Source: Fimbriimonadales bacterium (GTDB taxonomy: Bacteria; Armatimonadota; Fimbriimonadia; Fimbriimonadales; GBS-DC). From it: a DNA stretch of 64,000 nucleotides. The position numbers and the translations under genes are program-made. Position 1 is the stretch's first letter; every line of letters starts with the position of its first letter. The notes under the pieces are model-generated. The model saw nothing but the letters and a program-made list of their open reading frames with translations, made no database searches and was not told where the DNA came from. Below, piece after piece: positions 1 through 64,000 of the stretch. The DNA is taken from assembly GCA_025061985.1 (NCBI GenBank), contig JANXAW010000005.1, forward strand, positions 1-64,000. The letters run 5' to 3'.

Positions 1-270
1 CGTCTGCGCTTGCACGCCGCGGTACAGGCAGGTAAGTCCATCACGCTCGCCTATGTGCGCACCGTGTGTGACAGCGTACTTGCTGACCACTATCACGCTT
101 GCCTACGCCAGCCGCCATGTGTTTCGCTAGAGAGCTGCGCCGAGTATGCTGTTGTGGAGACGGGCTACGAAGTTGCTGAGAACCGCTTGTTGCTGGAACA
201 GGCTTTGGCGCAACTTTCTGAGCGTGACCGCGTAGCTCTTAGAGGAAATGCCTTTTGGAGTGGAGAGTGA
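1..270 (+). pseudogene. Truncated ECF sigma-70-like factor (5' end outside window; region 4 HTH missing)
   Basis: Translation ITLAYVRTVCDSVLADHYHACLRQPPCVSLE...LLLEQALAQLSERDRVALRG resembles sigma region 2/linker and the start of region 4, but ends before an HTH. Confidence 0.4.
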
Positions 271-273
271 ACC

Positions 274-972
274 ATGAGACGATGCGCCGGCATGAAACTG
301 GCGGAGCTGGTGGTTGTATTAACCATCTTGCTGCTGGTAGCGGCGATTATCACCCCAGTGGTGATATCTGTTCGCAAAGGCTCACTACGCAGCCAGTGCA
401 TGAGCAATCTACGCCAGATAGGGATTGCTACGCAGCTCTATCCGGCTGACTATCAGGCGCTGTACGAAAGCATGTTTCAACTCGCGGCATACCTCGACCT
501 GCGCCATCCGAAGGAAAGGGGTATTCTGGCTTGTCCTGCCGGCCGTCTGCAAGTGCCCCTGCGCAAGGCGGTTTCGTCGTACTCGTGGAACACGTCGTTG
601 CTGGGCGTGTCGCGCCAGCGCTTGCAAGAGGAGTCTCCTAATAGGGTGCTGGTGGATTGTGAGCATCATCTGGGCTTGCCCTTGCGTCAAGCGGAAGGCT
701 GGGCGAGCTACGACTATACGGTTGCGCCTTCCTATCCATTTCTGCTGACGCTCCGCTTAGACGGTTTCGTGCAAACGGTTCACGCCTGCCAAGTACGCGC
801 AGTGGAAGTCGGACCCATCGTAGTCGAGGGGCGAACTCTCGAGAAAGTGCTACAGGCGGTTTATCCTGGCGAAACAGAATATGAGAAAGCGACGATACCA
901 TACCCGTTATACGAGTTGTCATCAGCGAACTCCCCGCCCATAGAACTTGGTGGGCAAGCGTTGCGATGTTAG
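274..972 (+). CDS. Prepilin-type N-terminal cleavage/methylation domain protein (pseudopilin-like)
   Basis: MKLAELVVVLTILLLVAAIITPVV hydrophobic prepilin-like N-terminus followed by SQCMSNLRQIGIA, typical of DUF1559/H-X9-DG-like pilins. Confidence 0.65.
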   Translation: MRRCAGMKLAELVVVLTILLLVAAIITPVVISVRKGSLRSQCMSNLRQIGIATQLYPADYQALYESMFQLAAYLDLRHPKERGILACPAGRLQVPLRKAVSSYSWNTSLLGVSRQRLQEESPNRVLVDCEHHLGLPLRQAEGWASYDYTVAPSYPFLLTLRLDGFVQTVHACQVRAVEVGPIVVEGRTLEKVLQAVYPGETEYEKATIPYPLYELSSANSPPIELGGQALRC

Positions 973-1642
973 CAGGAACCAATCCTCTCAAGATGTTCTG
1001 GGCGGATGCTCACGGGTGGACGATTGGCAGCCGCACCTCCAACAGCATCGTCTTGGAGCGCGAGGGAGCACCGATGGGGTTAGGCGGGCAACGCCTTCGC
1101 GTCAAGGTATGGCTGCGAACAGACAAAGGCTACTGCCCATCCCGCGTAGAGATGTAGTATGGCAACGACACGCCTGCGTCCGCTCGGCGCGCCCCTCAAG
1201 CAATCTGGAATGTGTCTGAGTTCACTTTAGTAGAGGGGATGTAGATTCCCAAGTCTGTTTCTTATGAGCTGTACCCCCAGCCCGACATAGATGCTCAGGG
1301 CAGAATCTACTCCCGCTGGGGTCGTTGGATGAAGGCGCATTACCGCCTGGTGCGTGTAGGCAAGTGCAGTGAGCCTCAGCTTGTGCTACCAAACGATGTG
1401 CGTGTAGCAGACTTTCGGTTAGGCAAGACGGATATGGTGATCGGCTATTACAAGAAGGGCATGACGTACAACTGGGGCGATCTTGGGCGACTGGCGACGG
1501 AAGCGGAGCTGAAACAGCTTTCTGCCGAGCAGTATCCCGAACCGCCTCGGACTTCTTGGTGGCGTATTGCTTACTGTACGCGCCGCCAGTGCTCCTGATT
1601 CTGGGAGGCGCGTACTGGCTTTACCGGCTTAGGCGCTCGTGA
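966..1642 (+). pseudogene. Disrupted membrane-anchored protein gene (two in-frame TAG codons plus a 3' frame change)
   Basis: ORFs 966-1157 and 1329-1598 lie in one frame, separated only by TAG at 1155 and a second TAG near 1242. A TM plus basic tail (APPVLLILGGAYWLYRLRRS*) follows in another frame ending near 1642. Confidence 0.5.
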
Positions 1643-1803
1643 CAGACTTAGGCATGGACTTTGAGACAATCGCTTACTCTTTGCGTAGCGTAGGAATGTC
1701 AGCCGCCGCGTTGGGGATGGTTCATCGCGAGCTGCTACTCCGCCCCATAGGGGCACGGGCAGTGGCAGGGTTATTGGGTGTATGGACGCTACTGACCAGT
1801 TAG
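1639..1803 (+). CDS. Small hypothetical protein (54 aa)
   Basis: GTG-initiated ORF VTDLGMDFETIAYSLRSVGMSAAALGMVHRELLLRPIGARAVAGLLGVWTLLTS*, overlapping the upstream TGA. Confidence 0.3.
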   Translation: MTDLGMDFETIAYSLRSVGMSAAALGMVHRELLLRPIGARAVAGLLGVWTLLTS

Positions 1804-1832
1804 TTAATTGCTCGCCTCTTTCCCTGTACGGG

Positions 1833-1838
1833 TATAAT
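1833..1838 (+). promoter_or_regulatory. Candidate -10 box (TATAAT) upstream of etfB
   Basis: TATAAT 25 nt upstream of the etfB ATG, with ggagg-like RBS following. Confidence 0.45.
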
Positions 1839-1863
1839 CTACACAGAAGGAGGCGAGTTATCG

Positions 1864-2613
1864 ATGAAGATACTGGTTTCGGTTAAGCGTGTGCCCGATC
1901 CTTACGCCAAGATTACGCCCAACGCCACGGGCGACGATATCAACCGTGACGGGCTACAGATGGCGGTCAACCCCTTTGATGAAATCGCCTTAGAGGAAGC
2001 GATTCGGCTCAAGGAGGCGGGCAAAGCCACAGAGGTCGTTGCAGTCTCCATCGGCGGAGCAGAATGCCAAGAACAACTGCGTACTGCGCTGGCGATGGGG
2101 GCTGACCGCGCTATCCTCGTGCAAACTGATGCCTCGCTGGACGCCCCAAGCGTCGCCAAAATCTTGGCAGCGGTGTTCCAGCGCGAGCAGCCTCAACTGA
2201 TGCTGATGGGCAAACAAGCCATCGATATGGACGAGAACCAAGTCGGGCAGATGTTGGCAGCACGATTGAACCTCCCTCAAGCCACCTTCGCCTCGAAAAT
2301 CAGCATCGAGAACGGCTGCGCTGTGGTAGAGCGTGAGACGGATAACGGTATTGAGGCGATTCGCGTGCCTTTGCCTGCGATTATCACCGCTGATTTGCGC
2401 CTCAATCAGCCGCGCTATGTTGCGCTCACGGGGATTGTGCGGGCGCGCACCAAACCGCTGGAGACCCTCACTCCAGCGCAGTTGGGGGTGCAGCCTCAGG
2501 TGCGCGTGCGCCTCGTGCGAGTAGAAGCGCCCCCGCCACGCAAGGCAGGCAAGCGCGTCAGCGATGTGCAGGAGTTAGTGCGCCTACTGCGCGAGGAGGC
2601 GCGCGTGATCTAA
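1864..2613 (+). CDS. etfB: Electron transfer flavoprotein beta subunit
   Basis: MKILVSVKRVPDP...DGLQMAVNPFDEIALEEAIRLKE; typical EtfB family. Confidence 0.95.
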   Translation: MKILVSVKRVPDPYAKITPNATGDDINRDGLQMAVNPFDEIALEEAIRLKEAGKATEVVAVSIGGAECQEQLRTALAMGADRAILVQTDASLDAPSVAKILAAVFQREQPQLMLMGKQAIDMDENQVGQMLAARLNLPQATFASKISIENGCAVVERETDNGIEAIRVPLPAIITADLRLNQPRYVALTGIVRARTKPLETLTPAQLGVQPQVRVRLVRVEAPPPRKAGKRVSDVQELVRLLREEARVI

Positions 2614-2629
2614 CGAGGAGGTGTCAGCG

Positions 2630-3595
2630 ATGAAAGTCTTAGTAGTCGCAGAAACCAACGGCGAGCGCGTATTGGAAAAGACGCTGCCTGCGATTGCCTT
2701 TGCGCAGCAAAAAGCGTCTGATGGTTTCACCATCTTGGCGATAGGGAACGACCTCCAAGGCGCAGAGGCGCTGGCAGGCTATGGGGCGCAGGTGGTGCTA
2801 GCCGTTAATCACCCTGCGCTGGCGAAGCCCTTAGCCGAGCGCTATGCGCCTGTGATCGCGCATTATGCGCAGCAGCTGGGTGTGGACGCAGTAGTGGCAA
2901 CCACCAGCACCTTCAGCCGCGATGTATTAGCGCGCGTTGCAGGTATGCTGGACGCGCCGATGCTGAGCGACATCATCACGCTAGAGCGCACCAACGGCAA
3001 ACTGGTTGCCAAGCGCCCGATTTACTCGGCAAATCTTATCGGCACTTTTGAGGTAGAGGGCACGCCCGTGGTGATTACTGTGCGTGGACCTGCATGGGGC
3101 AAGCCCGAGCCGAAGGACAACACCTCACCAGTTCAGGCTGCGGAAGCACCAGCGGATATCCCCACGCGGTCGGAGTGGCTAAGCCTGCGAAGCAGCGGCG
3201 GCGGGCGACCTGACCTCACTCAAGCGCGCGTCGTAGTTTCTGGTGGACGCCCGCTCAAAGACCCTGAAACTTTCGAGCGATACATCGGCGGGCTAGCGGA
3301 TGTGCTGGGCGGAGCTGCCGGCGCTACTCGTGCCGCCGTCGACGCAGGAATCGCCCCCAACGAACTACAAGTCGGGCAAACGGGCAAAACAGTTGCGCCT
3401 GAACTCTACATCGCCGTGGGGATCTCTGGCTCGGTGCAGCACCTCGCAGGAATGAAAGACTCCAAAGTCATCGTGGCGATCAACATCGACCCCGAGGCGC
3501 CTATCTTCCAAGTCGCCGACTACGGACTAGTAGCAGACCTTTATCAGGCGGTGCCTGAGCTAATCGAGTTGCTCAAAAACAACAAAGGTGCGTAG
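2630..3595 (+). CDS. etfA: Electron transfer flavoprotein alpha subunit
   Basis: C-terminal [46 protein letters not shown] is an EtfA FAD-domain signature. ATG at 2630 follows gaggaggtg; the ORF track starts at GTG 2621. Confidence 0.95.
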
Positions 3596-3604
3596 TAGCA
3601 GAAC

Positions 3605-3631
3605 GCAAGGCGAGCGTTAAGCTCGCCTTGC
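3605..3631. terminator. Perfect 11-bp stem hairpin between convergent genes
   Basis: GCAAGGCGAGC-GTTAA-GCTCGCCTTGC between etfA (+) and the LuxR-type gene (-); no clear U tract. Confidence 0.6.
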
Positions 3632-3658
3632 GCGACTACAAGTGGCGATCCGCGAGGG

Positions 3659-3919
3659 TCAGTCTGCATTCTCCTTGAGGAAGACTTCAAGCGGGATCAG
3701 TCCCAGCTGTGCCGCCCGTCGGAACGCCTTCACGCGGTTGTTCACATTTAGCTTTTCGTAGATGTTTGCCAGGTGGAAGTCCACCGTGCGCTTGCTGACA
3801 AACAGCGCGTCGGCAACTTCCTGGGAAGAGCGCCCTTGCGCAATCAGGCTCAGCACCTCAATTTCGCGCTTGGTTAGTCGAACGGGCTTATCTCGGTTTT
3901 GCCACTTCCCTTGGCTCAT
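3659..3919 (-). CDS. LuxR-type HTH DNA-binding protein
   Basis: LTKREIEVLSLIAQGRSSQEVADALFVSKRTVDFHLANIYEKLNVNNRVKA is a GerE/LuxR HTH; no receiver domain. Confidence 0.85.
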   Translation of the reverse strand: MSQGKWQNRDKPVRLTKREIEVLSLIAQGRSSQEVADALFVSKRTVDFHLANIYEKLNVNNRVKAFRRAAQLGLIPLEVFLKENAD

Positions 3920-4043
3920 GCTCGGTCACCTCGTTCCCTGAGATTTCGCCGCCCGCAAGGGGTGTATTCCATATCCCTGCCAAAAATTCACAGCCTCGCT
4001 GGGATAGCAGGGAGGCAATTAGCTGCAGCGAACTCCATCTACG

Positions 4044-5165
4044 ATGCATCCTGTAGACCTCCGCCAGGTTGAACGCCTGCTCATCCTCAAGGTTTCCTCT
4101 ATGGGCGACATTGTGCACGCCTCGCCCGTAGCTGCTGCGCTCAAGCGTGCCTTTCCACACCTGAAACTCGGCTGGATTGCAGAAGATAGGCACGCTGGGG
4201 TGATTGAAGGTTCCCCACGCATTGACCGCTTGCATGTCATTCCGCACCAGGTGTTGCGCGAAAAGCCGTTTGGGCGCAAGGCGTGGCAGGCGGTACTGCA
4301 GCTAAGTCGTGAGCTACGAGCAGAGCGCTACCAAGTGGCGTTAGACCTGCAAGGCTTGCTCAAAAGTGCGATTTGGGGCGTGTTAGGAGGCGTGCCCATC
4401 CGCTACGGCGCACACCGAATGCGCGAGCTAACACCCCTGCTGCTGCGTCGCATTCCCGTGCCTGATGACCCCAACCGCCACGTGGTTCAGCAGTACCTAG
4501 ATGCCGCGCGTTGGCTAGGCGCTCCGGGCGAGTTCCCCGACCTCTATGCCACTCCAGAAGACGCTTTCGCCCCCGAGCCACCTGTGGAGTTCCCGCTTTT
4601 TGTGCCTGAAGTCGCGCACCAACAGGCGCTCCTCAAATTGGCGCAGTTGGGCGCAGATGGCGTGCCCTTCGTAAGCATCAACCCGTCGGCGGGGCGCGAG
4701 TGGAAGCGTTGGCATATCGCGAAGTTCGCCGAGCTTTCCGACCGTATTGAAGCGGAATGGGGAGTACCAGTAGTGTTTGTTGGTGGCGCAGGTGATAAGC
4801 CGCTAGAAGAGCAACTACGCACACTCAAAACGCGCCCCTTACGGAGCTTGATTGGGCGCACTTCGCTCAAAGAGGCGATGGCAATCGTGTGTCGCTCCGC
4901 GGTTCACATCTCTGGCGACACAGGCACAGCGCATATTGCTGCCGCCTTTCGCGTGCCCGTGGTAGCGCTTTATGGTCCTACGCGCCCTGAGCGCACAGGT
5001 CCGTATGGGCAGCGGGAGCGCGTGCTAGACAGACGCCCGCTTTGCACAGCTTGCCCGCCTGACCGCTGCCTGCGCAAGGAATGCTTGCAGTGGATTACGG
5101 TAGACGAGGTGTTGGAGAAAGCGCATCCACTGATAGAAGCAGCGCAGGTTGGACGCAATCCCTGA
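4044..5165 (+). CDS. Glycosyltransferase family 9 (heptosyltransferase-like)
   Basis: LILKVSSMGDIVHASPVAAALKRAFPHLKLGWI...SGDTGTAHIAAAFRVPVVALYGPTRPERTGPYG. Confidence 0.85.
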   Translation: MHPVDLRQVERLLILKVSSMGDIVHASPVAAALKRAFPHLKLGWIAEDRHAGVIEGSPRIDRLHVIPHQVLREKPFGRKAWQAVLQLSRELRAERYQVALDLQGLLKSAIWGVLGGVPIRYGAHRMRELTPLLLRRIPVPDDPNRHVVQQYLDAARWLGAPGEFPDLYATPEDAFAPEPPVEFPLFVPEVAHQQALLKLAQLGADGVPFVSINPSAGREWKRWHIAKFAELSDRIEAEWGVPVVFVGGAGDKPLEEQLRTLKTRPLRSLIGRTSLKEAMAIVCRSAVHISGDTGTAHIAAAFRVPVVALYGPTRPERTGPYGQRERVLDRRPLCTACPPDRCLRKECLQWITVDEVLEKAHPLIEAAQVGRNP

Positions 5166-5206
5166 AACTTTTTTCCGCTTCGAAACGTATAGATAAGTGC
5201 CGTGCG

Positions 5207-5238
5207 AAAAAAAAATGCCGGGGCTTTTCAGCCCCGGC
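5207..5238 (-). terminator. Intrinsic terminator of groESL
   Basis: Minus strand reads GCCGGGGC-TGAAAA-GCCCCGGC followed by a T-rich run (A9 on + at 5207-5215). Confidence 0.9.
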
Positions 5239-5264
5239 CATTGGGGGGTGAGTGGTCTGTGTGG

Positions 5265-6875
5265 TCAGTAGGGGGATGGTGAAGTCTTCTTGCCCTCCTT
5301 CTCCTCAGGGACCTCCGCCACGAGCGCCTCAGTGGTCAGCAGCATTGAAGCGATTGAAGCGGCGTTCTCCAGTGCCGTGCGAGTTACCTTCGCGGGGTCA
5401 ATGATGCCCGCTTTGACCATGTCCACGAACTCGCCTGTGACGGCGTCGTAGCCGTGTCCCTGAGGCAGCTCCTTGACCTTTTCCACGATCACAGAGCCTT
5501 CCACGCCCGCGTTGTTAGCGATCTGGCGCAGTGGCTCTTCCAAGGCACGGCGCACAATGTGCACGCCGATCTTCTCGTCGCCTTCCACTTGGAGGGCGTC
5601 CAAAGCTTTAATGGCATTCACCAAGGTGACGCCACCGCCTGGCACAATCCCCTCCTCAAGGGCAGCCTTGGTAGCGTTGATGGCGTCCTCAAAGCGCGAC
5701 TTCTTCTCCTTCAACTCAGTTTCGGTAGCGGCGCCGACCTTGATCACCGCTACGCCGCCCGCGAGCTTCGCCAGTCGCTCCTGCAACTTCTCGCGGTCGT
5801 AGTCAGACTCCGTGGTTTCGATTTGCTTGCGGATTTGCTGGATGCGCCCTTGAATGGCTTCGGGCTTGCCCTTGCCGCCGATGATGGTGGTGTGCTCTTT
5901 CTCGATGACCACCTTTTCGGCGCGTCCAAGCTGCTCAAGGCGCACGTTCTCCAGCTTGATGCCCAAGTCCTCTGTGATGAAGGTGCCCCCAGTGAGGATG
6001 GCGATGTCCTCCATCATCGCCTTGCGGCGCTCACCGAAGCCGGGTGCTTTGACAGCGGCGCACTGCAGCACGCCGCGCAGCTTGTTCACCACCAGCGTCG
6101 CTAGCGCCTCACCTTCCACATCCTCAGCGATCACCAGCAGCGGCTTGCCCGCGCGAACCACCTGCTCCAAGACGGGGATAAGGTCTTGAGCTGCGCTGAT
6201 CTTCTTCTCGTAGAGCAGGATGTATGGCTCCTCCAGCACGGCTTCCATCCGCTCGGGGTCGGTGATGAAGTAGGGCGAGATGTAGCCACGGTCAAAGCGC
6301 ATCCCTTCCACAACCTCGAGCGTGGTCTCCGTGCCCTTGGACTCTTCCACGGTGATGACGCCGTCCTTCGTGACCTTCTCGATGGCGTCGGCGATCACCT
6401 TGCCAATGTTGGGGTCGTTTGCAGAGATTGTGGCGACCTGCTCAATCGCCGCGCGCCCCTCCACAGGGATGGCAGTCTCCTTGATGAACTTCACGACGGC
6501 CTCTACGGCGCGGTCAATTCCGCGCTTGACAAACATCGGGTTTGCGCCCGCGGCGACTGCCTTCAGCCCCTCCTTGAAAATGGCTTGCGCCAGCACCGTG
6601 GCTGTGGTTGTGCCGTCGCCTGCAACGTCGTTGGTCTTGGAGGCTACTTCGCGCACCAGCTGCGCGCCCATATTTTCAAAGCGGTCTTCTAGCTCGATCT
6701 CCTTAGCAATCGTTACGCCGTCGTTGATGACCGTCGGAGAGCCGAACTTTTTCTCAAGCACTACATTTCGACCACGCGGTCCAAGTGTGACTTTTACAGC
6801 GTTTGCGATTGTATCTACACCCCGCTCCAGTGCGTGTCGAGCTTGCTCATTGTACAGAATTTCTTTCGCTGCCAT
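5265..6875 (-). CDS. groEL: 60-kDa chaperonin GroEL
   Basis: [64 protein letters not shown]... Confidence 0.98.
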
Positions 6876-6899
6876 CGCGAATAATCACCTCCCTACGAT

Positions 6900-7187
6900 T
6901 TAGCTTTCAAGGATTGCTAAGATGTCGTCTTCGCGTAGAATAATGTACTCTTCGCCGCCGATTTTGATTTCGGTTCCGCCGTACTTAGAAAAGAGTACCT
7001 TATCACCGACTTTGACTTCAAGGGGTACCACTCGCCCGTCTTCCAAGACGCGCCCTGTGCCCACAGCTATGACTTCGCCCTCTTGGGGACGCTCCTTAGC
7101 GGTATCAGGCAGGATAATCCCGCTGCGAGTGGTTTCTTCTGCAGATTTCGGTCGAACCACAACGCGGTCTCCGATAGGCTTGAGCAT
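6900..7187 (-). CDS. groES: 10-kDa co-chaperonin GroES
   Basis: [46 protein letters not shown]; internal ATG at 7187 is the likely start. Confidence 0.97.
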
Positions 7188-7232
7188 CACGCCACCTCCT
7201 TCGCCCAAGAACAAGCGATTAGCATAAATTTA

Positions 7233-7259
7233 GTAGCACTCGCGCCTTGCGAGTGCTGA
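7233..7259 (-). promoter_or_regulatory. CIRCE element (HrcA operator) upstream of groES
   Basis: GTAGCACTC-N9-GAGTGCTGA against consensus TTAGCACTC-N9-GAGTGCTAA. Confidence 0.9.
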
Positions 7260-7269
7260 GATCGCCTTA

Positions 7270-7299
7270 TTTATACCCGTTGTCATGCGTGCTTGTCAA
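7270..7299 (-). promoter_or_regulatory. Sigma-A-type promoter for groESL
   Basis: Minus strand TTGACA - 18 bp - TATAAA, located immediately upstream of CIRCE. Confidence 0.75.
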
Positions 7300-7340
7300 T
7301 AGTGTACAGGTGTCTACGCGCTGCTTGGGGAAGTCCCTCG

Positions 7341-7802
7341 TCAAGGCAAAACGCGGTGTAGCCATGCGCGCAGTTGGGCGGCTTGCGTGCCGATACCCCC
7401 TGAGGTGCGCTTTAGCAGAATGGAGTGCGGAAGCCACTGCTCGACAGGCGTCAGAGCTCTTAGGTAAACGCTTCCCATCGCCAGTAGCACCTCTTGGTAA
7501 TCAACCGTTTGGGCGCGCTTCTGAAGTGTTGCAATCAATTTAGGTGCTAACTCGTCCGCACGTTTCGGGGTCATCTTTCTATCGTAGTATGGGATTAGTG
7601 TCTGCGCTTCGATAAGCCCAAACTCCGCCGAGAGAATAAGGATGTCAAGAATGCGCCTCTCCGAAGCTGGAGCGTGCTGCCACCAGCGGCGAAGAACGCG
7701 GTAGAAAATCCCATCGTAACGTTCGATGGCGGGAAGAAGTTCTGCATCCTTGCGCTTGCGCGCAGAGCAAGCGAGCACGAGTAGTCGCTTAGTTTCGCTC
7801 AC
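7341..7802 (-). CDS. YaaA/DUF6884-like small protein, last gene of the nurA-herA-TGT-like operon
   Basis: GTG at 7802 overlaps the upstream TGA (GTGA). Translation MSETKRLLVLACSARKRKDAELLPAIERYDGIFYRVLRRWW...LILSAEFGLIEAQTLIPYYDRKMTPKRA has the 'CS..K.....PA..RYDG...' pattern. Family call by eye. Confidence 0.55.
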   Translation of the reverse strand: MSETKRLLVLACSARKRKDAELLPAIERYDGIFYRVLRRWWQHAPASERRILDILILSAEFGLIEAQTLIPYYDRKMTPKRADELAPKLIATLQKRAQTVDYQEVLLAMGSVYLRALTPVEQWLPHSILLKRTSGGIGTQAAQLRAWLHRVLP

Positions 7803-8947
7803 TTTAGCACCTCCTTGAGGGCAGCGTAGTAGCGGGTGCCGCACAAACGCCGCTGGAGGAACGCCTCTAAGCAGTCGGCGTGGATCGCTGCGCGCGTTGC
7901 CCTAGCTTCGTAGGCGTAAACCCACAAGTTATGGCAAGCACGCCAGTGGACATGGGCATTACCTTGGGGGTCAATCAGCATCTCCGCGTAGGCACGACAC
8001 GCTGACATAGAATCGAGAGGAAACGCTTCTCCTGTATCCCAGTGGCGCACTCCGAAGCCTTCTTCGTTGACCAGTCGCCATAGGTGATTTACAAATCCCT
8101 CCAACGCTCGATTGAATGCTTCTGGAGTGGGGTATTCACGCGGAGCTGCGCGCCACACGTACCGCCCCGGCAGTTGCGCCAACTTTAGCCCTGCGCTCAC
8201 AATCCACGACTGTGAGTCCACCGAGTCTGCGCCTGCTGCGAAGGCAAGCAGCATATTCAGCGCGGACCCCATCGAGAAGCAGTGTAGATGGATATCTGCA
8301 GGTAGCAAGCGACGCACGGTGCTAATTACACGCACTGCATGCCGCCCACCGCCTCGCCGTGCTAGTGGCGCGAGGCTTCCCACACCGATACATTGCAGCT
8401 GAACCTTGTATCGCTCGGCAAGGCGGAGAATCGAGGCTACGCAGTACTGGAGTTCTTCCTCAGTAGCCCCGTGAACAACAGGCATTAGGGATACCGTCGG
8501 CGCAATCTCTTTGCAGTAGGCAAAGGCACGTTCAGTGTTCGCTAGCGTGCGCTGGATGCGCTCGGCGCGATCAGGAGCCTCAGGTAAAAAGGGATGGTCT
8601 AAGACAACCGCTACATCTGCCCCGGAAGCCCATTGGATATGCAACACTGCTTCGGGCGTGATGTCTATTCGCGCCTTGCGAATGAAATAGTAGGCTCCAG
8701 AGTCCACCATCACAGGGCGCGCGCCGCTTCGCAGGTGGGCTTGCAAGTTCCATCCCGCCTCCAGCAGGCGCCGAAACTTAGGGCGCGTGAAGTCATAGGC
8801 GTTGATGAGCAGCGCTTCTACGCCTGTAATGTCCCATGGGAAAAAGCGTAGCCCTGCGCCTGTCACATCACCAAGGCGGTAGCTGGCAAACAGCAGCGGC
8901 GGGTGCAAGCGATAAGTCCCAAACTGCGTTTCACGAGGTTGGCGCAT
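7799..8947 (-). CDS. tRNA-guanine transglycosylase paralog (DpdA/TGT-like), candidate nucleic-acid 7-deazapurine transglycosylase
   Basis: MVDSGAYYF (TGT DSGG-like), CIGVGSLAPL...LLPADIHLHCFSMGSALNMLLAFAAGADSVDSQSW (TGT GGVSVGE...LMGVG...G.D.FDC-like) and ACHNLWVYAYEARATRAAI (TGT HNLxFY-like). No CxCxxC Zn cluster seen. Likely start 8947, overlapping the herA stop. Confidence 0.6.
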   Translation of the reverse strand: MRQPRETQFGTYRLHPPLLFASYRLGDVTGAGLRFFPWDITGVEALLINAYDFTRPKFRRLLEAGWNLQAHLRSGARPVMVDSGAYYFIRKARIDITPEAVLHIQWASGADVAVVLDHPFLPEAPDRAERIQRTLANTERAFAYCKEIAPTVSLMPVVHGATEEELQYCVASILRLAERYKVQLQCIGVGSLAPLARRGGGRHAVRVISTVRRLLPADIHLHCFSMGSALNMLLAFAAGADSVDSQSWIVSAGLKLAQLPGRYVWRAAPREYPTPEAFNRALEGFVNHLWRLVNEEGFGVRHWDTGEAFPLDSMSACRAYAEMLIDPQGNAHVHWRACHNLWVYAYEARATRAAIHADCLEAFLQRRLCGTRYYAALKEVLK

Positions 8948-10727
8948 GCTGGGCACTCCGTTGCCGATACTTTTGCTCCAGTTCATCCAAGAACTGTTTG
9001 ATACGCTGGTTAGCATCTTCGCAGTGGATAGGGATGGGTACTGCCTCCATCCCTACCGCGTCGTAGCTCATCAGTAACCAATCGCCTTTTTGGAACTTGA
9101 AGGTTTGGCGGAACATCTCTTCCGAAATCCCGAACGCCTCAGCAACAGCCTCGCGGTCGGATTTGCGAGGCATTTTGCTCACAAAGTAAGTGTGTGGCTG
9201 CGCCATAATGCTGGTGTCGAGGTAGCGCACGCGCTGGGTAGCGATCCCCAAACATAGCCCAAACTTCCGTCCACGCCGCGCCAGCGTCATTGCAATCGCG
9301 CGCGATTCGGCATAGCTTCCCTCTGCCTTCTGCGGGATAAACTCGTCCGCCTCGTCCATCAAGAACAACACTAATGGCTCAATGCGCCCTGACCAGCGAC
9401 GGCGCTCGAACATCTTTTCGCCAATCCGCGCCGCAACGCGACGCAGCAAATCGGGGTCACTAGACTGGAACACATACAGCGACGACTTCTCCTGGCTATC
9501 CAGATCGCTCAGCAGCGCCTGCTCAGAGAGAATGAACTGGGGCTGCAGTGAGCGACTCAGGATAGCGGACTTTGCGTATTCCTGAAGTGACTCTTTCCAT
9601 TCGCGCACCGCCTCACGCGCCGCAGTAGTGGAAAGTAGGTCGACGTTTTGGTTATTTCGCTGAATCTGAGCACTCTCTAAGTTGTCAATCTGCGCGATCG
9701 CCCGTTGGAAGGTTTCCTGCGTAAGTGGCTGCCCATTGAACGCTCCGCAAATCGCCTCTACTCGCCTCCGAATCTCCGATTCATTTGCTCCCAGCCCCCC
9801 GCGGGGCTGCCACAGGGAGCGTAGCAGCTTGCCGAGATCGCCTACCTCTTCCTTCCATACTTTGAGGCGTGGCGATTGGTATTTGAGAGCCTCGTGCCAA
9901 AAGTAGTCGAATTTGGCACGGTACGCAGCGAGCGCTTTGGGGTATAGGGTCGTGCGTACGAGGGCACGCCTTGCCTCGCGCCTCAAGCCCTGCAGGTTCC
10001 CATCTGTCGGTTGGGCCTCCATGTAGGTCAGTACGGCTCCAGGTAGCGTCTCTTCCGTAAGTGCGACAATGCAAGCGTTGGAAAGTTCAAGCAGACAGTC
10101 AGACAACAGGGTGGCGTATTCGCTCATCAGGTCAAACACGAGTATCTTGACCACAGAGCGTTGCCTTTCAGCAGTGCAGCTTCTGTACGCCTGCAGGATC
10201 TTGTAAATCAGTGTGCTAATCAGGTTGGACTTCCCCGCGCCAGTAAAACCGAAAATCGCGAAATGGGTGCGCAGCATTTCTTCGGGTACGAGCTCCACGC
10301 GAACCTGTGAGTCGCGTGTCAGGTGTCCCACCTCGAAGCGGGGCTGGTGATGGCGAATGCCGTAGTTTAGTACAGCAGTTGTGGAAGCGGTGTCCAGCAC
10401 ATACACGCGTGCCCCTACCATCGGCAAGTTGCTTTCTACATCCAGCGAAGTACCATTACTGTTTTGGCGTATCTCTTGGTTTGTAGGGATAGCGATACAG
10501 CGGATCTTGGTGACCTCTTCCATAGCCTCATGCTCTTGCTCGACCCAGTCGCGGGCAGCGTTGCGCGCTGCTTCCACCACAAAGCCTGGATAGCCCTCAG
10601 GGCGCTCTCCCAGCGCGTAGTGCATCGGTAGCAGCGAAACCACCTCCAGCAGTGAATAGCGCCTTTCGATGGGCGAGCTGGAAAAGTTTTCTACTGCCAG
10701 CAGCGTGCCCTCGCGGATCAGGTTCAT
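8931..10727 (-). CDS. HerA-like (DUF87) hexameric ATPase/translocase
   Basis: Walker A GFTGAGKSNLISTLIYK, Walker B PLVLFLMDEADEF, LARRGRKFGLCLGIATQR motif, N-terminal HAS-barrel-like region. Confidence 0.88.
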   Translation of the reverse strand: MNLIREGTLLAVENFSSSPIERRYSLLEVVSLLPMHYALGERPEGYPGFVVEAARNAARDWVEQEHEAMEEVTKIRCIAIPTNQEIRQNSNGTSLDVESNLPMVGARVYVLDTASTTAVLNYGIRHHQPRFEVGHLTRDSQVRVELVPEEMLRTHFAIFGFTGAGKSNLISTLIYKILQAYRSCTAERQRSVVKILVFDLMSEYATLLSDCLLELSNACIVALTEETLPGAVLTYMEAQPTDGNLQGLRREARRALVRTTLYPKALAAYRAKFDYFWHEALKYQSPRLKVWKEEVGDLGKLLRSLWQPRGGLGANESEIRRRVEAICGAFNGQPLTQETFQRAIAQIDNLESAQIQRNNQNVDLLSTTAAREAVREWKESLQEYAKSAILSRSLQPQFILSEQALLSDLDSQEKSSLYVFQSSDPDLLRRVAARIGEKMFERRRWSGRIEPLVLFLMDEADEFIPQKAEGSYAESRAIAMTLARRGRKFGLCLGIATQRVRYLDTSIMAQPHTYFVSKMPRKSDREAVAEAFGISEEMFRQTFKFQKGDWLLMSYDAVGMEAVPIPIHCEDANQRIKQFLDELEQKYRQRSAQHAPTS

Positions 10728-10730
10728 CGC

Positions 10731-10880
10731 TTAGCGCGTGTAGTCGAACCATATCTCGAACTCGTAGCGCGACTCGGCGCTTTCGCTGATTCGAAGCAAG
10801 GTGCCTTCCAGCCCCCGCTCAAACCCCACGATGAGTTGGTCCGAGCTTCGCCGATTGTTGAGGCTATTCCCCACCATCAT
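10731..10880 (-). CDS. Small ORF (49 aa) between nurA-like and herA-like genes, not in the supplied ORF track
   Basis: MMVGNSLNNRRSSDQLIVGFERGLEGTLLRISESAESRYEFEIWFDYTR*. AGGGAGG RBS overlaps the nurA 3' end, and the stop is 3 nt before the herA ATG. Confidence 0.65.
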   Translation of the reverse strand: MMVGNSLNNRRSSDQLIVGFERGLEGTLLRISESAESRYEFEIWFDYTR

Positions 10881-10889
10881 GAGCCTCCC

Positions 10890-12785
10890 TTATCGTGCTG
10901 AGCTGTTGCGCAGATTGCGCAGCGTACGTGTGAGTGGTTCATTGAAAAAGGGTATAGTGCTACTTTCCAGCATCTCGCGCACCTTCCTGCCGATTGTTTT
11001 TGCGCCCCAGTCGGCTTTGTGCAACGGGTCAGGATAGCCGATTACTTCTGCGAAGTGGTTGCGCGTTAGCACATCAAGCAAATACATCATCAGCCGTTGA
11101 ACGCAGTTATCTGTTCGATTGTCCTTGTACACAATCGGGCGCACCTCGCCGATGTTGGGCGTGGAGATGACAAGACCGTTGAGGATGTGCTGCTTGTCGA
11201 ACCTAGGCAAGGCGAGGCGGTCTACAAACACTACGTGCCCGCAGAGGGGCGTGCGCTTTCCGCGCGACAAGAAAAACTGCGCTAGCGAGCGCAGGAACAG
11301 TCGCTCAGGAGAAACAATCTCGCCCGCACGTGCGCGGGTTCCCATAATCTGCGGGCGACCATTCTCATCCAGTCCGAGCTTGAGGGTCATGAACACCGAG
11401 TCGAACTCAATTGTGCTCCACGGTGCTGTAAGGCTTGCGTCGCAGCATACAGGGACGCTTTCCAAGAACAGCCTGTCTGTCCACGGTAGCGGCTTCACTT
11501 GCAGCGCCTGCAGCTCAGGATAGACGCCGATATGCTTCATCACGCCCAAATAGTTCCGCGTAAGGTAGGCTGACTCAGAGTCCTTAGCGATGCCAACCAG
11601 CAGAATATGCTTCTCCCAGCACTTTTCGATAAGAGCGCGCAGCCCGACCGCCGTGAGGAAGTTCACATCTTCAGGCGACATCCAGCGACGGCGCTTGTAC
11701 TGAGGATAATCAGGATCAGGAGCTTCATAGGTTAGCGCGGAGGGATCTTTGTCCGTAAACAGACGCTTGCATATATGCGCGAACAAGCTTATCGTGTACT
11801 CCCACGAGTGGCGCGGGTGGAACCGATTGGGGTCTTCGGTGAGCAGTTTGCCGTCTCGTTCCGTGAAAAGGGGCTGACTGTTGGGCTTGTTTGGATCGGG
11901 GCGCGTGAGATACGCGAGGGCTCGCTCGAAGTCTGTCTCGCTCAACCCTATGCGCTGGCGCAGCTCGTCTTTGGGCATTTCGGCAGTGTTGCGAAGATGG
12001 AACTGCGCAATAATCGCATTATGTCGCCCGAAGCGTTTGGCGGATGGAACCCCAAGTTCCTGATTGATGGGATGAGCAAAGGCAACCTTGATGTCGAAGT
12101 CGTCCAGGGCCCGCCGGTCATACAGGTAGCCTGCAAGCGCTGTGTTCGCCCCGTGTGAAACGGCTGCCATCAACCCGCTAAGCGACATATCCATCATAAT
12201 CAGGCGAGGGTAATCGTGCGTGGTGGCACTGGCAAGCGTGTAAGCGAGGTAGACCTCTGCTAGCTGCATCAGGCTAATGTGGATATTCGAGAGGTTCACT
12301 CGATGGGCATCGCTCACCACGAAAGTCTCTTCCTTGTCGGCATGGTAGACATCCTCGATCGTCGCAAACGGCACGGGCACATAAGCAACTAATGACACGT
12401 CGCGCTCCAGCCCCCAGCGCTCGTACTTGACGCGCGGCGGGTCGTCTTTGAGGAAAATACTGCCACGTGCCCCGTACGCGCCGCCAAAGAACACCACGAA
12501 CTCGCGGAAGGTGTGCTTGGAGCAAGTGCCATCAATCGCCACGAAGTCTATCTTGTCGAGGCGGGTGACATCAAATACTTGCTCTGCCAGCTCCTTGATC
12601 TGCCGACGCTGAGTAGGGTCTTGGAAAAACGGCTCATACTGGACAATCAGTTTGTGGAAGAAGTCGTTGTAGAACGAACAAGCATTCTCAACCCGCTCAT
12701 CGCGGAGCGCGCGCAACTGGCGCTGCGACTCATCCAGCGCTCTGTGGTAGCCAGCGAATATCTTGGATAGCATAGACATAGACAT
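10890..12785 (-). CDS. NurA-domain nuclease
   Basis: FVAIDGTCSKH (NurA DGS-like Asp), LIMMDMSLSGLM (second Asp motif), HILLVGIAKDS, C-terminal RTDNCVQRLMMYLLDVL and YPDPLHKADWGAK; adjacent to herA. Confidence 0.8.
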   Translation of the reverse strand: MSMSMLSKIFAGYHRALDESQRQLRALRDERVENACSFYNDFFHKLIVQYEPFFQDPTQRRQIKELAEQVFDVTRLDKIDFVAIDGTCSKHTFREFVVFFGGAYGARGSIFLKDDPPRVKYERWGLERDVSLVAYVPVPFATIEDVYHADKEETFVVSDAHRVNLSNIHISLMQLAEVYLAYTLASATTHDYPRLIMMDMSLSGLMAAVSHGANTALAGYLYDRRALDDFDIKVAFAHPINQELGVPSAKRFGRHNAIIAQFHLRNTAEMPKDELRQRIGLSETDFERALAYLTRPDPNKPNSQPLFTERDGKLLTEDPNRFHPRHSWEYTISLFAHICKRLFTDKDPSALTYEAPDPDYPQYKRRRWMSPEDVNFLTAVGLRALIEKCWEKHILLVGIAKDSESAYLTRNYLGVMKHIGVYPELQALQVKPLPWTDRLFLESVPVCCDASLTAPWSTIEFDSVFMTLKLGLDENGRPQIMGTRARAGEIVSPERLFLRSLAQFFLSRGKRTPLCGHVVFVDRLALPRFDKQHILNGLVISTPNIGEVRPIVYKDNRTDNCVQRLMMYLLDVLTRNHFAEVIGYPDPLHKADWGAKTIGRKVREMLESSTIPFFNEPLTRTLRNLRNSSAR

Positions 12786-12786
12786 T

Positions 12787-12794
12787 AGTATACC
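12787..12794 (-). promoter_or_regulatory. Candidate -10 (GGTATACT) for the nurA-herA operon
   Basis: Minus-strand GGTATACT directly before ATGTCTATGTCTATG; a leaderless start at the second ATG is plausible. Confidence 0.4.
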
Positions 12795-12830
12795 TTGACT
12801 GCTGGTGAAAGCAAGCGATCGGCTCTGCGT

Positions 12831-13568
12831 CTAACCACCCACTCCGCCTTTGAGGTGGATCGCCGGCGGCTGAATGTACAGCGGCGTGAGGCTGAACGGG
12901 TGCACAGTTTCGCCTTGCTGAAAGCGCAGCCAGCCCACCTGCGCCACGCCTTCGGGCGGGGGCGATTCTACGAAGCGCCAGTGCAGGTTCGGCAAGTACG
13001 GCTCCAGCCACGCGCGAGCGTGTGGGACGCCAACCGCCTGCAGTGTGGAGGCGTCGGGCGTATGCGCTTGTAGCCACGCGCCCAATGCGCTCCGCACCAC
13101 AAACGCATGCTCGCTAAAGGGCGTGGGGAGGGCGTCTGTCGCAGGCAGCATCCACTGCAGGTAAAGCGCATCACGACGGGCAGGCAAGGCAACTAGCGTA
13201 GGGATAGCAGCAGGCATCAGAGCTGCGCACGCCTCAAACGCATTCACGGCGATTAGGGGCTTGCCAAGGGCGTGCGCCCAAGTCTTGGCAATCATCACAC
13301 CGATCTTGAGCGCAGTGAACGCGCCAGGTCCGACATCTACTGCCAGCGCGTCTACCTGCGCCAAACAGAGGGCGTGGCGGGCGAGGAGCCACTCGGTCGC
13401 ATGTAGCAGGTTGCCTGATAGGTTCAGCCCATGCGCTACGCGCACGCTACCGAGCAGCGCGCCCCCGCGCACAACCGCCACGCCACAGACGGTGCTGGTC
13501 GCCTCCAACGCCAGCAGCGTTGCCCCTACTGGCTCAGACGGTGATGGTTTCACCAGGCTTGAGCGCAA
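12831..13568 (-). CDS. tsaB: tRNA threonylcarbamoyladenosine biosynthesis protein TsaB
   Basis: LLALEATSTVCGVAVV...VDALAVDVGPGAFTALKIGVMIAKTWAHALGKPLIAVNAFEA. Confidence 0.9.
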   Translation of the reverse strand: MRSSLVKPSPSEPVGATLLALEATSTVCGVAVVRGGALLGSVRVAHGLNLSGNLLHATEWLLARHALCLAQVDALAVDVGPGAFTALKIGVMIAKTWAHALGKPLIAVNAFEACAALMPAAIPTLVALPARRDALYLQWMLPATDALPTPFSEHAFVVRSALGAWLQAHTPDASTLQAVGVPHARAWLEPYLPNLHWRFVESPPPEGVAQVGWLRFQQGETVHPFSLTPLYIQPPAIHLKGGVGG

Positions 13569-14238
13569 TGATCTCTAGCCCCTCAATGTCGCGCGTAAGC
13601 TCGCGCAGCTGGTCAGGGGTGCCCGTCAGCAGCGGGAAGGTGCCCCAGTGCATCGGAATCACACGCTTGACGCCCAGTAGCCGAATGGCATGCGCTGCCT
13701 CGCGCGGCCCCATCGTAAACACGTCGCCAATTGGTAGCATCGCGATGTGGGGCTGATACAACTCGCCTATTAGGCGCATATCGCCAAACACGCAGGTATC
13801 GCCCGCATGGTACAGCGTTAGCCCGTTCTCAAGGCGCACCACGAAGCCCGCGGAATCGCCCAGGTAGACAATCTGCCCGCCTTCCTCGCTGCCACTGCTG
13901 TGGAAGGCGTTGACCATCGTGATGGTGATGCCCTCAATGACCACGCTACCGCCCTTGTTCATCGGCTGCACGCGCTCCACACCATGCCGTGCGAGGTAAA
14001 GGTACATCTCGAAGATGCACGCAACCATCGGGTTGTAGGTCTTGGCGATAGATACCGCGTCGGCGCAGTGATCGCTGTGCCCATGTGTGATCAACATAAT
14101 GTCCACGCCAGGCAGTCGCTTTGCGCTTTCGGGACAAGCAGGGTTGCCTTGCACCCACGGGTCAATCAAAATCCGCTTGCCGTTGGGGGAAGTGATTAGG
14201 AAAGTTGCATGCCCAAGCCACTGGATTTGCGTCTGCAT
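13534..14238 (-). CDS. UPF0173-family metallo-beta-lactamase-fold hydrolase
   Basis: MQTQIQWLGHATFLITSPNGKRILIDPWVQGNP...DIMLITHGHSDHCADA...LGVKRVIPMHWGTFP. Confidence 0.92.
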   Translation of the reverse strand: MQTQIQWLGHATFLITSPNGKRILIDPWVQGNPACPESAKRLPGVDIMLITHGHSDHCADAVSIAKTYNPMVACIFEMYLYLARHGVERVQPMNKGGSVVIEGITITMVNAFHSSGSEEGGQIVYLGDSAGFVVRLENGLTLYHAGDTCVFGDMRLIGELYQPHIAMLPIGDVFTMGPREAAHAIRLLGVKRVIPMHWGTFPLLTGTPDQLRELTRDIEGLEIIALKPGETITV

Positions 14239-14294
14239 ACCGCCAACCTCCTGCGGGATAGGATACCTTCTGCACACCCCGCATGCTTGACGGG

Positions 14295-14474
14295 CTACGA
14301 CGTAGCACGCTTGGACTCTACAATCATCTCGCGCACGGGGATTGCGATCTCTGGAGCAGAAAGAGGCGCTACAGACTCATCAGGGGTGAGGAGCAGGCGT
14401 ACGCGATAGCCGTAACCAAACCGAAAGCGCGGCGGGAACTCGCTCGGCTTCGCGGGCGCGAGCTTCGGCGTCAT
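14295..14474 (-). CDS. Small hypothetical protein (59 aa)
   Basis: MTPKLAPAKPSEFPPRFRFGYGYRVRLLLTPDESVAPLSAPEIAIPVREMIVESKRATS*; below the 60-aa cutoff of the track. Confidence 0.45.
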   Translation of the reverse strand: MTPKLAPAKPSEFPPRFRFGYGYRVRLLLTPDESVAPLSAPEIAIPVREMIVESKRATS

Positions 14475-14743
14475 CGTTCCACCCGCAGCGATTATATCAA
14501 ATCAAGCGTACTCGAGCCTTCAGGCACTGTCTGTGTACCTTCTCCGTTAGAAAGTGCAGAGTGTCTTTAGGAAAGTGTTGCCATGCTCTAACTTGTAAAC
14601 AGAAAACCGTTAGAAGGCAGTCAGGCAAAGGTCGTTTGGTCCCCTCTCACGTAGCAAAGAAGGAGACTGTCGTGAAGGAGCAACGATGCGGTCACCTTTC
14701 AACGACTGTAAGGGGGGTATACTTCCCTTGGAGGTGAAAACCA

Positions 14744-15136
14744 GTGCAACTACTGCTGCTGGGAATGCTCACGCTAGGGTTGTGTATGGGACTGGCTAAG
14801 GAAAAGGAGTACGTGGATATCTCCATTGGGGGCAAGTTCATCATGCGCTTGCGGGCAGGGTACGGTACGATGAGTCTAGAGGAGCGTGCGCGAATTGTCG
14901 AGGAGCGTTTGGTTAGGCTGGTTGGTGCACCGATCAGCCCTGAGCAGATCACGCTCAAAGAAGTGCGTAACGGGCAACGATACGAAATCTATGTGCGCGG
15001 TCAGCTACTCATCACCGTTACTCCAGAAGACGCAAAAGCAGCGAAGATGAAGATCAAGCAGCTGGCAGAACATTGGCTCAAGCAGCTGCGCGAGAACTTG
15101 CCACCAATTAGTGCCCAAGGCTCCCAAGCGCCATAA
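14744..15136 (+). CDS. Secreted hypothetical protein (signal peptide; short conserved-looking domain)
   Basis: MQLLLLGMLTLGLCMGLAKE leader; body GYGTMSLEERARIVEERLVRLVG resembles periplasmic N-domains of some MscS-type proteins. Confidence 0.55.
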   Translation: MQLLLLGMLTLGLCMGLAKEKEYVDISIGGKFIMRLRAGYGTMSLEERARIVEERLVRLVGAPISPEQITLKEVRNGQRYEIYVRGQLLITVTPEDAKAAKMKIKQLAEHWLKQLRENLPPISAQGSQAP

Positions 15137-15161
15137 TCTACGCTGTATGCTGTCATAATTT

Positions 15162-16358
15162 TTGCCATGGGAGGACGCGAAGATGCGAACGCTCAACGCG
15201 GAGCCGCTGCGATTGGAAGACTACGAAGTGCATCCTGAGCGAGGGTTCTTGCCTGCAGAAGACCCCTTGCCCTATCTGGAAGACCCCTACTATGCGCCGT
15301 GGGAGCAGATTGCGGGAGAGCTGCCCAAGCTCTTAGTCGCAGGTAAAGTGCGTGCGGTCATAGAGGCGATGCCGCGCCTTAGTGTGGAGCGTCTGCGCAC
15401 TGAGCGCGAGCGACGCCGCGCGATGATGCTCCTCTCGTACTTTGGGCATGCCTACGTATGGGGTGGCGAGCGACCCGCAGAGCGCATTCCCGCTAACCTC
15501 GCCGTGCCTTGGTACGAAGTGAGCCAGCTGCTGGGCAGACCGCCTGTGCTCTCCTACGCCTCCTACGCGCTGGACAACTGGCGTCGGCTCGACCCTAATG
15601 CACCTATTGAGCTAGGCAACATCGTGCTTTTGCAGAACTTTTTAGCGGGGCTGGACGAGGAGTGGTTTATCTTGGTGCATGTGGATATTGAGGCAAAGGC
15701 AGCGCGCGCCATTCGGCAGATTCCTACGGCGCTGGTGGCTGCCGAGCAGGGCGACAAGGCAACACTCACGAGTGCGCTGGAGGAAGTCGCAGCGGCGCTA
15801 GAGACGATGTACGCTGTGCTGGCGCGCATGCCAGAAGCCTGCGACCCCTACATTTACTATCGTCGCGTGCGCCCCTACATTCATGGCTGGAAGAACAACC
15901 CTGCCCTGCCGAACGGCGTAGTCTATGAGGGCGTTGAGGCATACGGCGGGCAACCGCAACAGTTTCGGGGCGAAACAGGAGCACAGAGCGCGATTATCCC
16001 CACCCTCGACGGCTTGCTCGGCATTCAGCACGCCGACGACCCGCTCAAAACCTACCTGATGGAGATGCGCCTGTACATGCCCCCCGCGCATCGGCGGTTC
16101 TTAGAAGCCGTGGAAGCGCGCTCCCAGGTGCGCCCGATGGTGCTAAGCAGCAGTAGTGCTGCCTTGCGCGACGCCTACAACGCTTGCATCGAAGGCATCT
16201 ACCGCTTCCGCGCGTTGCACCTGGAGTATGCTGCGCAGTACATCTACAAACAGCAAGCGAAAGACCCTAAAAACCCAAGGCGCGTAGGCACGGGGGGCAC
16301 ACCGTTTATGCGCTACCTCAAGAAGCACCGAGACGAAAGCATAGCGCATAAGGTGTAG
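15162..16358 (+). CDS. Indoleamine 2,3-dioxygenase-like protein
   Basis: Central YYRRVRPYIHGWKN and C-terminal GTGGTPFMRYLKKHRDES are IDO-family signatures; start may be 15183. Confidence 0.85.
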   Translation: MPWEDAKMRTLNAEPLRLEDYEVHPERGFLPAEDPLPYLEDPYYAPWEQIAGELPKLLVAGKVRAVIEAMPRLSVERLRTERERRRAMMLLSYFGHAYVWGGERPAERIPANLAVPWYEVSQLLGRPPVLSYASYALDNWRRLDPNAPIELGNIVLLQNFLAGLDEEWFILVHVDIEAKAARAIRQIPTALVAAEQGDKATLTSALEEVAAALETMYAVLARMPEACDPYIYYRRVRPYIHGWKNNPALPNGVVYEGVEAYGGQPQQFRGETGAQSAIIPTLDGLLGIQHADDPLKTYLMEMRLYMPPAHRRFLEAVEARSQVRPMVLSSSSAALRDAYNACIEGIYRFRALHLEYAAQYIYKQQAKDPKNPRRVGTGGTPFMRYLKKHRDESIAHKV

Positions 16359-16430
16359 CTTTCACTAAGGCGGGGGCACACACTTAGGGGGCGTTTGCAC
16401 TGCTGCAGGTGAGCTGCCACAAGTAAAGTT

Positions 16431-16454
16431 GGCGCGGGGCGGCTGCCCCGCGCC
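16431..16454. terminator. GC-rich hairpin between convergent IDO-like and hsp20 genes
   Basis: GGCGCGGGGC-GGCT-GCCCCGCGCC, perfect 10-bp stem. Confidence 0.65.
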
Positions 16455-16465
16455 TTTGAGCTTGC

Positions 16466-16951
16466 TTACCGCTCCACCTCTATCCGCACCGTCTTCGGCT
16501 TCGCCGACTCGGCTTTGGGCAAGCGCACCTCTAGGATGCCGTTCTTGTACACGGCACGCACCTTGTTCTCATCGATTGCCGCAGGCAGCGTGTAGGAAAC
16601 CGTGAACTTGCCGTGGCCGCCCATGCGGCTTACATAGTGCGCTTGCACGTTCTCACCCTCAATCAACGCCCTGCGCTCGCCCGACACCGTCAGCGTGTTG
16701 TCGCTGATCTCCACTTGGAGGTCTTTCTCTGCCACGCCCGGCGCCGTCACGAACACCACAAACTCCTCAGGCGTCTCATACACATCGAGCGCAGGCGTGA
16801 ACTCAAGCTCGGCCGGCGTCACCAAAGTCGGGCGGTACTCAAAGAAGCGGTTAAACAGCTCCTCCATTTCACGGCGGAATCGCTCAAACTCGCGGAACGG
16901 ATCCCAGCGTGTGAGTGTGGTCTCCGGCTCACGTCGTGCCAAGATTCGCAT
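16466..16951 (-). CDS. Hsp20/alpha-crystallin small heat-shock protein
   Basis: PALDVYETPEEFVVFVTAPGVAEKDLQVEISDNTLTVSGER...FTVSYTLPAAIDENKVRAVYKNGILEVRLPKAE. Confidence 0.95.
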   Translation of the reverse strand: MRILARREPETTLTRWDPFREFERFRREMEELFNRFFEYRPTLVTPAELEFTPALDVYETPEEFVVFVTAPGVAEKDLQVEISDNTLTVSGERRALIEGENVQAHYVSRMGGHGKFTVSYTLPAAIDENKVRAVYKNGILEVRLPKAESAKPKTVRIEVER

Positions 16952-16990
16952 CGCTCATCCCTCCTTATTGAGTATTGGATTGGAAGGTCT

Positions 16991-17011
16991 CTTGAGTGCC
17001 TTCCACTCAAC
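16991..17011 (-). promoter_or_regulatory. HAIR-like inverted repeat (candidate HspR operator) upstream of hsp20
   Basis: CTTGAGT-N7-ACTCAAC against HAIR consensus CTTGAGT-N7-ACTCAAG (13/14), 40 bp upstream of the hsp20 start. Confidence 0.65.
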
Positions 17012-17249
17012 TTTACGATTCGAGGCGCCAAAAAGTTCCCACTAGCGCAGGGAATTCCCCCGCAATTCAGCGAGAAACCTGTGCGTGGCACTGGCGCCGT
17101 CACGCAAGCCCGCTAAGGCAGGCTGCTAGCCAACGAAGGTCAACTTAGCCCCCACGGGAGCGGCTTTAGCTGCTGGGCTCGCTGCACATAGCGACCCTAT
17201 ACAGAGAAGCTATGCCAGAACCGATCTCCCCCCGCTGAGCGAAGGGATT

Positions 17250-18140
17250 CTACAGTCCAAGTCCGCCGCTGAGCGCGCGGAACAGTTCGCTGCCCTGCGC
17301 GCCAATGGAGAAGCTCTTAGGAATGCCGTACTGCTCGCACACGCGGGTAAGCTCTTCATCGGCGCGAGCAAACCGCACGTCTAGCTCGCTCTGAGCCGAA
17401 CCGAGTAAGCCGGTCAACCCTCCCAGATCTTCCTCAACAAGGTCTTGCTCGATCTGACGGATGGTGGTGATATATTGGCTCAGCCCTGCGTAGTAGGTGT
17501 CTGCCAGCACTCTGCATTCAGGCGGTGGGGGCACGCTTTGGAAATCGCGTAGGAGCCGTACCCATTCGCGTTGGCGCTGTTGGTAGCTTTGGCGGAGCTT
17601 CTCGCGTTCGCGCTGGTAGTCAGCCTCAGCTTTTTCGATATCGCCTTGGGCAATGCCGCTCATCGCCGCAGCACGCGCTGCCATTGCCTGCACCAGCATA
17701 CTCATCACGGGGGCAATGTTGCGTTCCATGCGCTGGCGACGCTGCTCAATGCGACGCAGGTGCTCCAGCCAATCAATAATGTGCTTCGGTGGTGGGTTGG
17801 GGGCGTCGGCAGCGACTACGCTGGGAGCTTCGAGCTTGGGCGGCTGCGCCTCCAATACGCTGGGAGCATCAAGCTTGGGCGGCTGCGCCTCCAACACGCT
17901 GGGCGCTTCAGGCCGTTGCACTTGCAACTGCGTAAACAACTTTGAACGTGTGCCCGCCACAAACGCAATCGCCAGCAAAAGCAGCACTCCCACACCCAGC
18001 CCCCACCATCTCGCTGCCCTCAACCTTGAGGGAGTAGAAGGCGGAGCAGGAAAGGCAGGCACGCCCACAAGCGAACGCCCACACTGGGAACAAAACTTGG
18101 CATTTTCAGGCATTTCCGCGCCACAACTGGGGCATCGCAT
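17250..18140 (-). CDS. Zinc-ribbon membrane protein with Pro/Glu-rich linker and coiled-coil region
   Basis: MRCPSCGAEMPENAKFCSQCGRSLVG zinc ribbon; WWGLGVGVLLLLAIAFVAG TM; repeated APSVLEAQPPKL(D/E). Confidence 0.75.
   Translation of the reverse strand: MRCPSCGAEMPENAKFCSQCGRSLVGVPAFPAPPSTPSRLRAARWWGLGVGVLLLLAIAFVAGTRSKLFTQLQVQRPEAPSVLEAQPPKLDAPSVLEAQPPKLEAPSVVAADAPNPPPKHIIDWLEHLRRIEQRRQRMERNIAPVMSMLVQAMAARAAAMSGIAQGDIEKAEADYQREREKLRQSYQQRQREWVRLLRDFQSVPPPPECRVLADTYYAGLSQYITTIRQIEQDLVEEDLGGLTGLLGSAQSELDVRFARADEELTRVCEQYGIPKSFSIGAQGSELFRALSGGLGL
17819..17909 (-). repeat. 39-bp tandem repeat encoding APSVLEAQPPKL(D/E)
   Basis: Two near-identical copies plus a partial third (APSVVAAD). Confidence 0.75.
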
Positions 18141-18228
18141 CCGCTAATCGCCTCCCAATGGTTAGACAGTATCAGTATACCTACTGTTTTGCAGAGCTTG
18201 CGTGCAATAACTAAATGCCTCCGCTCCC

Positions 18229-18257
18229 TTGACATGCCACCTCAAATGTTGTACAAT
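18229..18257 (+). promoter_or_regulatory. Sigma-A-type promoter for the dockerin-repeat protein
   Basis: TTGACA - 17 bp - TACAAT, followed by GGAAAGGAGG RBS. Confidence 0.75.
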
Positions 18258-18286
18258 TAGGGCATCCTCGGGAAAGGAGGTAGTCA

Positions 18287-19078
18287 ATGATGACCACGCT
18301 TCGCTGGACTTGGCTAACGGCGCTTGCGGTGCTGATCGTGACCGCTGACGCGCAAACGCTTGCAGATCGCCTCCGCGCTGCTGGAAGCATCTCGTTCAAG
18401 ATCATCAACGCGCAATACTCCATCAGAATCGGCGTCACAGAGTGTGTGCAAACCGCCTTCTCTGGCACAACGGGTGCTCAGAACACGCTAGCCGTCAGCT
18501 TCTTGCCAAACTCGCTGGACTTCGAGCTTACGCTCAACCAAATCTTCAACGCAATCCAGAGCAATCAGGTAGTGCGGTTCAATGCGACGGTGAACGAAGA
18601 CGGCACTCGCATCGTCTGGACCGCGCAGAACATTCCCAATCCTATCTGTGCATATATCACTATCGGAAACAATACATACCCCTTCAAAATCTACGAGGTG
18701 TTTGGCACCTTCGTTGTCGACCTTGAAAGGATGGATTGCCGGAGCGACCCGCTAAACGTCTTAGGGCGCGATGTAAACATCCGCCTAAACCTCGACCGGG
18801 CCGACACGGTGTTGGGATTTGTAGGACGCGTGGCAGACTCGGTGTGTAGTGCGGAGTACTTCCTCGCCTGCGCACGGGCGAGCGACCTTGAGTTCGCAGG
18901 ATTTGGCGGTCAGTGCCCTGTAGGCGATGTGAACGGCGACGGCTGCGTGAACAATGCTGATTTGCTGATTGTGCTGTTCAACTTCGGCGGCTCTGGACAG
19001 GGTGATGTGAACAACGACGGCGTAGTGAACAACGCTGACCTACTCGTTGTGCTGTTCAACTTCGGTTCGGGCTGCTGA
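18287..19078 (+). CDS. Secreted protein with C-terminal dockerin type I-like (EF-hand) repeats
   Basis: N-terminal signal peptide; C-terminal GDVNGDGCVNNADLLIVLFNFGGSGQGDVNNDGVVNNADLLVVLFNFGSGC. Confidence 0.85.
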   Translation: MMTTLRWTWLTALAVLIVTADAQTLADRLRAAGSISFKIINAQYSIRIGVTECVQTAFSGTTGAQNTLAVSFLPNSLDFELTLNQIFNAIQSNQVVRFNATVNEDGTRIVWTAQNIPNPICAYITIGNNTYPFKIYEVFGTFVVDLERMDCRSDPLNVLGRDVNIRLNLDRADTVLGFVGRVADSVCSAEYFLACARASDLEFAGFGGQCPVGDVNGDGCVNNADLLIVLFNFGGSGQGDVNNDGVVNNADLLVVLFNFGSGC

Positions 19079-19211
19079 CACTGGAGCTTGTGGCGATGGA
19101 GGGCGCAGGTTGTGTGCCCTTGCGCTCTTCATCGCCGAGTAAAAAGCGCCCGATCCCAGTCTCGCCTACACTTTTTCCTTGCCCCTCTGCGTGCAGTTGC
19201 CAGAGCGCGCT

Positions 19212-21848
19212 TCAGCTGCCCGCCTCCAGTTTGCGCTTGAGTTCGTCCAGTTTCATCAGAGCTTCTATGGGGCTTAGGGTCGTGATGTCCAACTCGCGCA
19301 GCGCTTCCAACACGGGGTGTTCCGTCGCTTCAAACAGCGTGAGTTGGAGTTTCTTTTTGCGCACGATGGGCGACTCGCTGCTGGGAGGCTGGAGACTGCC
19401 CTGCACACCGTGCCGCTCAAACCCGCGCAAAATCTCTTCAGCCCGTTGCACCACCTCAGGGGGTACGCCCGCCATCCGTGCCACATGCACACCATAGCTA
19501 CGGTCTGTGCCTCCGGGCAGTACCTTGTGAAGCCAAATGATGCGGTCGCCTTGCTCCTTCACCGCAACGCGATAATTTGCCACGCCCTCCAAGCGATTCG
19601 CCAGCTCATTTAGGTAGTGATAGTGCGTAGCAAACAGGGTTTTGCAGCCAATCGCGTGCAGGTACTCCGCAACTGCCCACGCGATTGCTAAACCATCGTA
19701 GGTGCTGGTGCCGCGCCCAATCTCGTCTAAAATCACCAAACTGCGTGCGGTGGCGTTGTTGAGGATGTTAGCCGTCTCCGTCATCTCCACCATAAAGGTG
19801 GATTGCCCCGTGGCAAGCTCGTCGCGCGCTCCCACGCGAGTAAAGATTCGGTCTACCACGCCGATCTCGGCGCGGTCGGCTGGCACAAAGCTACCGATAT
19901 GCGCCATAAGTGTTATCAGCGCGTTCTGCCTAATGTATGTTGACTTCCCGCTCATATTGGGGCCTGTGAGGATGATCAATCGTTGGCTGGAGTCTAACCG
20001 ACAGTCGTTGGGCACGAAGGGCTGTTCGCTGAAGCGCTCCACCACGGGGTGGCGCCCGCCGTAAATGTAAATGCGGTCTTCGGTATCCACGATGGGGCGG
20101 GTGTAGCGGTAGCGTACGGCGTTTTCCGCGAAAGCGCACAGCACATCCAGCTCAGCAATCGCGCGTGCTAGTGACTGGATCTGCGGGGTTTGGCGGGCGA
20201 CTTCGGCGCGCAACTGTGTGAACAGCTCAAACTCCAAGGCGTTCGCGCGCTCTTCTGCGCCCAATAGGATCGCTTCCTGCTCTTTCAGCTCGGGCGTGAT
20301 GAAGCGCTCGGCGTTTACAAGGGTCTGCTTGCGGATGTAGTGCGGGGGCACTTTGCTGAGGTGAGGCTTGGAGACTTCGATGTAGTAGCCAAACACGGCG
20401 TTGTAGCCCACTTTGAGGCTGGGGATGCCCGTGCGCTGGCGCTCTTGGGCTTCCAGTTGGGCAATCCAGTTTTTGCCCTCGGTGCGCACTTGGCGCAGGC
20501 GGTCTAACTCAGGGTCGTAGCCGTCGCGGATGATGCCGCCCGACTTGAGGTCGGTAGGCGGATCGTCTACCAAGGCGCGCTCCAGAAGCGTGCAGAGTTC
20601 CTGCATCGGCGCGAGGCGCGGTGCAAGGCTCGCCAGCAGGGTAGGTGGGCGCTCCAACGCGCTCAGCAAGGCGTTTACCTCGGCGTACAGCTCGGGGATA
20701 CGCTGCAAGGTGTTGCGTAGCGCGACCAAGTCGCGGGCATTTGCGGTGCCTGTGCTGGCGCGCGCCACAAGGCGCTCCAAATCCGCCAGCGGGCGCAACA
20801 CTTGGCGAATCGCATCGCGATGCAGCGTGTGGCGCACCAGCGCTTCCACCGCATCCAAACGCTGGTTGATGGCTTCGGGGTCTAACAAGGGTTCATCAAG
20901 CCAGCGTTTGAGCAAGCGCGCGCCCATCGGCGTGCAGGTGCTATCCAGCGTCGCCAGCAAGGTGTAGCGCCGCGTGCCATCCAGCTGGTTGCGCGTAAGC
21001 TCCAAATGGCGCCGCGCCGTGGCATCTAAGTACATAAACCGCTCCACCGAGTAGGTGGCAAGCGTGCGGATGTGTTGGAGCGCCTCCAGGTGGTTGTGCT
21101 GCAGATAGCGAAGGGCAAGCGCCGCCGCTTCCAAACCGCGCGTGTACTCCTCGCAGCCAAAGCCCCGTAGCGACTCCACGCCAAAGTGCTGCAACAAGAT
21201 TTTGCGAGCGTCGCGCCCTACCCACTCGTGCAGCGGCACAGGGGTAATCGTGGCGCTGAGTTGCTCGCGAAGGGTTTGCATCAGTTCCTCTTGGTCTTCG
21301 GGAACCAGCACCTCGGCAGGTTGCAGGCGAAACAGCTCGTCAAGTAGCTTCTCTTGGCGACGCTCGCCCGCGATTTCGGTGACCAAGAACTCGCCTGTAG
21401 ATACATCCACCACGCCTAGCCCGTGCACTGGCTCGCCCAACACGGCTGCCACAAGATAGTTGTTGGCGCGGGCATCCAGCATCGAGTCTTCCAGCACGGT
21501 GCCTGGCGTAAGAATCCGCGTCACGCGCCGCTTGACCAGCCCTTTGGCAAGCTTGGGATCCTCCACTTGATCGCAGAGGGCGACGCGGTAGCCCTTTTGT
21601 ACCAGCCTGGCGATATAGCGTTCGTAGGCGTGAACGGGCACGCCCGCCATCGGAATACGCCCGTTGGAGCCATCCTCGCGCCCCGTCAGCACAATCTCCA
21701 GCTCACGCGCAGCGATTTCCGCATCCTCCCCATAAAACTCATAAAAATCGCCCACCTGCATCGCCAGCAGCACATCAGGATGCTCGGCTTTGAGCCGAAA
21801 ATACTGCTGGAGCATCGGCGTTTGGGGCTGGAATCGGCTGGATTGCAT
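19212..21848 (-). CDS. mutS: DNA mismatch repair protein MutS
   Basis: MLQQYFRLKAEHPDVLLAMQVGDFYEFYGEDA...LTGPNMSGKSTYIRQNALITLMAHIGSFVPA...LVILDEIGRGTSTYDGLAIAWAVAEYL. Confidence 0.97.
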   Translation of the reverse strand: MQSSRFQPQTPMLQQYFRLKAEHPDVLLAMQVGDFYEFYGEDAEIAARELEIVLTGREDGSNGRIPMAGVPVHAYERYIARLVQKGYRVALCDQVEDPKLAKGLVKRRVTRILTPGTVLEDSMLDARANNYLVAAVLGEPVHGLGVVDVSTGEFLVTEIAGERRQEKLLDELFRLQPAEVLVPEDQEELMQTLREQLSATITPVPLHEWVGRDARKILLQHFGVESLRGFGCEEYTRGLEAAALALRYLQHNHLEALQHIRTLATYSVERFMYLDATARRHLELTRNQLDGTRRYTLLATLDSTCTPMGARLLKRWLDEPLLDPEAINQRLDAVEALVRHTLHRDAIRQVLRPLADLERLVARASTGTANARDLVALRNTLQRIPELYAEVNALLSALERPPTLLASLAPRLAPMQELCTLLERALVDDPPTDLKSGGIIRDGYDPELDRLRQVRTEGKNWIAQLEAQERQRTGIPSLKVGYNAVFGYYIEVSKPHLSKVPPHYIRKQTLVNAERFITPELKEQEAILLGAEERANALEFELFTQLRAEVARQTPQIQSLARAIAELDVLCAFAENAVRYRYTRPIVDTEDRIYIYGGRHPVVERFSEQPFVPNDCRLDSSQRLIILTGPNMSGKSTYIRQNALITLMAHIGSFVPADRAEIGVVDRIFTRVGARDELATGQSTFMVEMTETANILNNATARSLVILDEIGRGTSTYDGLAIAWAVAEYLHAIGCKTLFATHYHYLNELANRLEGVANYRVAVKEQGDRIIWLHKVLPGGTDRSYGVHVARMAGVPPEVVQRAEEILRGFERHGVQGSLQPPSSESPIVRKKKLQLTLFEATEHPVLEALRELDITTLSPIEALMKLDELKRKLEAGS

Positions 21849-21937
21849 CAGTTGGGGATTATACCCATCAGGTAAAGCGGGCAATTTTAGCACGCCCATA
21901 CCCCTCGCTGGGGGGCGATTGCCCCTCACATCCGCCC

Positions 21938-24900
21938 TTGCGGGCTGTGAACCCCGCAGGAGCTACAAGCGGAGACGCAAAACTGTTTTTAGCAGTGCTG
22001 GAATCGACCCTGCGTACGGAGCTACGGCGCTACGACACGCCCCATGCCCTCGCCTTTTGGGGCGCGTTGGGCTATCAAACGCTGCGCCAACCCCTACCCG
22101 CTGCTGAGTTCGAAGAGCTTCCCGCAGGCGCGCGGGAGCCACTGCGCGAGGCGTTCCTGCTTTATAACGACAACGCACTGCGCATCTATCACTTGCACCT
22201 GCACAATTCGCAGCGGGGCAAGCTGCGCCGCTTGCTGGAAGCCCTGCAGCGACGCTACCCGCAATACGAGTGCCTGTTCACCGCCCGCGCGGCCGATAGC
22301 CCAAACCTGCTCTTTATCCACCCGTGCCCCGTGCTGAAAGACGACGCGCGCCTCACGCTCGCCATCCGCACCTTGGAGGTGCAGCCCGACAACCCCACGC
22401 GCACCGACCTCGAAACGCTCCTCGCCCTGCAAACCACCCCCACCGAAGACCCCTCCGCCCGCATCGAGCGCATCCGCGAGGCGTTCAGCGTCGAAAAAGT
22501 CACCGAAAAGTTCTATCAAGATTTCCGTCGCCTCTTTGAAGAGGCGGAGGCGCTGATTACGGGCGTACCTGCGGGCGAGCCGAAGCGCCTGTTCACGCTC
22601 AAGCTCTTCAACCGCTTGCTGTTCGTGCGCTTTCTGGAGCGCAAGGGTTGGCTGCGCTTTGACAAACGACGCGACTACTTGCGCGCCTTATGGGAAGATT
22701 ACCGAGCCAATCGCGCCGACGACGATACCTTCTACAACGCTTGCCTCAAGCCCCTGTTTTTTGGCGCGCTAAACAACCCTCAACAGCGCAACCTGATGGG
22801 GATCAACCAAGGCGGGCTTCTGCGCAGCCTCGTGGGCGAAGTGCCCTATCTCAACGGCGGGCTGTTTGAGCAACGCGACGATGACATCACCGCCCATGTA
22901 CCCGACGCCGCTCTTCAACCCGTGCTGGAAGGCTTGCTCTACCGCTACAACTTCACGATTACCGAAAGCACCCCGCTGGAGATTGAGGTCGCCGTTGACC
23001 CCGAGATGCTGGGCAAGGTGTTTGAGGAGCTGGTGACGGGCAGGCACGAGACGGGCAGCTACTACACGCCGCGCCCCGTGGTGGCGTTTATGTGCCGCGA
23101 GGCGCTCAAAGGCTACCTGCAAACCGCTACCAAGGAAACCCCTGAAGCCGTTGCCGCCTTTGTCGACCAGCGCGACGCCAGCCAGCTCCGCGACCCCGAA
23201 GCGGTGCTGGATGCCTTGCGCCGCGTGCGCGTGTGCGACCCCGCCTGCGGCAGCGGCGCCTACCTGCTGGGAATGCTCCACGAACTGCTGGAGCTGCGCG
23301 CCACCCTGTTTGAACAAAAACACCTCGACCCCCGCACCCTCTACGAACGCAAACTGGAAATCATCCAACGCAACCTGTACGGCGTGGATACTGACGCCTT
23401 CGCCGTTGAAATCGCCCGCCTGCGCCTATGGCTCAGCCTTGTGGTAGACGACACCCGCAACCCACTGGATGACCCAAATGTCGACGTGTCGCTGCCCAAC
23501 CTCGATTTCAAGATCGAGCAGGGCGACAGCCTGCTTGCGCCCGACCCCCAAGGCGGGCAGCAGCCCGATATGTTCCGCCAACAGCAAATCGAAGAGTACG
23601 AACGCCTCAAAGCCGACTACATGCGCGCCCATAGCGACGAGCACAAGCGCCTTTTGCGCGAGCAGATTGAAACCCTTCGCGCCGAAATCCGACAGTGGGC
23701 ACACCCCCACGGCGACGTGGAGGGCTTCGACTGGCGCGTGGAGTTCGCCGAAGTGTTCAAAGAGGGGGGATTCGATATCATCGTCGCCAATCCGCCCTAT
23801 GTGCGCCAAGAGCTGATCGACTCCAAAGTGAAAGAGAAGCTTCTCAAGCAATATGCCGAGGCTGCGGTCGGGCGCTCAGATTTGTATGTCTACTTCTACG
23901 CCCGCGCCCTGCAGCTGCTCAAGCCTGGGGGGATGCATGTGTTCGTCTGTTCCAACAGCTGGCTCGATGTGGGCTTTGGGGGCAAGCTGCAGGAGTACCT
24001 GCTCAAGCGCGCCCATATCCAGGCAATCTACGACTCGGCGTTGGAGCGCCAGTTCGCTAGCGCGGATGTGAACACGATTATCAGCGTGCTGCAGAAAGAC
24101 GGTCATGCGCCTGGTCAAGACGCCCGCATCACGCGCTTTGTGCGCCTCAACGCGCCCTTTGAGCAAGCCGTTGCCGACCCGCAGTATCAGCGCGTGATTA
24201 CCCGCACCGCCGCTGAGCTGTGGCAGGCAGGGCTGAACGAGCAGGGCGTGTACGAAGGCGACAAGTGGGGCGGCAAGTACCTCCGCGCGCCTGATATCTA
24301 CTTCACGATCCTGGAGAAGGGCAAAGGTAAGCTCGTGCGCCTCGGCGACATCGCCGAAGTGCGGCGCGGCTTCACCACAGGCGCGAACGAGTTCTTCTAT
24401 TTAGAGCCTGTAGACTGTCGCGTGGCGGATGTGGTGGCGGGCAAGGTAGGCGCCACCGTGCGCGTGAAAAACGGCGCGGGCTGGCAGGGCGAGATCGAAA
24501 CCGACTGGCTGCGCCCCGTCATCAAATCGCCCCGCGAGCTGAAGACCCTGCGCGTGCGCCCCGAAGACCTGCGCTACCTCGTGTTCATGCCCCCCGACGC
24601 GATTCGCAAGAAGCTCAGCCTGCTTGCCGTCTCGGGCGAACTCAAAAAACGCTACCCCAAAGCGTGGGCATACATCCAGTGGGGAGAGAAGCAGGGGTAT
24701 CACAAACGCTCCACCTGCGCCAGCAGGCAACGATGGTGGGATTTGGGGGAGTCACGTAGTGGGCTGATAGCCTGGGCAATGATACACGCTCTGCGCCACA
24801 ACGTTCATCACAATCCTGTGAGGAGTGAACTCGATCACAACTTCTTTGAGGTTGTACTGAGCAATCAGAATCTTGCTGAGGTGTTAGCGGCAGTATGTGG

Positions 24901-25303
24901 AGCAACAACCACAGTACTCATAAAAGAGCTTTTCGGAAGGAGCTACGGGGGCGGAAGCGGTCCCATCAAGAACGAAGGTACAGATATTGCGGAATTCCTG
25001 ATTCCTAACCCCGCCGCCCTCACCGCCTCTCAGCGCGAACGCCTGCTCGCTGCCTTTGAGCAGCTGGCGGGGCGTGAGGTGAAGAGCATTTTTGAGGAGC
25101 TCGGCTTGCCCAAGCCCAACCGCGACTACAGCAACATCCGCCCTGAGGAGGTCTCGCTGGAGAAGGTGCTGCCCGACCGCCGCGCGTTGGACAGCGTGGT
25201 GTTTGAGGTGTTGGGGCTGAGCGAAGCCGAGCAGCTGGAGGTCTACCGTGCCGTGGTGGAGCTGGTGAAAAATCGCCTCGTGAAGGCGCAGAGCGTGGGG
25301 TAG
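21938..25303 (+). CDS. Eco57I-type N6-adenine DNA methyltransferase / type IIG restriction-modification-like protein
   Basis: CDPACGSGAYLLGML (SAM motif I), FDIIVANPPYVRQELI (NPPY motif IV), C-terminal TRD-like region. Start uncertain (TTG at 21938 in the track). Confidence 0.85.
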   Translation: MRAVNPAGATSGDAKLFLAVLESTLRTELRRYDTPHALAFWGALGYQTLRQPLPAAEFEELPAGAREPLREAFLLYNDNALRIYHLHLHNSQRGKLRRLLEALQRRYPQYECLFTARAADSPNLLFIHPCPVLKDDARLTLAIRTLEVQPDNPTRTDLETLLALQTTPTEDPSARIERIREAFSVEKVTEKFYQDFRRLFEEAEALITGVPAGEPKRLFTLKLFNRLLFVRFLERKGWLRFDKRRDYLRALWEDYRANRADDDTFYNACLKPLFFGALNNPQQRNLMGINQGGLLRSLVGEVPYLNGGLFEQRDDDITAHVPDAALQPVLEGLLYRYNFTITESTPLEIEVAVDPEMLGKVFEELVTGRHETGSYYTPRPVVAFMCREALKGYLQTATKETPEAVAAFVDQRDASQLRDPEAVLDALRRVRVCDPACGSGAYLLGMLHELLELRATLFEQKHLDPRTLYERKLEIIQRNLYGVDTDAFAVEIARLRLWLSLVVDDTRNPLDDPNVDVSLPNLDFKIEQGDSLLAPDPQGGQQPDMFRQQQIEEYERLKADYMRAHSDEHKRLLREQIETLRAEIRQWAHPHGDVEGFDWRVEFAEVFKEGGFDIIVANPPYVRQELIDSKVKEKLLKQYAEAAVGRSDLYVYFYARALQLLKPGGMHVFVCSNSWLDVGFGGKLQEYLLKRAHIQAIYDSALERQFASADVNTIISVLQKDGHAPGQDARITRFVRLNAPFEQAVADPQYQRVITRTAAELWQAGLNEQGVYEGDKWGGKYLRAPDIYFTILEKGKGKLVRLGDIAEVRRGFTTGANEFFYLEPVDCRVADVVAGKVGATVRVKNGAGWQGEIETDWLRPVIKSPRELKTLRVRPEDLRYLVFMPPDAIRKKLSLLAVSGELKKRYPKAWAYIQWGEKQGYHKRSTCASRQRWWDLGESRSGLIAWAMIHALRHNVHHNPVRSELDHNFFEVVLSNQNLAEVLAAVCGATTTVLIKELFGRSYGGGSGPIKNEGTDIAEFLIPNPAALTASQRERLLAAFEQLAGREVKSIFEELGLPKPNRDYSNIRPEEVSLEKVLPDRRALDSVVFEVLGLSEAEQLEVYRAVVELVKNRLVKAQSVG

Positions 25304-25371
25304 AGATCCGCGTAGCCCGCTGCCAGAGGCTGTAATACCATTCGGGATTTCGGGTAAGACGGCTAAAGCCG

Positions 25372-25443
25372 TTCCCGTGCAAACGAAGCCAACCTGCGTC
25401 GGCTTTTTATAGCTCGCGAAGACGGGCTTCGTTCGCACGGGAA
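25372..25443. repeat. Imperfect inverted repeat with nested palindromes (REP/MITE-like)
   Basis: ttcccgtgcaaacgaagcc (25372-25390) and ggcttcgttcgcacgggaa (25425-25443) are inverted with one mismatch; nested ACGGCTAAAGCCGT and GCCaacctgcgtcGGC nearby. Confidence 0.7.
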
Positions 25444-25505
25444 TCGTGCCGCGCGGGCAGAGAGCCACGCTTTCGCACCCTCGCCTGACAGAACCCGAAT
25501 CTCGC

Positions 25506-25838
25506 TTAGTTGGGTAAAACCCTGCCACGATGCACACCGTAGGTGTTGTGCGAGGCAAATACATAGAAGCGGTGGCGCAGCCCAATCAGACCCGCCAGCT
25601 CCACGCCCAGCGCTACCATGCTGGCAGGCTCAGGCACAATAAAGGTGACACACCACTCCTCAAGATAGCCCGCCTCGAAAGGCGCGAGGTCTCCAATGAT
25701 CAGATTCCAAGTGCCCTGTGTATTTAGCCCAACGAAGCTGCTGCAGTAGGTTAAGAGATTGAGATTCTGTGCACTGACAACAGCCATTAGCGCGATAGAC
25801 GCGATACCACTTGCCCAAAAGAGTTTCCACTTTTGCAT
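25506..25838 (-). CDS. PEP-CTERM sorting-domain protein with truncated proprotein-convertase P-like domain
   Basis: MQKWKLFWASGIASIALMAVVSAQ signal; GTWNLIIGDLAPFEAGYLEEWCVTF (C-terminal P-domain-like); VPEPASMVALGVELAGLIGLRHR (PEP-CTERM). Confidence 0.7.
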   Translation of the reverse strand: MQKWKLFWASGIASIALMAVVSAQNLNLLTYCSSFVGLNTQGTWNLIIGDLAPFEAGYLEEWCVTFIVPEPASMVALGVELAGLIGLRHRFYVFASHNTYGVHRGRVLPN

Positions 25839-26005
25839 CGTCTCACCTCTCCCTAAGAAGTCTTGGGAAGCATTCTCCCGCTTGCTTCTTCTGCCGCGGC
25901 ACACTCCACAATTGCCCGGAAGCGGACAACGCAGTGACTGCAAAAACACCTGTTTCCGCATCAGCAGGACTTCGTGTGCGGTTTGGCGAACCATGCACCT
26001 CTGAC

Positions 26006-29000
26006 ATGCGCGTTCAGGCTCTCACTCTGGCAGGTCTACTCTGCTGCGTCGGTTTTGCGCAATCGGTAATCAAGTTTGCCCGCTTCCCCGCGCCCTCGCC
26101 TGATGGCACTAAGGTCGCCTTCTCGTGGCAGGGTGACCTTTGGATTGCGCCCGTCACGGGAGGCGTGGCGCAACGGCTGACGGTACACCCTGGCTACGAC
26201 TTCGCCCCCGTCTGGTCGCCCGACGGCAAGAAAATCGCCTTCACTTCTGATAGGCACGGCAACGACGATGTGTTTGTGTTGTATTTAGATACGGGCGAGG
26301 TCAAGCGTCTCACCTACTTTTCGGGGCGCGATCGCGCGTGGGGCTGGACGCCCGACAGCAAAGCCGTGCTGTTTGAATCGCGTCGCGATGCCGAACCCTA
26401 CGGCGCAGACTTCAGTGCGTATGTCGCCCCGCTGGAGGGGGGCACGGCATACCGCCTGCACAAAGCCAGTGGCGCGCCCTTCGCGCTTTCGCCCGACGGC
26501 AAACGCCTTGTGTTTGTGCGCAACGACAGCGCGTGGTGGCGCAAGGGCTACAGAGGCAGCGCGCAGGGCGACCTATGGCTGGTTGACCTCACCACCCAAC
26601 GCTACACCCGCCTCACGAACACCGATACGCCCGACACCTTCCCGATGTGGGGCGCGGACGGGCGCACGCTCTACTTCGTCTCCGAGCGCGACGGCACGGC
26701 TAACCTCTACGCGATGGATGTGCAAACCCGTCGCGTGCGCCCGCTCACGCGCTTCAAAGACGATGGCGTGCGCTTCCCCCAAATTAGCGCGAACGGCAAG
26801 GTGATCACCTTTGAGCAGGGGATGGAGGTGTACCGCCTTGACCTTGCAACGGGGGCGATGAGCGTGATTACCCTGCAAGTGCCTGCGCAAGACCGTCGGA
26901 TGCCCGAAATGGTGCGCCGCACCTTTAGTGCGAATGTAGACGACTACGCAATCGCCCCCGACGCGAAGGAGTTCGTGTATGTCGTGCGGGGCGAGTTGTT
27001 TGCCGCGCGCTTTCCCGACGGAGGTCCCTCGCGCAACTTGACTGAAACAGTAGAACCCGAAGGCAGCCCGCAACTTTCGCCCGACGGCAAGGCAGTTTAC
27101 TTTGAGGCGGAGCGAAACGGCGTCAGCCACATCTACAAGCTCACCTCTGATGACCCCGATGAGCCGCGCTTGCGCCGCGCGCGCAAGCACAAAGTGGAGC
27201 AGCTCACCCACAGCCCGCAAGGCGAGAGCAAGCCGCGCCTTTCGCCCGATGGCAAGCTGCTGGCGTTCCAGCGCGGGCAGGGCGAACTGGTGGTGATGCA
27301 CCTTGAGACCAAGCAAGAGCGCGTGCTGACCTCCTCATGGAACTTAGGCAACATCGCGTGGTCGCCCGACAGCCGCTGGATTGCTTTTGACCGCTACGAC
27401 GAGAACTACAACAGCGATGTGTTCATTGTGCGCGTGCCCGAGTTCGAAACGCCCAAGCAGGAGGAGAAGCCCGCCACGCCTGCGCCGTCGTCGGACACAT
27501 CCGCGCCGCCGCACGACACAGTCGCGTCGAGTCGCGGCGCATATGCGTCGAGAGACGGCGCAGATGGGGCGAGCGAGGGCGTGGAGGGATTGGAGCACCC
27601 GATGCGTGGCGTCCGCGTCTCGCGGACGAAAACCGTCGGCGAGGACGCCGACACTCCCGTAGCGTCCGCGTCTCGCGGACGAACCGTCGGCGAGGACGCC
27701 GACGCTACGAATACCCTCGTCGGCGAGGATGCCAACGCTACGAGTGGCGCCAGTCCTCCAAACCAAAACCCGCCCGATGCTCAGCCCCAACTCTACAACC
27801 TCTCTCGCCACCCGCGCAACGACTTTGCCCCTAGCTGGTCTGCCGATGGGCGCGCGCTTGTGTTCCTGTCGGAGCGCGAGACCGACACCCTCAACATCTG
27901 CCATGTGTGGCTGCGCCGCGAGGATTTCGAGCGCACCCGCGCCGACCGCGAAGACGAAGAAGACGACAAATACGACGCCCCCAAAAAGCAAGAGAAGCAA
28001 GACAAAAAAGAACCCCTGCGCGTGGAGATTGATCTTGAAGACATCCACCTGCGCGTGCGATTGGTGACGCGCTACGCCGCAGGCGTGCAGGAAGCCGTCG
28101 TCGCACCCGACGGCGAACAAATCGCCTTCCGCAGCGCGTATCAGGGGCAAAGCGACCTGTATGTCATCAAATGGGACGGCAGCGACGAACGACGCCTCAC
28201 CACAGGCGGACTGTCGCCCGAAAACTTGCAGTGGAGCAAGGACGGCAAAACCATCTACTTCCTCAGCCGCGGCAGGCTGCAGCGGATTGCAGCCTCAGGC
28301 GGTAACCCCCAAACCACCCGCACCGACGCAGAGATCACCATCTACCCCGCCAAGGAGCGCGAATACTTGTTTGAGGCAGCGTGGCGCACGCTGAACGAGA
28401 CCTTCTACGACCCCAACTTTCACGGCGTGAACTGGGCGGCGATGCGCGAGAAGTATCGCCCCTTCCTGCCGTATGCCCAAACTGATCGGGACTTCACGGC
28501 AGTGGTGATGATGATGCTGGGCGAGCTGCGCTCGTCGCATGTGAGCTTTTCGCTGGCGCGCTCCGAAAGCGCAGACTCGCCTTCCAACACGGGCATGCTG
28601 GGTGTGGTGTTTAGCGATGTGCGCGACGGCGACGGGCTGCTGATTGAGCGCGTGCTGCCCAACACGCCCGCCTCACGCAAGGATGTGAACCTGCAGCCAG
28701 GGGAACGCATCCTGGCGATCGATGGCAAGCCCCTCACGCGCACAACGGATGTGTACCAGCTGCTGGACAACACCGTCGGCAAGCGGATCGAGCTGACCGT
28801 GCGGAGTAAAGACGGCACGGAGCGGCGCGTGTACCTGCGCCCGATCTCCATTGCCGAGTTCAACAACGCCGTCTATCGCGACTGGGTAGAGCGCAACCGT
28901 CGGTTTGTAGAGGAGCGCGCAGGTGGGCGCGTGGGCTATGTGCACATTCAAGCGATGGGCGAAGCGAGCCTGCGTGAGTTCGAGCGCGACCTCTACGCCG

Positions 29001-29488
29001 TCGCCTACGGCAAGGAAGCGCTGATTATCGATGTGCGCTATAACAGCGGCGGGCGCATAGCAGACTACCTACTGACGATGCTCCATCCCGTGCGCCATGC
29101 CTACACCGTAGGGCGCAACGGCGAGCGCGGCTACCCCCAAGACAGGCTGCCGCTGATCGGCTGGCATTTGCCGATTGTGGTGCTGTGCAACGAGGGTAGC
29201 TTCAGCAACGCCGAGATTTTCGCGCACGCCATCAAAACGCTCAAGCGCGGACCACTGGTGGGCATGCCCACCGCAGGCGGCGTGATCAGCACGGGGCAAC
29301 GCAGGCTGATGGACGGCAGCACCGTCTCCACCCCAGGGCGCGGCTGGTTCACGATTGACAAGGGCATCAACTTGGAAGGCAACGGCGCCGTGCCCGACTA
29401 CCTTGTAGACTACACGCCTGAAGACGAGGCAACGGGTAAAGACCCGCAGCTGGAGAAGGCAATAGAGGTCGTGCGCCGAGGGCGGTAG
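26006..29488 (+). CDS. Tricorn-like S41 peptidase (beta-propeller, PDZ, C-terminal protease)
   Basis: Repeated PD40/WD40-like SPDGKKIAF units; PDZ ERILAIDGKPLTR; S41 GSFSNAEIFAHAIK. Likely start ATG 26006. Confidence 0.9.
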   Translation: MRVQALTLAGLLCCVGFAQSVIKFARFPAPSPDGTKVAFSWQGDLWIAPVTGGVAQRLTVHPGYDFAPVWSPDGKKIAFTSDRHGNDDVFVLYLDTGEVKRLTYFSGRDRAWGWTPDSKAVLFESRRDAEPYGADFSAYVAPLEGGTAYRLHKASGAPFALSPDGKRLVFVRNDSAWWRKGYRGSAQGDLWLVDLTTQRYTRLTNTDTPDTFPMWGADGRTLYFVSERDGTANLYAMDVQTRRVRPLTRFKDDGVRFPQISANGKVITFEQGMEVYRLDLATGAMSVITLQVPAQDRRMPEMVRRTFSANVDDYAIAPDAKEFVYVVRGELFAARFPDGGPSRNLTETVEPEGSPQLSPDGKAVYFEAERNGVSHIYKLTSDDPDEPRLRRARKHKVEQLTHSPQGESKPRLSPDGKLLAFQRGQGELVVMHLETKQERVLTSSWNLGNIAWSPDSRWIAFDRYDENYNSDVFIVRVPEFETPKQEEKPATPAPSSDTSAPPHDTVASSRGAYASRDGADGASEGVEGLEHPMRGVRVSRTKTVGEDADTPVASASRGRTVGEDADATNTLVGEDANATSGASPPNQNPPDAQPQLYNLSRHPRNDFAPSWSADGRALVFLSERETDTLNICHVWLRREDFERTRADREDEEDDKYDAPKKQEKQDKKEPLRVEIDLEDIHLRVRLVTRYAAGVQEAVVAPDGEQIAFRSAYQGQSDLYVIKWDGSDERRLTTGGLSPENLQWSKDGKTIYFLSRGRLQRIAASGGNPQTTRTDAEITIYPAKEREYLFEAAWRTLNETFYDPNFHGVNWAAMREKYRPFLPYAQTDRDFTAVVMMMLGELRSSHVSFSLARSESADSPSNTGMLGVVFSDVRDGDGLLIERVLPNTPASRKDVNLQPGERILAIDGKPLTRTTDVYQLLDNTVGKRIELTVRSKDGTERRVYLRPISIAEFNNAVYRDWVERNRRFVEERAGGRVGYVHIQAMGEASLREFERDLYAVAYGKEALIIDVRYNSGGRIADYLLTMLHPVRHAYTVGRNGERGYPQDRLPLIGWHLPIVVLCNEGSFSNAEIFAHAIKTLKRGPLVGMPTAGGVISTGQRRLMDGSTVSTPGRGWFTIDKGINLEGNGAVPDYLVDYTPEDEATGKDPQLEKAIEVVRRGR
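27606..27742 (+). repeat. In-frame palindromic repeat units within the tricorn-like gene
   Basis: Unit GTAGCGTCCGCGTCTCGCGGACGAACCGTCGGCGAGGACGCCGACGCTACG (two copies, 27606-27655 and 27659-27709, plus partial 27718-27742) containing hairpins GTCCGCG-tct-CGCGGAC and CGTCGGCG-agga-CGCCGACG. Confidence 0.85.
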
Positions 29489-29581
29489 CAAGCGTGGCGT
29501 GGGCATGCCTTGTTAGCGTAGGCTCAAGCAAGGCGTAGTGCAAGCGGGGCTGCTTGTGCCACCGCCCTCCAACCCGCTGCC

Positions 29582-32500
29582 CTACCGGTAATCTCCCATC
29601 AACACAAATCCTGACCAGTAGTAGGGATCCGCATACAACGTGCTGCGGCGCAGCGCCAGCTGCGCTCGCCTGAGTGCCTCATCCTTTGCCACTCCACGCA
29701 GATACCACTTGTAGAAGCTATGCACCAACTCCGCTGTTGCCTTATCGCTCACTTCCCACAAACTCATTCCAACGCTTCGCGCGCCCGCCCCCAAGAACGC
29801 GCGACCCAAACTGTACATCCCCTCATGCAATCGCAACGCTCCTACCCCCGTCTCACACGCCGACAGCATCACCACATCCGCATTCAACCGCCACCTAAAC
29901 AACACCTCCTCTGCCGTGAGCATTCCCCTTGGCGCGCCTGCAGGCGCCAACAACAACGCCGAACCAAGCGGGTCGGTATTGTCTGCGCGCGCGTGACATG
30001 CAAAATGCACCACCCGCGCGTTTTTCGCTAACCGCTGCACCACCTGCGGCGTCGCCTGAGCGTTCTCCACCACCCCCGCCTGCCTACCAAACAGCCTCCG
30101 CAACAGTTGCACCTCCACTCGCACCGCTGGCAGGTCTGTCAATAGCGTGCTCGCTCCCGAACGACGCAGCAAGGTGGCCACTGGGGAACGCGCCTGCGCC
30201 GACTCTATCGGCGCGCCCCCTGTGTACCGCCACACCGCTGCTATCACCACCCCCTGCGTCGCAGGTCGCACCCGACGCACCTGACGATACACCCCCACTG
30301 AGGGCGTAAGATGCAGCGTCGCCCGCTCTACCCAATACACCGGCTGACCACCTCGCCTCTCTACGATCAATGCCGCCCAGGGCAATTGGCTCAGCACCCC
30401 GTCTGGACACAACAGCACTCGCCGCGCCCCCTTGAGCATTCCTTGCACGGGCGCTACCAGCTGCGCGTACAGCTGCTGGCTTAGGCGCTGCCAACTCTCG
30501 CGCTCAGGCGCACTGCGAAACGCAGGCATCTTGCCCAAAATCCGCCGTAACTCCCGCACCTGCTGCTCCAACTGTTTGCTGTCTACCTCGCGCACCACGC
30601 CTTGCACTCGCGTGGGCGAGACCGCCACAATCAGCAGGTAGTTCTCCATTAGCGCGTAATACAACAACACCGTGCCTGCATCGAGGCTCTGCTGGATTTG
30701 CTGAATGCTTAGTGGCGTCGGCAGATACTGACGCGCAAACGCAGGAAACTCCCGACGGATACGCTCGTCCAACGCGCGTTGTTGCTGCTCCAAGGCGCGT
30801 AGCCTCCGCTGCAGTTGGGCAAGCTGCTCAGGGTTGTTGAGATCTGCCCGCTGCAGTTGACGATAGGCGCGCTGGCGCTGCGCGCTGAGCTGCTGGTGCT
30901 GCTGCAAGAGTTGACGCAGGGGCGCAGGCAGGTTTGGGCTGAGCGCCAGCTGGCGCTGGTGAAGGGTTTCGGCGAGACTACGGGCACGGCTGCGCTCGAA
31001 GGCTTCGGCGGCTTTGGCGGGCTGGTTGAGTTGCAAGTAGGCAAGGGCAAGCAAGAGGTAGGGCTGGAAACGCTGTTCCGCCAGTAGGGCGCGGGTTTCA
31101 GGGTCAGCAAGGGTTTGGCGGTGGGCCTCCACAAGGGCAACAGCGCGCTGCAAAAGTTGCAGAGCGGCTTGGGGCTGGCGCTGAATGAGTTTCAGCTGCG
31201 CAAGGTTGCTGAGCGTGCCCGCCACAGTTAGCGAGTTGGGAGCAAGGCGTTCTTGAATCGCCAACGCCCGCTCAAAGGAGCGCTGCGCCAACACCACATC
31301 GCCTCGATGACGAGCCACACTCCCTAAGTTGTTGAGCGTACCCGCCACTTCCAGCGAGTTGGGAGCAAGACGCTCATAAAGCGCCAACGCCTGCTCAAAG
31401 TAGCGCTGCGCCAACGCCAAATCGCCCCCATCACGAGCTGCAAGCCCCAGACAAACATGCGTGCTTGCCATAGTTAGTGAGTTGGGAGCGAGGCGTTCTT
31501 GAATCGCCAACGCCCGCCCATAGTACTGCTGCGCCGACACCAAATCGCCGTAGTTCAGGGCTACATTCCCCAAGTTGTTGAGCGTACCCGCCACTTCCAG
31601 CGAGTTGGGAGCAAGACGCTCATAAAGCGCCAACGCCTGCTCAAAGTAACGCCACGCCAATAGCAAATCACCGCGATAGAAAGCCACGCCCCCTAAGTTG
31701 TTGAGCGTACTTGCCACAGTTAGCGAGTTGGGAACAAGGCGTACCTTGATCGCCAACGCCTGCTCAAAGTACCGCTGCGCTAAGTTCAAATCCCCCCACC
31801 TATGAGCTACAACCCCCAAGTTGTTGAGCGTGTTTGCCACCTCCAGTGAGTTGGGGGCGAGGTGTTTGTGAAGTGCTAATGCCTGCTCGAAGTAGCGCCG
31901 CGCCAACGCCACATTACCCTGATCGCCAGCCACAATCCCCAAGTTGTTGAGCGTGTCTGCCGTTTCTGGTGAGCCGGGAGTAAGGCGCTCAAAAATCACC
32001 AGCGCTTGCTCCCAACACTGCTGGGCAAATCCCAACACGCGCGCGTTATACCAATCCGCGCCCGCATTACCCAATATCCGCGCCAGTGTCAACGGTCTTC
32101 TTTGCTCAGCCCTTGCGAGTTCCAACGCTTGCTCCACCAACCGACGCGATCCTGCCTCATTTGCGCGCCACACGCAGAACGCTTGACCCAGCATCGCCTC
32201 CACCACAAGCGCCCCATCTCCTATCTCGCGCCACAGCTGCTCGGCGCGCTCCCATGCAAGGAGCGCCTCCTGCAACCTGTTCAGCTCCTGCAACGCCCGC
32301 GCCCGAAACCGCTGCGCATACGCCTGCCCAACCGCGTCGCCCTTTTCGGTTGCCCGCTGCAGCAAGGCGCTGGCTTGTTGCAGAGCCTCTTCATACTTGC
32401 GCTTGTGGAGTCGAGTGCGAATTACCTCCACCAACGGCTTGAGGTCAGGGTGCGGTTCAGGCGCAGGGGCATCCTGGTGCGGGGGTTGTTGCTGCCCCGC

Positions 32501-32614
32501 GGGGTCGGGCGGAACTGTAGGCGCTTGCGCCTCGCAAGGCGAGCCCAGCCCCACCAGCAGCACACAGCTCAGGCACAAAATAGCCCTCCCTACAACGCAT
32601 CGGCTTAGCCTCAT
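29582..32614 (-). CDS. TPR-repeat CHAT-domain (caspase-like) protein
   Basis: Signal peptide; many 42-aa TPRs (LNNLGxVAxxxGDLxLAQRYFEQALALxERLAPNSLEVA); C-terminal CHAT with VVHFACHARADN (His) and VVMLSACETGVG (Cys). Confidence 0.9.
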   Translation of the reverse strand: MRLSRCVVGRAILCLSCVLLVGLGSPCEAQAPTVPPDPAGQQQPPHQDAPAPEPHPDLKPLVEVIRTRLHKRKYEEALQQASALLQRATEKGDAVGQAYAQRFRARALQELNRLQEALLAWERAEQLWREIGDGALVVEAMLGQAFCVWRANEAGSRRLVEQALELARAEQRRPLTLARILGNAGADWYNARVLGFAQQCWEQALVIFERLTPGSPETADTLNNLGIVAGDQGNVALARRYFEQALALHKHLAPNSLEVANTLNNLGVVAHRWGDLNLAQRYFEQALAIKVRLVPNSLTVASTLNNLGGVAFYRGDLLLAWRYFEQALALYERLAPNSLEVAGTLNNLGNVALNYGDLVSAQQYYGRALAIQERLAPNSLTMASTHVCLGLAARDGGDLALAQRYFEQALALYERLAPNSLEVAGTLNNLGSVARHRGDVVLAQRSFERALAIQERLAPNSLTVAGTLSNLAQLKLIQRQPQAALQLLQRAVALVEAHRQTLADPETRALLAEQRFQPYLLLALAYLQLNQPAKAAEAFERSRARSLAETLHQRQLALSPNLPAPLRQLLQQHQQLSAQRQRAYRQLQRADLNNPEQLAQLQRRLRALEQQQRALDERIRREFPAFARQYLPTPLSIQQIQQSLDAGTVLLYYALMENYLLIVAVSPTRVQGVVREVDSKQLEQQVRELRRILGKMPAFRSAPERESWQRLSQQLYAQLVAPVQGMLKGARRVLLCPDGVLSQLPWAALIVERRGGQPVYWVERATLHLTPSVGVYRQVRRVRPATQGVVIAAVWRYTGGAPIESAQARSPVATLLRRSGASTLLTDLPAVRVEVQLLRRLFGRQAGVVENAQATPQVVQRLAKNARVVHFACHARADNTDPLGSALLLAPAGAPRGMLTAEEVLFRWRLNADVVMLSACETGVGALRLHEGMYSLGRAFLGAGARSVGMSLWEVSDKATAELVHSFYKWYLRGVAKDEALRRAQLALRRSTLYADPYYWSGFVLMGDYR

Positions 32615-32654
32615 TCGTCAGCCACCCATCCCGAGGCCACACGCGCCCAATGAT

Positions 32655-33521
32655 TTGCTGCTCGAAAAGATTCGCCAAATCCAGCAAGGTATCCTACTTT
32701 CTGTGGATGCATCGCGGGAGAGCAACGACTGGGAAGAGCTGCAGGCGCTGGTAGCAGAGGTAGCTGCAGCTGAGGCAGCTAATCGCGAGTCGCTTGCTAG
32801 TCGCTTGCTGGAGGCGTTGCGCCCGCGCGTGTACCAGATTGTCCGCAGCGTCTGCCCCGACTCGGAGCTGGCACAAGACATCACCCAAGAGGCTTTGCTG
32901 CGCCTCTGGCAGCGACTGCACACCTATAACCCTGCAATCGCGCCCTTTCGCAGCTGGCTCTCGCGCGTGGTTATTCACTGCGCCTACAACGTGCTGGCAC
33001 GCCAAGCGCGACTGTCCCGCTACGAACTTCGCGAGACGGACCAACTCCTCCTCGCTGCCAAGAAGACTGCGCCCTCTGCACTAGAGCAAGCCCCAGCGAG
33101 CGAAGTAGAAGCAGTGGAACAGGTAGCACAACGCGAACGACTCGACCGCATTCTCGCCCTAGCCCAGCAGACACTTTCGCCCGACGAGTACCTCGTGTGG
33201 CTAGAACAGACCGTAAACGGCTCCTCCTACGCCGAAATCGCCCTTCTTTTGGAGCGCAGTGAGAGTTGGGCGCGGCAAACCCTCCTACGCGCCCGCCAAA
33301 AACTGGCAGCCGCGATCCTGCTTGACCCCACCCTCCTTAGCTTAGCCGAAATCCGCGAAGCTATCCGCCGATGCCAGCATTCGCAAGACCCTCTTACGCC
33401 TCAGGAGTTGCAATTGCTGCAGGCATGCATCAGCGAGCAGGCTCGTCGCCCGCCCCCATGGCGACACACCGCGCGGTTCCGTCGCGCGTGCGCCAAGCTG
33501 CTAAACCACCTACTGGACTGA
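32655..33521 (+). CDS. ECF-like RNA polymerase sigma factor
   Basis: LRPRVYQIVRSVCPDSELAQDITQEALLRLWQRLHTYNPAIAPFRSWLSRVVIHCAYNVLARQAR (region 2) and SYAEIALLLERSESWARQTLLRARQKLA (region 4). Start uncertain (TTG 32655 proposed; track extends upstream). Confidence 0.8.
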   Translation: MLLEKIRQIQQGILLSVDASRESNDWEELQALVAEVAAAEAANRESLASRLLEALRPRVYQIVRSVCPDSELAQDITQEALLRLWQRLHTYNPAIAPFRSWLSRVVIHCAYNVLARQARLSRYELRETDQLLLAAKKTAPSALEQAPASEVEAVEQVAQRERLDRILALAQQTLSPDEYLVWLEQTVNGSSYAEIALLLERSESWARQTLLRARQKLAAAILLDPTLLSLAEIREAIRRCQHSQDPLTPQELQLLQACISEQARRPPPWRHTARFRRACAKLLNHLLD

Positions 33522-33725
33522 TGAGGTACACTAGCAAAACTACCGTACTCGCCGACCCTAAGCGCGAGGGAGCTGTTCCTATCGAACGCGGGCGAGGCGC
33601 CCCCTGAGCCGCAAAACCGTGGCACCTCACACCTGCTACCTCCTGACTCTGTCACGAACGGGGCGCCTTGGCTGTAAGTTAGCACGGGGCGAGCGCATAC
33701 GCCACCCCCTGCCAAGGAGGATGGC

Positions 33726-34856
33726 ATGAGTACGGAACGACACACACAACCAGAGCGCACGCCATTGGAACGGCGGCTAGCAGCGCGCCTCAAGAGCGCC
33801 CCGATTGGTGAATGCTTGTCCTTTGAGCAGATACTGGCACTGGCGCGGCAGGGGCGTCGCGCACCCGGCTATCACACGCTAATGCAGCACGTGATCACTT
33901 GCGCCGAGTGTCGGCAGGCAGTGTTGCAAGCACGCGCCTTAGTGCGAGCGCAGCGCCCTGCTTGGGCACGCTGGCTACAGCAGTTGGCAACCCTACGCCC
34001 GCTTGTGTGGGCACCTGCTGTCGGCGTCGCTGTGCTCGCGCTGGTCTTCCTTCTCTGGTACGGACGCGGGACAAAGCAACAGCAACTTGCTGCAAACCTG
34101 CCCGCCCGCGAAATGCCCTCTGTGGCAGCTGCCCAACCTGAAGCCCCTCGCGCCCCAGCCGATACCAGACGCTCCGTTGCAGTGTCCCCTCGCCTCGCTG
34201 AGGCACGCCCTGCAGTACCCGCACCCCAACGCGCCTTTCTGCCACCCAGCCAGCGCGAACTTCAGCAAGCTGCCAAGTACCCCTCGTTCGTTGGTAGCGC
34301 TGTGCAACTGTTCACGCAGGTCGCCGCAACACTTGGCAAGCGGTCAGCGCCCGAAGCCGCAGCACCCCCAATCGAGTTCATCCAACCCGACCTTCAGCGC
34401 AACCTCTCGATTCCGCCTCGGACCCGCCGCTTCCAGTGGAAGCCCGTAGCAGAAGCATCAAGCTACCTGTTTTTCCTCAAGCGCGTCGGTGGCGGCATCG
34501 TCGCCCAAGCCACCCTCAACGCCGACCAGAACGAGTTCACCCTCGAAGCGCCTCTCCCGCCCGCGCAATACGAAGTGCACCTCGTGGCTCAACTACCCAG
34601 CCGAGCGCTTTCGCTGCGACGGGAGTTCTATGTGCTATTCCCTGAGCTCCAACAGCGCTATGAGTGGGCACAGCAACACGCGGAAAAGCTGCCCCTGCTA
34701 AGTGCCGCCGTGTTCTACGAAATAGACCGGTTCGAGGACGCCCTGCGTTGCATTGAGCGCGCCGCCCAGAAGTACCCTAATGACCCGCTGGTAGCCCAGT
34801 GGCGCAGGATTATCCAGATCCGCATAAGTTTACGAGTTGGTGAGTACAGCGAGTAG
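33726..34856 (+). CDS. Membrane-anchored anti-sigma-like protein with zinc-finger-like motif
   Basis: N-terminal HTLMQHVITCAECRQAV (HxxxCxxC); TM LVWAPAVGVAVLALVFLLWY; follows the sigma gene. Confidence 0.65.
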   Translation: MSTERHTQPERTPLERRLAARLKSAPIGECLSFEQILALARQGRRAPGYHTLMQHVITCAECRQAVLQARALVRAQRPAWARWLQQLATLRPLVWAPAVGVAVLALVFLLWYGRGTKQQQLAANLPAREMPSVAAAQPEAPRAPADTRRSVAVSPRLAEARPAVPAPQRAFLPPSQRELQQAAKYPSFVGSAVQLFTQVAATLGKRSAPEAAAPPIEFIQPDLQRNLSIPPRTRRFQWKPVAEASSYLFFLKRVGGGIVAQATLNADQNEFTLEAPLPPAQYEVHLVAQLPSRALSLRREFYVLFPELQQRYEWAQQHAEKLPLLSAAVFYEIDRFEDALRCIERAAQKYPNDPLVAQWRRIIQIRISLRVGEYSE

Positions 34857-34857
34857 A

Positions 34858-36027
34858 ATGCAAGTTTGGCCGCTTGCAGAGCAGCCAGAACGGTACGCCA
34901 TCGGGCTGATGGCAGGCACCTCGATGGACGGTATCGACGCCGCGCTCGTGCGCATCACTGGCAAGGGCGATACCATCCAAGTGCAAACCCTCGCTACCTA
35001 CCACAGCCCCTACACACCCGACGAGCGCGAGGGGCTGCTGCGACTTATCCGCGGAGGCAGCTTAGCAGACCTATGCGCGTGGGATGCTTACCTGGGCGAG
35101 CGATTTGCCCAAACCGCCCGCGAACTCATCGAGCGCGCCCAATCCCCCCGCATCGACTTCGTCGGCTCACACGGGCAAACCGCGTGGCATGCCCCAAACG
35201 CCCACCTGCTGGGCAAACCCGCCCCGAATACCCTGCAAATTGGGCAGCCTGATGTGATCGCCACTCGGCTAAATGTGCCCGTCGTTGCCGACTTCAGAAC
35301 ACGCGACATCGCCAACGGTGGGCAAGGCGCGCCTCTGGTACCCATCGTGGATTGGCTGCTGCTACGCAGCGAGACAGAACATCGAATCGCCCTCAACCTC
35401 GGCGGGATGGCAAACATCACCTTGCTGCCTGCAAACAGCACCCCTGAGCAGATTCTTGCCTTCGACACGGGACCTGCCAATGCCCTAATTGACCTCGCCG
35501 TTGCCCGCTACACGCACGGCGCACGACGCTACGACCCCGATGGAACCTACGCGGAGCAGGGAGCCGTTGACGCAGCGCTACTTGAGTACCTGATGAGCCA
35601 CCCCTACCTCCATCAGCCCCCACCCAAGTCTACGGGACGCGAAGCGTTCGGCGAGCCACTGCTGGAAGAAATCGTTGCAAACTTTCCTGCAGTGTCGCCC
35701 CTTGACCTGATAGCCACGCTCACGGAGTTCACAGCAGCTTCGATTGCGGATGCGCTCCACCGCTGGATCTTGCCCTCATACCCCATCGCGCGGATCATCA
35801 TCTCTGGGGGCGGTGTGCACAACCGCTCACTCTGGCGCAGGCTGCGCCAGCGACTGCCCAACCTCCACCTTTGCACCTCCGCCGAGTTCGACATTGACCC
35901 CGACTTCAAAGAGGCAATCGCCTTCGCCGTGCTAGCGGACCGCTTCCTACAGGGCTTGCCCGCGACTTACCCCAACACCACAGGCGTACGCACACCGACG
36001 CTTGCGGGCAAACTCTCGCTCCCATAG
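34858..36027 (+). CDS. anmK: Anhydro-N-acetylmuramic acid kinase
   Basis: YAIGLMAGTSMDGIDAALVRI...DFVGSHGQTAWHAP...LNLGGMANITLLP. Confidence 0.95.
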   Translation: MQVWPLAEQPERYAIGLMAGTSMDGIDAALVRITGKGDTIQVQTLATYHSPYTPDEREGLLRLIRGGSLADLCAWDAYLGERFAQTARELIERAQSPRIDFVGSHGQTAWHAPNAHLLGKPAPNTLQIGQPDVIATRLNVPVVADFRTRDIANGGQGAPLVPIVDWLLLRSETEHRIALNLGGMANITLLPANSTPEQILAFDTGPANALIDLAVARYTHGARRYDPDGTYAEQGAVDAALLEYLMSHPYLHQPPPKSTGREAFGEPLLEEIVANFPAVSPLDLIATLTEFTAASIADALHRWILPSYPIARIIISGGGVHNRSLWRRLRQRLPNLHLCTSAEFDIDPDFKEAIAFAVLADRFLQGLPATYPNTTGVRTPTLAGKLSLP

Positions 36028-36069
36028 CCTACACTGCCCGCATGGTATTATCGGGAAACGAACCCGCCC

Positions 36070-36810
36070 ATGGCAACAGCGCCGTCAATCGGCGATTGGA
36101 GCAAGCTCCAGCAGCTCCCGCAGTGGGGGATTATGCTAAGCGAGGCGCAAATGGATCTGCTGCGCCGCTACCTGACGCTTCTTTACGCCGCAAACCAGCA
36201 AATGAACCTCACGCGCGTGCCTCCTGAGCAAGCCGTAGGGCGCCACCTGCTGGACTCACTGTGCCTGCTAAGGGTTTACCCATTCCCCCAAGGCGCGCGC
36301 GTGCTGGACATCGGTACAGGAGCGGGCTTGCCCGGCATTCCCCTCGCTGTCGCCCGCCCCGACCTAAAGATAACCCTGCTCGATTCGCACAGGAAAACGA
36401 CAAACTTTCTGCAGGAAACTTGCGCAGCGCTAGGGATAGACGCGGAAATCGTATGGGCGCGGGCAGAAGAATGGGCGCACTCCCCATCCGCCCGCGAGCA
36501 GTTTGACGTCGTTGTAGCGCGCGCTGTCGCCCAGATGCCGATCCTTGCCGAGCTGATGGTTCCGTTCCTATGCATAGGGGGCGTAGGACTTGCCCTAAAA
36601 AGCGTGCACGAGCAAGAAGAAATCCAGCTTGCCGAGCCTGCGGCGCAGTTGTTAGGCGCAAGCCTTGATATCCACCTCGTCACATATGAGGCAGAAGAGG
36701 GCGTGATTCAGCGCGCGGTTGCCATGCTGCGCAAACAGCACCCTACTCCTACGCGGTATCCCCGCGCGTGGGCACAGATCACCAAGCGCCCGCTGGGAGG
36801 TAAGCCGTGA
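36070..36810 (+). CDS. rsmG: 16S rRNA (guanine527-N7)-methyltransferase
   Basis: MNLTRVPPEQAVGRHLLDSLCLLRVYPFPQGARVLDIGTGAGLPGIPLAVARPDLKITLLDSHRKTTNFLQ. Confidence 0.95.
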   Translation: MATAPSIGDWSKLQQLPQWGIMLSEAQMDLLRRYLTLLYAANQQMNLTRVPPEQAVGRHLLDSLCLLRVYPFPQGARVLDIGTGAGLPGIPLAVARPDLKITLLDSHRKTTNFLQETCAALGIDAEIVWARAEEWAHSPSAREQFDVVVARAVAQMPILAELMVPFLCIGGVGLALKSVHEQEEIQLAEPAAQLLGASLDIHLVTYEAEEGVIQRAVAMLRKQHPTPTRYPRAWAQITKRPLGGKP

Positions 36811-37928
36811 GGGTTGCGATCGACGCACGCCTGCTCACAGGCACGTACACGGGCGACCGTACCTACTGGCGCGGGCTACTTAAAGCCTTCGGCGAACTGC
36901 TGAATCCCGACGAGCATCGCCTCATCCTCTTTAGCACACGCCCTATCCCCGAAGGAACGCTTCCCCAACTGCCCGTGTATGAGCGCGCAGTCGCCCCTAC
37001 GCGCAACGAACGCCTATGGAGCCTGATTCGGCTGCCCCAACTTGCCATGCGCCACAAGTGCGACTTGGTGCACACCCAGTACACGGTCTCCCCATTTTTT
37101 CGCATCCCCGCTATCACGACGGTTCACGACATCTCGTTTCTGATTGAGCCGCGCTGGTTTCGGCTCAAAGACCGCGTTTTGTTGCGTTTGAGCGTGCCCG
37201 TTTCCTGCCGCCGAGCGAAGTTCGTGCTAACCGTGTCTGAGACCTCGCGCGAGGACATTATTCAGCTCCTTCACCTGCCCCCAGAGAAGGTCATCGCGAC
37301 GCCCAACGGCGTACCTGAGGGCTTCCATCCCCTCGACAAGCACGAAGCGCACGCGTGGGCACGCAAGCAGTACGGGATCGAGCCTCCGTTTGCACTGGCA
37401 GTAGGTGTGCTGCAGCCCCGCAAGAACTGGGAACTGGCGCTGCTGGCTGTGCATGTCGCCCGCGAGGAGTACAAACTGCCTGTGCGCTTGGTGCTAACAG
37501 GCAAGCCTGGCTGGGCGCAACGCCCTTTGGAGCAACTCAAGCGCGAGCTTGATGCCCGCGAATGGCTCATCGAAACGGGCTATGTGCCCGATGAGCACCT
37601 GGTATGGCTCTACAACGCTGCCGATGTGGTGCTCTATCCATCATTCTACGAAGGGTTTGGGCTACCGCCGCTGGAGGCGATGGCGTGTGGCACTCCTGTT
37701 GTCGCCTCAAACAGCGGCGCACTGCCTGAAGTAGTCGGCTCTGGTGGCATCCTGCTCCCCCCTGACGAGCCAGGTCTGTGGGCAAACGCTATTCGCACAG
37801 TGCTTGAGAACGAATCGTTCCGCGAGGCGCTTCGCCAACGCGCTTTGCAGCAAGCCCGACGCTTCTCGTGGCGCACCACCGCTGAGCGCACATTGGAAGC
37901 CTATCAGAAAGCTCTCTCAGCAGGGTAG
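36807..37928 (+). CDS. Glycosyltransferase family 4-like
   Basis: MRVAIDARLLTG...YPSFYEGFGLPPLEAMACGTPVVASNSGALPEVVGSGGILLPPDEP. Confidence 0.92.
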   Translation: MRVAIDARLLTGTYTGDRTYWRGLLKAFGELLNPDEHRLILFSTRPIPEGTLPQLPVYERAVAPTRNERLWSLIRLPQLAMRHKCDLVHTQYTVSPFFRIPAITTVHDISFLIEPRWFRLKDRVLLRLSVPVSCRRAKFVLTVSETSREDIIQLLHLPPEKVIATPNGVPEGFHPLDKHEAHAWARKQYGIEPPFALAVGVLQPRKNWELALLAVHVAREEYKLPVRLVLTGKPGWAQRPLEQLKRELDAREWLIETGYVPDEHLVWLYNAADVVLYPSFYEGFGLPPLEAMACGTPVVASNSGALPEVVGSGGILLPPDEPGLWANAIRTVLENESFREALRQRALQQARRFSWRTTAERTLEAYQKALSAG

Positions 37929-37930
37929 GG

Positions 37931-38247
37931 CTGTGGATAACTCTGTGGAAAACTCTGTGGGAAAACGCCCGACACGCCCCCACACGCCCAGAGTTTTCCA
38001 CATCGAATCCACAAGTTATCCACAGGTTGTCCACATCGAAGTGCCTGATATTTAGCGTGGCTAATCGAACAGTGGGTCGGTAGACAAAAGTCGCACTTTG
38101 AGTTCAAAATTGGGGCTTGGAAGAGGCGGAATTCGTCGACCGCGCGGTCGAAGTAGACAAAGTTATCCACATTTCCACAGCCCCAATTAACACCATGAGG
38201 GACTCAACATGTGCAAGGGGAAGTGATTTTCGATCGCGTGTGGAAAA
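37931..38247. other. Cluster of DnaA boxes with dyad symmetry; candidate replication origin or DnaA-titration site
   Basis: Perfect TTATCCACA boxes at 37932-37940 (-), 38016-38024 (+), 38163-38171 (+). TTTTCCACA at 37944-37952 (-), 37994-38002 (+), 38239-38247 (-). TTGTCCACA at 38027-38035. Further variants present. Confidence 0.65.
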
Positions 38248-38285
38248 CTTCGCCCTCGCTCCCTTGCAGGATACGGGAATGGCTC

Positions 38286-40058
38286 TCAGCTTTGACACTT
38301 GAGGCGTGGTAGCTCAGGAGCGAGCTTTGCAGCAATCCAGCCCCTCACTGAGTTGATGAGGTACAGCCGTTCTGCTCGCAGAAGGTCTTCAACGGTGATC
38401 ACGCGCTCGTCAATGCGCCCGCTCTCCAGCAAGTGCTCACGATACACACCGTTGAGTAGCCCGCAAGCGACTGGGGGTGTGTATAGTTTTCCACCGAGCT
38501 GCACCACCACATTCGCGGTAGTGGCTTCCGTAATCTCGCCGCGGGTGTTCCACAGGATCACTTCGTCGCAGTCGGGGCGTGCAGCGCGTGCACGCTCATA
38601 CATGGCGCGGTGGGTGGTCTTGTGGTACAGGAACACCATTTGCGGATTCACAGGCTCAGGGGCAAGTGCGACGCGCCAAGGGTGCGGTCGCCTGTCTAAG
38701 GGAGCGTACTGGATGCGGATGCAGCCGTCGCGATCGAGAAGTAGGCGCACGCGCAGGGCGCGCCGCAACGAAGAGGCAGCCACCTCTTGCTTCCAGAGGC
38801 GCTCCATTTTCTGCAGTTCCGCACGCACTTGCTCGGGGTTGTGCCTGAATCCAAAGTACTCTGCAGAGCGCGCCAACCGCCTAAGGTGCTTCTTCAGCAA
38901 AAAGTAGCCCTTGTCGGGATGCCACAGCATCGTCTCCAATAGCTCGAACTCGGGGCGCGGGCTGAGCAAAACCTGGGCTTTGCTTAGACACTCTGCGTAC
39001 TCCGCCAACGGTTCGGAATCCCACACGATTCCGCTGCCGACGCCATATTCCAGTTGCTGGTGCGCCTTGTGGTAGACCAGCGTGCGTATTGCGAGGTTGA
39101 ACTGCGCATGCCTGTTGGGCAAAACGATGCCCACTGCGCCCGTGTAGACACCGCGAGGGGTCGTCTCCAGCTCGTGGATAATCTGCGTGGCGCGGATTTT
39201 GGGAGCGCCTGTAACGGAGGCGCCTGGGAAGAGGGCGCGGAAGATTTCCGCGAGTGAGGCATCTGTCAGGGCTTCGACGGTGGAGGTCATCTGCCAGACA
39301 GTGGCGTACCGTTCTGTCTCAAAGAGCGCAGGCACGCGCACGCTGCCCACGCGGGCGACGCGCCCCAGGTCGTTGCGCACCATATCAACAATCATCAGGT
39401 TCTCAGCGCGGTTCTTCTCGCTGTGGCGCAGGGTGGTCGCCTGCTGGAGGTCGTGTTCCCACCACAGCCCGCGTGGGGCAGTGCCCTTCATCGGGCGGCT
39501 GATCAGGCGTTCCCTATCCAACGCAAAGAACAGCTCTGGCGACAGGGAGAGAATGGCAAACTGCTCGGTGTCAATATACGCGGCATAGGGCACAGGTTGG
39601 GCATGATAGAGTTGCCAGAATAGGCTGACTGGGTCGCCTTCAAAGGTCGCACGCAGCCGGAAGCTGTAGTTGACTTGATATACATCGCCTGCCAGAATGT
39701 ACTGCTTGATGCGCTCAACTGCTGCGAGATACGCTTGCTGGGACACTGTGGGGTGCCACGCAAGCAATGCAGTGGGGCAGGGCACTGACGGCTCTATCGG
39801 GTGCAGCTCCTCAAATACAGCAAACCACACCAGAGGCAGCGGTATTTCGGCGTAGGGGAAAGCCTTATCCAGCCCGTGGGCAGCTTCGTAGGCAACGTAT
39901 CCGATGGCAGCAAGCCCCTGCTGGCAGGCGCGCTCTACCTGCGCTATGGCAGGTAGTACTTCTGCGGGCACCTGCGCCGATACGATAGTTGCGGGGCGAA
40001 CGCCCGCGAGCCAGTAGCATTGCCCGTCGGGTGCGTGGTAGCGCACAAACGCTTTCAC
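38286..40058 (-). CDS. Aminodeoxychorismate synthase component I fused to aminodeoxychorismate lyase (PabB-PabC)
   Basis: N-terminal PabB (NYSFRLRATFEG...GTAPRG...KNRAENLMIVDMVRNDLGRVARVGSV...SGIVWDSEP); C-terminal PabC (LLETMLWHPDKGYFLLKKHLRRL...DEVILWNTRGEITEATTANVVV). Confidence 0.92.
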   Translation of the reverse strand: MKAFVRYHAPDGQCYWLAGVRPATIVSAQVPAEVLPAIAQVERACQQGLAAIGYVAYEAAHGLDKAFPYAEIPLPLVWFAVFEELHPIEPSVPCPTALLAWHPTVSQQAYLAAVERIKQYILAGDVYQVNYSFRLRATFEGDPVSLFWQLYHAQPVPYAAYIDTEQFAILSLSPELFFALDRERLISRPMKGTAPRGLWWEHDLQQATTLRHSEKNRAENLMIVDMVRNDLGRVARVGSVRVPALFETERYATVWQMTSTVEALTDASLAEIFRALFPGASVTGAPKIRATQIIHELETTPRGVYTGAVGIVLPNRHAQFNLAIRTLVYHKAHQQLEYGVGSGIVWDSEPLAEYAECLSKAQVLLSPRPEFELLETMLWHPDKGYFLLKKHLRRLARSAEYFGFRHNPEQVRAELQKMERLWKQEVAASSLRRALRVRLLLDRDGCIRIQYAPLDRRPHPWRVALAPEPVNPQMVFLYHKTTHRAMYERARAARPDCDEVILWNTRGEITEATTANVVVQLGGKLYTPPVACGLLNGVYREHLLESGRIDERVITVEDLLRAERLYLINSVRGWIAAKLAPELPRLKCQS

Positions 40059-41722
40059 TTCGGTAGCCCTGCGGGCAGAGGTAGCTTCGGGCGCGGCTCA
40101 AAGTCTGGCAAGCGCGGCGGGTTTGCCTCCAATTGCTTCAGAATCTCCTCGATTGCTCGCTCCAGTTGGGGATCGCGCCCTGCCATGTAGTCTTGGGGAG
40201 CATACTCCACCTCAATGTCGGGGTCGGTGCCGTAGTTTTCCACGCGCCAACCCACGTCGTAGAACCAGAAGGCGTACTCTGGCTGTGTGGTCAGACCCTG
40301 ATCAACGAAGGTGGATTTGGGTTCAATGCCGATGACGCCGCCCCACGTGCGCTTGCCTATCAAGATGCCGATTTTCATCAGCTTGAAGGCGTGGCAGAAC
40401 ATGTCGCCATCGGAGCCGGCGCGCTCGTCGGTGATTGCCACGATCGGTCCCATCACGGATTCGTAGGGGTACGGGATGGGCTTGCCCCAGCGGGGGACAT
40501 CGTAGCCCAGCCGTTTGCGTGCGAGCTTTTCAAGCAGCAGAGACGAAACATTTCCCCCGCCGTTGGCGCGTACATCCACAATCAGCGCAGGGCGGGCAAT
40601 TTCCGCTAAGAAGCCCCGATGGAACTCCGATAGCCCCCATGCTCCCATATCGGGGATGTGGATGTAGCCCACCTGCCCGTTAGTGCGTCGATGAACGTAC
40701 TCACGGTTGCGCCTTACCCATTCGCGGTAGCGCAGTTTGGTCTCATCGCTGAGGGTTTTAGTAACTACAGTGCGCGTGTTGCCTTCTAAATCGCGCAGCG
40801 TAAGCTCAACGGGCACGCCCGCAAGATGCAGCAACGCCTCACCAGGGGTGAAAGTGCGCGTGAGCCGCTTGCCGTTGATGGCGAGCAGCACCTCGCCGAC
40901 TTTTGCGTTCACGCCTGGCTCGTTCAGGGGCGAATCGACATCTTCCAACCACGGGTCACCCGTGAGGATGTGGGTGATTCGATAGCCCTGAGCTTCTTCG
41001 TCCCATTCGAACTCGGCTCCTAAGAAGCCAAGGCTGTACTGTGGGGGCTGGCGATAGTCACCGCCGAACTCGTAGCAGTGGGAAGTGCCCAACTCGCCCT
41101 GCATCTCCCACATCAGGTCCGAAAACTCGCTACGGGTTGCCACGCGCTCCAGCAGGGGGTAGTAGCGGTCGTACACTTTTTGCCAATCCACGCCTGACAT
41201 ATCGGCGCTCCAGAAGAATTCGCGCTGCAGTCGCCACGCTTCGCGGTACATCTGCTGCCACTCGCGCGTGGGTACAACTGCGCATCGCACGCGGCTGAGG
41301 TCGATCCAGCCGCTTTCGCGCGAGGGTGGAGCCTGCTCGTGCTTTTCCTCGGGCTTGTGCCCTGCCGGAATCACACGCAACCGCTTGCCTGAGCGGTATG
41401 CCAGCACTTTGTGGTCGCGTGAGAGCGTGAAGTCGCTGACCTTCGTCGCAAGGGTCTCCGTTTTGGCGTTGAGGAAATCGTACATTACCAGCGTGCCTTT
41501 GGGTTCTTCCCCTTCCGACCAGTTCTTGCCTAGGGAGCCTTCGACAGGGAACTGTGTGGCGATGACGCGCCGTTTGCTCAGCCCTGCTACCTGTCGGTAG
41601 ATGCCAGCGGGTAGCGGCACGGTGATTATGCGCAGGTGGATGTCCTCAAAGTCAATGTGTGTTGTCTTGGGCTGGTTTTCCCCGCCCTGTGGCTGCTCAG
41701 CAGTGGGCTTCGTCGGCTCCAT
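40055..41722 (-). CDS. S41 peptidase, tricorn C-terminal-like, lacking the large propeller
   Basis: HIDFEDIHLRIITVPLPAGIY parallels IDLEDIHLRVRLVTRYAAGV of the 26006 gene; PDZ GEVLLAINGKRLTRTFTPGEAL; S41 ITDERAGSDGDMFCHAFK. Confidence 0.88.
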   Translation of the reverse strand: MEPTKPTAEQPQGGENQPKTTHIDFEDIHLRIITVPLPAGIYRQVAGLSKRRVIATQFPVEGSLGKNWSEGEEPKGTLVMYDFLNAKTETLATKVSDFTLSRDHKVLAYRSGKRLRVIPAGHKPEEKHEQAPPSRESGWIDLSRVRCAVVPTREWQQMYREAWRLQREFFWSADMSGVDWQKVYDRYYPLLERVATRSEFSDLMWEMQGELGTSHCYEFGGDYRQPPQYSLGFLGAEFEWDEEAQGYRITHILTGDPWLEDVDSPLNEPGVNAKVGEVLLAINGKRLTRTFTPGEALLHLAGVPVELTLRDLEGNTRTVVTKTLSDETKLRYREWVRRNREYVHRRTNGQVGYIHIPDMGAWGLSEFHRGFLAEIARPALIVDVRANGGGNVSSLLLEKLARKRLGYDVPRWGKPIPYPYESVMGPIVAITDERAGSDGDMFCHAFKLMKIGILIGKRTWGGVIGIEPKSTFVDQGLTTQPEYAFWFYDVGWRVENYGTDPDIEVEYAPQDYMAGRDPQLERAIEEILKQLEANPPRLPDFEPRPKLPLPAGLPK

Positions 41723-41761
41723 AACAGACTGCAGTATACCTGAGGCAGGGATACTGAGGCT

Positions 41762-42235
41762 GTGTCGGTTCGGGGGAAGTATGCCCACCTGCCCCCGTTG
41801 CCGTCTGACATTGCTCGGCGGCTGGCGCAGCTGCCAAAGCTAATGGCACGGGCGTCAGTGCAGGTAGCATACTTATTCGGCTCGGCGTGCGACAACCCAG
41901 AGGGCAGCGCAGACATTGATTTAGCCGTTGTGCCTGCACGCGGCTACTCGTATGAGAGGCTATACAGTCGGCTATCGCTTGCGCTGGGAACGGGTCGGGG
42001 CGAGGTGATTGAGCTACCCGCTGCCCCCCTTTGGTTGCAGCGTGAGGTTTTGCGGAGGGGGCGGCGAATTTACGCCCGTGACTCAGTTTGGGCGTCGCGT
42101 TATGAGGTGGGCTTGCTTGCATTGATTGAGGAGACTCAGGCGCGGTGGCGGGCATATGCACCCGCGCTCGTACGGGGGGAGCCGATGGAAGTTGACAGGG
42201 AGTTTTTGCAGCAGGTCATTGTGCAGCTGCGCTAG
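41762..42235 (+). CDS. MNT-type minimal nucleotidyltransferase (HEPN/MNT antitoxin-like), reading into the HEPN frame
   Basis: VQVAYLFGSACDNPEGSADIDLAVVP = GSxxxG...DxDxxV nucleotidyltransferase motif. Confidence 0.75.
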   Translation: MSVRGKYAHLPPLPSDIARRLAQLPKLMARASVQVAYLFGSACDNPEGSADIDLAVVPARGYSYERLYSRLSLALGTGRGEVIELPAAPLWLQREVLRRGRRIYARDSVWASRYEVGLLALIEETQARWRAYAPALVRGEPMEVDREFLQQVIVQLR

Positions 42236-42609
42236 ATCGCAGACGAGCTGGAGCAATACAAGTCGGTTCGCGAGGACGACCTGGCAGCCGACCTTAGCCT
42301 GCACTGGACGGTAGAGCATGGGCTGCAGGCGGGGTTGACGCTTATCCTACAGGCAGCGAGTCATATCTTAAGTGCGGGTTTGGAGTCCTGCCTGAGACTT
42401 GCGAGGCGTCGCTTGCGGAACTTCGCGCACGGGAGGTGATTTCGGCCTCCTTGTATCGGCGCTTGCGGGGTGCTAAAGGCTTTCGGGATGTGTTGGTGCA
42501 CGAGTGCCTCCAGATTGACCTCTCGCGTGTGGCACGGTTCGCAAGGCGGGTGCCGAGCGTGTTTCGCAGTTTCGCTGTGGAGCTGGCTTCTTGGCCAGAG
42601 AGCCGTTGA
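42185..42609 (+). pseudogene. Degraded HEPN-domain toxin partner
   Basis: MEVDREFLQQVIVQLR*IADELEQYKSVREDDLAADLSLHWTVEHGLQAGLTLILQAASHILSAGLE, then after a frame shift PETCEASLAELRAREVISASLYRRLRGAKGFRDVLVHECLQIDLSRVARF. The RDVLVH motif matches HEPN Rx4-6H. TAG at 42233 plus a frameshift near 42390. Confidence 0.7.
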
Positions 42610-42697
42610 GGCGGGCATAGGGGTCTTGGTGGCTCTCTTTGGCGGCGGGCGTCCACTTGGCATGTGTGGCTTGGGTTTGGCGGTAGAGGGAAGAAGC

Positions 42698-43756
42698 CTA
42701 TGCCTTCGCTTTGCGCGGCGGCGCTGCGCTTTTGCGTACAATCAGCTCGCCTTGCACTAAGCGCGCTCCGCGCAAGGTCTCGCCAGCCTCGATCTGGTGG
42801 AGCAGGGCTTGCGCGGCTTCCAAACCGATGTCGTGAATGGGAATGCGGATGGTGGTGAGGGGCGGTTTGGCAAGCGCTGCTAAGGGTACATCGTCAAATC
42901 CGACGACGGAGACATCTGTTGGGACGCGCACGCCGCGCTGGACACAAGCGTCCAACACGCCCAGCGCCACCATATCGTTGGAGGCAATGATTGCCGTAAG
43001 GCGTGGGCGCACTTCAAGTAACTGCTGCGCGGCTGCCAAGCCCCCGCTGTATTCGTAGTTGCTTGGAGCGATCCACTCGGCGTCTACACGGATGCCGTGC
43101 GCATCCATCGCAGACAGGTAAGCCTGCAGACGCTGCTGCGCGCTCCACTGATTGTCGGGTCCCTTGACAAAGCCAATGCGCCGATGCCCCATCCCGATAA
43201 GGTACTCCGTGAGGAGGCGCATCATCGCCTCGTTGTCGGCATCGATGCAGTAGAACCCTAGCGATTCGGGGAGGGTGCTGCCTACTACGACGCATGGCAG
43301 CTGCGTGTGGGCGTGGTAATCCAGCAGTGGGCTTCCGATTAGCGGTGCAACGAGGATCACTCCATCCACTGTGCCGTCATCGATCTGGTGCCACAGGGTG
43401 CGGGGGTTGAGGTCGCTGAGCGTGATGATTTTGAGGTGGTAGCCCCGTGGGGTAAGGCTGTCGACCACGCCGTCCAGCACAGCAGTGACATACGGGTTGC
43501 GTGTGAACACGGCGTGCTGAGGTTCCACCACCACCCCGACTGTGTGCGTGCGCCGTGCTGCAAGGCTTCGCGCCACGCGGTTGGGGCGATAGCCGAGCTG
43601 GCGTGCCACACTCAGGACCCGCTCCACTGTTTCAGGGCTGTGGAGCTGGGTCTTGCCACTCAGGATGTTCGACGCCGTGCCAATGGAAACGCCTGCTTCC
43701 TCTGCTAGCTGCTTCAGGGTTGGGCGCGCGGCGCGCCTCGTGAGTTTCACAGTCAA
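42698..43756 (-). CDS. LacI-family transcriptional regulator
   Basis: ARPTLKQLAEEAGVSIGTASNILSGKTQLHSPETVERVLSVARQLGYRPNRVARSLA. Confidence 0.95.
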   Translation of the reverse strand: MTVKLTRRAARPTLKQLAEEAGVSIGTASNILSGKTQLHSPETVERVLSVARQLGYRPNRVARSLAARRTHTVGVVVEPQHAVFTRNPYVTAVLDGVVDSLTPRGYHLKIITLSDLNPRTLWHQIDDGTVDGVILVAPLIGSPLLDYHAHTQLPCVVVGSTLPESLGFYCIDADNEAMMRLLTEYLIGMGHRRIGFVKGPDNQWSAQQRLQAYLSAMDAHGIRVDAEWIAPSNYEYSGGLAAAQQLLEVRPRLTAIIASNDMVALGVLDACVQRGVRVPTDVSVVGFDDVPLAALAKPPLTTIRIPIHDIGLEAAQALLHQIEAGETLRGARLVQGELIVRKSAAPPRKAKA

Positions 43757-45501
43757 ATTATAGCCCGTGAAGCGTGGAAGAGCGCTTCCTCTGCCTGCTT
43801 CGTCCAGTAGCGTCCCTGCTCTAGGTGGGCATGCACCTCAGGCAAGTGGGTTGCCAGTTCCGAAAGTCCGAGCAGGGGCAGTTCGGGGAGCTGCGGGAAG
43901 ATCACGATTTTGCCGGGATAGCGGTGCTCCTGCACGGCGCGGAGGGCTTCAGGAAGCGCGTTTAGCCCTGCAATCGCGCCAATCACTGTGCGGGCAGGGA
44001 GCGCGCCCTCGGCGACCATCCGTAGGCATTCACTAATGTCTTCCATCGTAGAGCCGCTGCTACCCAGCAGGCGCATATGGCGCGAGGCAAGTGGCGTCAG
44101 GTCCAAGGGCACCTTCTGCCCCTTCGGAATGCCCGCAAACAGGTTGAGCACGCCGCCATCGGTGAGCAGGGGGTAAGTGAGTGCGACTGCCTCTTCCGAG
44201 GATGCTAACAGCATAATCTGGTCATATCCATAGGGGCTAAGCGACCGAAGGTGCGCTTGCTGCTCTTCGGGCGGGGTGTTGGCGTTGCAGTAGAAGTGCA
44301 GCTCTACGCCTACCGCTTGGGCTAATGGCGTGCCTAGCGCCCGCAGTGGCTCCAGCCGCTCGGGGTGGCGGTCTACGACAACCACCTGCGCGGGGGGTTC
44401 AGGGCGTGTGAGCGCGTAGAACAGGTGCATCTGCCCCATCGCGCCTCCCGCGCCGAAGATCAGCAAGCGCTCCCCGCCTTGCAAGGCTGTGCTACGAGTG
44501 TGCTGGTAGGCATCGGTAATATCCCAGCTGGTGGTGCCCATAATCAGCAGGCGGTCGTAGTGCAAGCGTCCCACATCCACGGGCACAGGGTCAAGCCAGT
44601 GGTGGCAGGTGAAGCTGAGTGCACCCCCGTACGCAAGCGAGTCAATAGCCTGCTCCAAGAGTGGCGCAGTGGGGTTACCAAAGATTAGTACATCGGAAAA
44701 GCCCTCCGGGGCGTAGGTGCGGCGCGCCTCTTGCACCAGCGCAGGGTCGTAAAGGTTCTGCTCAGCCACTTGGAAGCAGTGGGTCGGCATCCCCAGCTGC
44801 TGAGCGGCTTGCGAGAACTCTTCGGCGAGCGGGTTGCCCCGCGAATCGGCGATGATGACCGCAACGCCTGAGCAGGCAGCGCTTGCTTGGGGCACTAGCG
44901 CTTTAAGCGCACTGCAGCGGTACCGCACCATCGGCGCGTGGGGGATAACCACAAGCCACGCCCCGTTGGGTTTAGGAGTGGGGCGCGGGTGGATGCGGTA
45001 GCTGGCAACTACGCACGCCCATGGTTCCACTAGCGCTGCCTCGGCATAGCTTAGGTGGTCGGGGCAGCGGAGCAAGTAGCAGCCTGCGTCGCCGTTTAGC
45101 ACGGGCTGCCCGAAGATGGTGTATTGGCTGTAGCCCCCATCCAGCGCGTAGCCAACGGCTTGCACGCGCCCGTTCACATACACATCGGCTTGCACGATGT
45201 AGCGTTCGCCCACGCGGAAGCGGTCACGGAGCGCTTCGCCCACTTGGGCAACCGTGCAGCTAATCTCGTGCCCCATAACCACAGGGTGGCGGCGTAGGTC
45301 GCGCTGGATTTTGGGGTGCGCCTCGCCTAAGCGCAGGATCTTGAGGTCGCTAAAGCAAATCCCAACCGCGTCGATGCGCACCAGCAGCTCATCAGGCGCA
45401 GGTTGGGGCGTGGGGAGCAGCTCTGGCTTGCCCTCGCGCCCCAGATTCTCAAAGCCTGCCCCATACAGGTTCCAGCGTAGGTGGTGGGTGGGGAGGGTCA
45501 T
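43753..45501 (-). CDS. Zn-dependent medium-chain dehydrogenase (alcohol/sugar dehydrogenase-like)
   Basis: LLVRIDAVGICFSDLKILRLGEAHP...HPVVMGHEISCTVAQVGEALRDRFRVGERY; Rossmann LLIFGAGGAMGQMHLFYAL. Stop overlaps the LacI start. Confidence 0.85.
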   Translation of the reverse strand: MTLPTHHLRWNLYGAGFENLGREGKPELLPTPQPAPDELLVRIDAVGICFSDLKILRLGEAHPKIQRDLRRHPVVMGHEISCTVAQVGEALRDRFRVGERYIVQADVYVNGRVQAVGYALDGGYSQYTIFGQPVLNGDAGCYLLRCPDHLSYAEAALVEPWACVVASYRIHPRPTPKPNGAWLVVIPHAPMVRYRCSALKALVPQASAACSGVAVIIADSRGNPLAEEFSQAAQQLGMPTHCFQVAEQNLYDPALVQEARRTYAPEGFSDVLIFGNPTAPLLEQAIDSLAYGGALSFTCHHWLDPVPVDVGRLHYDRLLIMGTTSWDITDAYQHTRSTALQGGERLLIFGAGGAMGQMHLFYALTRPEPPAQVVVVDRHPERLEPLRALGTPLAQAVGVELHFYCNANTPPEEQQAHLRSLSPYGYDQIMLLASSEEAVALTYPLLTDGGVLNLFAGIPKGQKVPLDLTPLASRHMRLLGSSGSTMEDISECLRMVAEGALPARTVIGAIAGLNALPEALRAVQEHRYPGKIVIFPQLPELPLLGLSELATHLPEVHAHLEQGRYWTKQAEEALFHASRAII

Positions 45502-46661
45502 CAGAAGTCCTCAGGCCGGACACCTAGCGTGGCGGTAAGTTCCAGCGTGCGTCCCTCGCGCCAGACGCGGATAGTCACCTTTTGACCAGGCTTTGCACGG
45601 CGCATGAAATTCTGCACATCCTCTATCGTGCGCATCGGACGCCCATCTATGTGCGTGATCACATCTCCGGGTTGAATGCCTGCTGCCTCTGCGGGGGAGT
45701 CGGCGATGACCGCGTCCACAAACATTCCTGCGGTGGGGAAGCGCACGCCCGGGAAGTACTGGCTTAGCAGTTGTCGCACGCCAGGGTTGCTAATGTCAGC
45801 GTAGCTAATGCCCAGCCACGCTTGCCCAAGGGAGCCATGCTCCAGAATCTCGCGCACCACCTGCTTGACGCGGTTGATGGGGATGGCGAAGCCAATGCCT
45901 ACGTTTGCACCCACAGGCGAGTAGATCGCAGTGTTGATTCCCACCAGTCGCCCGCGAGAGTCGGCAAGCGCGCCTCCAGAGTTGCCTTGATTGATCGCAG
46001 CATCTGTCTGGATGAAGCCGCCGGGCAGGCCAGGGCGGTCCAGCGAGCGGTTAAGCGCGCTCACAATCCCTGCCGTTACGGTTGTGCCCAAGCCGAAGGG
46101 GTTGCCAACTGCAATCACCCAGTCCCCTACTTGTAACTTGTCGGAGTCGCCCATCTGCGCCGTGGGCAAGTTGCGGGCATCAATTTTGAGGAGCGCAATG
46201 TCGTTCTGTGAGTCGGTGCCCAGTACCGTGGCTTGGAAGCGTCGCCCATCCTGCAAGGTCACGAAAATCTGAGGCGCTATCCGTCCCCCGCGCGTGCGCA
46301 CCACGTGGTTGTTGGTCACAATGTACCCGTCGGGGCTGATGATTACGCCCGAGCCGCTGCTACGGATGTTGTGCACGTCCCCGAAAAAGCGCACGCGCGC
46401 CTCAGTATCGATGTTCACCACGGCGGGCGAGATGCGCTGCGACGCAACGCGTAGCATCGTCTCGAAACTGGTGGGTGCAGGTTCGGCAGGCGGGCGCTGT
46501 TCCAGCACGCGTATCAGCCCCGAGCGTTCCGCTGGTGTATCGCCTGAAGGCGCAGCAATCACCTGAAGCCCCCGAAGCTTCGGGAAATAAGCGTTCAACA
46601 CGTACGCGCCCGCGAGAAACCCCAGGGCAAACAACGCCACAAAGCTTAGAAACCTTCGCAT
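45501..46661 (-). CDS. Trypsin-like serine protease with PDZ domain (DegP/HtrA family)
   Basis: SGVIISPDGYIVTNNHVV...NDIALLKIDARNLP...IQTDAAINQGNSGGALADSRGRLVGINTAI...PDZ IQPGDVITHIDGRPM. Confidence 0.95.
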   Translation of the reverse strand: MRRFLSFVALFALGFLAGAYVLNAYFPKLRGLQVIAAPSGDTPAERSGLIRVLEQRPPAEPAPTSFETMLRVASQRISPAVVNIDTEARVRFFGDVHNIRSSGSGVIISPDGYIVTNNHVVRTRGGRIAPQIFVTLQDGRRFQATVLGTDSQNDIALLKIDARNLPTAQMGDSDKLQVGDWVIAVGNPFGLGTTVTAGIVSALNRSLDRPGLPGGFIQTDAAINQGNSGGALADSRGRLVGINTAIYSPVGANVGIGFAIPINRVKQVVREILEHGSLGQAWLGISYADISNPGVRQLLSQYFPGVRFPTAGMFVDAVIADSPAEAAGIQPGDVITHIDGRPMRTIEDVQNFMRRAKPGQKVTIRVWREGRTLELTATLGVRPEDF

Positions 46662-46779
46662 CGCCGACCCTCCATGGAGTGTACCCCACAAAGTTAGACG
46701 CGCAAAATCTGCGCAGGTGCAGTCTTGGAAGCAGGAAAAGGAGCGCGTCTAGTGAACTTCACCCTGCAGGAGGGTGCCA

Positions 46780-47985
46780 ATGAAGGTTCTCGTCGCAGAC
46801 AAGTTCGAGCAAAGCGGCTTAGAAGGCTTGCGAGCGTTGGGCTGCCAAGTTATCTACGACCCTAGCCTCAAAGAAGAGGCACTGGTTGAGGCGCTGCGCC
46901 TTCATCAGCCTGAAGTGCTAGTGGTGCGCTCCACGCAGGTTACTGCGCCGATGCTCGAGGTGGAAAGTCTGAGCTTGGTGATACGCGCAGGTGCGGGTGT
47001 GAACACCATCGATGTGGAAACCGCCTCCAAGCGAGGGATTTATGTGGCGAACTGCCCCGGCAAGAACGCCATTGCGGTGGCGGAGTTGGCATTCGGGCTG
47101 ATTCTCTCGCTTGATCGGCGCATCCCCGACAACGTAGCGCAGCTACGGGCAGGTAGGTGGAACAAGAAGGAGTTCAGCGAGGCGCGCGGGCTGTACGGGC
47201 GCACCTTAGGGCTGATCGGTGTGGGCAACATCGGGCGCGAGATGATCCCGCGCGCCAAGGCGTTCGGCTTGCGCGTAATAGGGTGGAGCCGTTCGCTGAC
47301 CCCGGAGCGAGCAGAAGCGTTAGGGATTGGCTACCGCGCAACGCCGCTGGATGTCGCCAGCGAGGCGGATATCGTCAGTGTGCATGTCGCGCTCACCCCT
47401 GAAACCCGCCACCTATGCAATCGCGCGTTCTTTGAGGCGATGCGCCCTGGTGCCTACTTCATTAACACTGCGCGCGCAGAGGTGGTAGACGAGGAAGCAT
47501 TAGCGTGGGCTATCCGCGAGAAGGGCATTCGTGCGGGGCTGGATGTGTTCGAAGGCGAACCCAGCGCAGGTGAAGGCGAGTTCCGCAACCCACTGGTAGA
47601 CCTGCCAAATGTTTACGGCACGCACCACATCGGCGCATCCACTCAGCAAGCGCAGGAAGCTATCGCCGCCGAGGTGGTGCACATCGTGCGCACCTACATG
47701 CAAACGGGGCGCGTGCCGAATGTGGTCAACCTTGCCGAGCGCTCACCTGCCAAATACCTGCTGGTAGTGCGCCACTTAGACCGAGTGGGCGTGCTGGCGC
47801 ATGTGTTCAACTGCCTGCGCGAGGCAAACATCAACGTGCAAGAGACCGAGAACATCATCTTCGCGGGCGCGGAGGCAGCAGTCGCACGCATCCAACTGGA
47901 TATCGCGCCTTCCGAGGGCACCCTCAAGGCAATCCGCCAGCACGAGTACATCCTCTCTGTGAACTTGGTGCCCTTGGAGTCTTGA
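46780..47985 (+). CDS. serA: D-3-phosphoglycerate dehydrogenase-like 2-hydroxyacid dehydrogenase with ACT domain
   Basis: RTLGLIGVGNIGREMIPRAKAFGLRVIGWSRS...NTARAEVVDEEALAWAI; C-terminal ACT-like VRHLDRVGVLAHVFNCLREANINVQETEN. Confidence 0.88.
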   Translation: MKVLVADKFEQSGLEGLRALGCQVIYDPSLKEEALVEALRLHQPEVLVVRSTQVTAPMLEVESLSLVIRAGAGVNTIDVETASKRGIYVANCPGKNAIAVAELAFGLILSLDRRIPDNVAQLRAGRWNKKEFSEARGLYGRTLGLIGVGNIGREMIPRAKAFGLRVIGWSRSLTPERAEALGIGYRATPLDVASEADIVSVHVALTPETRHLCNRAFFEAMRPGAYFINTARAEVVDEEALAWAIREKGIRAGLDVFEGEPSAGEGEFRNPLVDLPNVYGTHHIGASTQQAQEAIAAEVVHIVRTYMQTGRVPNVVNLAERSPAKYLLVVRHLDRVGVLAHVFNCLREANINVQETENIIFAGAEAAVARIQLDIAPSEGTLKAIRQHEYILSVNLVPLES

Positions 47986-47988
47986 CCC

Positions 47989-48714
47989 TTAGTGGGTGGG
48001 CGGCGACTTAAGGCGCGCCACCGGCGTTTGACCACCATACACTTGCGCGCCTGTGTGCGTAAGGATGTCTACTGCTCGCGAAAAGATGAGCAGGTCTACC
48101 TGACTACCGCGCTCGATAAAGGTGAGCTTTTGGGCGGGTTGTACCTGCTGCCCCTCGCGCACGAAAGTCGTGATTTTGTTGACGAACTTGTCGGCGATCT
48201 CCACCACCGCGACGCGCACACGCTCGTTCTCCAAAAAGATAGTCTGGCGCTCGTTCTCCAAGTAGTAGCGTTTGCCTAGCAGGTCTACGGCGCGGCGCAG
48301 CCAAGTCATACTCACATACTCCCACAAGTCCACCATTGGGAGGTTCACTCGCGCGGGCGTGTAGACAATCTTGCGAACCACGCCAGCAATCGGCGCGTAG
48401 TTGTAATGCACGTCCAGCGGACTCATGTAAATCCCTATCAGCCAGCCCTCAGGTGAGGTGCCTTCCCACTCGGCGCGCGTAATCTCGGTAATCGGGATAG
48501 GGCGCCCCAACTTCTCTGCGAACACAGTGCCGTCGGCACTTACGGGGCGAATGTAGACCACCTTGCCATCGCACGGCGCTAGGATGAGGCTTGGGTCCTC
48601 TGGTGGGATGCGCACAGGGTCACGATAGAACCAGACCTTGCGAAGGAACCACGTTGTGCCTGCTGCTACTGCTCCTATGCCTAACGCCACTTTCAGCCAA
48701 GCGGGGATGCGCAC
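47989..48714 (-). CDS. psd: Phosphatidylserine decarboxylase family protein
   Basis: [27 protein letters not shown]...[22 protein letters not shown]...[15 protein letters not shown] (proenzyme GS cleavage site). Confidence 0.9.
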
Positions 48715-48833
48715 GGCAAGAGATTGTACCTATTCCGCTGCCAGGGGCGCGATTTCCGCCATCAGCCGCAGTGAAAAAGTTTTCGCACACGCTCAGGTGG
48801 GGTATACTTTCCGCGCAAATGGAGGGGCAGAAG

Positions 48834-49355
48834 ATGCGCGAGCTGTTGGCGGCGCAGCTGGTGCGCGACATTCCGAACTTCCCCGAGCCGGGCATTATCT
48901 TCAAAGACATCACGCCCGTGCTTAGGCACCCGCAGGCGCTCAAGGAAGTGATTGATCTAATGACTGAGCACGCGCGCGAACTCAAGCCCGATCTTATTGC
49001 AGCCATCGAATCGCGCGGGTTCGTGTTCGGCTTGCCGATTGCCATCAACTTGGGGCTGGGCTTTGTGCCGATTCGCAAGTTGGGCAAGCTGCCCGGAGAC
49101 AAAATCAGCGAAGAGTACGCCCTTGAGTACGGCACCAACACCGTGGAAATCCACACAGACGCCGTAGAGCCAGGGCAGCGCGTGGTTATAGTGGACGACC
49201 TGCTAGCCACGGGGGGCACAGCGCGAGCTGCCGCCCGCTTGGTTGAGCGACTGGGCGGAGTGGTAGTGGGCTTTGTGTTTCTGATTGAGCTCACCTTCCT
49301 CAACGGGCGCAAGAACCTGCGCGGCTACGATGTGTACACGCTTATTCAATACTAA
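48834..49355 (+). CDS. apt: Adenine phosphoribosyltransferase
   Basis: [24 protein letters not shown]...[11 protein letters not shown]...[22 protein letters not shown]; start ATG 48834 after GGAGGGG. Confidence 0.96.
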
Positions 49356-49360
49356 CCGCC

Positions 49361-50416
49361 ATGACAGTACGCGAGCGATTGGAGCAGCTGGAGTACCAAC
49401 TTTTGGCGCCATATGCCACAAAGAGCGCAGAATCGCGCGGGCGACCTGTGCCCGAGCCACCCGATCCTGTGCGCACCGCCTTCCAACGCGATCGCGACCG
49501 CATCATCCACTGCAAAGCATTCCGCCGCCTCAAGCACAAAACGCAAGTGTTCTTAGACCCCAACGAAGACCATTACCGCACGCGCCTGACGCACACGCTG
49601 GAGGTGGCACAAATCGCTCGCACTATCAGCCGCGCCCTGCGCCTCAACGAGGACCTCACGGAAGCAATTGCCCTCGCCCACGACTTGGGGCACCCTCCAT
49701 TCGGGCATACCGGCGAGGAAGCCCTCGATGAAATCATGCAGGAGTACCTGCCTGGTAAACGCTTCCGCCATTACGAGCAGAGCCTGCGCGTAGTAGACTG
49801 CCTTGAAAAGGACGGGCGCGGGCTAAACCTCACGCACGAGGTGCGCGAGGGTATCTTAGGGCATTCCAAAGGGCGCGCTGACCTTACCGCCGACGAATCC
49901 GAAAAGACGGTGCATCTCGAAGCTGCTGTGGTGCGCATCGCCGACCGCATCGCCTACCTCAATCACGACTTTGACGACGGCGTGCGTGCGGGGCTGCTCA
50001 AGCCCGACTCGCTGCCACGGGACCTGGTTGACTTCTTAGGCAGAACCCACAGCGAACGCATCGCCCGCATGGTCATTGATGTGGTGGAGACCAGCGACGG
50101 CAAGCCTGTTGTGCAGATGAGCGCGCCAATGCTGGAAGCCGTCAACCGAATGAAAGAGTTTATGTTTGAAAACCTCTATCACCATCCAGCGGTGCAGCGC
50201 GAACGCGAAAAGATGAAAGTCTTGCTGCGCCAGATGTTCGAGTACTACTACAAAAACCCTCACGAGATGTCGCCGAACTTCCACCCCAAAGAGGACACAG
50301 TGGAGGCGCGTGTGCAAGCGGTGTGCGACTACCTTGCGGGGATGACTGACCGCTATGCCCTGATGAAGTACGAGCAAATCTTTCTACCGCGTACGTGGGG
50401 AACGGGCATGCCATGA
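49361..50416 (+). CDS. dgt: Deoxyguanosinetriphosphate triphosphohydrolase-like HD protein
   Basis: FRRLKHKTQVFLDPNEDHYRTRLTHTLEVAQIARTISRALRLNEDLTEAIALAHDLGHPPFGHTGEEAL. Confidence 0.95.
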   Translation: MTVRERLEQLEYQLLAPYATKSAESRGRPVPEPPDPVRTAFQRDRDRIIHCKAFRRLKHKTQVFLDPNEDHYRTRLTHTLEVAQIARTISRALRLNEDLTEAIALAHDLGHPPFGHTGEEALDEIMQEYLPGKRFRHYEQSLRVVDCLEKDGRGLNLTHEVREGILGHSKGRADLTADESEKTVHLEAAVVRIADRIAYLNHDFDDGVRAGLLKPDSLPRDLVDFLGRTHSERIARMVIDVVETSDGKPVVQMSAPMLEAVNRMKEFMFENLYHHPAVQREREKMKVLLRQMFEYYYKNPHEMSPNFHPKEDTVEARVQAVCDYLAGMTDRYALMKYEQIFLPRTWGTGMP

Positions 50417-50760
50417 AGCTGCGCTGCCGTCGCTGCAATGCGCCGATCACTTTGGACGATTTCACCTACATTGCCTACCACGGGCACACGATGGGCGCCA
50501 ACCGCGTGGAGGTGCATTATGAATGCCCTCAGTGTCGCTATCAAGGGGGGCGGATGCTCCCGCAAACGGCGTGGGACGAACTGCTGCTTAGCTACTTGGA
50601 GCGCGATGAACGCACAGTAGGCGAGTGGCTGCTCACACAGCAGCTGGGTCCCATCACGGATGAGGAAATTCGCGCTATGCGGCGGGCGCTGTATGAAGGG
50701 AATGTTTTGGAGAGCTTGCGCGAGTGGGAGCGCGCCCGCCGCACAGAGCGAGCAGAATGA
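50413..50760 (+). CDS. Zinc-ribbon hypothetical protein, translationally coupled to dgt
   Basis: MKLRCRRCNAPITLDDF...YECPQCRYQGG; ATG overlaps the dgt stop (ATGA). Confidence 0.7.
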   Translation: MKLRCRRCNAPITLDDFTYIAYHGHTMGANRVEVHYECPQCRYQGGRMLPQTAWDELLLSYLERDERTVGEWLLTQQLGPITDEEIRAMRRALYEGNVLESLREWERARRTERAE

Positions 50761-50785
50761 GGCACGCTTGCGCCTGCGTCGCTGG

Positions 50786-51445
50786 TCATTCAGGGACGAT
50801 ATCCAGCGTACCCCTGTGCTCGTTGTAGTACGCCTCTAATATTCGCAGGGCAACATCTTCAGGTTGCAGTGCCTTAGGTGGCAGGCGGAACGGCACGCGC
50901 TCCCAAAATCGAGTGGCAACGGCGCCAGGGCGCACGACCGTGACCTTCCAGCGTGGCTGTTCTTTAGCAACCACCTGCGCGAAGATCTCTAACCCCGCCT
51001 TTGCTGTGGCGTAGGCGCTCAAGCCAGGCAGGATGAGCCGCTCGGTGAGTGCGCCGATGTAAAACAGATGCGGTTCGGGGCTAAACAGCGGGCTAAACAC
51101 GCGCGTTGCCACAAACGCGCCTGTGAGGTTGGCGTCCATAATCCGCTGCCATGCCTCTATCCCCATCTCGTGGGTCTTTTGTGCAAGGATGTCGCCCACG
51201 GTGTACACCAGCGCGTCCACTTGACGCTCGCCTTGCGCCTGCAGGTGCTGCTGAAGCGCTTGGGCAGCCCGCGTCATCTGCTCAAAGTCAGCGACATTCG
51301 AGACAGCGTAACTCCACTGCACGCCAGGCGCGAAGCGTTCGGGGTGGCGCCCAATCGCCCAAACCTCCCACTCATCCTCTAGGAACGCCTTTGCAACGGA
51401 TTGACCGATAGTGCTATCTGCACCAACCAACAGCAGGTGTCCCAT
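50786..51445 (-). CDS. SDR-family oxidoreductase
   Basis: LLLVGADSTIGQSVAKAFLEDEWEVWAIGR...LSAYATAKAGLEIFAQVVAKE. Confidence 0.88.
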   Translation of the reverse strand: MGHLLLVGADSTIGQSVAKAFLEDEWEVWAIGRHPERFAPGVQWSYAVSNVADFEQMTRAAQALQQHLQAQGERQVDALVYTVGDILAQKTHEMGIEAWQRIMDANLTGAFVATRVFSPLFSPEPHLFYIGALTERLILPGLSAYATAKAGLEIFAQVVAKEQPRWKVTVVRPGAVATRFWERVPFRLPPKALQPEDVALRILEAYYNEHRGTLDIVPE

Positions 51446-51473
51446 AGTGGCGGTATTGTACCTTGCGGGAGGG

Positions 51474-54400
51474 CTAAAACGCCCAGTTCAGGCTCAAGTC
51501 CAGCGAGCGGGCGCGGTAGCTGTGCTGACTGTATTGGGGATCCAAGTTGAGCTGCTCGCGGAAGCGGTAGCTCGCCACGAACGACCAGTTGCGCGTGATG
51601 CGGTACTCATAGCCAATGCTGAAGAGCGTGTCGCGGGCGGGCTGGTAGCCCTTTAGATCAGTGCGCTGGAACTCTGCAAACAGGTTCTGGTTGCGCCCCA
51701 CATCGTAGGTGATTCGTGCCGAAAAACCGCGCGGCTGTTGCACGAAGGTGCCCTGCCTACCTTGAAAGCCCTCGCCTAACACACTGCGTGTGGTCATCGT
51801 GTAGAAGTTAAGGCTGACTGTCCAACGGCTTAGCGGACCGATATCTGCCGACAGCGTGAGGAACTCGCTGCGAGAAGTGCCCACCGCAGAGAGGAAGCGA
51901 ACATCTTGCCGGGACCAGTTAGCAGCCAGCGCAAGCCAGCTGAAAGGGGCATAGCTAATGCTCGCGCTAAGGGACTTTTGGGCACTGTTCGTTTGCAGGT
52001 CGCCTTCAGAGCGGTTCTCGCTCCACTGGAGGTCTATGGTGAGCGTGGGGATAGGCATCCACTGGAGGCTGAAGTCCTGCCCGGAGCCGCGAACGCCGTA
52101 GTAGGTAAAGCCGCTAAACAGAGGTGCGCCTGACGAGAAGCCGTTGCCGTTGTAGCCAACGCCCCATGGGTTGGTGGGCACGCCGAAGGTCGGCGGGAGG
52201 GGGTCAGTGAATTGGCGCGAACGAGGCAATGGGTTGCTTACGCCCAGCGTGCCCGAATCGCTCTCGCGCCAGCGGTAGGTGACGCTGAGCATGTCGGAGG
52301 GGCGCCAACTCGCCTCCACGGTGTAGTCGCGCGAGCGGAAGCGCGTGTTCGTGTCGCGTCCGCTGCTCGTTTGCGCTTGCTGCACCTCGCTTTGGGCAAG
52401 GGAGGCGCGGATGGTCAGGCGTGTGTTGGGCGTCCAATCCAGCTGCGAGCGGATGCTTTGCACATCGTAAGCAAGGCGGGAGCCAGTGCCCAGCGCGCCG
52501 CGCGCATCCGAGCGGGAACGCTCGTAGCCAACCGCAAAGTTGAATGTGCGCCACCCGCGAGCGAGACTAAGGCTGTAGCGGTTCTGGTCGGTACGGCTGT
52601 TGCGGGTGCGCGTGGCGTTAGCGTTGTGGTTCAGCGTGAGTTGCCAGCCATCGCGCGGCGCGTGCGTGAAGGTGAGGGTTTGGATGCGAGTGTCGGTGAA
52701 GCCCACGCTAAAAATGGGGCTAAACGGGTTGATCGACGCCACACGCAACTGGCTAATGCTCGCTTGAAAAGAGGAAACCGCGCTCAGTTTGTAGCTGAGG
52801 TCAGCTTGGTAGCCACGCTCGTTGCGCCGAAAGCCTACCGACTCAATCCCGACGAACTCAGCGGGGATATCACGGAATATACCGTTCAGGCTCAACCTGC
52901 CCGCCTCGAATCTGCCTGTAAGTACATGAGCGGTGGCTTCCAGCTTCGCCCCGATGGCGGTGGCTTTGCTGCGCGCCGCGTTCCACACGAGGCTCCCGCT
53001 GCGCCCAATCGGGAGCGTGAGGTCAAGCCCCACGACTTCGCGGTCGCCTCCGATTGTGGAGCTGGGGTCAGGGCGCGGGGTGTACTCCACTTGGATAATC
53101 AGCGTGGAAGGCATAAAGCGCGTGAAGTAGAACCGATACGGCAGCACCTCGTCAAAGTAGTAGTCTACACCTTCCACTTGGCGCACGCCCGCTACTGTGA
53201 CGATGATCGGATTGTCGGGGTCGCGTAAGGGTGGGAACTGCAAATCGTAGGGCGTGCTGGGCGCGCCAAAGCCATAAAACTGCTCCTGACGACGGCGTAG
53301 CCCACGCCGCACCGCAGACTTTTGGCTCAGCACGCTAACGCCCAAGTTCACACCACGCCCAAAGGAGGTCTCTAAGCGCCACCCGTCTAAGCGGTTTGGC
53401 GCAGCGTTGAGGGCATAGGTCTCATAAGTCACCACAATCGTGGAGGTGCGCGGGATAATCATCCCGTCGCGGAAGCGCAAGATGCCCCCGAAGTAGTCAA
53501 TCGTGTAATCCTCGCCGCGGCGCTTTTCTACGCCGTCGACCTGCACGCGCTCGCTGCCCTCCACAATCTGGCTGGCTTGCAAGTAGTACGGGCCGGAGCT
53601 ATCGTTGCCCTGAATGGTGATGGTGCGCGCCGAGGCTTTGGTCTCGGAAGTGATGTAGCGTAGGCGTGTGTTGCCCCAGCGGGCAGTAGCCGTCAAGCCT
53701 TTCAGCGTGCGCTGGAACTGCACCAGCGGGTTGGAGCCGCCTAAGGCAGCAGTGATGTCGCCCCACTCCACCGTGAAGTTAGGCGACTCGTAAGTGTAGG
53801 TGATGCGGGCATCGTAGGGGTTGCGGAAGCGGTGGTTCGTCCAGTGCCAGTCCAGCGTGAAAAAGCCGAGAAACTTGTTCACGCGGATAGTGAGCATCGT
53901 ATTGTCGGTGAAGCGTTTGCCGCCTTGCCCGAAGTAGTTCTGGTCGCGGAACGCAATGGCGTCGCCCTCGATATCGTGGAGGTGGAAGCCGATGGTCTTG
54001 CGCCCGCTGATCGTGACGGTGCGCTCGAACTCTTCCTCAAGAGCTTCCCAACTGCGGAGGGCTTTTAGGGCGTCTAAGGTGTTGCGCCGCTGAGTACGAG
54101 GCTGCTTCTCTTGCGCGCGTGGTGTGGCAGAAGCGCTCACAGCGCGGTTCCGAGCGTCAAAAACCTCTTTGGGGATAGTAATCGGCGGGGTAATGCCCCC
54201 AGGCGTAATCATTGGGGGGATAGTGTACTGCGCGTTTGCAATGGCGAGCAGCAGCGTAGCAAGCATAAGGGCAACGCAGCGGTTCCAAAACGGCGCGCGT
54301 TGCCCAAGTGGGTGCCGATGAGTAGCACCTGTAAAGGCGCGAATGCCGTCGCCCTCCGTGTGGAGTGCAACGGCATCCGTGCCACTGAGCGTTAGCTTTG

Positions 54401-54488
54401 CTGCCTTGGGCTGCGGGCGTGGACTACGAGCCAGAGGTTGTGCCCTCCTCCTTCTTCGGCTCAGACTTCGGTTCGGGTTGAGCGACAC
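51474..54488 (-). CDS. Large outer-membrane beta-barrel-like surface protein with SprA-like repeats
   Basis: Signal-like LMLATLLLAIANA; GSERVQVDGVEKRRGEDYTIDYFGGILRF motif; alternating amphipathic strands to a C-terminal aromatic (LNWAF). Start probably downstream of 54488, near 54266. Confidence 0.65.
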   Translation of the reverse strand: MSLNPNRSLSRRRRRAQPLARSPRPQPKAAKLTLSGTDAVALHTEGDGIRAFTGATHRHPLGQRAPFWNRCVALMLATLLLAIANAQYTIPPMITPGGITPPITIPKEVFDARNRAVSASATPRAQEKQPRTQRRNTLDALKALRSWEALEEEFERTVTISGRKTIGFHLHDIEGDAIAFRDQNYFGQGGKRFTDNTMLTIRVNKFLGFFTLDWHWTNHRFRNPYDARITYTYESPNFTVEWGDITAALGGSNPLVQFQRTLKGLTATARWGNTRLRYITSETKASARTITIQGNDSSGPYYLQASQIVEGSERVQVDGVEKRRGEDYTIDYFGGILRFRDGMIIPRTSTIVVTYETYALNAAPNRLDGWRLETSFGRGVNLGVSVLSQKSAVRRGLRRRQEQFYGFGAPSTPYDLQFPPLRDPDNPIIVTVAGVRQVEGVDYYFDEVLPYRFYFTRFMPSTLIIQVEYTPRPDPSSTIGGDREVVGLDLTLPIGRSGSLVWNAARSKATAIGAKLEATAHVLTGRFEAGRLSLNGIFRDIPAEFVGIESVGFRRNERGYQADLSYKLSAVSSFQASISQLRVASINPFSPIFSVGFTDTRIQTLTFTHAPRDGWQLTLNHNANATRTRNSRTDQNRYSLSLARGWRTFNFAVGYERSRSDARGALGTGSRLAYDVQSIRSQLDWTPNTRLTIRASLAQSEVQQAQTSSGRDTNTRFRSRDYTVEASWRPSDMLSVTYRWRESDSGTLGVSNPLPRSRQFTDPLPPTFGVPTNPWGVGYNGNGFSSGAPLFSGFTYYGVRGSGQDFSLQWMPIPTLTIDLQWSENRSEGDLQTNSAQKSLSASISYAPFSWLALAANWSRQDVRFLSAVGTSRSEFLTLSADIGPLSRWTVSLNFYTMTTRSVLGEGFQGRQGTFVQQPRGFSARITYDVGRNQNLFAEFQRTDLKGYQPARDTLFSIGYEYRITRNWSFVASYRFREQLNLDPQYSQHSYRARSLDLSLNWAF

Positions 54489-55350
54489 GGCGCGTGACGT
54501 TTGCCGTCACGACTAAGGTCTCGCTTGTGCGCTCATAGTCTTTGACTTCGGAACCGTCTTTTTTGATGGGCTCCGAGGTTCGGTTGACGTTGGCTTGCAG
54601 GGTCATCCGATGCAGCAGCCCCGTGTTAGGGCAGCACCATATGGTAAAGGTGCCTGTGAATTGCCCGCGCGTTACGCGCAAGGCGTTCTCCTTATCGGCA
54701 ACGGGCTGATAAAATGCGTCTTGATAGATCTCAATGTTTTGCTCAAAGGTCTGAGTGATTTTGTGTAGCTTGGTGCCGTTGAGTTCTTCCATCCCCTCGT
54801 AGCGGGCGTTCAGCGACAGCTTAGGCGCGTTGGGGTCACCGCTAAGGGCGCGGCTAAACTGCCACGAGGTGCCGGGGGTAAGGGGCTTCTCAGGCAGTTC
54901 CACGGGGAACAGCAGGGTTGCCAAGTTGCGGGGGTCAAAGCCGGGAAGCTCAAAGCCCGCGATGGTCATCCCTGCCTGAAGCCCGCTGAGCTTGCCGTTG
55001 GAGTGCACCACAGCCGTGGAGTCGGGAATCACGCTGCGCGCCATCTCTATGGTCACGGGGAAGGGTTGCCCGTTGAACTCAGCTTCGAGAGCTTCCAAGC
55101 CGGTTCGGACCGTTGCCTTGCCCTCCTCTACTTTCTCCACCTGCATGTAGACCGTCATCACCAGTTTGAGCTTGCCTGCCATCCCTGCAGCACCAGGAAT
55201 AGGCAGGTTGCCATCCATCTCCACAACGGCGTCGTACTGTTCGCGCTGGTTTTCGCTGAGCTTGATCTGGAAGGCGTTGTTAGAAGCTTCCTGCGCCCAT
55301 AACACGCTTACGCACACGCCGAGCGCCAGCAGCTGCACAAGTTTCCGCAT
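54424..55350 (-). CDS. Secreted hypothetical protein (DUF6263-like by eye)
   Basis: MRKLVQLLALGVCVSVLWAQ signal; start ATG 55350 preceded by GGAGG. Confidence 0.6.
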   Translation of the reverse strand: MRKLVQLLALGVCVSVLWAQEASNNAFQIKLSENQREQYDAVVEMDGNLPIPGAAGMAGKLKLVMTVYMQVEKVEEGKATVRTGLEALEAEFNGQPFPVTIEMARSVIPDSTAVVHSNGKLSGLQAGMTIAGFELPGFDPRNLATLLFPVELPEKPLTPGTSWQFSRALSGDPNAPKLSLNARYEGMEELNGTKLHKITQTFEQNIEIYQDAFYQPVADKENALRVTRGQFTGTFTIWCCPNTGLLHRMTLQANVNRTSEPIKKDGSEVKDYERTSETLVVTANVTRRVAQPEPKSEPKKEEGTTSGS

Positions 55351-55459
55351 AGCATTTACCTCCTGCCTTTGGTTGTAGTTGCGCAGGAAAGAGTATACCT
55401 GCGTACTTTCGACGCGCGAAGCCAAGCGCAGTTTTGGGCACGCTGGTATAATACGCGCG

Positions 55460-55822
55460 ATGCGTTTAGTAGGGGTACTGGCGGCGGTCGCACTAATAGG
55501 CATACTGGCAGCGGTGTGGCTGTTTTACGGAGCGGAGAACGAGCCGAACGGTGGGGCATCAGCGGTGGGAGCGCCTCCGCCCGCAAGTCGCGTGGGTGAG
55601 GTGCAACGCGCTGCAGAGAGCGTGGAGTGCCGCAATAACCTTAGCCAGATTCGCACAGCGCTTCAGATGCGCGCGACTACTGAAGAGACCCCTCCTGCCA
55701 GCCTGCAAGAGTTGGGCTTACCCGCCTCGATGTTGGTCTGCCCCGTCTCGGGGCAACCGTATCAGTATGACCCGCAGACAGGGCAGGTGCGCTGCCCTAC
55801 GCCTGGGCACGCAAGCTACTGA
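55460..55822 (+). CDS. Small pseudopilin-like secreted protein
   Basis: MRLVGVLAAVALIGILAAVWLFYG; CRNNLSQIRTALQM; CPVSGQPYQYDPQTGQVRCPTPGH, as in pilin-like proteins. Confidence 0.55.
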   Translation: MRLVGVLAAVALIGILAAVWLFYGAENEPNGGASAVGAPPPASRVGEVQRAAESVECRNNLSQIRTALQMRATTEETPPASLQELGLPASMLVCPVSGQPYQYDPQTGQVRCPTPGHASY

Positions 55823-55926
55823 AGCAGTAGGCGGAAGAGTTGCTGCTTCGGATTTTCACTCGTGCCGAATCGAAAGCGCAGTCGGCGCTTTCATGCGACC
55901 CGAAGCCGAGCGTGTCGTGACTTAGC

Positions 55927-57159
55927 TCACTGCACAGTGGCTTTTGGCACACTTACGGCGGGTTGTGGCTGGGATTGCCTACCCCAGTGCAGGATTGTCT
56001 GCAGCAAGCCCTCTCCGCAAAGGTAGAAGTTCCTAAGTAGCAGTCGCTCCTGCGTGGTGTGGATGCGGTCAGCGCCTGTGGGGAACACGAGGCACTGGAT
56101 GCCTTTGGGGGCGAAGGCGTTCGCATCGGTGCCACCGCCTGTGCGTTCCAGCTTCGCTTCCAGCCCGATGGTTTTCAGCCCTGCTACCGCAGCGCGCACG
56201 ATTGGGGCATCAGGGCTGAGGCGCACCGCCTCAAAGGTTTGGCTAAGGCTCACCTCGGCGCTGCCCTCCATTTCTTGGGCGACTTGTTCGCATACGGCTT
56301 TCCAGCGTTCGGCGAGGGCGCGTGCGCGCTGAGGGTCAAAACTACGGAACTCGCCCACCAGTTTCGCACGCTCTGGCACGATGTTCATGGCTTGCCCGCC
56401 TTCTATGGTGCCAACGTTAGCCGTGGTTTCGGCATCTATGCGCCCCCACTGCATCTGAGCGATGGCACGGGCAGCCATTACGATGGCGTTTCTACCTTTC
56501 TCTGGCTCAGCGCCTGAGTGTGCTGCCTTACCATGAAACACCACCTCAAACCTCCAGTGCGTGGGCGACTGGATGTACAGCACGGCAGGGTCTGCCCCGC
56601 CGTCTACCACCACCCCCGTGCGGGCACGCAGCTGGCGTGTGTCAAACACCTTGGCGCCTTGCAAGCCCTTCTCCTCGCGGATGGTGAACACGACCTCCAA
56701 GGGCGGGTGGGGCAAGTTGCGCTCCTTGAGCGTGCGCAACACCTCCAAGATGATGGCTACGCCTGCTTTGTCGTCTGCGCCCAAGATGGTGCGTCCGTCT
56801 GTGCGGATTTCGTTGGCGTCGCGAATGAGTTGGATGCCTGCGGTTGGCTGAACAGTGTCAATGTGCGCGTTCAGCAGTAAGGGTGGTGCATCGATCATGC
56901 CGCGGAAGCGCGCGAACACATTGCCCCCCGTACCTCCGAGTTGCTTGCTCGCCTCATCGATAACTACCGTCTCTGCCCCCAGCTCGCGCAGTTGGCGGGC
57001 TACAAACTCTGTCATCGCTGCCTCGTTTTCCGAGCCGCTGTCAATACGCGCCATCTGCATAAACAGCTCGGTCATCCGCTCGTGGTTGAGCAGGGGCTGA
57101 TAGTTTTGCGCCAGCGCAGCCGCTGCCACTAACGCCAACAGAAGGCAGAGGTGTCTCAT
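55927..57159 (-). CDS. M20-family metallopeptidase (tripeptidase T-like)
   Basis: LLLNAHIDTVQP...TILGADDKAGVAIILEVLRTL...FTIREEKGLQGAKVFD; N-terminal signal sequence. Confidence 0.9.
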   Translation of the reverse strand: MRHLCLLLALVAAAALAQNYQPLLNHERMTELFMQMARIDSGSENEAAMTEFVARQLRELGAETVVIDEASKQLGGTGGNVFARFRGMIDAPPLLLNAHIDTVQPTAGIQLIRDANEIRTDGRTILGADDKAGVAIILEVLRTLKERNLPHPPLEVVFTIREEKGLQGAKVFDTRQLRARTGVVVDGGADPAVLYIQSPTHWRFEVVFHGKAAHSGAEPEKGRNAIVMAARAIAQMQWGRIDAETTANVGTIEGGQAMNIVPERAKLVGEFRSFDPQRARALAERWKAVCEQVAQEMEGSAEVSLSQTFEAVRLSPDAPIVRAAVAGLKTIGLEAKLERTGGGTDANAFAPKGIQCLVFPTGADRIHTTQERLLLRNFYLCGEGLLQTILHWGRQSQPQPAVSVPKATVQ

Positions 57160-57215
57160 AGCGCAGGAATTATGGCATGGCAGCCTGTGTAGGAGTGCTC
57201 CGTGCCCTAATCCCC

Positions 57216-58802
57216 TCAGTGTGCCACGTGGGTGGCGCGCACCTCGCGGATTACCGTTACCTTCACCTGCCCTGGATACTCCAGCTCGGATTGGATTTTG
57301 TGGGCGATTTCGCGTGCCAGCTGATGCGCGCGTAAGTCGTCTACCTCGTTGGGTTTGACTAGCACGCGCACCTCGCGTCCCGCTTGAATGGCGTACACCT
57401 TCTCCACGCCCTCAAAGCTCATCGCGATGCGCTCCAGCTCTTGCATGCGGCGCAGGTACTGCTGTAGCGATTCGCGGCGTGCGCCAGGGCGCGCGGCAGA
57501 GATGGAGTCGGCGATAATCACCACGTGCGCTTCCAAGCTGGCGGGTTCAATGTCAAAGTGGTGCGCGCCGACCGCGTTGCACACGATTTCAGGTTCACCA
57601 TACCGACGCAGGAACTCCATGCCCACCAGTGCATGGGGGCCTTCGGTGGTGTTCTCCAGTGCCTTGCCGATGTCGTGGAACAGCGCTGCGCGCTTGACGA
57701 TGCGCGTGTCGAGCTTGAGTTCTGCTGCCAGCATCCCCGCCAGCATCGCGACCTCGATTGAGTGATCCAGCACGTTCTGGGCGTAGCTGGTGCGGTAGCG
57801 CAGTTTGCCTAAGGTGCGCACGATTTCGGGGTGCACGCCTGTCAGCCCCACTTGGAGCACAGCCTCTTCACCCGTTTGCCAGATGCGTCGCTCTACCTCC
57901 TGCTTGGCGCGCTCGTATTCTTCCTCAATCCGTGCTGGGTGAATCCGCCCGTCGTGGATGAGGTTGAGCAGGGTGATGCGGGCAATCTCGCGCCGAATCG
58001 GCTCGAACGAGGAGAGTACGACCACCTCAGGCGTGGCGTCGATAAGCACATCCACGCCCGTGATGTGTTCAAAGTGGCGGATATTGCGCCCTTCGCGCCC
58101 GATGATGCGCCCTTTGAGATCTTCGCTGGGCAGGTGGATGACGGTGATCGTGTTTTGGGAAACATAGTCTACGGCGCAGCGCTGGATGGTGTCCAAAATG
58201 ATTTCGCGGGCGCGTCGCTCTGCGTCGCGCCGTGCTTCCTCTTCGATTTGGCGGGCGAGAATGGCTGCCTCGTGTTCGATTTCGCCGCGGATTTCTTGGA
58301 GCAGCAGTTCGCGGGCTTGGTCGGCGGTCATCCCGCTGATGCGTTCCAGCTCGAAGCGCCGCTGGTGGATAAGTTCGCGCAGCTCGCTTTGCTTTTTAGT
58401 GAGCAGGGCTTCGCGCTCCATTAGGGCGTGTTCGCGCTGTTCCAGCAGTTCAAATCGGTGCTCCAGCAACTCTTCGCGCTGGAGCAGGCGCTGTTCTAAG
58501 CGGGTGATTTCGGCGCGCTTCTCGCGGGCTTCTTGCTCGGCTTGCTCAAGGATGCGGTGTGCCTCCTCGCGGGCTTGCAGGCTCGCCTCGCGGCGCAGTG
58601 CTTCGCACTCGCGGGAGAGGCGTTCGCGCTCTTGAGCCACCTGCTCCGCTTCGCGGCGGGCTTGCTCCAGCAGGCGCTGTGCCTCCGCAAGGGCTGCTTG
58701 GTGGGCGCACTGCATATGAAGGCGTGCCCCTAAGTAGCCTATGCCTCCTGCCGCAATCCCAACGAAAGCGATGATGATCGCACTGATCGGTTCCATTGGC
58801 AA
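57216..58802 (-). CDS. rny: Ribonuclease Y
   Basis: N-terminal TM, long coiled coil, KH (LKGRIIGREGRNIRHFEHITGVDVLIDATPEVVVLSSFEPIRREIA) and HD domain (AALFHDIGKALENTTEGPHALVG). Confidence 0.97.
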   Translation of the reverse strand: MPMEPISAIIIAFVGIAAGGIGYLGARLHMQCAHQAALAEAQRLLEQARREAEQVAQERERLSRECEALRREASLQAREEAHRILEQAEQEAREKRAEITRLEQRLLQREELLEHRFELLEQREHALMEREALLTKKQSELRELIHQRRFELERISGMTADQARELLLQEIRGEIEHEAAILARQIEEEARRDAERRAREIILDTIQRCAVDYVSQNTITVIHLPSEDLKGRIIGREGRNIRHFEHITGVDVLIDATPEVVVLSSFEPIRREIARITLLNLIHDGRIHPARIEEEYERAKQEVERRIWQTGEEAVLQVGLTGVHPEIVRTLGKLRYRTSYAQNVLDHSIEVAMLAGMLAAELKLDTRIVKRAALFHDIGKALENTTEGPHALVGMEFLRRYGEPEIVCNAVGAHHFDIEPASLEAHVVIIADSISAARPGARRESLQQYLRRMQELERIAMSFEGVEKVYAIQAGREVRVLVKPNEVDDLRAHQLAREIAHKIQSELEYPGQVKVTVIREVRATHVAH

Positions 58803-58821
58803 GCCTCCTCAGCGCACTTTT

Positions 58822-59319
58822 TCACAGTTCCTCTTTTATGTGAGGGTTCCAACGGCGCAGGGCGCTTTGGGCAGTTTCAGCCTCAAAGCCGCGTTGCAGC
58901 AGGAACCGGAACCAGCGCGCGACTTGGCGCGGGTCAGCAGTCGGTGGCGGTTCGCCAAAGCGTTGCTGAAGCGCGCGTACGGCGCGCGTTTCTTCGTCTT
59001 CCTCCAGCGCAGGCACGGCTAAACCGCGTTGCGTGAATATCTGCTCGATTCGCCTCTGCCCGGAGGGCTGCTCGGCGGTGTAGCGCTCGATCAGTCGCGC
59101 TGCAAGTCGCTCGTCCGACAAGTAGCCCTCCGCGCGTAGCCACGCGAGGGTTTCCTCAATTTCTTCCGCAGTGTAGCCGCGCCTTTGCAGTCGTTGCTCC
59201 AGCTCCTGCGAGGAATAGTCGCGGTAGCGCAGCCATCGCAGGGCGTGAGCAACTGCCTGCGCGAACCGCTCCGAGTGCCCTTGCATCGTGTGCCCTTGCA
59301 TCGTGTGCCCTCTATGCAC
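58822..59319 (-). CDS. recX: Regulatory protein RecX
   Basis: ALRWLRYRDYSSQELEQRLQRRGYTAEEIEETLAWLRAEGYLSDERLAARLIERY; start ambiguous because of a tandem repeat at the N-terminus. Confidence 0.88.
   Translation of the reverse strand: MHRGHTMQGHTMQGHSERFAQAVAHALRWLRYRDYSSQELEQRLQRRGYTAEEIEETLAWLRAEGYLSDERLAARLIERYTAEQPSGQRRIEQIFTQRGLAVPALEEDEETRAVRALQQRFGEPPPTADPRQVARWFRFLLQRGFEAETAQSALRRWNPHIKEEL
59275..59310 (-). repeat. 15-bp tandem repeat over the recX start region
   Basis: GTGCCCTTGCATCGT repeated on + strand, encoding MQGHT/MQGHS with alternative in-frame ATGs at 59286 and 59301. Confidence 0.75.
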
Positions 59320-59406
59320 GCGCGGCGAGGCGCGTTAGGCGTAGCTGCAAGTCCCCCACCCCTTCGGGCACAAATAGTACCCGAACGCCTCAGGTATACT
59401 GAGGCT

Positions 59407-60114
59407 ATGCCGCGCTGTGCCCTTGGGCAAGCAAGCCTCAAGTGTGGGCTATTCCTGCTTATGCTTACGCTTGCGGCATGTGCGCGGTTCCCCAAGACGC
59501 CTGAGGGCGCGGGCGTGCGTCGAATTGCCGTTGAGGTGCAAGTAGCAGGACGCATTCGCCCCGACTATGTGTACTTCGTGCTGTTCAACCTAAGCAATGA
59601 CCCCACTGGACAGGCAGGACCCGTGCCTGTAGTGGCGCCGCCGTGGGGCAACGGCTTTGCAGCAGGGGCATTTACGCACTACATGCGCTTTGACGGTCTC
59701 CAACCTGCAGGTGGGTATGCCCTCTACCGTGTTGTGCCAAACACCAACCTTTCCGTGTTCGAGTATTTAGAGCCGCCCCGCCTCAGTGAGCCAGTGCGCC
59801 CCGACTCCGACCGCCTGCGCTTTGAGATCGACCTAATCCAACTAGAGCGAGACCCGAATCGTGCGGCGGCACTACGGTTCATCCAACTCAACATCATCGC
59901 CACAAACCGCGTCCTGACTGATCCTAATGACCCCACGCCCAAAGTAGTGGACTCGCTGGGCGACCCCGCGCTGGGCGTGAGCCAGTACCTAAACTTGCGG
60001 ATTGACCAAAGTCGGATTGTGCGGAATGCGGACACGAACTTAGAGCCGCGCGGGGATGTGCCTGATCCCGACCTGGATATTGTGGATTGGCGCGTGGAGG
60101 TGCGCGCGCTATGA
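59407..60114 (+). CDS. Lipoprotein-like hypothetical protein
   Basis: Signal with lipobox CGLFLLMLTLAAC; GGTATACT -10-like motif 6 nt upstream of the ATG. Confidence 0.65.
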   Translation: MPRCALGQASLKCGLFLLMLTLAACARFPKTPEGAGVRRIAVEVQVAGRIRPDYVYFVLFNLSNDPTGQAGPVPVVAPPWGNGFAAGAFTHYMRFDGLQPAGGYALYRVVPNTNLSVFEYLEPPRLSEPVRPDSDRLRFEIDLIQLERDPNRAAALRFIQLNIIATNRVLTDPNDPTPKVVDSLGDPALGVSQYLNLRIDQSRIVRNADTNLEPRGDVPDPDLDIVDWRVEVRAL

Positions 60115-62471
60115 GCCAGCCCGCAAGGACGCAGGGCTTGTCGCGCTTGGAGATTGCACGCGGGCTAGTCTGGGCGAACTGGGACGCGGTGTTTTTTACG
60201 CTTTTCTTCGCGCTCACCTCTGGCGCGTTCCAGATTGGCTTAGCACGCTACCTTGGAGCCAACGACCTGTGGCTTGGAATCATCACCTCCGTGCCTTCGC
60301 TGGCAGGCGCGTTGCAGATTTTCACGGCGTACCTTGCCGACACCACGCCCAGTCGCAAACGGCTAGTGTTGCGCTACGCGCTCTATTCGCGTCTGCCGTT
60401 TGTGGTCATCCCGTTGCTGCCGTTCTTGAGCCCAACTTTTCCGCGCTTAGAGCTGTTTGCGACGCTGCTGATTGTATCGGCGATTTTTGGTTCGTTTGCA
60501 GGACCTGCGTTTCTCGCGTGGCTCAGCGACTTAGTGCCCCCTGATCATCGGGGGCGCTATTTCGGCAAGCGGAATATGATTTTGGGCTTGGTGTCGGCGG
60601 CTTCGGCGCTGCCGCCTGCGCTGTTTTTGGACTGGGCGATTGAGCAAGCGCGTCTATCGCCTGCGATTCCGTTCGGCGTGCTGTATGGGCTAGGCGCGCT
60701 GTTCCTGTTTTTATCGCAATGGGCGCTAACTAAGGTGCCTGAGCCGCCTCGCACGCCCGTAGCCTCGCAGGGCTTGCGTGGGATGTGGGAGTTTTACCGT
60801 GAGCCGTGGCGTACTCCGAATTTCCGCTTGCTATTAGGGTTCAACACCTTCTTTGTGTGGGGGCAGATGATTGCGGGGCAGTTCTTCACGGTGTATATGC
60901 TGGAGCAGCTCCGCATGCCCTACCTTTTGGTGCAGCTAATGACGCTGGTGGCGGCGTTGGTAAGTAGCCTTGCGATGCCCGTGTGGGGCTACCTGGCAGA
61001 TAAGTTCGGTAACAAGCCCTTGCTGGTGCTTTCAATGTGGGGGATTACCTTCCTGCCGCCACTATGGATGCTAACTGACCCACAGCGGTATGGGTGGAGC
61101 GTGGCGGTTGTGTTTGTCATTCAGTTGCTGGCGGGTTGGTTTTGGGCGGGCGTGGGGCTAACGCAGTTCAATTTGAATGTGGCAGTGGCGCCGCCCGAGC
61201 AGCGGGCGGTGTACATGGGCGCGCTCAGCACGATTGTAGCGCTGATGGGGGGCATTGCAGCGTTTGTGGGGGGCGCGCTGATGGAGACGATCAAGCCGTT
61301 TGTGGCAGACCCGACGCGCTTCTTTATCCTGTTTGGGTGTGCCTCGCTGTTTCGGTTGCTGGCACTGCCGTGGCTGTGGGCGATCCGCGAGCCACAGGAA
61401 CGCTCCACACGCTATGTGCTTTCGCAGTTGCGAGCATCGGTGCGCCCGCGCGGCTGGCGCGCGCTTCGCCAGCTTCATAAGCACGCGGATGTCGCCACGC
61501 GCTTGCAAGCCGTGCGCACGCTGATGGAAGAGAAAACACCTCTTGCCGTAGAGGAGCTGACTGCAGCCCTGCACGACCCAACCCCTGAGGTGCGTCGTGA
61601 GGCAGCGAAGGCGTTGGGCGTTATTGGCGATGCGCGTGCCGTACCCGCGTTAGTGCAGGCGCTCCATGACCCTGCCAGCGACCTCGTGTTGGAAGCGGCG
61701 GAGGCATTAGGCGCCATTGGTAGCTCCGAAGCGACCCCTGAGTTAGTGAAGCTACTCAGCGCCGAGCGCATTGAGGTACGAATTGCCGCCATTCAAGCGT
61801 TGCGTCGGATCGCTGACCCGCGTGCCTTGCCCCACCTTCTGGAACGGTTAGAGCGCGCCCCTGGTCCGCTAGAGCAAGCCAGCCTGCTGGAGGCGATCAC
61901 CACGACACTGGAACGCGCCGACTCCAGTGTGCAGCTAAGCGCGACGCAGTTTGTACGCTGGTTAGAATCCGAACACGCCGATGTGCGAGCTGATGCTGCA
62001 GCGGTGCTGGCGCAGCTGCCCCGCGAGCCACAGATTGCGCCCTTGCTACGCGCTCGCTTGCAGCAGGAAGAAAGCCCTGCCGTCTTGGCGCAGTTGGCGC
62101 GTGCGCTCGCTCGGCACGGAGAAGCGCAGGATGTCGCACGCCTTCTGCCGCAGATGGGGCGTGCAGAATCGGGCTTGGCACGGCAGCAAATCGCGCTCAG
62201 CGCCGCGCAGCTGCTAGGACGCTATGACACGCTTTATGCCTTGCTCACCGCCGATGAGGCGCGTCGTGATCAGCTTATTGAGCGCGCGCTCGCAGGTTTG
62301 ATGCGCGACCAACCAGAGCTTTCCGATGCGCTACGCGCCTACGCTTATGGCGATTACGGCTCAGCCCTGCAGATTCTGCGCCACGCGCTCCCACATCACC
62401 CACGCCTGCAGTTGCTCGACCACGCCCCCGATTGCTTGGAAACATGGCTGCTGGCAGTGAGTGTGCTGTAG
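60111..62471 (+). CDS. MFS transporter fused to C-terminal HEAT (PBS-lyase-like) repeats
   Basis: N-terminal ~440 aa of TM helices; C-terminal LTAALHDPTPEVRREAAKALGVIGDARAVPALVQALHDPASDLVLEAAEALGAIGSSEATPELVKLL. ATGA overlap with upstream gene. Confidence 0.88.
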   Translation: MSQPARTQGLSRLEIARGLVWANWDAVFFTLFFALTSGAFQIGLARYLGANDLWLGIITSVPSLAGALQIFTAYLADTTPSRKRLVLRYALYSRLPFVVIPLLPFLSPTFPRLELFATLLIVSAIFGSFAGPAFLAWLSDLVPPDHRGRYFGKRNMILGLVSAASALPPALFLDWAIEQARLSPAIPFGVLYGLGALFLFLSQWALTKVPEPPRTPVASQGLRGMWEFYREPWRTPNFRLLLGFNTFFVWGQMIAGQFFTVYMLEQLRMPYLLVQLMTLVAALVSSLAMPVWGYLADKFGNKPLLVLSMWGITFLPPLWMLTDPQRYGWSVAVVFVIQLLAGWFWAGVGLTQFNLNVAVAPPEQRAVYMGALSTIVALMGGIAAFVGGALMETIKPFVADPTRFFILFGCASLFRLLALPWLWAIREPQERSTRYVLSQLRASVRPRGWRALRQLHKHADVATRLQAVRTLMEEKTPLAVEELTAALHDPTPEVRREAAKALGVIGDARAVPALVQALHDPASDLVLEAAEALGAIGSSEATPELVKLLSAERIEVRIAAIQALRRIADPRALPHLLERLERAPGPLEQASLLEAITTTLERADSSVQLSATQFVRWLESEHADVRADAAAVLAQLPREPQIAPLLRARLQQEESPAVLAQLARALARHGEAQDVARLLPQMGRAESGLARQQIALSAAQLLGRYDTLYALLTADEARRDQLIERALAGLMRDQPELSDALRAYAYGDYGSALQILRHALPHHPRLQLLDHAPDCLETWLLAVSVL

Positions 62472-62474
62472 CCA

Positions 62475-62918
62475 CTACGGCGCGCCTTTGAGCAGCCACG
62501 CCATTGCCTGCACCGCCAACAGATAGCTATTCGCTCCGAACCCGCAAATCTGCCCCACGCACACAGGGGCAATCAGCGAGGTGTGGCGGAACGGCTCGCG
62601 TGCATAGATGTTGCTCAGGTGCACCTCTATAGTGGGCAGCCCCACGGCACGGATAGCGTCGCGCAGGGCAACACTGGTGTGCGTGTAAGCCCCTGCGTTG
62701 ATGATGACCCCCGATGCCCACTGGCGGGCGTCGTGCAAAGCATCTATCAACACGCCTTCGTGATTGGATTGCACGTGGCGTACCTCTAGCCCCAGCGTGC
62801 GGGCGTACTCCACCACGCGCTGTACAATCGCCTCCAGCGTCTCCGTGCCATAGATTTCAGGCTCGCGCGTGCCCAAAAGGTTCAGGTTCGGTCCGTTCAA
62901 GAGTAAAATCGCGTGCAT
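62475..62918 (-). CDS. aroQ: 3-dehydroquinate dehydratase, type II
   Basis: [28 protein letters not shown]...[16 protein letters not shown]...[20 protein letters not shown]. Confidence 0.96.
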
Positions 62919-62966
62919 AGCGGCTCAATTGTCTGCTCTACTGCTGCGTCTGCCCTCGATGCGCGG

Positions 62967-63410
62967 TTATTGCAGCACATAATCGACAATCACCCACTTG
63001 CCGTTTTGGGGCACGAGGTACACAAACGCGCTCCCCTGCGACAGGTAGCACTGCAGGTGGAAATCCACCCTCACGCCCTCACGGGCTTTAGGATGCTTGA
63101 GGTCGGCGGGGTTTTCCACATAGTCTACGACGGTGACTTTCTCGATAGTGCCCCAGAAGAGCGAGCGCTCGTCGAGCACTTTCTTGAGGTCGCGCTTCTC
63201 CTTCGGGACTGCGGGGTCAAGCAGCTGCGCCGCTTCTTGGAGCTTATTTTGGCGGAGTAGCTCCATAAACCGCACAGCGGTGCGCACAGCAGGCGGTTGG
63301 CGCAACTTGCTCACTACGGGCGCTAACGCCACTACTGCAAACGCTGCCAGCAGCACGAAAAACAGGATTACGATCCAGTGCACCTTGCCGAGTTGTGCCC
63401 GCGCTGCCAT
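62967..63410 (-). CDS. Membrane-anchored hypothetical protein
   Basis: MAARAQLGKVHWIVILFFVLLAAFAVVALAPVVSKL single TM, then a soluble domain; start ATG 63410 inferred. Confidence 0.55.
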   Translation of the reverse strand: MAARAQLGKVHWIVILFFVLLAAFAVVALAPVVSKLRQPPAVRTAVRFMELLRQNKLQEAAQLLDPAVPKEKRDLKKVLDERSLFWGTIEKVTVVDYVENPADLKHPKAREGVRVDFHLQCYLSQGSAFVYLVPQNGKWVIVDYVLQ

Positions 63411-63477
63411 AGCAAGCAGATTGTACCTAAGACCCCCCTGCCCACTTAGGGTACAATCAGAGCGCAGGAGGTGCACG

Positions 63478-64000
63478 ATGGACTTCACCTTGTCTGAAGA
63501 GCATTTGATGGTACGCGACACGGTGCGCCGCTTTGTGGAAAACGAGGTCAAGCCCTACATCCGCGAGTGGGATCGGCACGGAGCCGACCCGAAAATCTAC
63601 CAACGCATGGCGGATTTGGGCTTGTTGGGCATCTGCATCCCGCGTAAATGGGGCGGCGCAGGCTTAGACTACATCGCCTTGGGCATCGCGTGCGAGGAAC
63701 TGGAATACGGCGACACCTTCCTGCGGGTGATAATGTCGGTGCATGTGGCTTTGACAGGGCTGACGCTGCTCACTTGGGGCAGCGAGGAGCAGAAGCGCCG
63801 CTTCTTGGTGCCCCAAGCGCGCGGCGAGCGGCTCGGTGCCTTCTGCCTCACCGAACCTAATGCAGGAAGCGATGTAGTCGGCATACAGTCTACCGCCCGC
63901 CGCGAGGGCGACCGCTACATTCTAAATGGCGAAAAAATCTGGATTTCGCTGGCAGAAGTCGCCGACCAGTACCTCGTCGTGGCATGGACTGACCTCGAGA
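63478..64000 (+). CDS. Acyl-CoA dehydrogenase (3' truncated by window edge; absent from ORF track)
   Basis: MDFTLSEEHLMVRDTVRRFVENEVKPYIREWDRHG...LGAFCLTEPNAGSDVVGIQSTARREGDRYILNGEKIWIS; preceded by gcaggaggtg RBS. Confidence 0.93.
   Translation, partial: MDFTLSEEHLMVRDTVRRFVENEVKPYIREWDRHGADPKIYQRMADLGLLGICIPRKWGGAGLDYIALGIACEELEYGDTFLRVIMSVHVALTGLTLLTWGSEEQKRRFLVPQARGERLGAFCLTEPNAGSDVVGIQSTARREGDRYILNGEKIWISLAEVADQYLVVAWTDLE

What the first reader, a model, noticed from the sequence alone, without database searches (positions are those of the whole stretch)
7341..12785. Candidate novel system: NurA-like / small ORF / HerA-like / TGT-paralog / YaaA-DUF6884-like operon
Seen in sequence: five minus-strand ORFs in tight order. 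The small ORF fills the nurA-herA gap, the herA stop (8931) overlaps the TGT-like start (8947), and the TGT-like stop overlaps the next start as GTGA. Known background: HerA-NurA is a DNA end-processing translocase/nuclease pair that also occurs in bacterial defence loci. DpdA, a TGT paralog, inserts 7-deazaguanine into DNA in the Dpd system, and I recall DpdC as YaaA/DUF328-like (from memory, to be checked). Inference: this operon may couple 7-deazapurine DNA modification or its recognition to HerA-NurA degradation, as a modification-restriction-like defence or repair system. A link between these families in one five-gene operon is not one I recognise as described.
Basis: partly seen in the sequence, partly recalled or inferred. 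Interest (0 to 1): 0.92.

Follow-up and report, generated by a model that had tools for sequence, protein, structure and literature searches.

The report
DpdA-like TGT pair with HerA-NurA
A rare bacterial four-gene island joins a DNA-degrading machine (HerA-NurA) to a guanine-swapping enzyme and a partner like those that put 7-deazaguanine bases into DNA, so it is probably a compact, undescribed variant of a "mark self DNA, destroy unmarked DNA" defence system.

Summary
The operon is real: nurA, herA, a TGT paralogue and a DUF6884 gene, all on the minus strand, mostly overlapping. One detail of the finding is wrong. The "small ORF" is not a fifth gene: it is the N-terminus of HerA, cut off by an in-frame TAA where every relative aligned has Gln (a genuine split or an assembly error). 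The same four-gene order occurs in another Fimbriimonadales genome at 34-48% identity. In two Planctomycetota MAGs the DUF6884-TGT pair sits directly upstream of DISARM drmD instead. The TGT forms its own clade outside canonical Tgt; it keeps both catalytic aspartates and the DpdA-type histidine but lacks the zinc cysteines. DUF6884 is profile-related to DpdC, and in a relative it is fused to a bona fide DpdA. The locus is a 5.55-kb insert between core genes, absent from 12 congeners; one of them carries type I restriction genes at the groES-side site. The genus lacks QueC but has the preQ0 transporter YhhQ. Best reading: a Dpd-like 7-deazaguanine modification pair coupled to HerA-NurA as DNA-degrading engine. 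Whether the TGT acts on DNA, and whether the system marks self or attacks modified DNA, is untested. New variant of a known kind.

The parts
10890..12785 (-). nurA-like nuclease, 631 aa; IDGT motif (D85) and further motif residues (D199, K401-D402, H589) invariant in 10 homologues
   Evidence: 63-66% identity to NurA partners of HerA in genus g92, 47% in G072
10731..10880 (-). 49-aa 'small ORF' = N-terminal part of HerA (start of the HAS domain, by position), not an independent gene; preceded by GGGAGG
   Evidence: aligns in frame with residues 1-32 of full-length HerA homologues
10731..10733 (-). in-frame TAA interrupting herA (Gln codon in the relatives); TAA-GCG-ATG spacing would allow coupled re-initiation at 10727
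8931..10727 (-). herA-like DNA translocase ATPase, 598 aa, Walker A GFTGAGKSN
7799..8947 (-). TGT paralogue, 382 aa; D82 and D244 catalytic Asp, D117, H222 kept; no CxCxxC zinc knuckle, no PUA domain
7341..7802 (-). DUF6884 / YaaA-superfamily protein, 153 aa, C12xxxK16 and LSAxxG motifs; DpdC-like
7300..12850 (.). island: nucleotide similarity to congeners stops at ~7299 (groES side) and ~12850 (tsaB side)

Best explanation
A compact Dpd-like modification-restriction system. Shown: four co-oriented, closely packed genes encode a NurA-like nuclease, its HerA translocase, a TGT paralogue with an intact transglycosylase active site, and a DUF6884 protein related to DpdC; they sit in an accessory insert, and the TGT-DUF6884 pair also occurs directly in front of DISARM genes in another phylum. 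Inferred: the TGT exchanges guanine for a 7-deazaguanine base in DNA (preQ0, or preQ1, imported through YhhQ in this host), and DUF6884 converts or reads that base as DpdC does. HerA-NurA then threads and degrades DNA that lacks the mark. In this genome the herA gene is interrupted, so the effector may be impaired or made in two pieces.
For: Order nurA-herA-TGT-DUF6884 kept in G072 at 47/44/48/34% identity. TGT clade distinct from canonical Tgt (99/98 versus 98/92 support), with both catalytic Asp and the DpdA H196 equivalent. A canonical Tgt is present elsewhere in the genome, so the tRNA job is already filled. DUF6884 fused to a bona fide DpdA in G106 (NF041059 321 bits; PADLOC DpdA 1.9e-89). 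In canonical islands DpdC sits directly upstream of DpdA. DUF6884 versus DpdC: hhalign 94.6%, E 6.6e-8. A haloarchaeal DUF6884 protein hits both DpdC (3.6e-13) and PDC-M57A, near a DpdA (5.2e-53) and a queuosine-precursor transporter. The same TGT-DUF6884 pair stands before DISARM DrmD/DrmMI. Insert between core genes, absent from 12 congeners; type I restriction genes at the same groES-side site in G171. YhhQ in 12 of 13 genomes of the genus. T. kodakarensis HerA-NurA cuts both strands of dsDNA and was proposed to destroy foreign DNA (PMC12977600).
Against: No direct evidence that DNA is the substrate. The DpdA profile score is far below the curated cut-off (23.8 vs 200 bits). No DpdB. No QueC in 12 congeners, so no de novo preQ0. 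The HerA-NurA pair also exists alone, without TGT, in genus g92. In Planctomycetota the pair accompanies DISARM, which already has its own methylase. HerA is interrupted in this genome. The TGT clade is very rare (four genomes found).
Confidence: 0.45

Rival explanations
1. Reverse logic (type IV-like): the system attacks phage DNA that carries 7-deazaguanines. DUF6884 and/or the TGT recognise or remove the foreign base and HerA-NurA degrades the DNA.
For: The host genus cannot make preQ0 (no QueC). DUF6884 member YfjM was found among proteins bound to DNA lesions and is modelled flipping a base (PMC11701544). Many phages carry 7-deaza-G (PMC6884629). In Planctomycetota the pair is added to DISARM, which has its own methylase for self-marking.
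Against: The TGT active site is intact for base insertion. DUF6884 is fused to a modification-type DpdA. YhhQ is present, and G072 and both Planctomycetota hosts do have QueC.
Confidence: 0.2
2. DNA-repair operon: HerA-NurA processes DNA ends, and DUF6884/TGT deal with lesions or damaged guanines.
For: HerA-NurA is a genus-wide stand-alone pair in g92, in places close to mutS. YaaA and YfjM have been linked to oxidative or DNA damage (PMC11701544).
Against: Accessory, insert-like distribution in this genus (0 of 12 congeners). TGT-DUF6884 is exchangeable between HerA-NurA and DISARM.
Confidence: 0.13
3. The TGT acts on RNA (a second tRNA transglycosylase), and the HerA-NurA linkage is incidental or part of an RNA-modifying defence.
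For: Best NCBIfam profile is archaeal tRNA TGT (TIGR00432, 2.2e-22). Structural match to tRNA TGTs. A tree holding this clade together with canonical Tgt was not rejected by an AU test (p 0.32).
Against: Canonical Tgt already present. Zinc site and PUA domain lost. Linkage to DNA-acting defence genes in two phyla.
Confidence: 0.12
4. In this genome the locus is a decaying, non-functional copy of such a system (not exclusive of the others).
For: In-frame TAA near the herA start. Draft genome, 66% complete.
Against: The other three reading frames and all catalytic motifs are intact. TAA-GCG-ATG spacing permits re-initiation. An assembly error is possible.
Confidence: 0.15

Closest known systems
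Dpd (7-deazaguanine in DNA) system, DpdA-DpdC + DpdD-K
   Same: TGT-superfamily enzyme next to a YaaA/DUF6884-superfamily protein, plus ATP-driven DNA-processing genes; a relative in the same order has a DUF6884::DpdA fusion
   Different: TGT is far below the DpdA cut-off and lacks the zinc knuckle; no DpdB; no DpdD-K; effector is HerA-NurA; no preQ0 synthesis (QueC) in the genus
BREX-Related Capture (BRC) systems (PMC12839542)
   Same: HerA/FtsK translocase and TGT in one defence locus
   Different: BRC has PglZ, DUF6079, STAND NTPase and DUF4007, sometimes GNAT, and no DpdC homologue; here there is NurA and DUF6884 and none of those
Stand-alone HerA-NurA pairs (Deinococcus, archaea; genus g92 here)
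   Same: Adjacent HerA and NurA; 63-66% / ~54% identity with g92
   Different: No TGT or DUF6884 genes there
DISARM class 1 (DrmD, DrmMI)
   Same: The same TGT-DUF6884 pair (49-51% identity in the TGT) stands directly upstream of drmD in two Planctomycetota MAGs
   Different: The window has none of the DISARM genes
Type III CRISPR-associated HerA (PADLOC PDLC01055)
   Same: Best HerA profile, 9.5e-91; NurA and HerA also listed as putative CRISPR auxiliary genes (PMC10910872)
   Different: No CRISPR genes in the operon

Membership tests
TGT superfamily (PF01702) | TGT barrel with two catalytic Asp (DSG motif and nucleophile Asp) | tested here: met
   Pfam 2.1e-21; D82 and D244 aligned with P. 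horikoshii arcTGT; AF2 model pTM 0.84 matches TGT structures
Canonical queuosine Tgt | Falls in the Tgt clade; CxCxxC zinc site; FDC at the nucleophile | tested here: not met
   Separate 99/98 clade outside the 98/92 Tgt clade; DSQSW; no cysteine knuckle. The AU test alone does not exclude a joint grouping (p 0.32)
Archaeosine TGT | Full-length equivalog match and C-terminal PUA region | tested here: not met
   TIGR00432 79 bits vs cut-off 350; 382 aa vs 577 aa
DpdA | NF041059 equivalog score | tested here: not met
   23.8 bits vs cut-off 200; not joined to the DpdA branch with firm support
DpdA | Conserved His196 of phage 9g DpdA | tested here: met
   H222 aligns with H196; also present in arcTGT, so not specific
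Dpd system | DpdC next to DpdA | tested here: inconclusive
   DUF6884 adjacent by GTGA overlap; DpdC profile only 3.7e-5; hhalign to DpdC 94.6%
Dpd system | DpdB and restriction genes DpdD-K | tested here: not met
   None in the operon or its immediate flanks
Dpd system | preQ0 source (FolE, QueD, QueE, QueC or transporter) | tested here: inconclusive
   No QueC in G000 or 12 congeners; YhhQ in 12 of 13 genomes; QueF in 3 of 6 congeners tested; FolE, QueD, QueE not searched
Dpd system | dPreQ0 or dADG in genomic DNA | not testable with these tools
   Needs LC-MS
HerA-NurA | HerA ATPase (DUF87) and adjacent NurA-domain nuclease | tested here: met
   HerA 9.5e-91; NurA sub-threshold in the window but 21.8-33.7 bits (cut-off 21) in four homologues; structure model of NurA too poor to use
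BRC system | PglZ, DUF6079/BrxC-like and DUF4007 with HerA | tested here: not met
   Absent from the operon and its immediate flanks by ORF reading and profiles

The most novel reading that the evidence does not exclude
TGT-DUF6884 is a portable two-gene 7-deazaguanine marking cassette that couples to unrelated DNA-destroying engines: HerA-NurA here, DISARM in Planctomycetota, and (through a more distant TGT) DpdK-like PLD/helicase genes in haloarchaea. That would make a minimal Dpd-type restriction system whose effector is the HerA-NurA resection machine and whose base can be scavenged rather than made.
Probability: 0.38. Interest if true: 0.8.

Novelty: new variant of a known kind. Interest (0 to 1): 0.6.

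Why it matters
If right, it shows that 7-deazaguanine DNA marking needs only two genes and can be plugged into different nuclease machines. It would also give HerA-NurA, whose role is disputed between repair and destruction of foreign DNA, a self/non-self signal. The system is small enough to test in a laboratory strain.

Tried and rejected
(1) Small ORF as a fifth component: rejected, it is the HerA N-terminus. (2) AlphaFold of NurA: mean pLDDT 42.8, not used for fold search. (3) PDB profile search with NurA: no match. (4) Relatives in IMG/VR, phage and plasmid collections: none for NurA and none of the close TGT clade in viral contigs or phages; plasmids gave only distant TGTs. (5) 393 Planctomycetota genomes searched for the TGT clade: only the known one. 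(7) Sphingobium and G001 TGT-like proteins looked at and set aside as a different branch. (8) DUF6884 alone as a marker of the system: rejected, it is common on plasmids without TGT. (9) Supplementary data of PMC12839542 could not be opened, so BRC gene lists were not checked one by one; the main structural paper on DpdA (PMC10164549) is not held.

Full report
Observation. The herA stop at 8931 overlaps the TGT start at 8947, and the TGT stop and DUF6884 start share GTGA at 7802-7799. The window is part of a 1.35-Mb, 66%-complete draft genome.

What the proteins are. HerA is firm: DUF87 3.4e-16 and PADLOC HerA (type III-associated) 9.5e-91, with Walker motifs kept. The large upstream protein scores 17.3 bits for NurA, below the cut-off of 21. 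All ten members of the homologue alignment hit NurA, and of those read one by one four pass the cut-off, the best with 33.7 bits. The IDGT and other motif residues are invariant. Its AlphaFold model was too poor to use. The third protein is a TGT (2.1e-21). The fourth is DUF6884 (4.4e-10), with weaker DpdC matches (3.7e-5) and the CxxxK and LSAxxG motifs described for that family (PMC11701544).

The small ORF. Full-length HerA homologues of 611-626 aa begin with about 32 residues that match the 49-aa ORF in frame. The window has TAA at 10733-10731 where the relatives have a Gln codon. It is therefore the start of HerA and not a fifth gene. Either the gene is interrupted, or HerA is made in two pieces by re-initiation at TAA-GCG-ATG, or the assembly carries an error. 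In T. kodakarensis the HAS domain of HerA contacts NurA (PMC12977600), so the loss could matter.

Distribution. The full order nurA-herA-TGT-DUF6884 is kept in G072 at 47, 44, 48 and 34% identity. A scan of 85,462 species genomes with two short peptide patterns found only G072 and two Planctomycetota MAGs; the patterns are strict, so this is a lower bound. In 291 Armatimonadota genomes the close TGT occurs only in G000 and G072, and in 393 Planctomycetota only in the known one. The HerA-NurA pair occurs without the TGT in the genus g92 genomes G178-G187 that were examined, at 63-66% (NurA) and ~54% (HerA), which is closer to the window than G072 is. TGT-DUF6884 was thus either lost there or joined more than once (inference). 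In L030, and as far as the contig reaches in L028, the DUF6884-TGT pair is followed by DISARM drmD (1e-211); in L030 drmMI follows (1291 bits).

Island. Nucleotide similarity to congeners ends at about 7299 beside groES (five genomes, 7278-7299) and about 12850 beside tsaB (G168). None of 12 congeners has the TGT or NurA. In G171 the groES-side position carries type I restriction-modification genes. This fits an accessory defence insertion.

TGT function. Both catalytic aspartates of arcTGT align with D82 and D244; D117 is kept; H222 aligns with H196 of phage 9g DpdA; the zinc cysteines and the PUA domain are missing. The window clade is supported (99/98) outside canonical Tgt (98/92), on the arcTGT/DpdA side of the tree but not firmly with DpdA. 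An AU test for a joint grouping with canonical Tgt was not significant (p 0.32), so the separation rests on the branch supports. The genome has its own canonical Tgt.

DUF6884 as DpdC-like. In G106, a member of the same order, DUF6884 is fused to a protein that passes the DpdA cut-off (321 bits; PADLOC 1.9e-89). In two canonical islands (G030, G059) a DpdC stands directly before DpdA (the G030 one checked by profile). Profiles of DUF6884 and DpdC align with 94.6% probability, E 6.6e-8, on small alignments. A haloarchaeal DUF6884 protein hits DpdC at 3.6e-13 and sits near a DpdA (5.2e-53) and a queuosine-precursor transporter. A published survey also lists DUF6884 for dpdC (PMC11888242).

Substrate supply. 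QueC is missing in G000 and 12 congeners (only short fragment hits), while YhhQ is found in 12 of those 13 genomes, QueA in all six congeners tested, and QueF in three of six. G072 and both Planctomycetota hosts have QueC. In this genus a 7-deazaguanine would have to be imported (inference).

Literature. Searches for HerA + NurA with 7-deazaguanine or with TGT found no description of such a system. The nearest published case is BRC, with HerA, TGT, PglZ and no DpdC (PMC12839542). T. kodakarensis HerA-NurA cuts both strands of dsDNA and was suggested to destroy foreign DNA (PMC12977600). Only an open-access library was searched.

Verdict. A rare, mobile, probably defensive operon that works most likely like a reduced Dpd system with HerA-NurA as effector. 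It is not filed as a Dpd member, because the DpdA score, DpdB and DpdD-K were tested and not met. Chemistry and direction of discrimination remain open.

Noticed in passing
L091 (G106 contig 9) 8981-10681: DUF6884 domain fused to the N-terminus of a bona fide DpdA, with relaxase- and VirD4-looking genes nearby; such a fusion ties DUF6884 to DNA 7-deazaguanine chemistry.
   Followed up: partly
L030 4512-13789 and L028 8236-10811: DUF6884-TGT pair directly upstream of DISARM class 1 genes in Planctomycetota (drmD in both, drmMI seen in L030); drmD in L030 appears split into two ORFs.
   Followed up: partly
L032, L033, L081-L084 (haloarchaeal plasmids): 344-aa TGT followed by a ~300-aa unknown protein and (in L033, L081-L084) a BrxC/D-like ATPase, often next to large DpdA-like proteins, preQ0 synthesis genes or a queuosine-precursor transporter; looks like an archaeal 7-deazaguanine DNA-modification locus that I did not find described.
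   Followed up: partly
L031 (Haladaptatus plasmid) 1-5692: Helicase, DpdK/DrmC-like PLD protein, DUF6884, 352-aa TGT and a HATPase protein in one row: a more distant DUF6884-TGT pair with yet another effector set.
   Followed up: partly
L072 (G065): 486-aa protein with a GNAT-like N-terminus and a TGT domain, as reported for BRC systems.
   Followed up: no
L111 (G171), 1993-3072: Type I restriction methylase genes upstream of groES, at the same site where the window carries the island.
   Followed up: partly
L049, L051 (genus g92): MNT-like nucleotidyltransferase and HEPN-like gene pair just upstream of the stand-alone nurA-herA, with mutS close by in L051.
   Followed up: no
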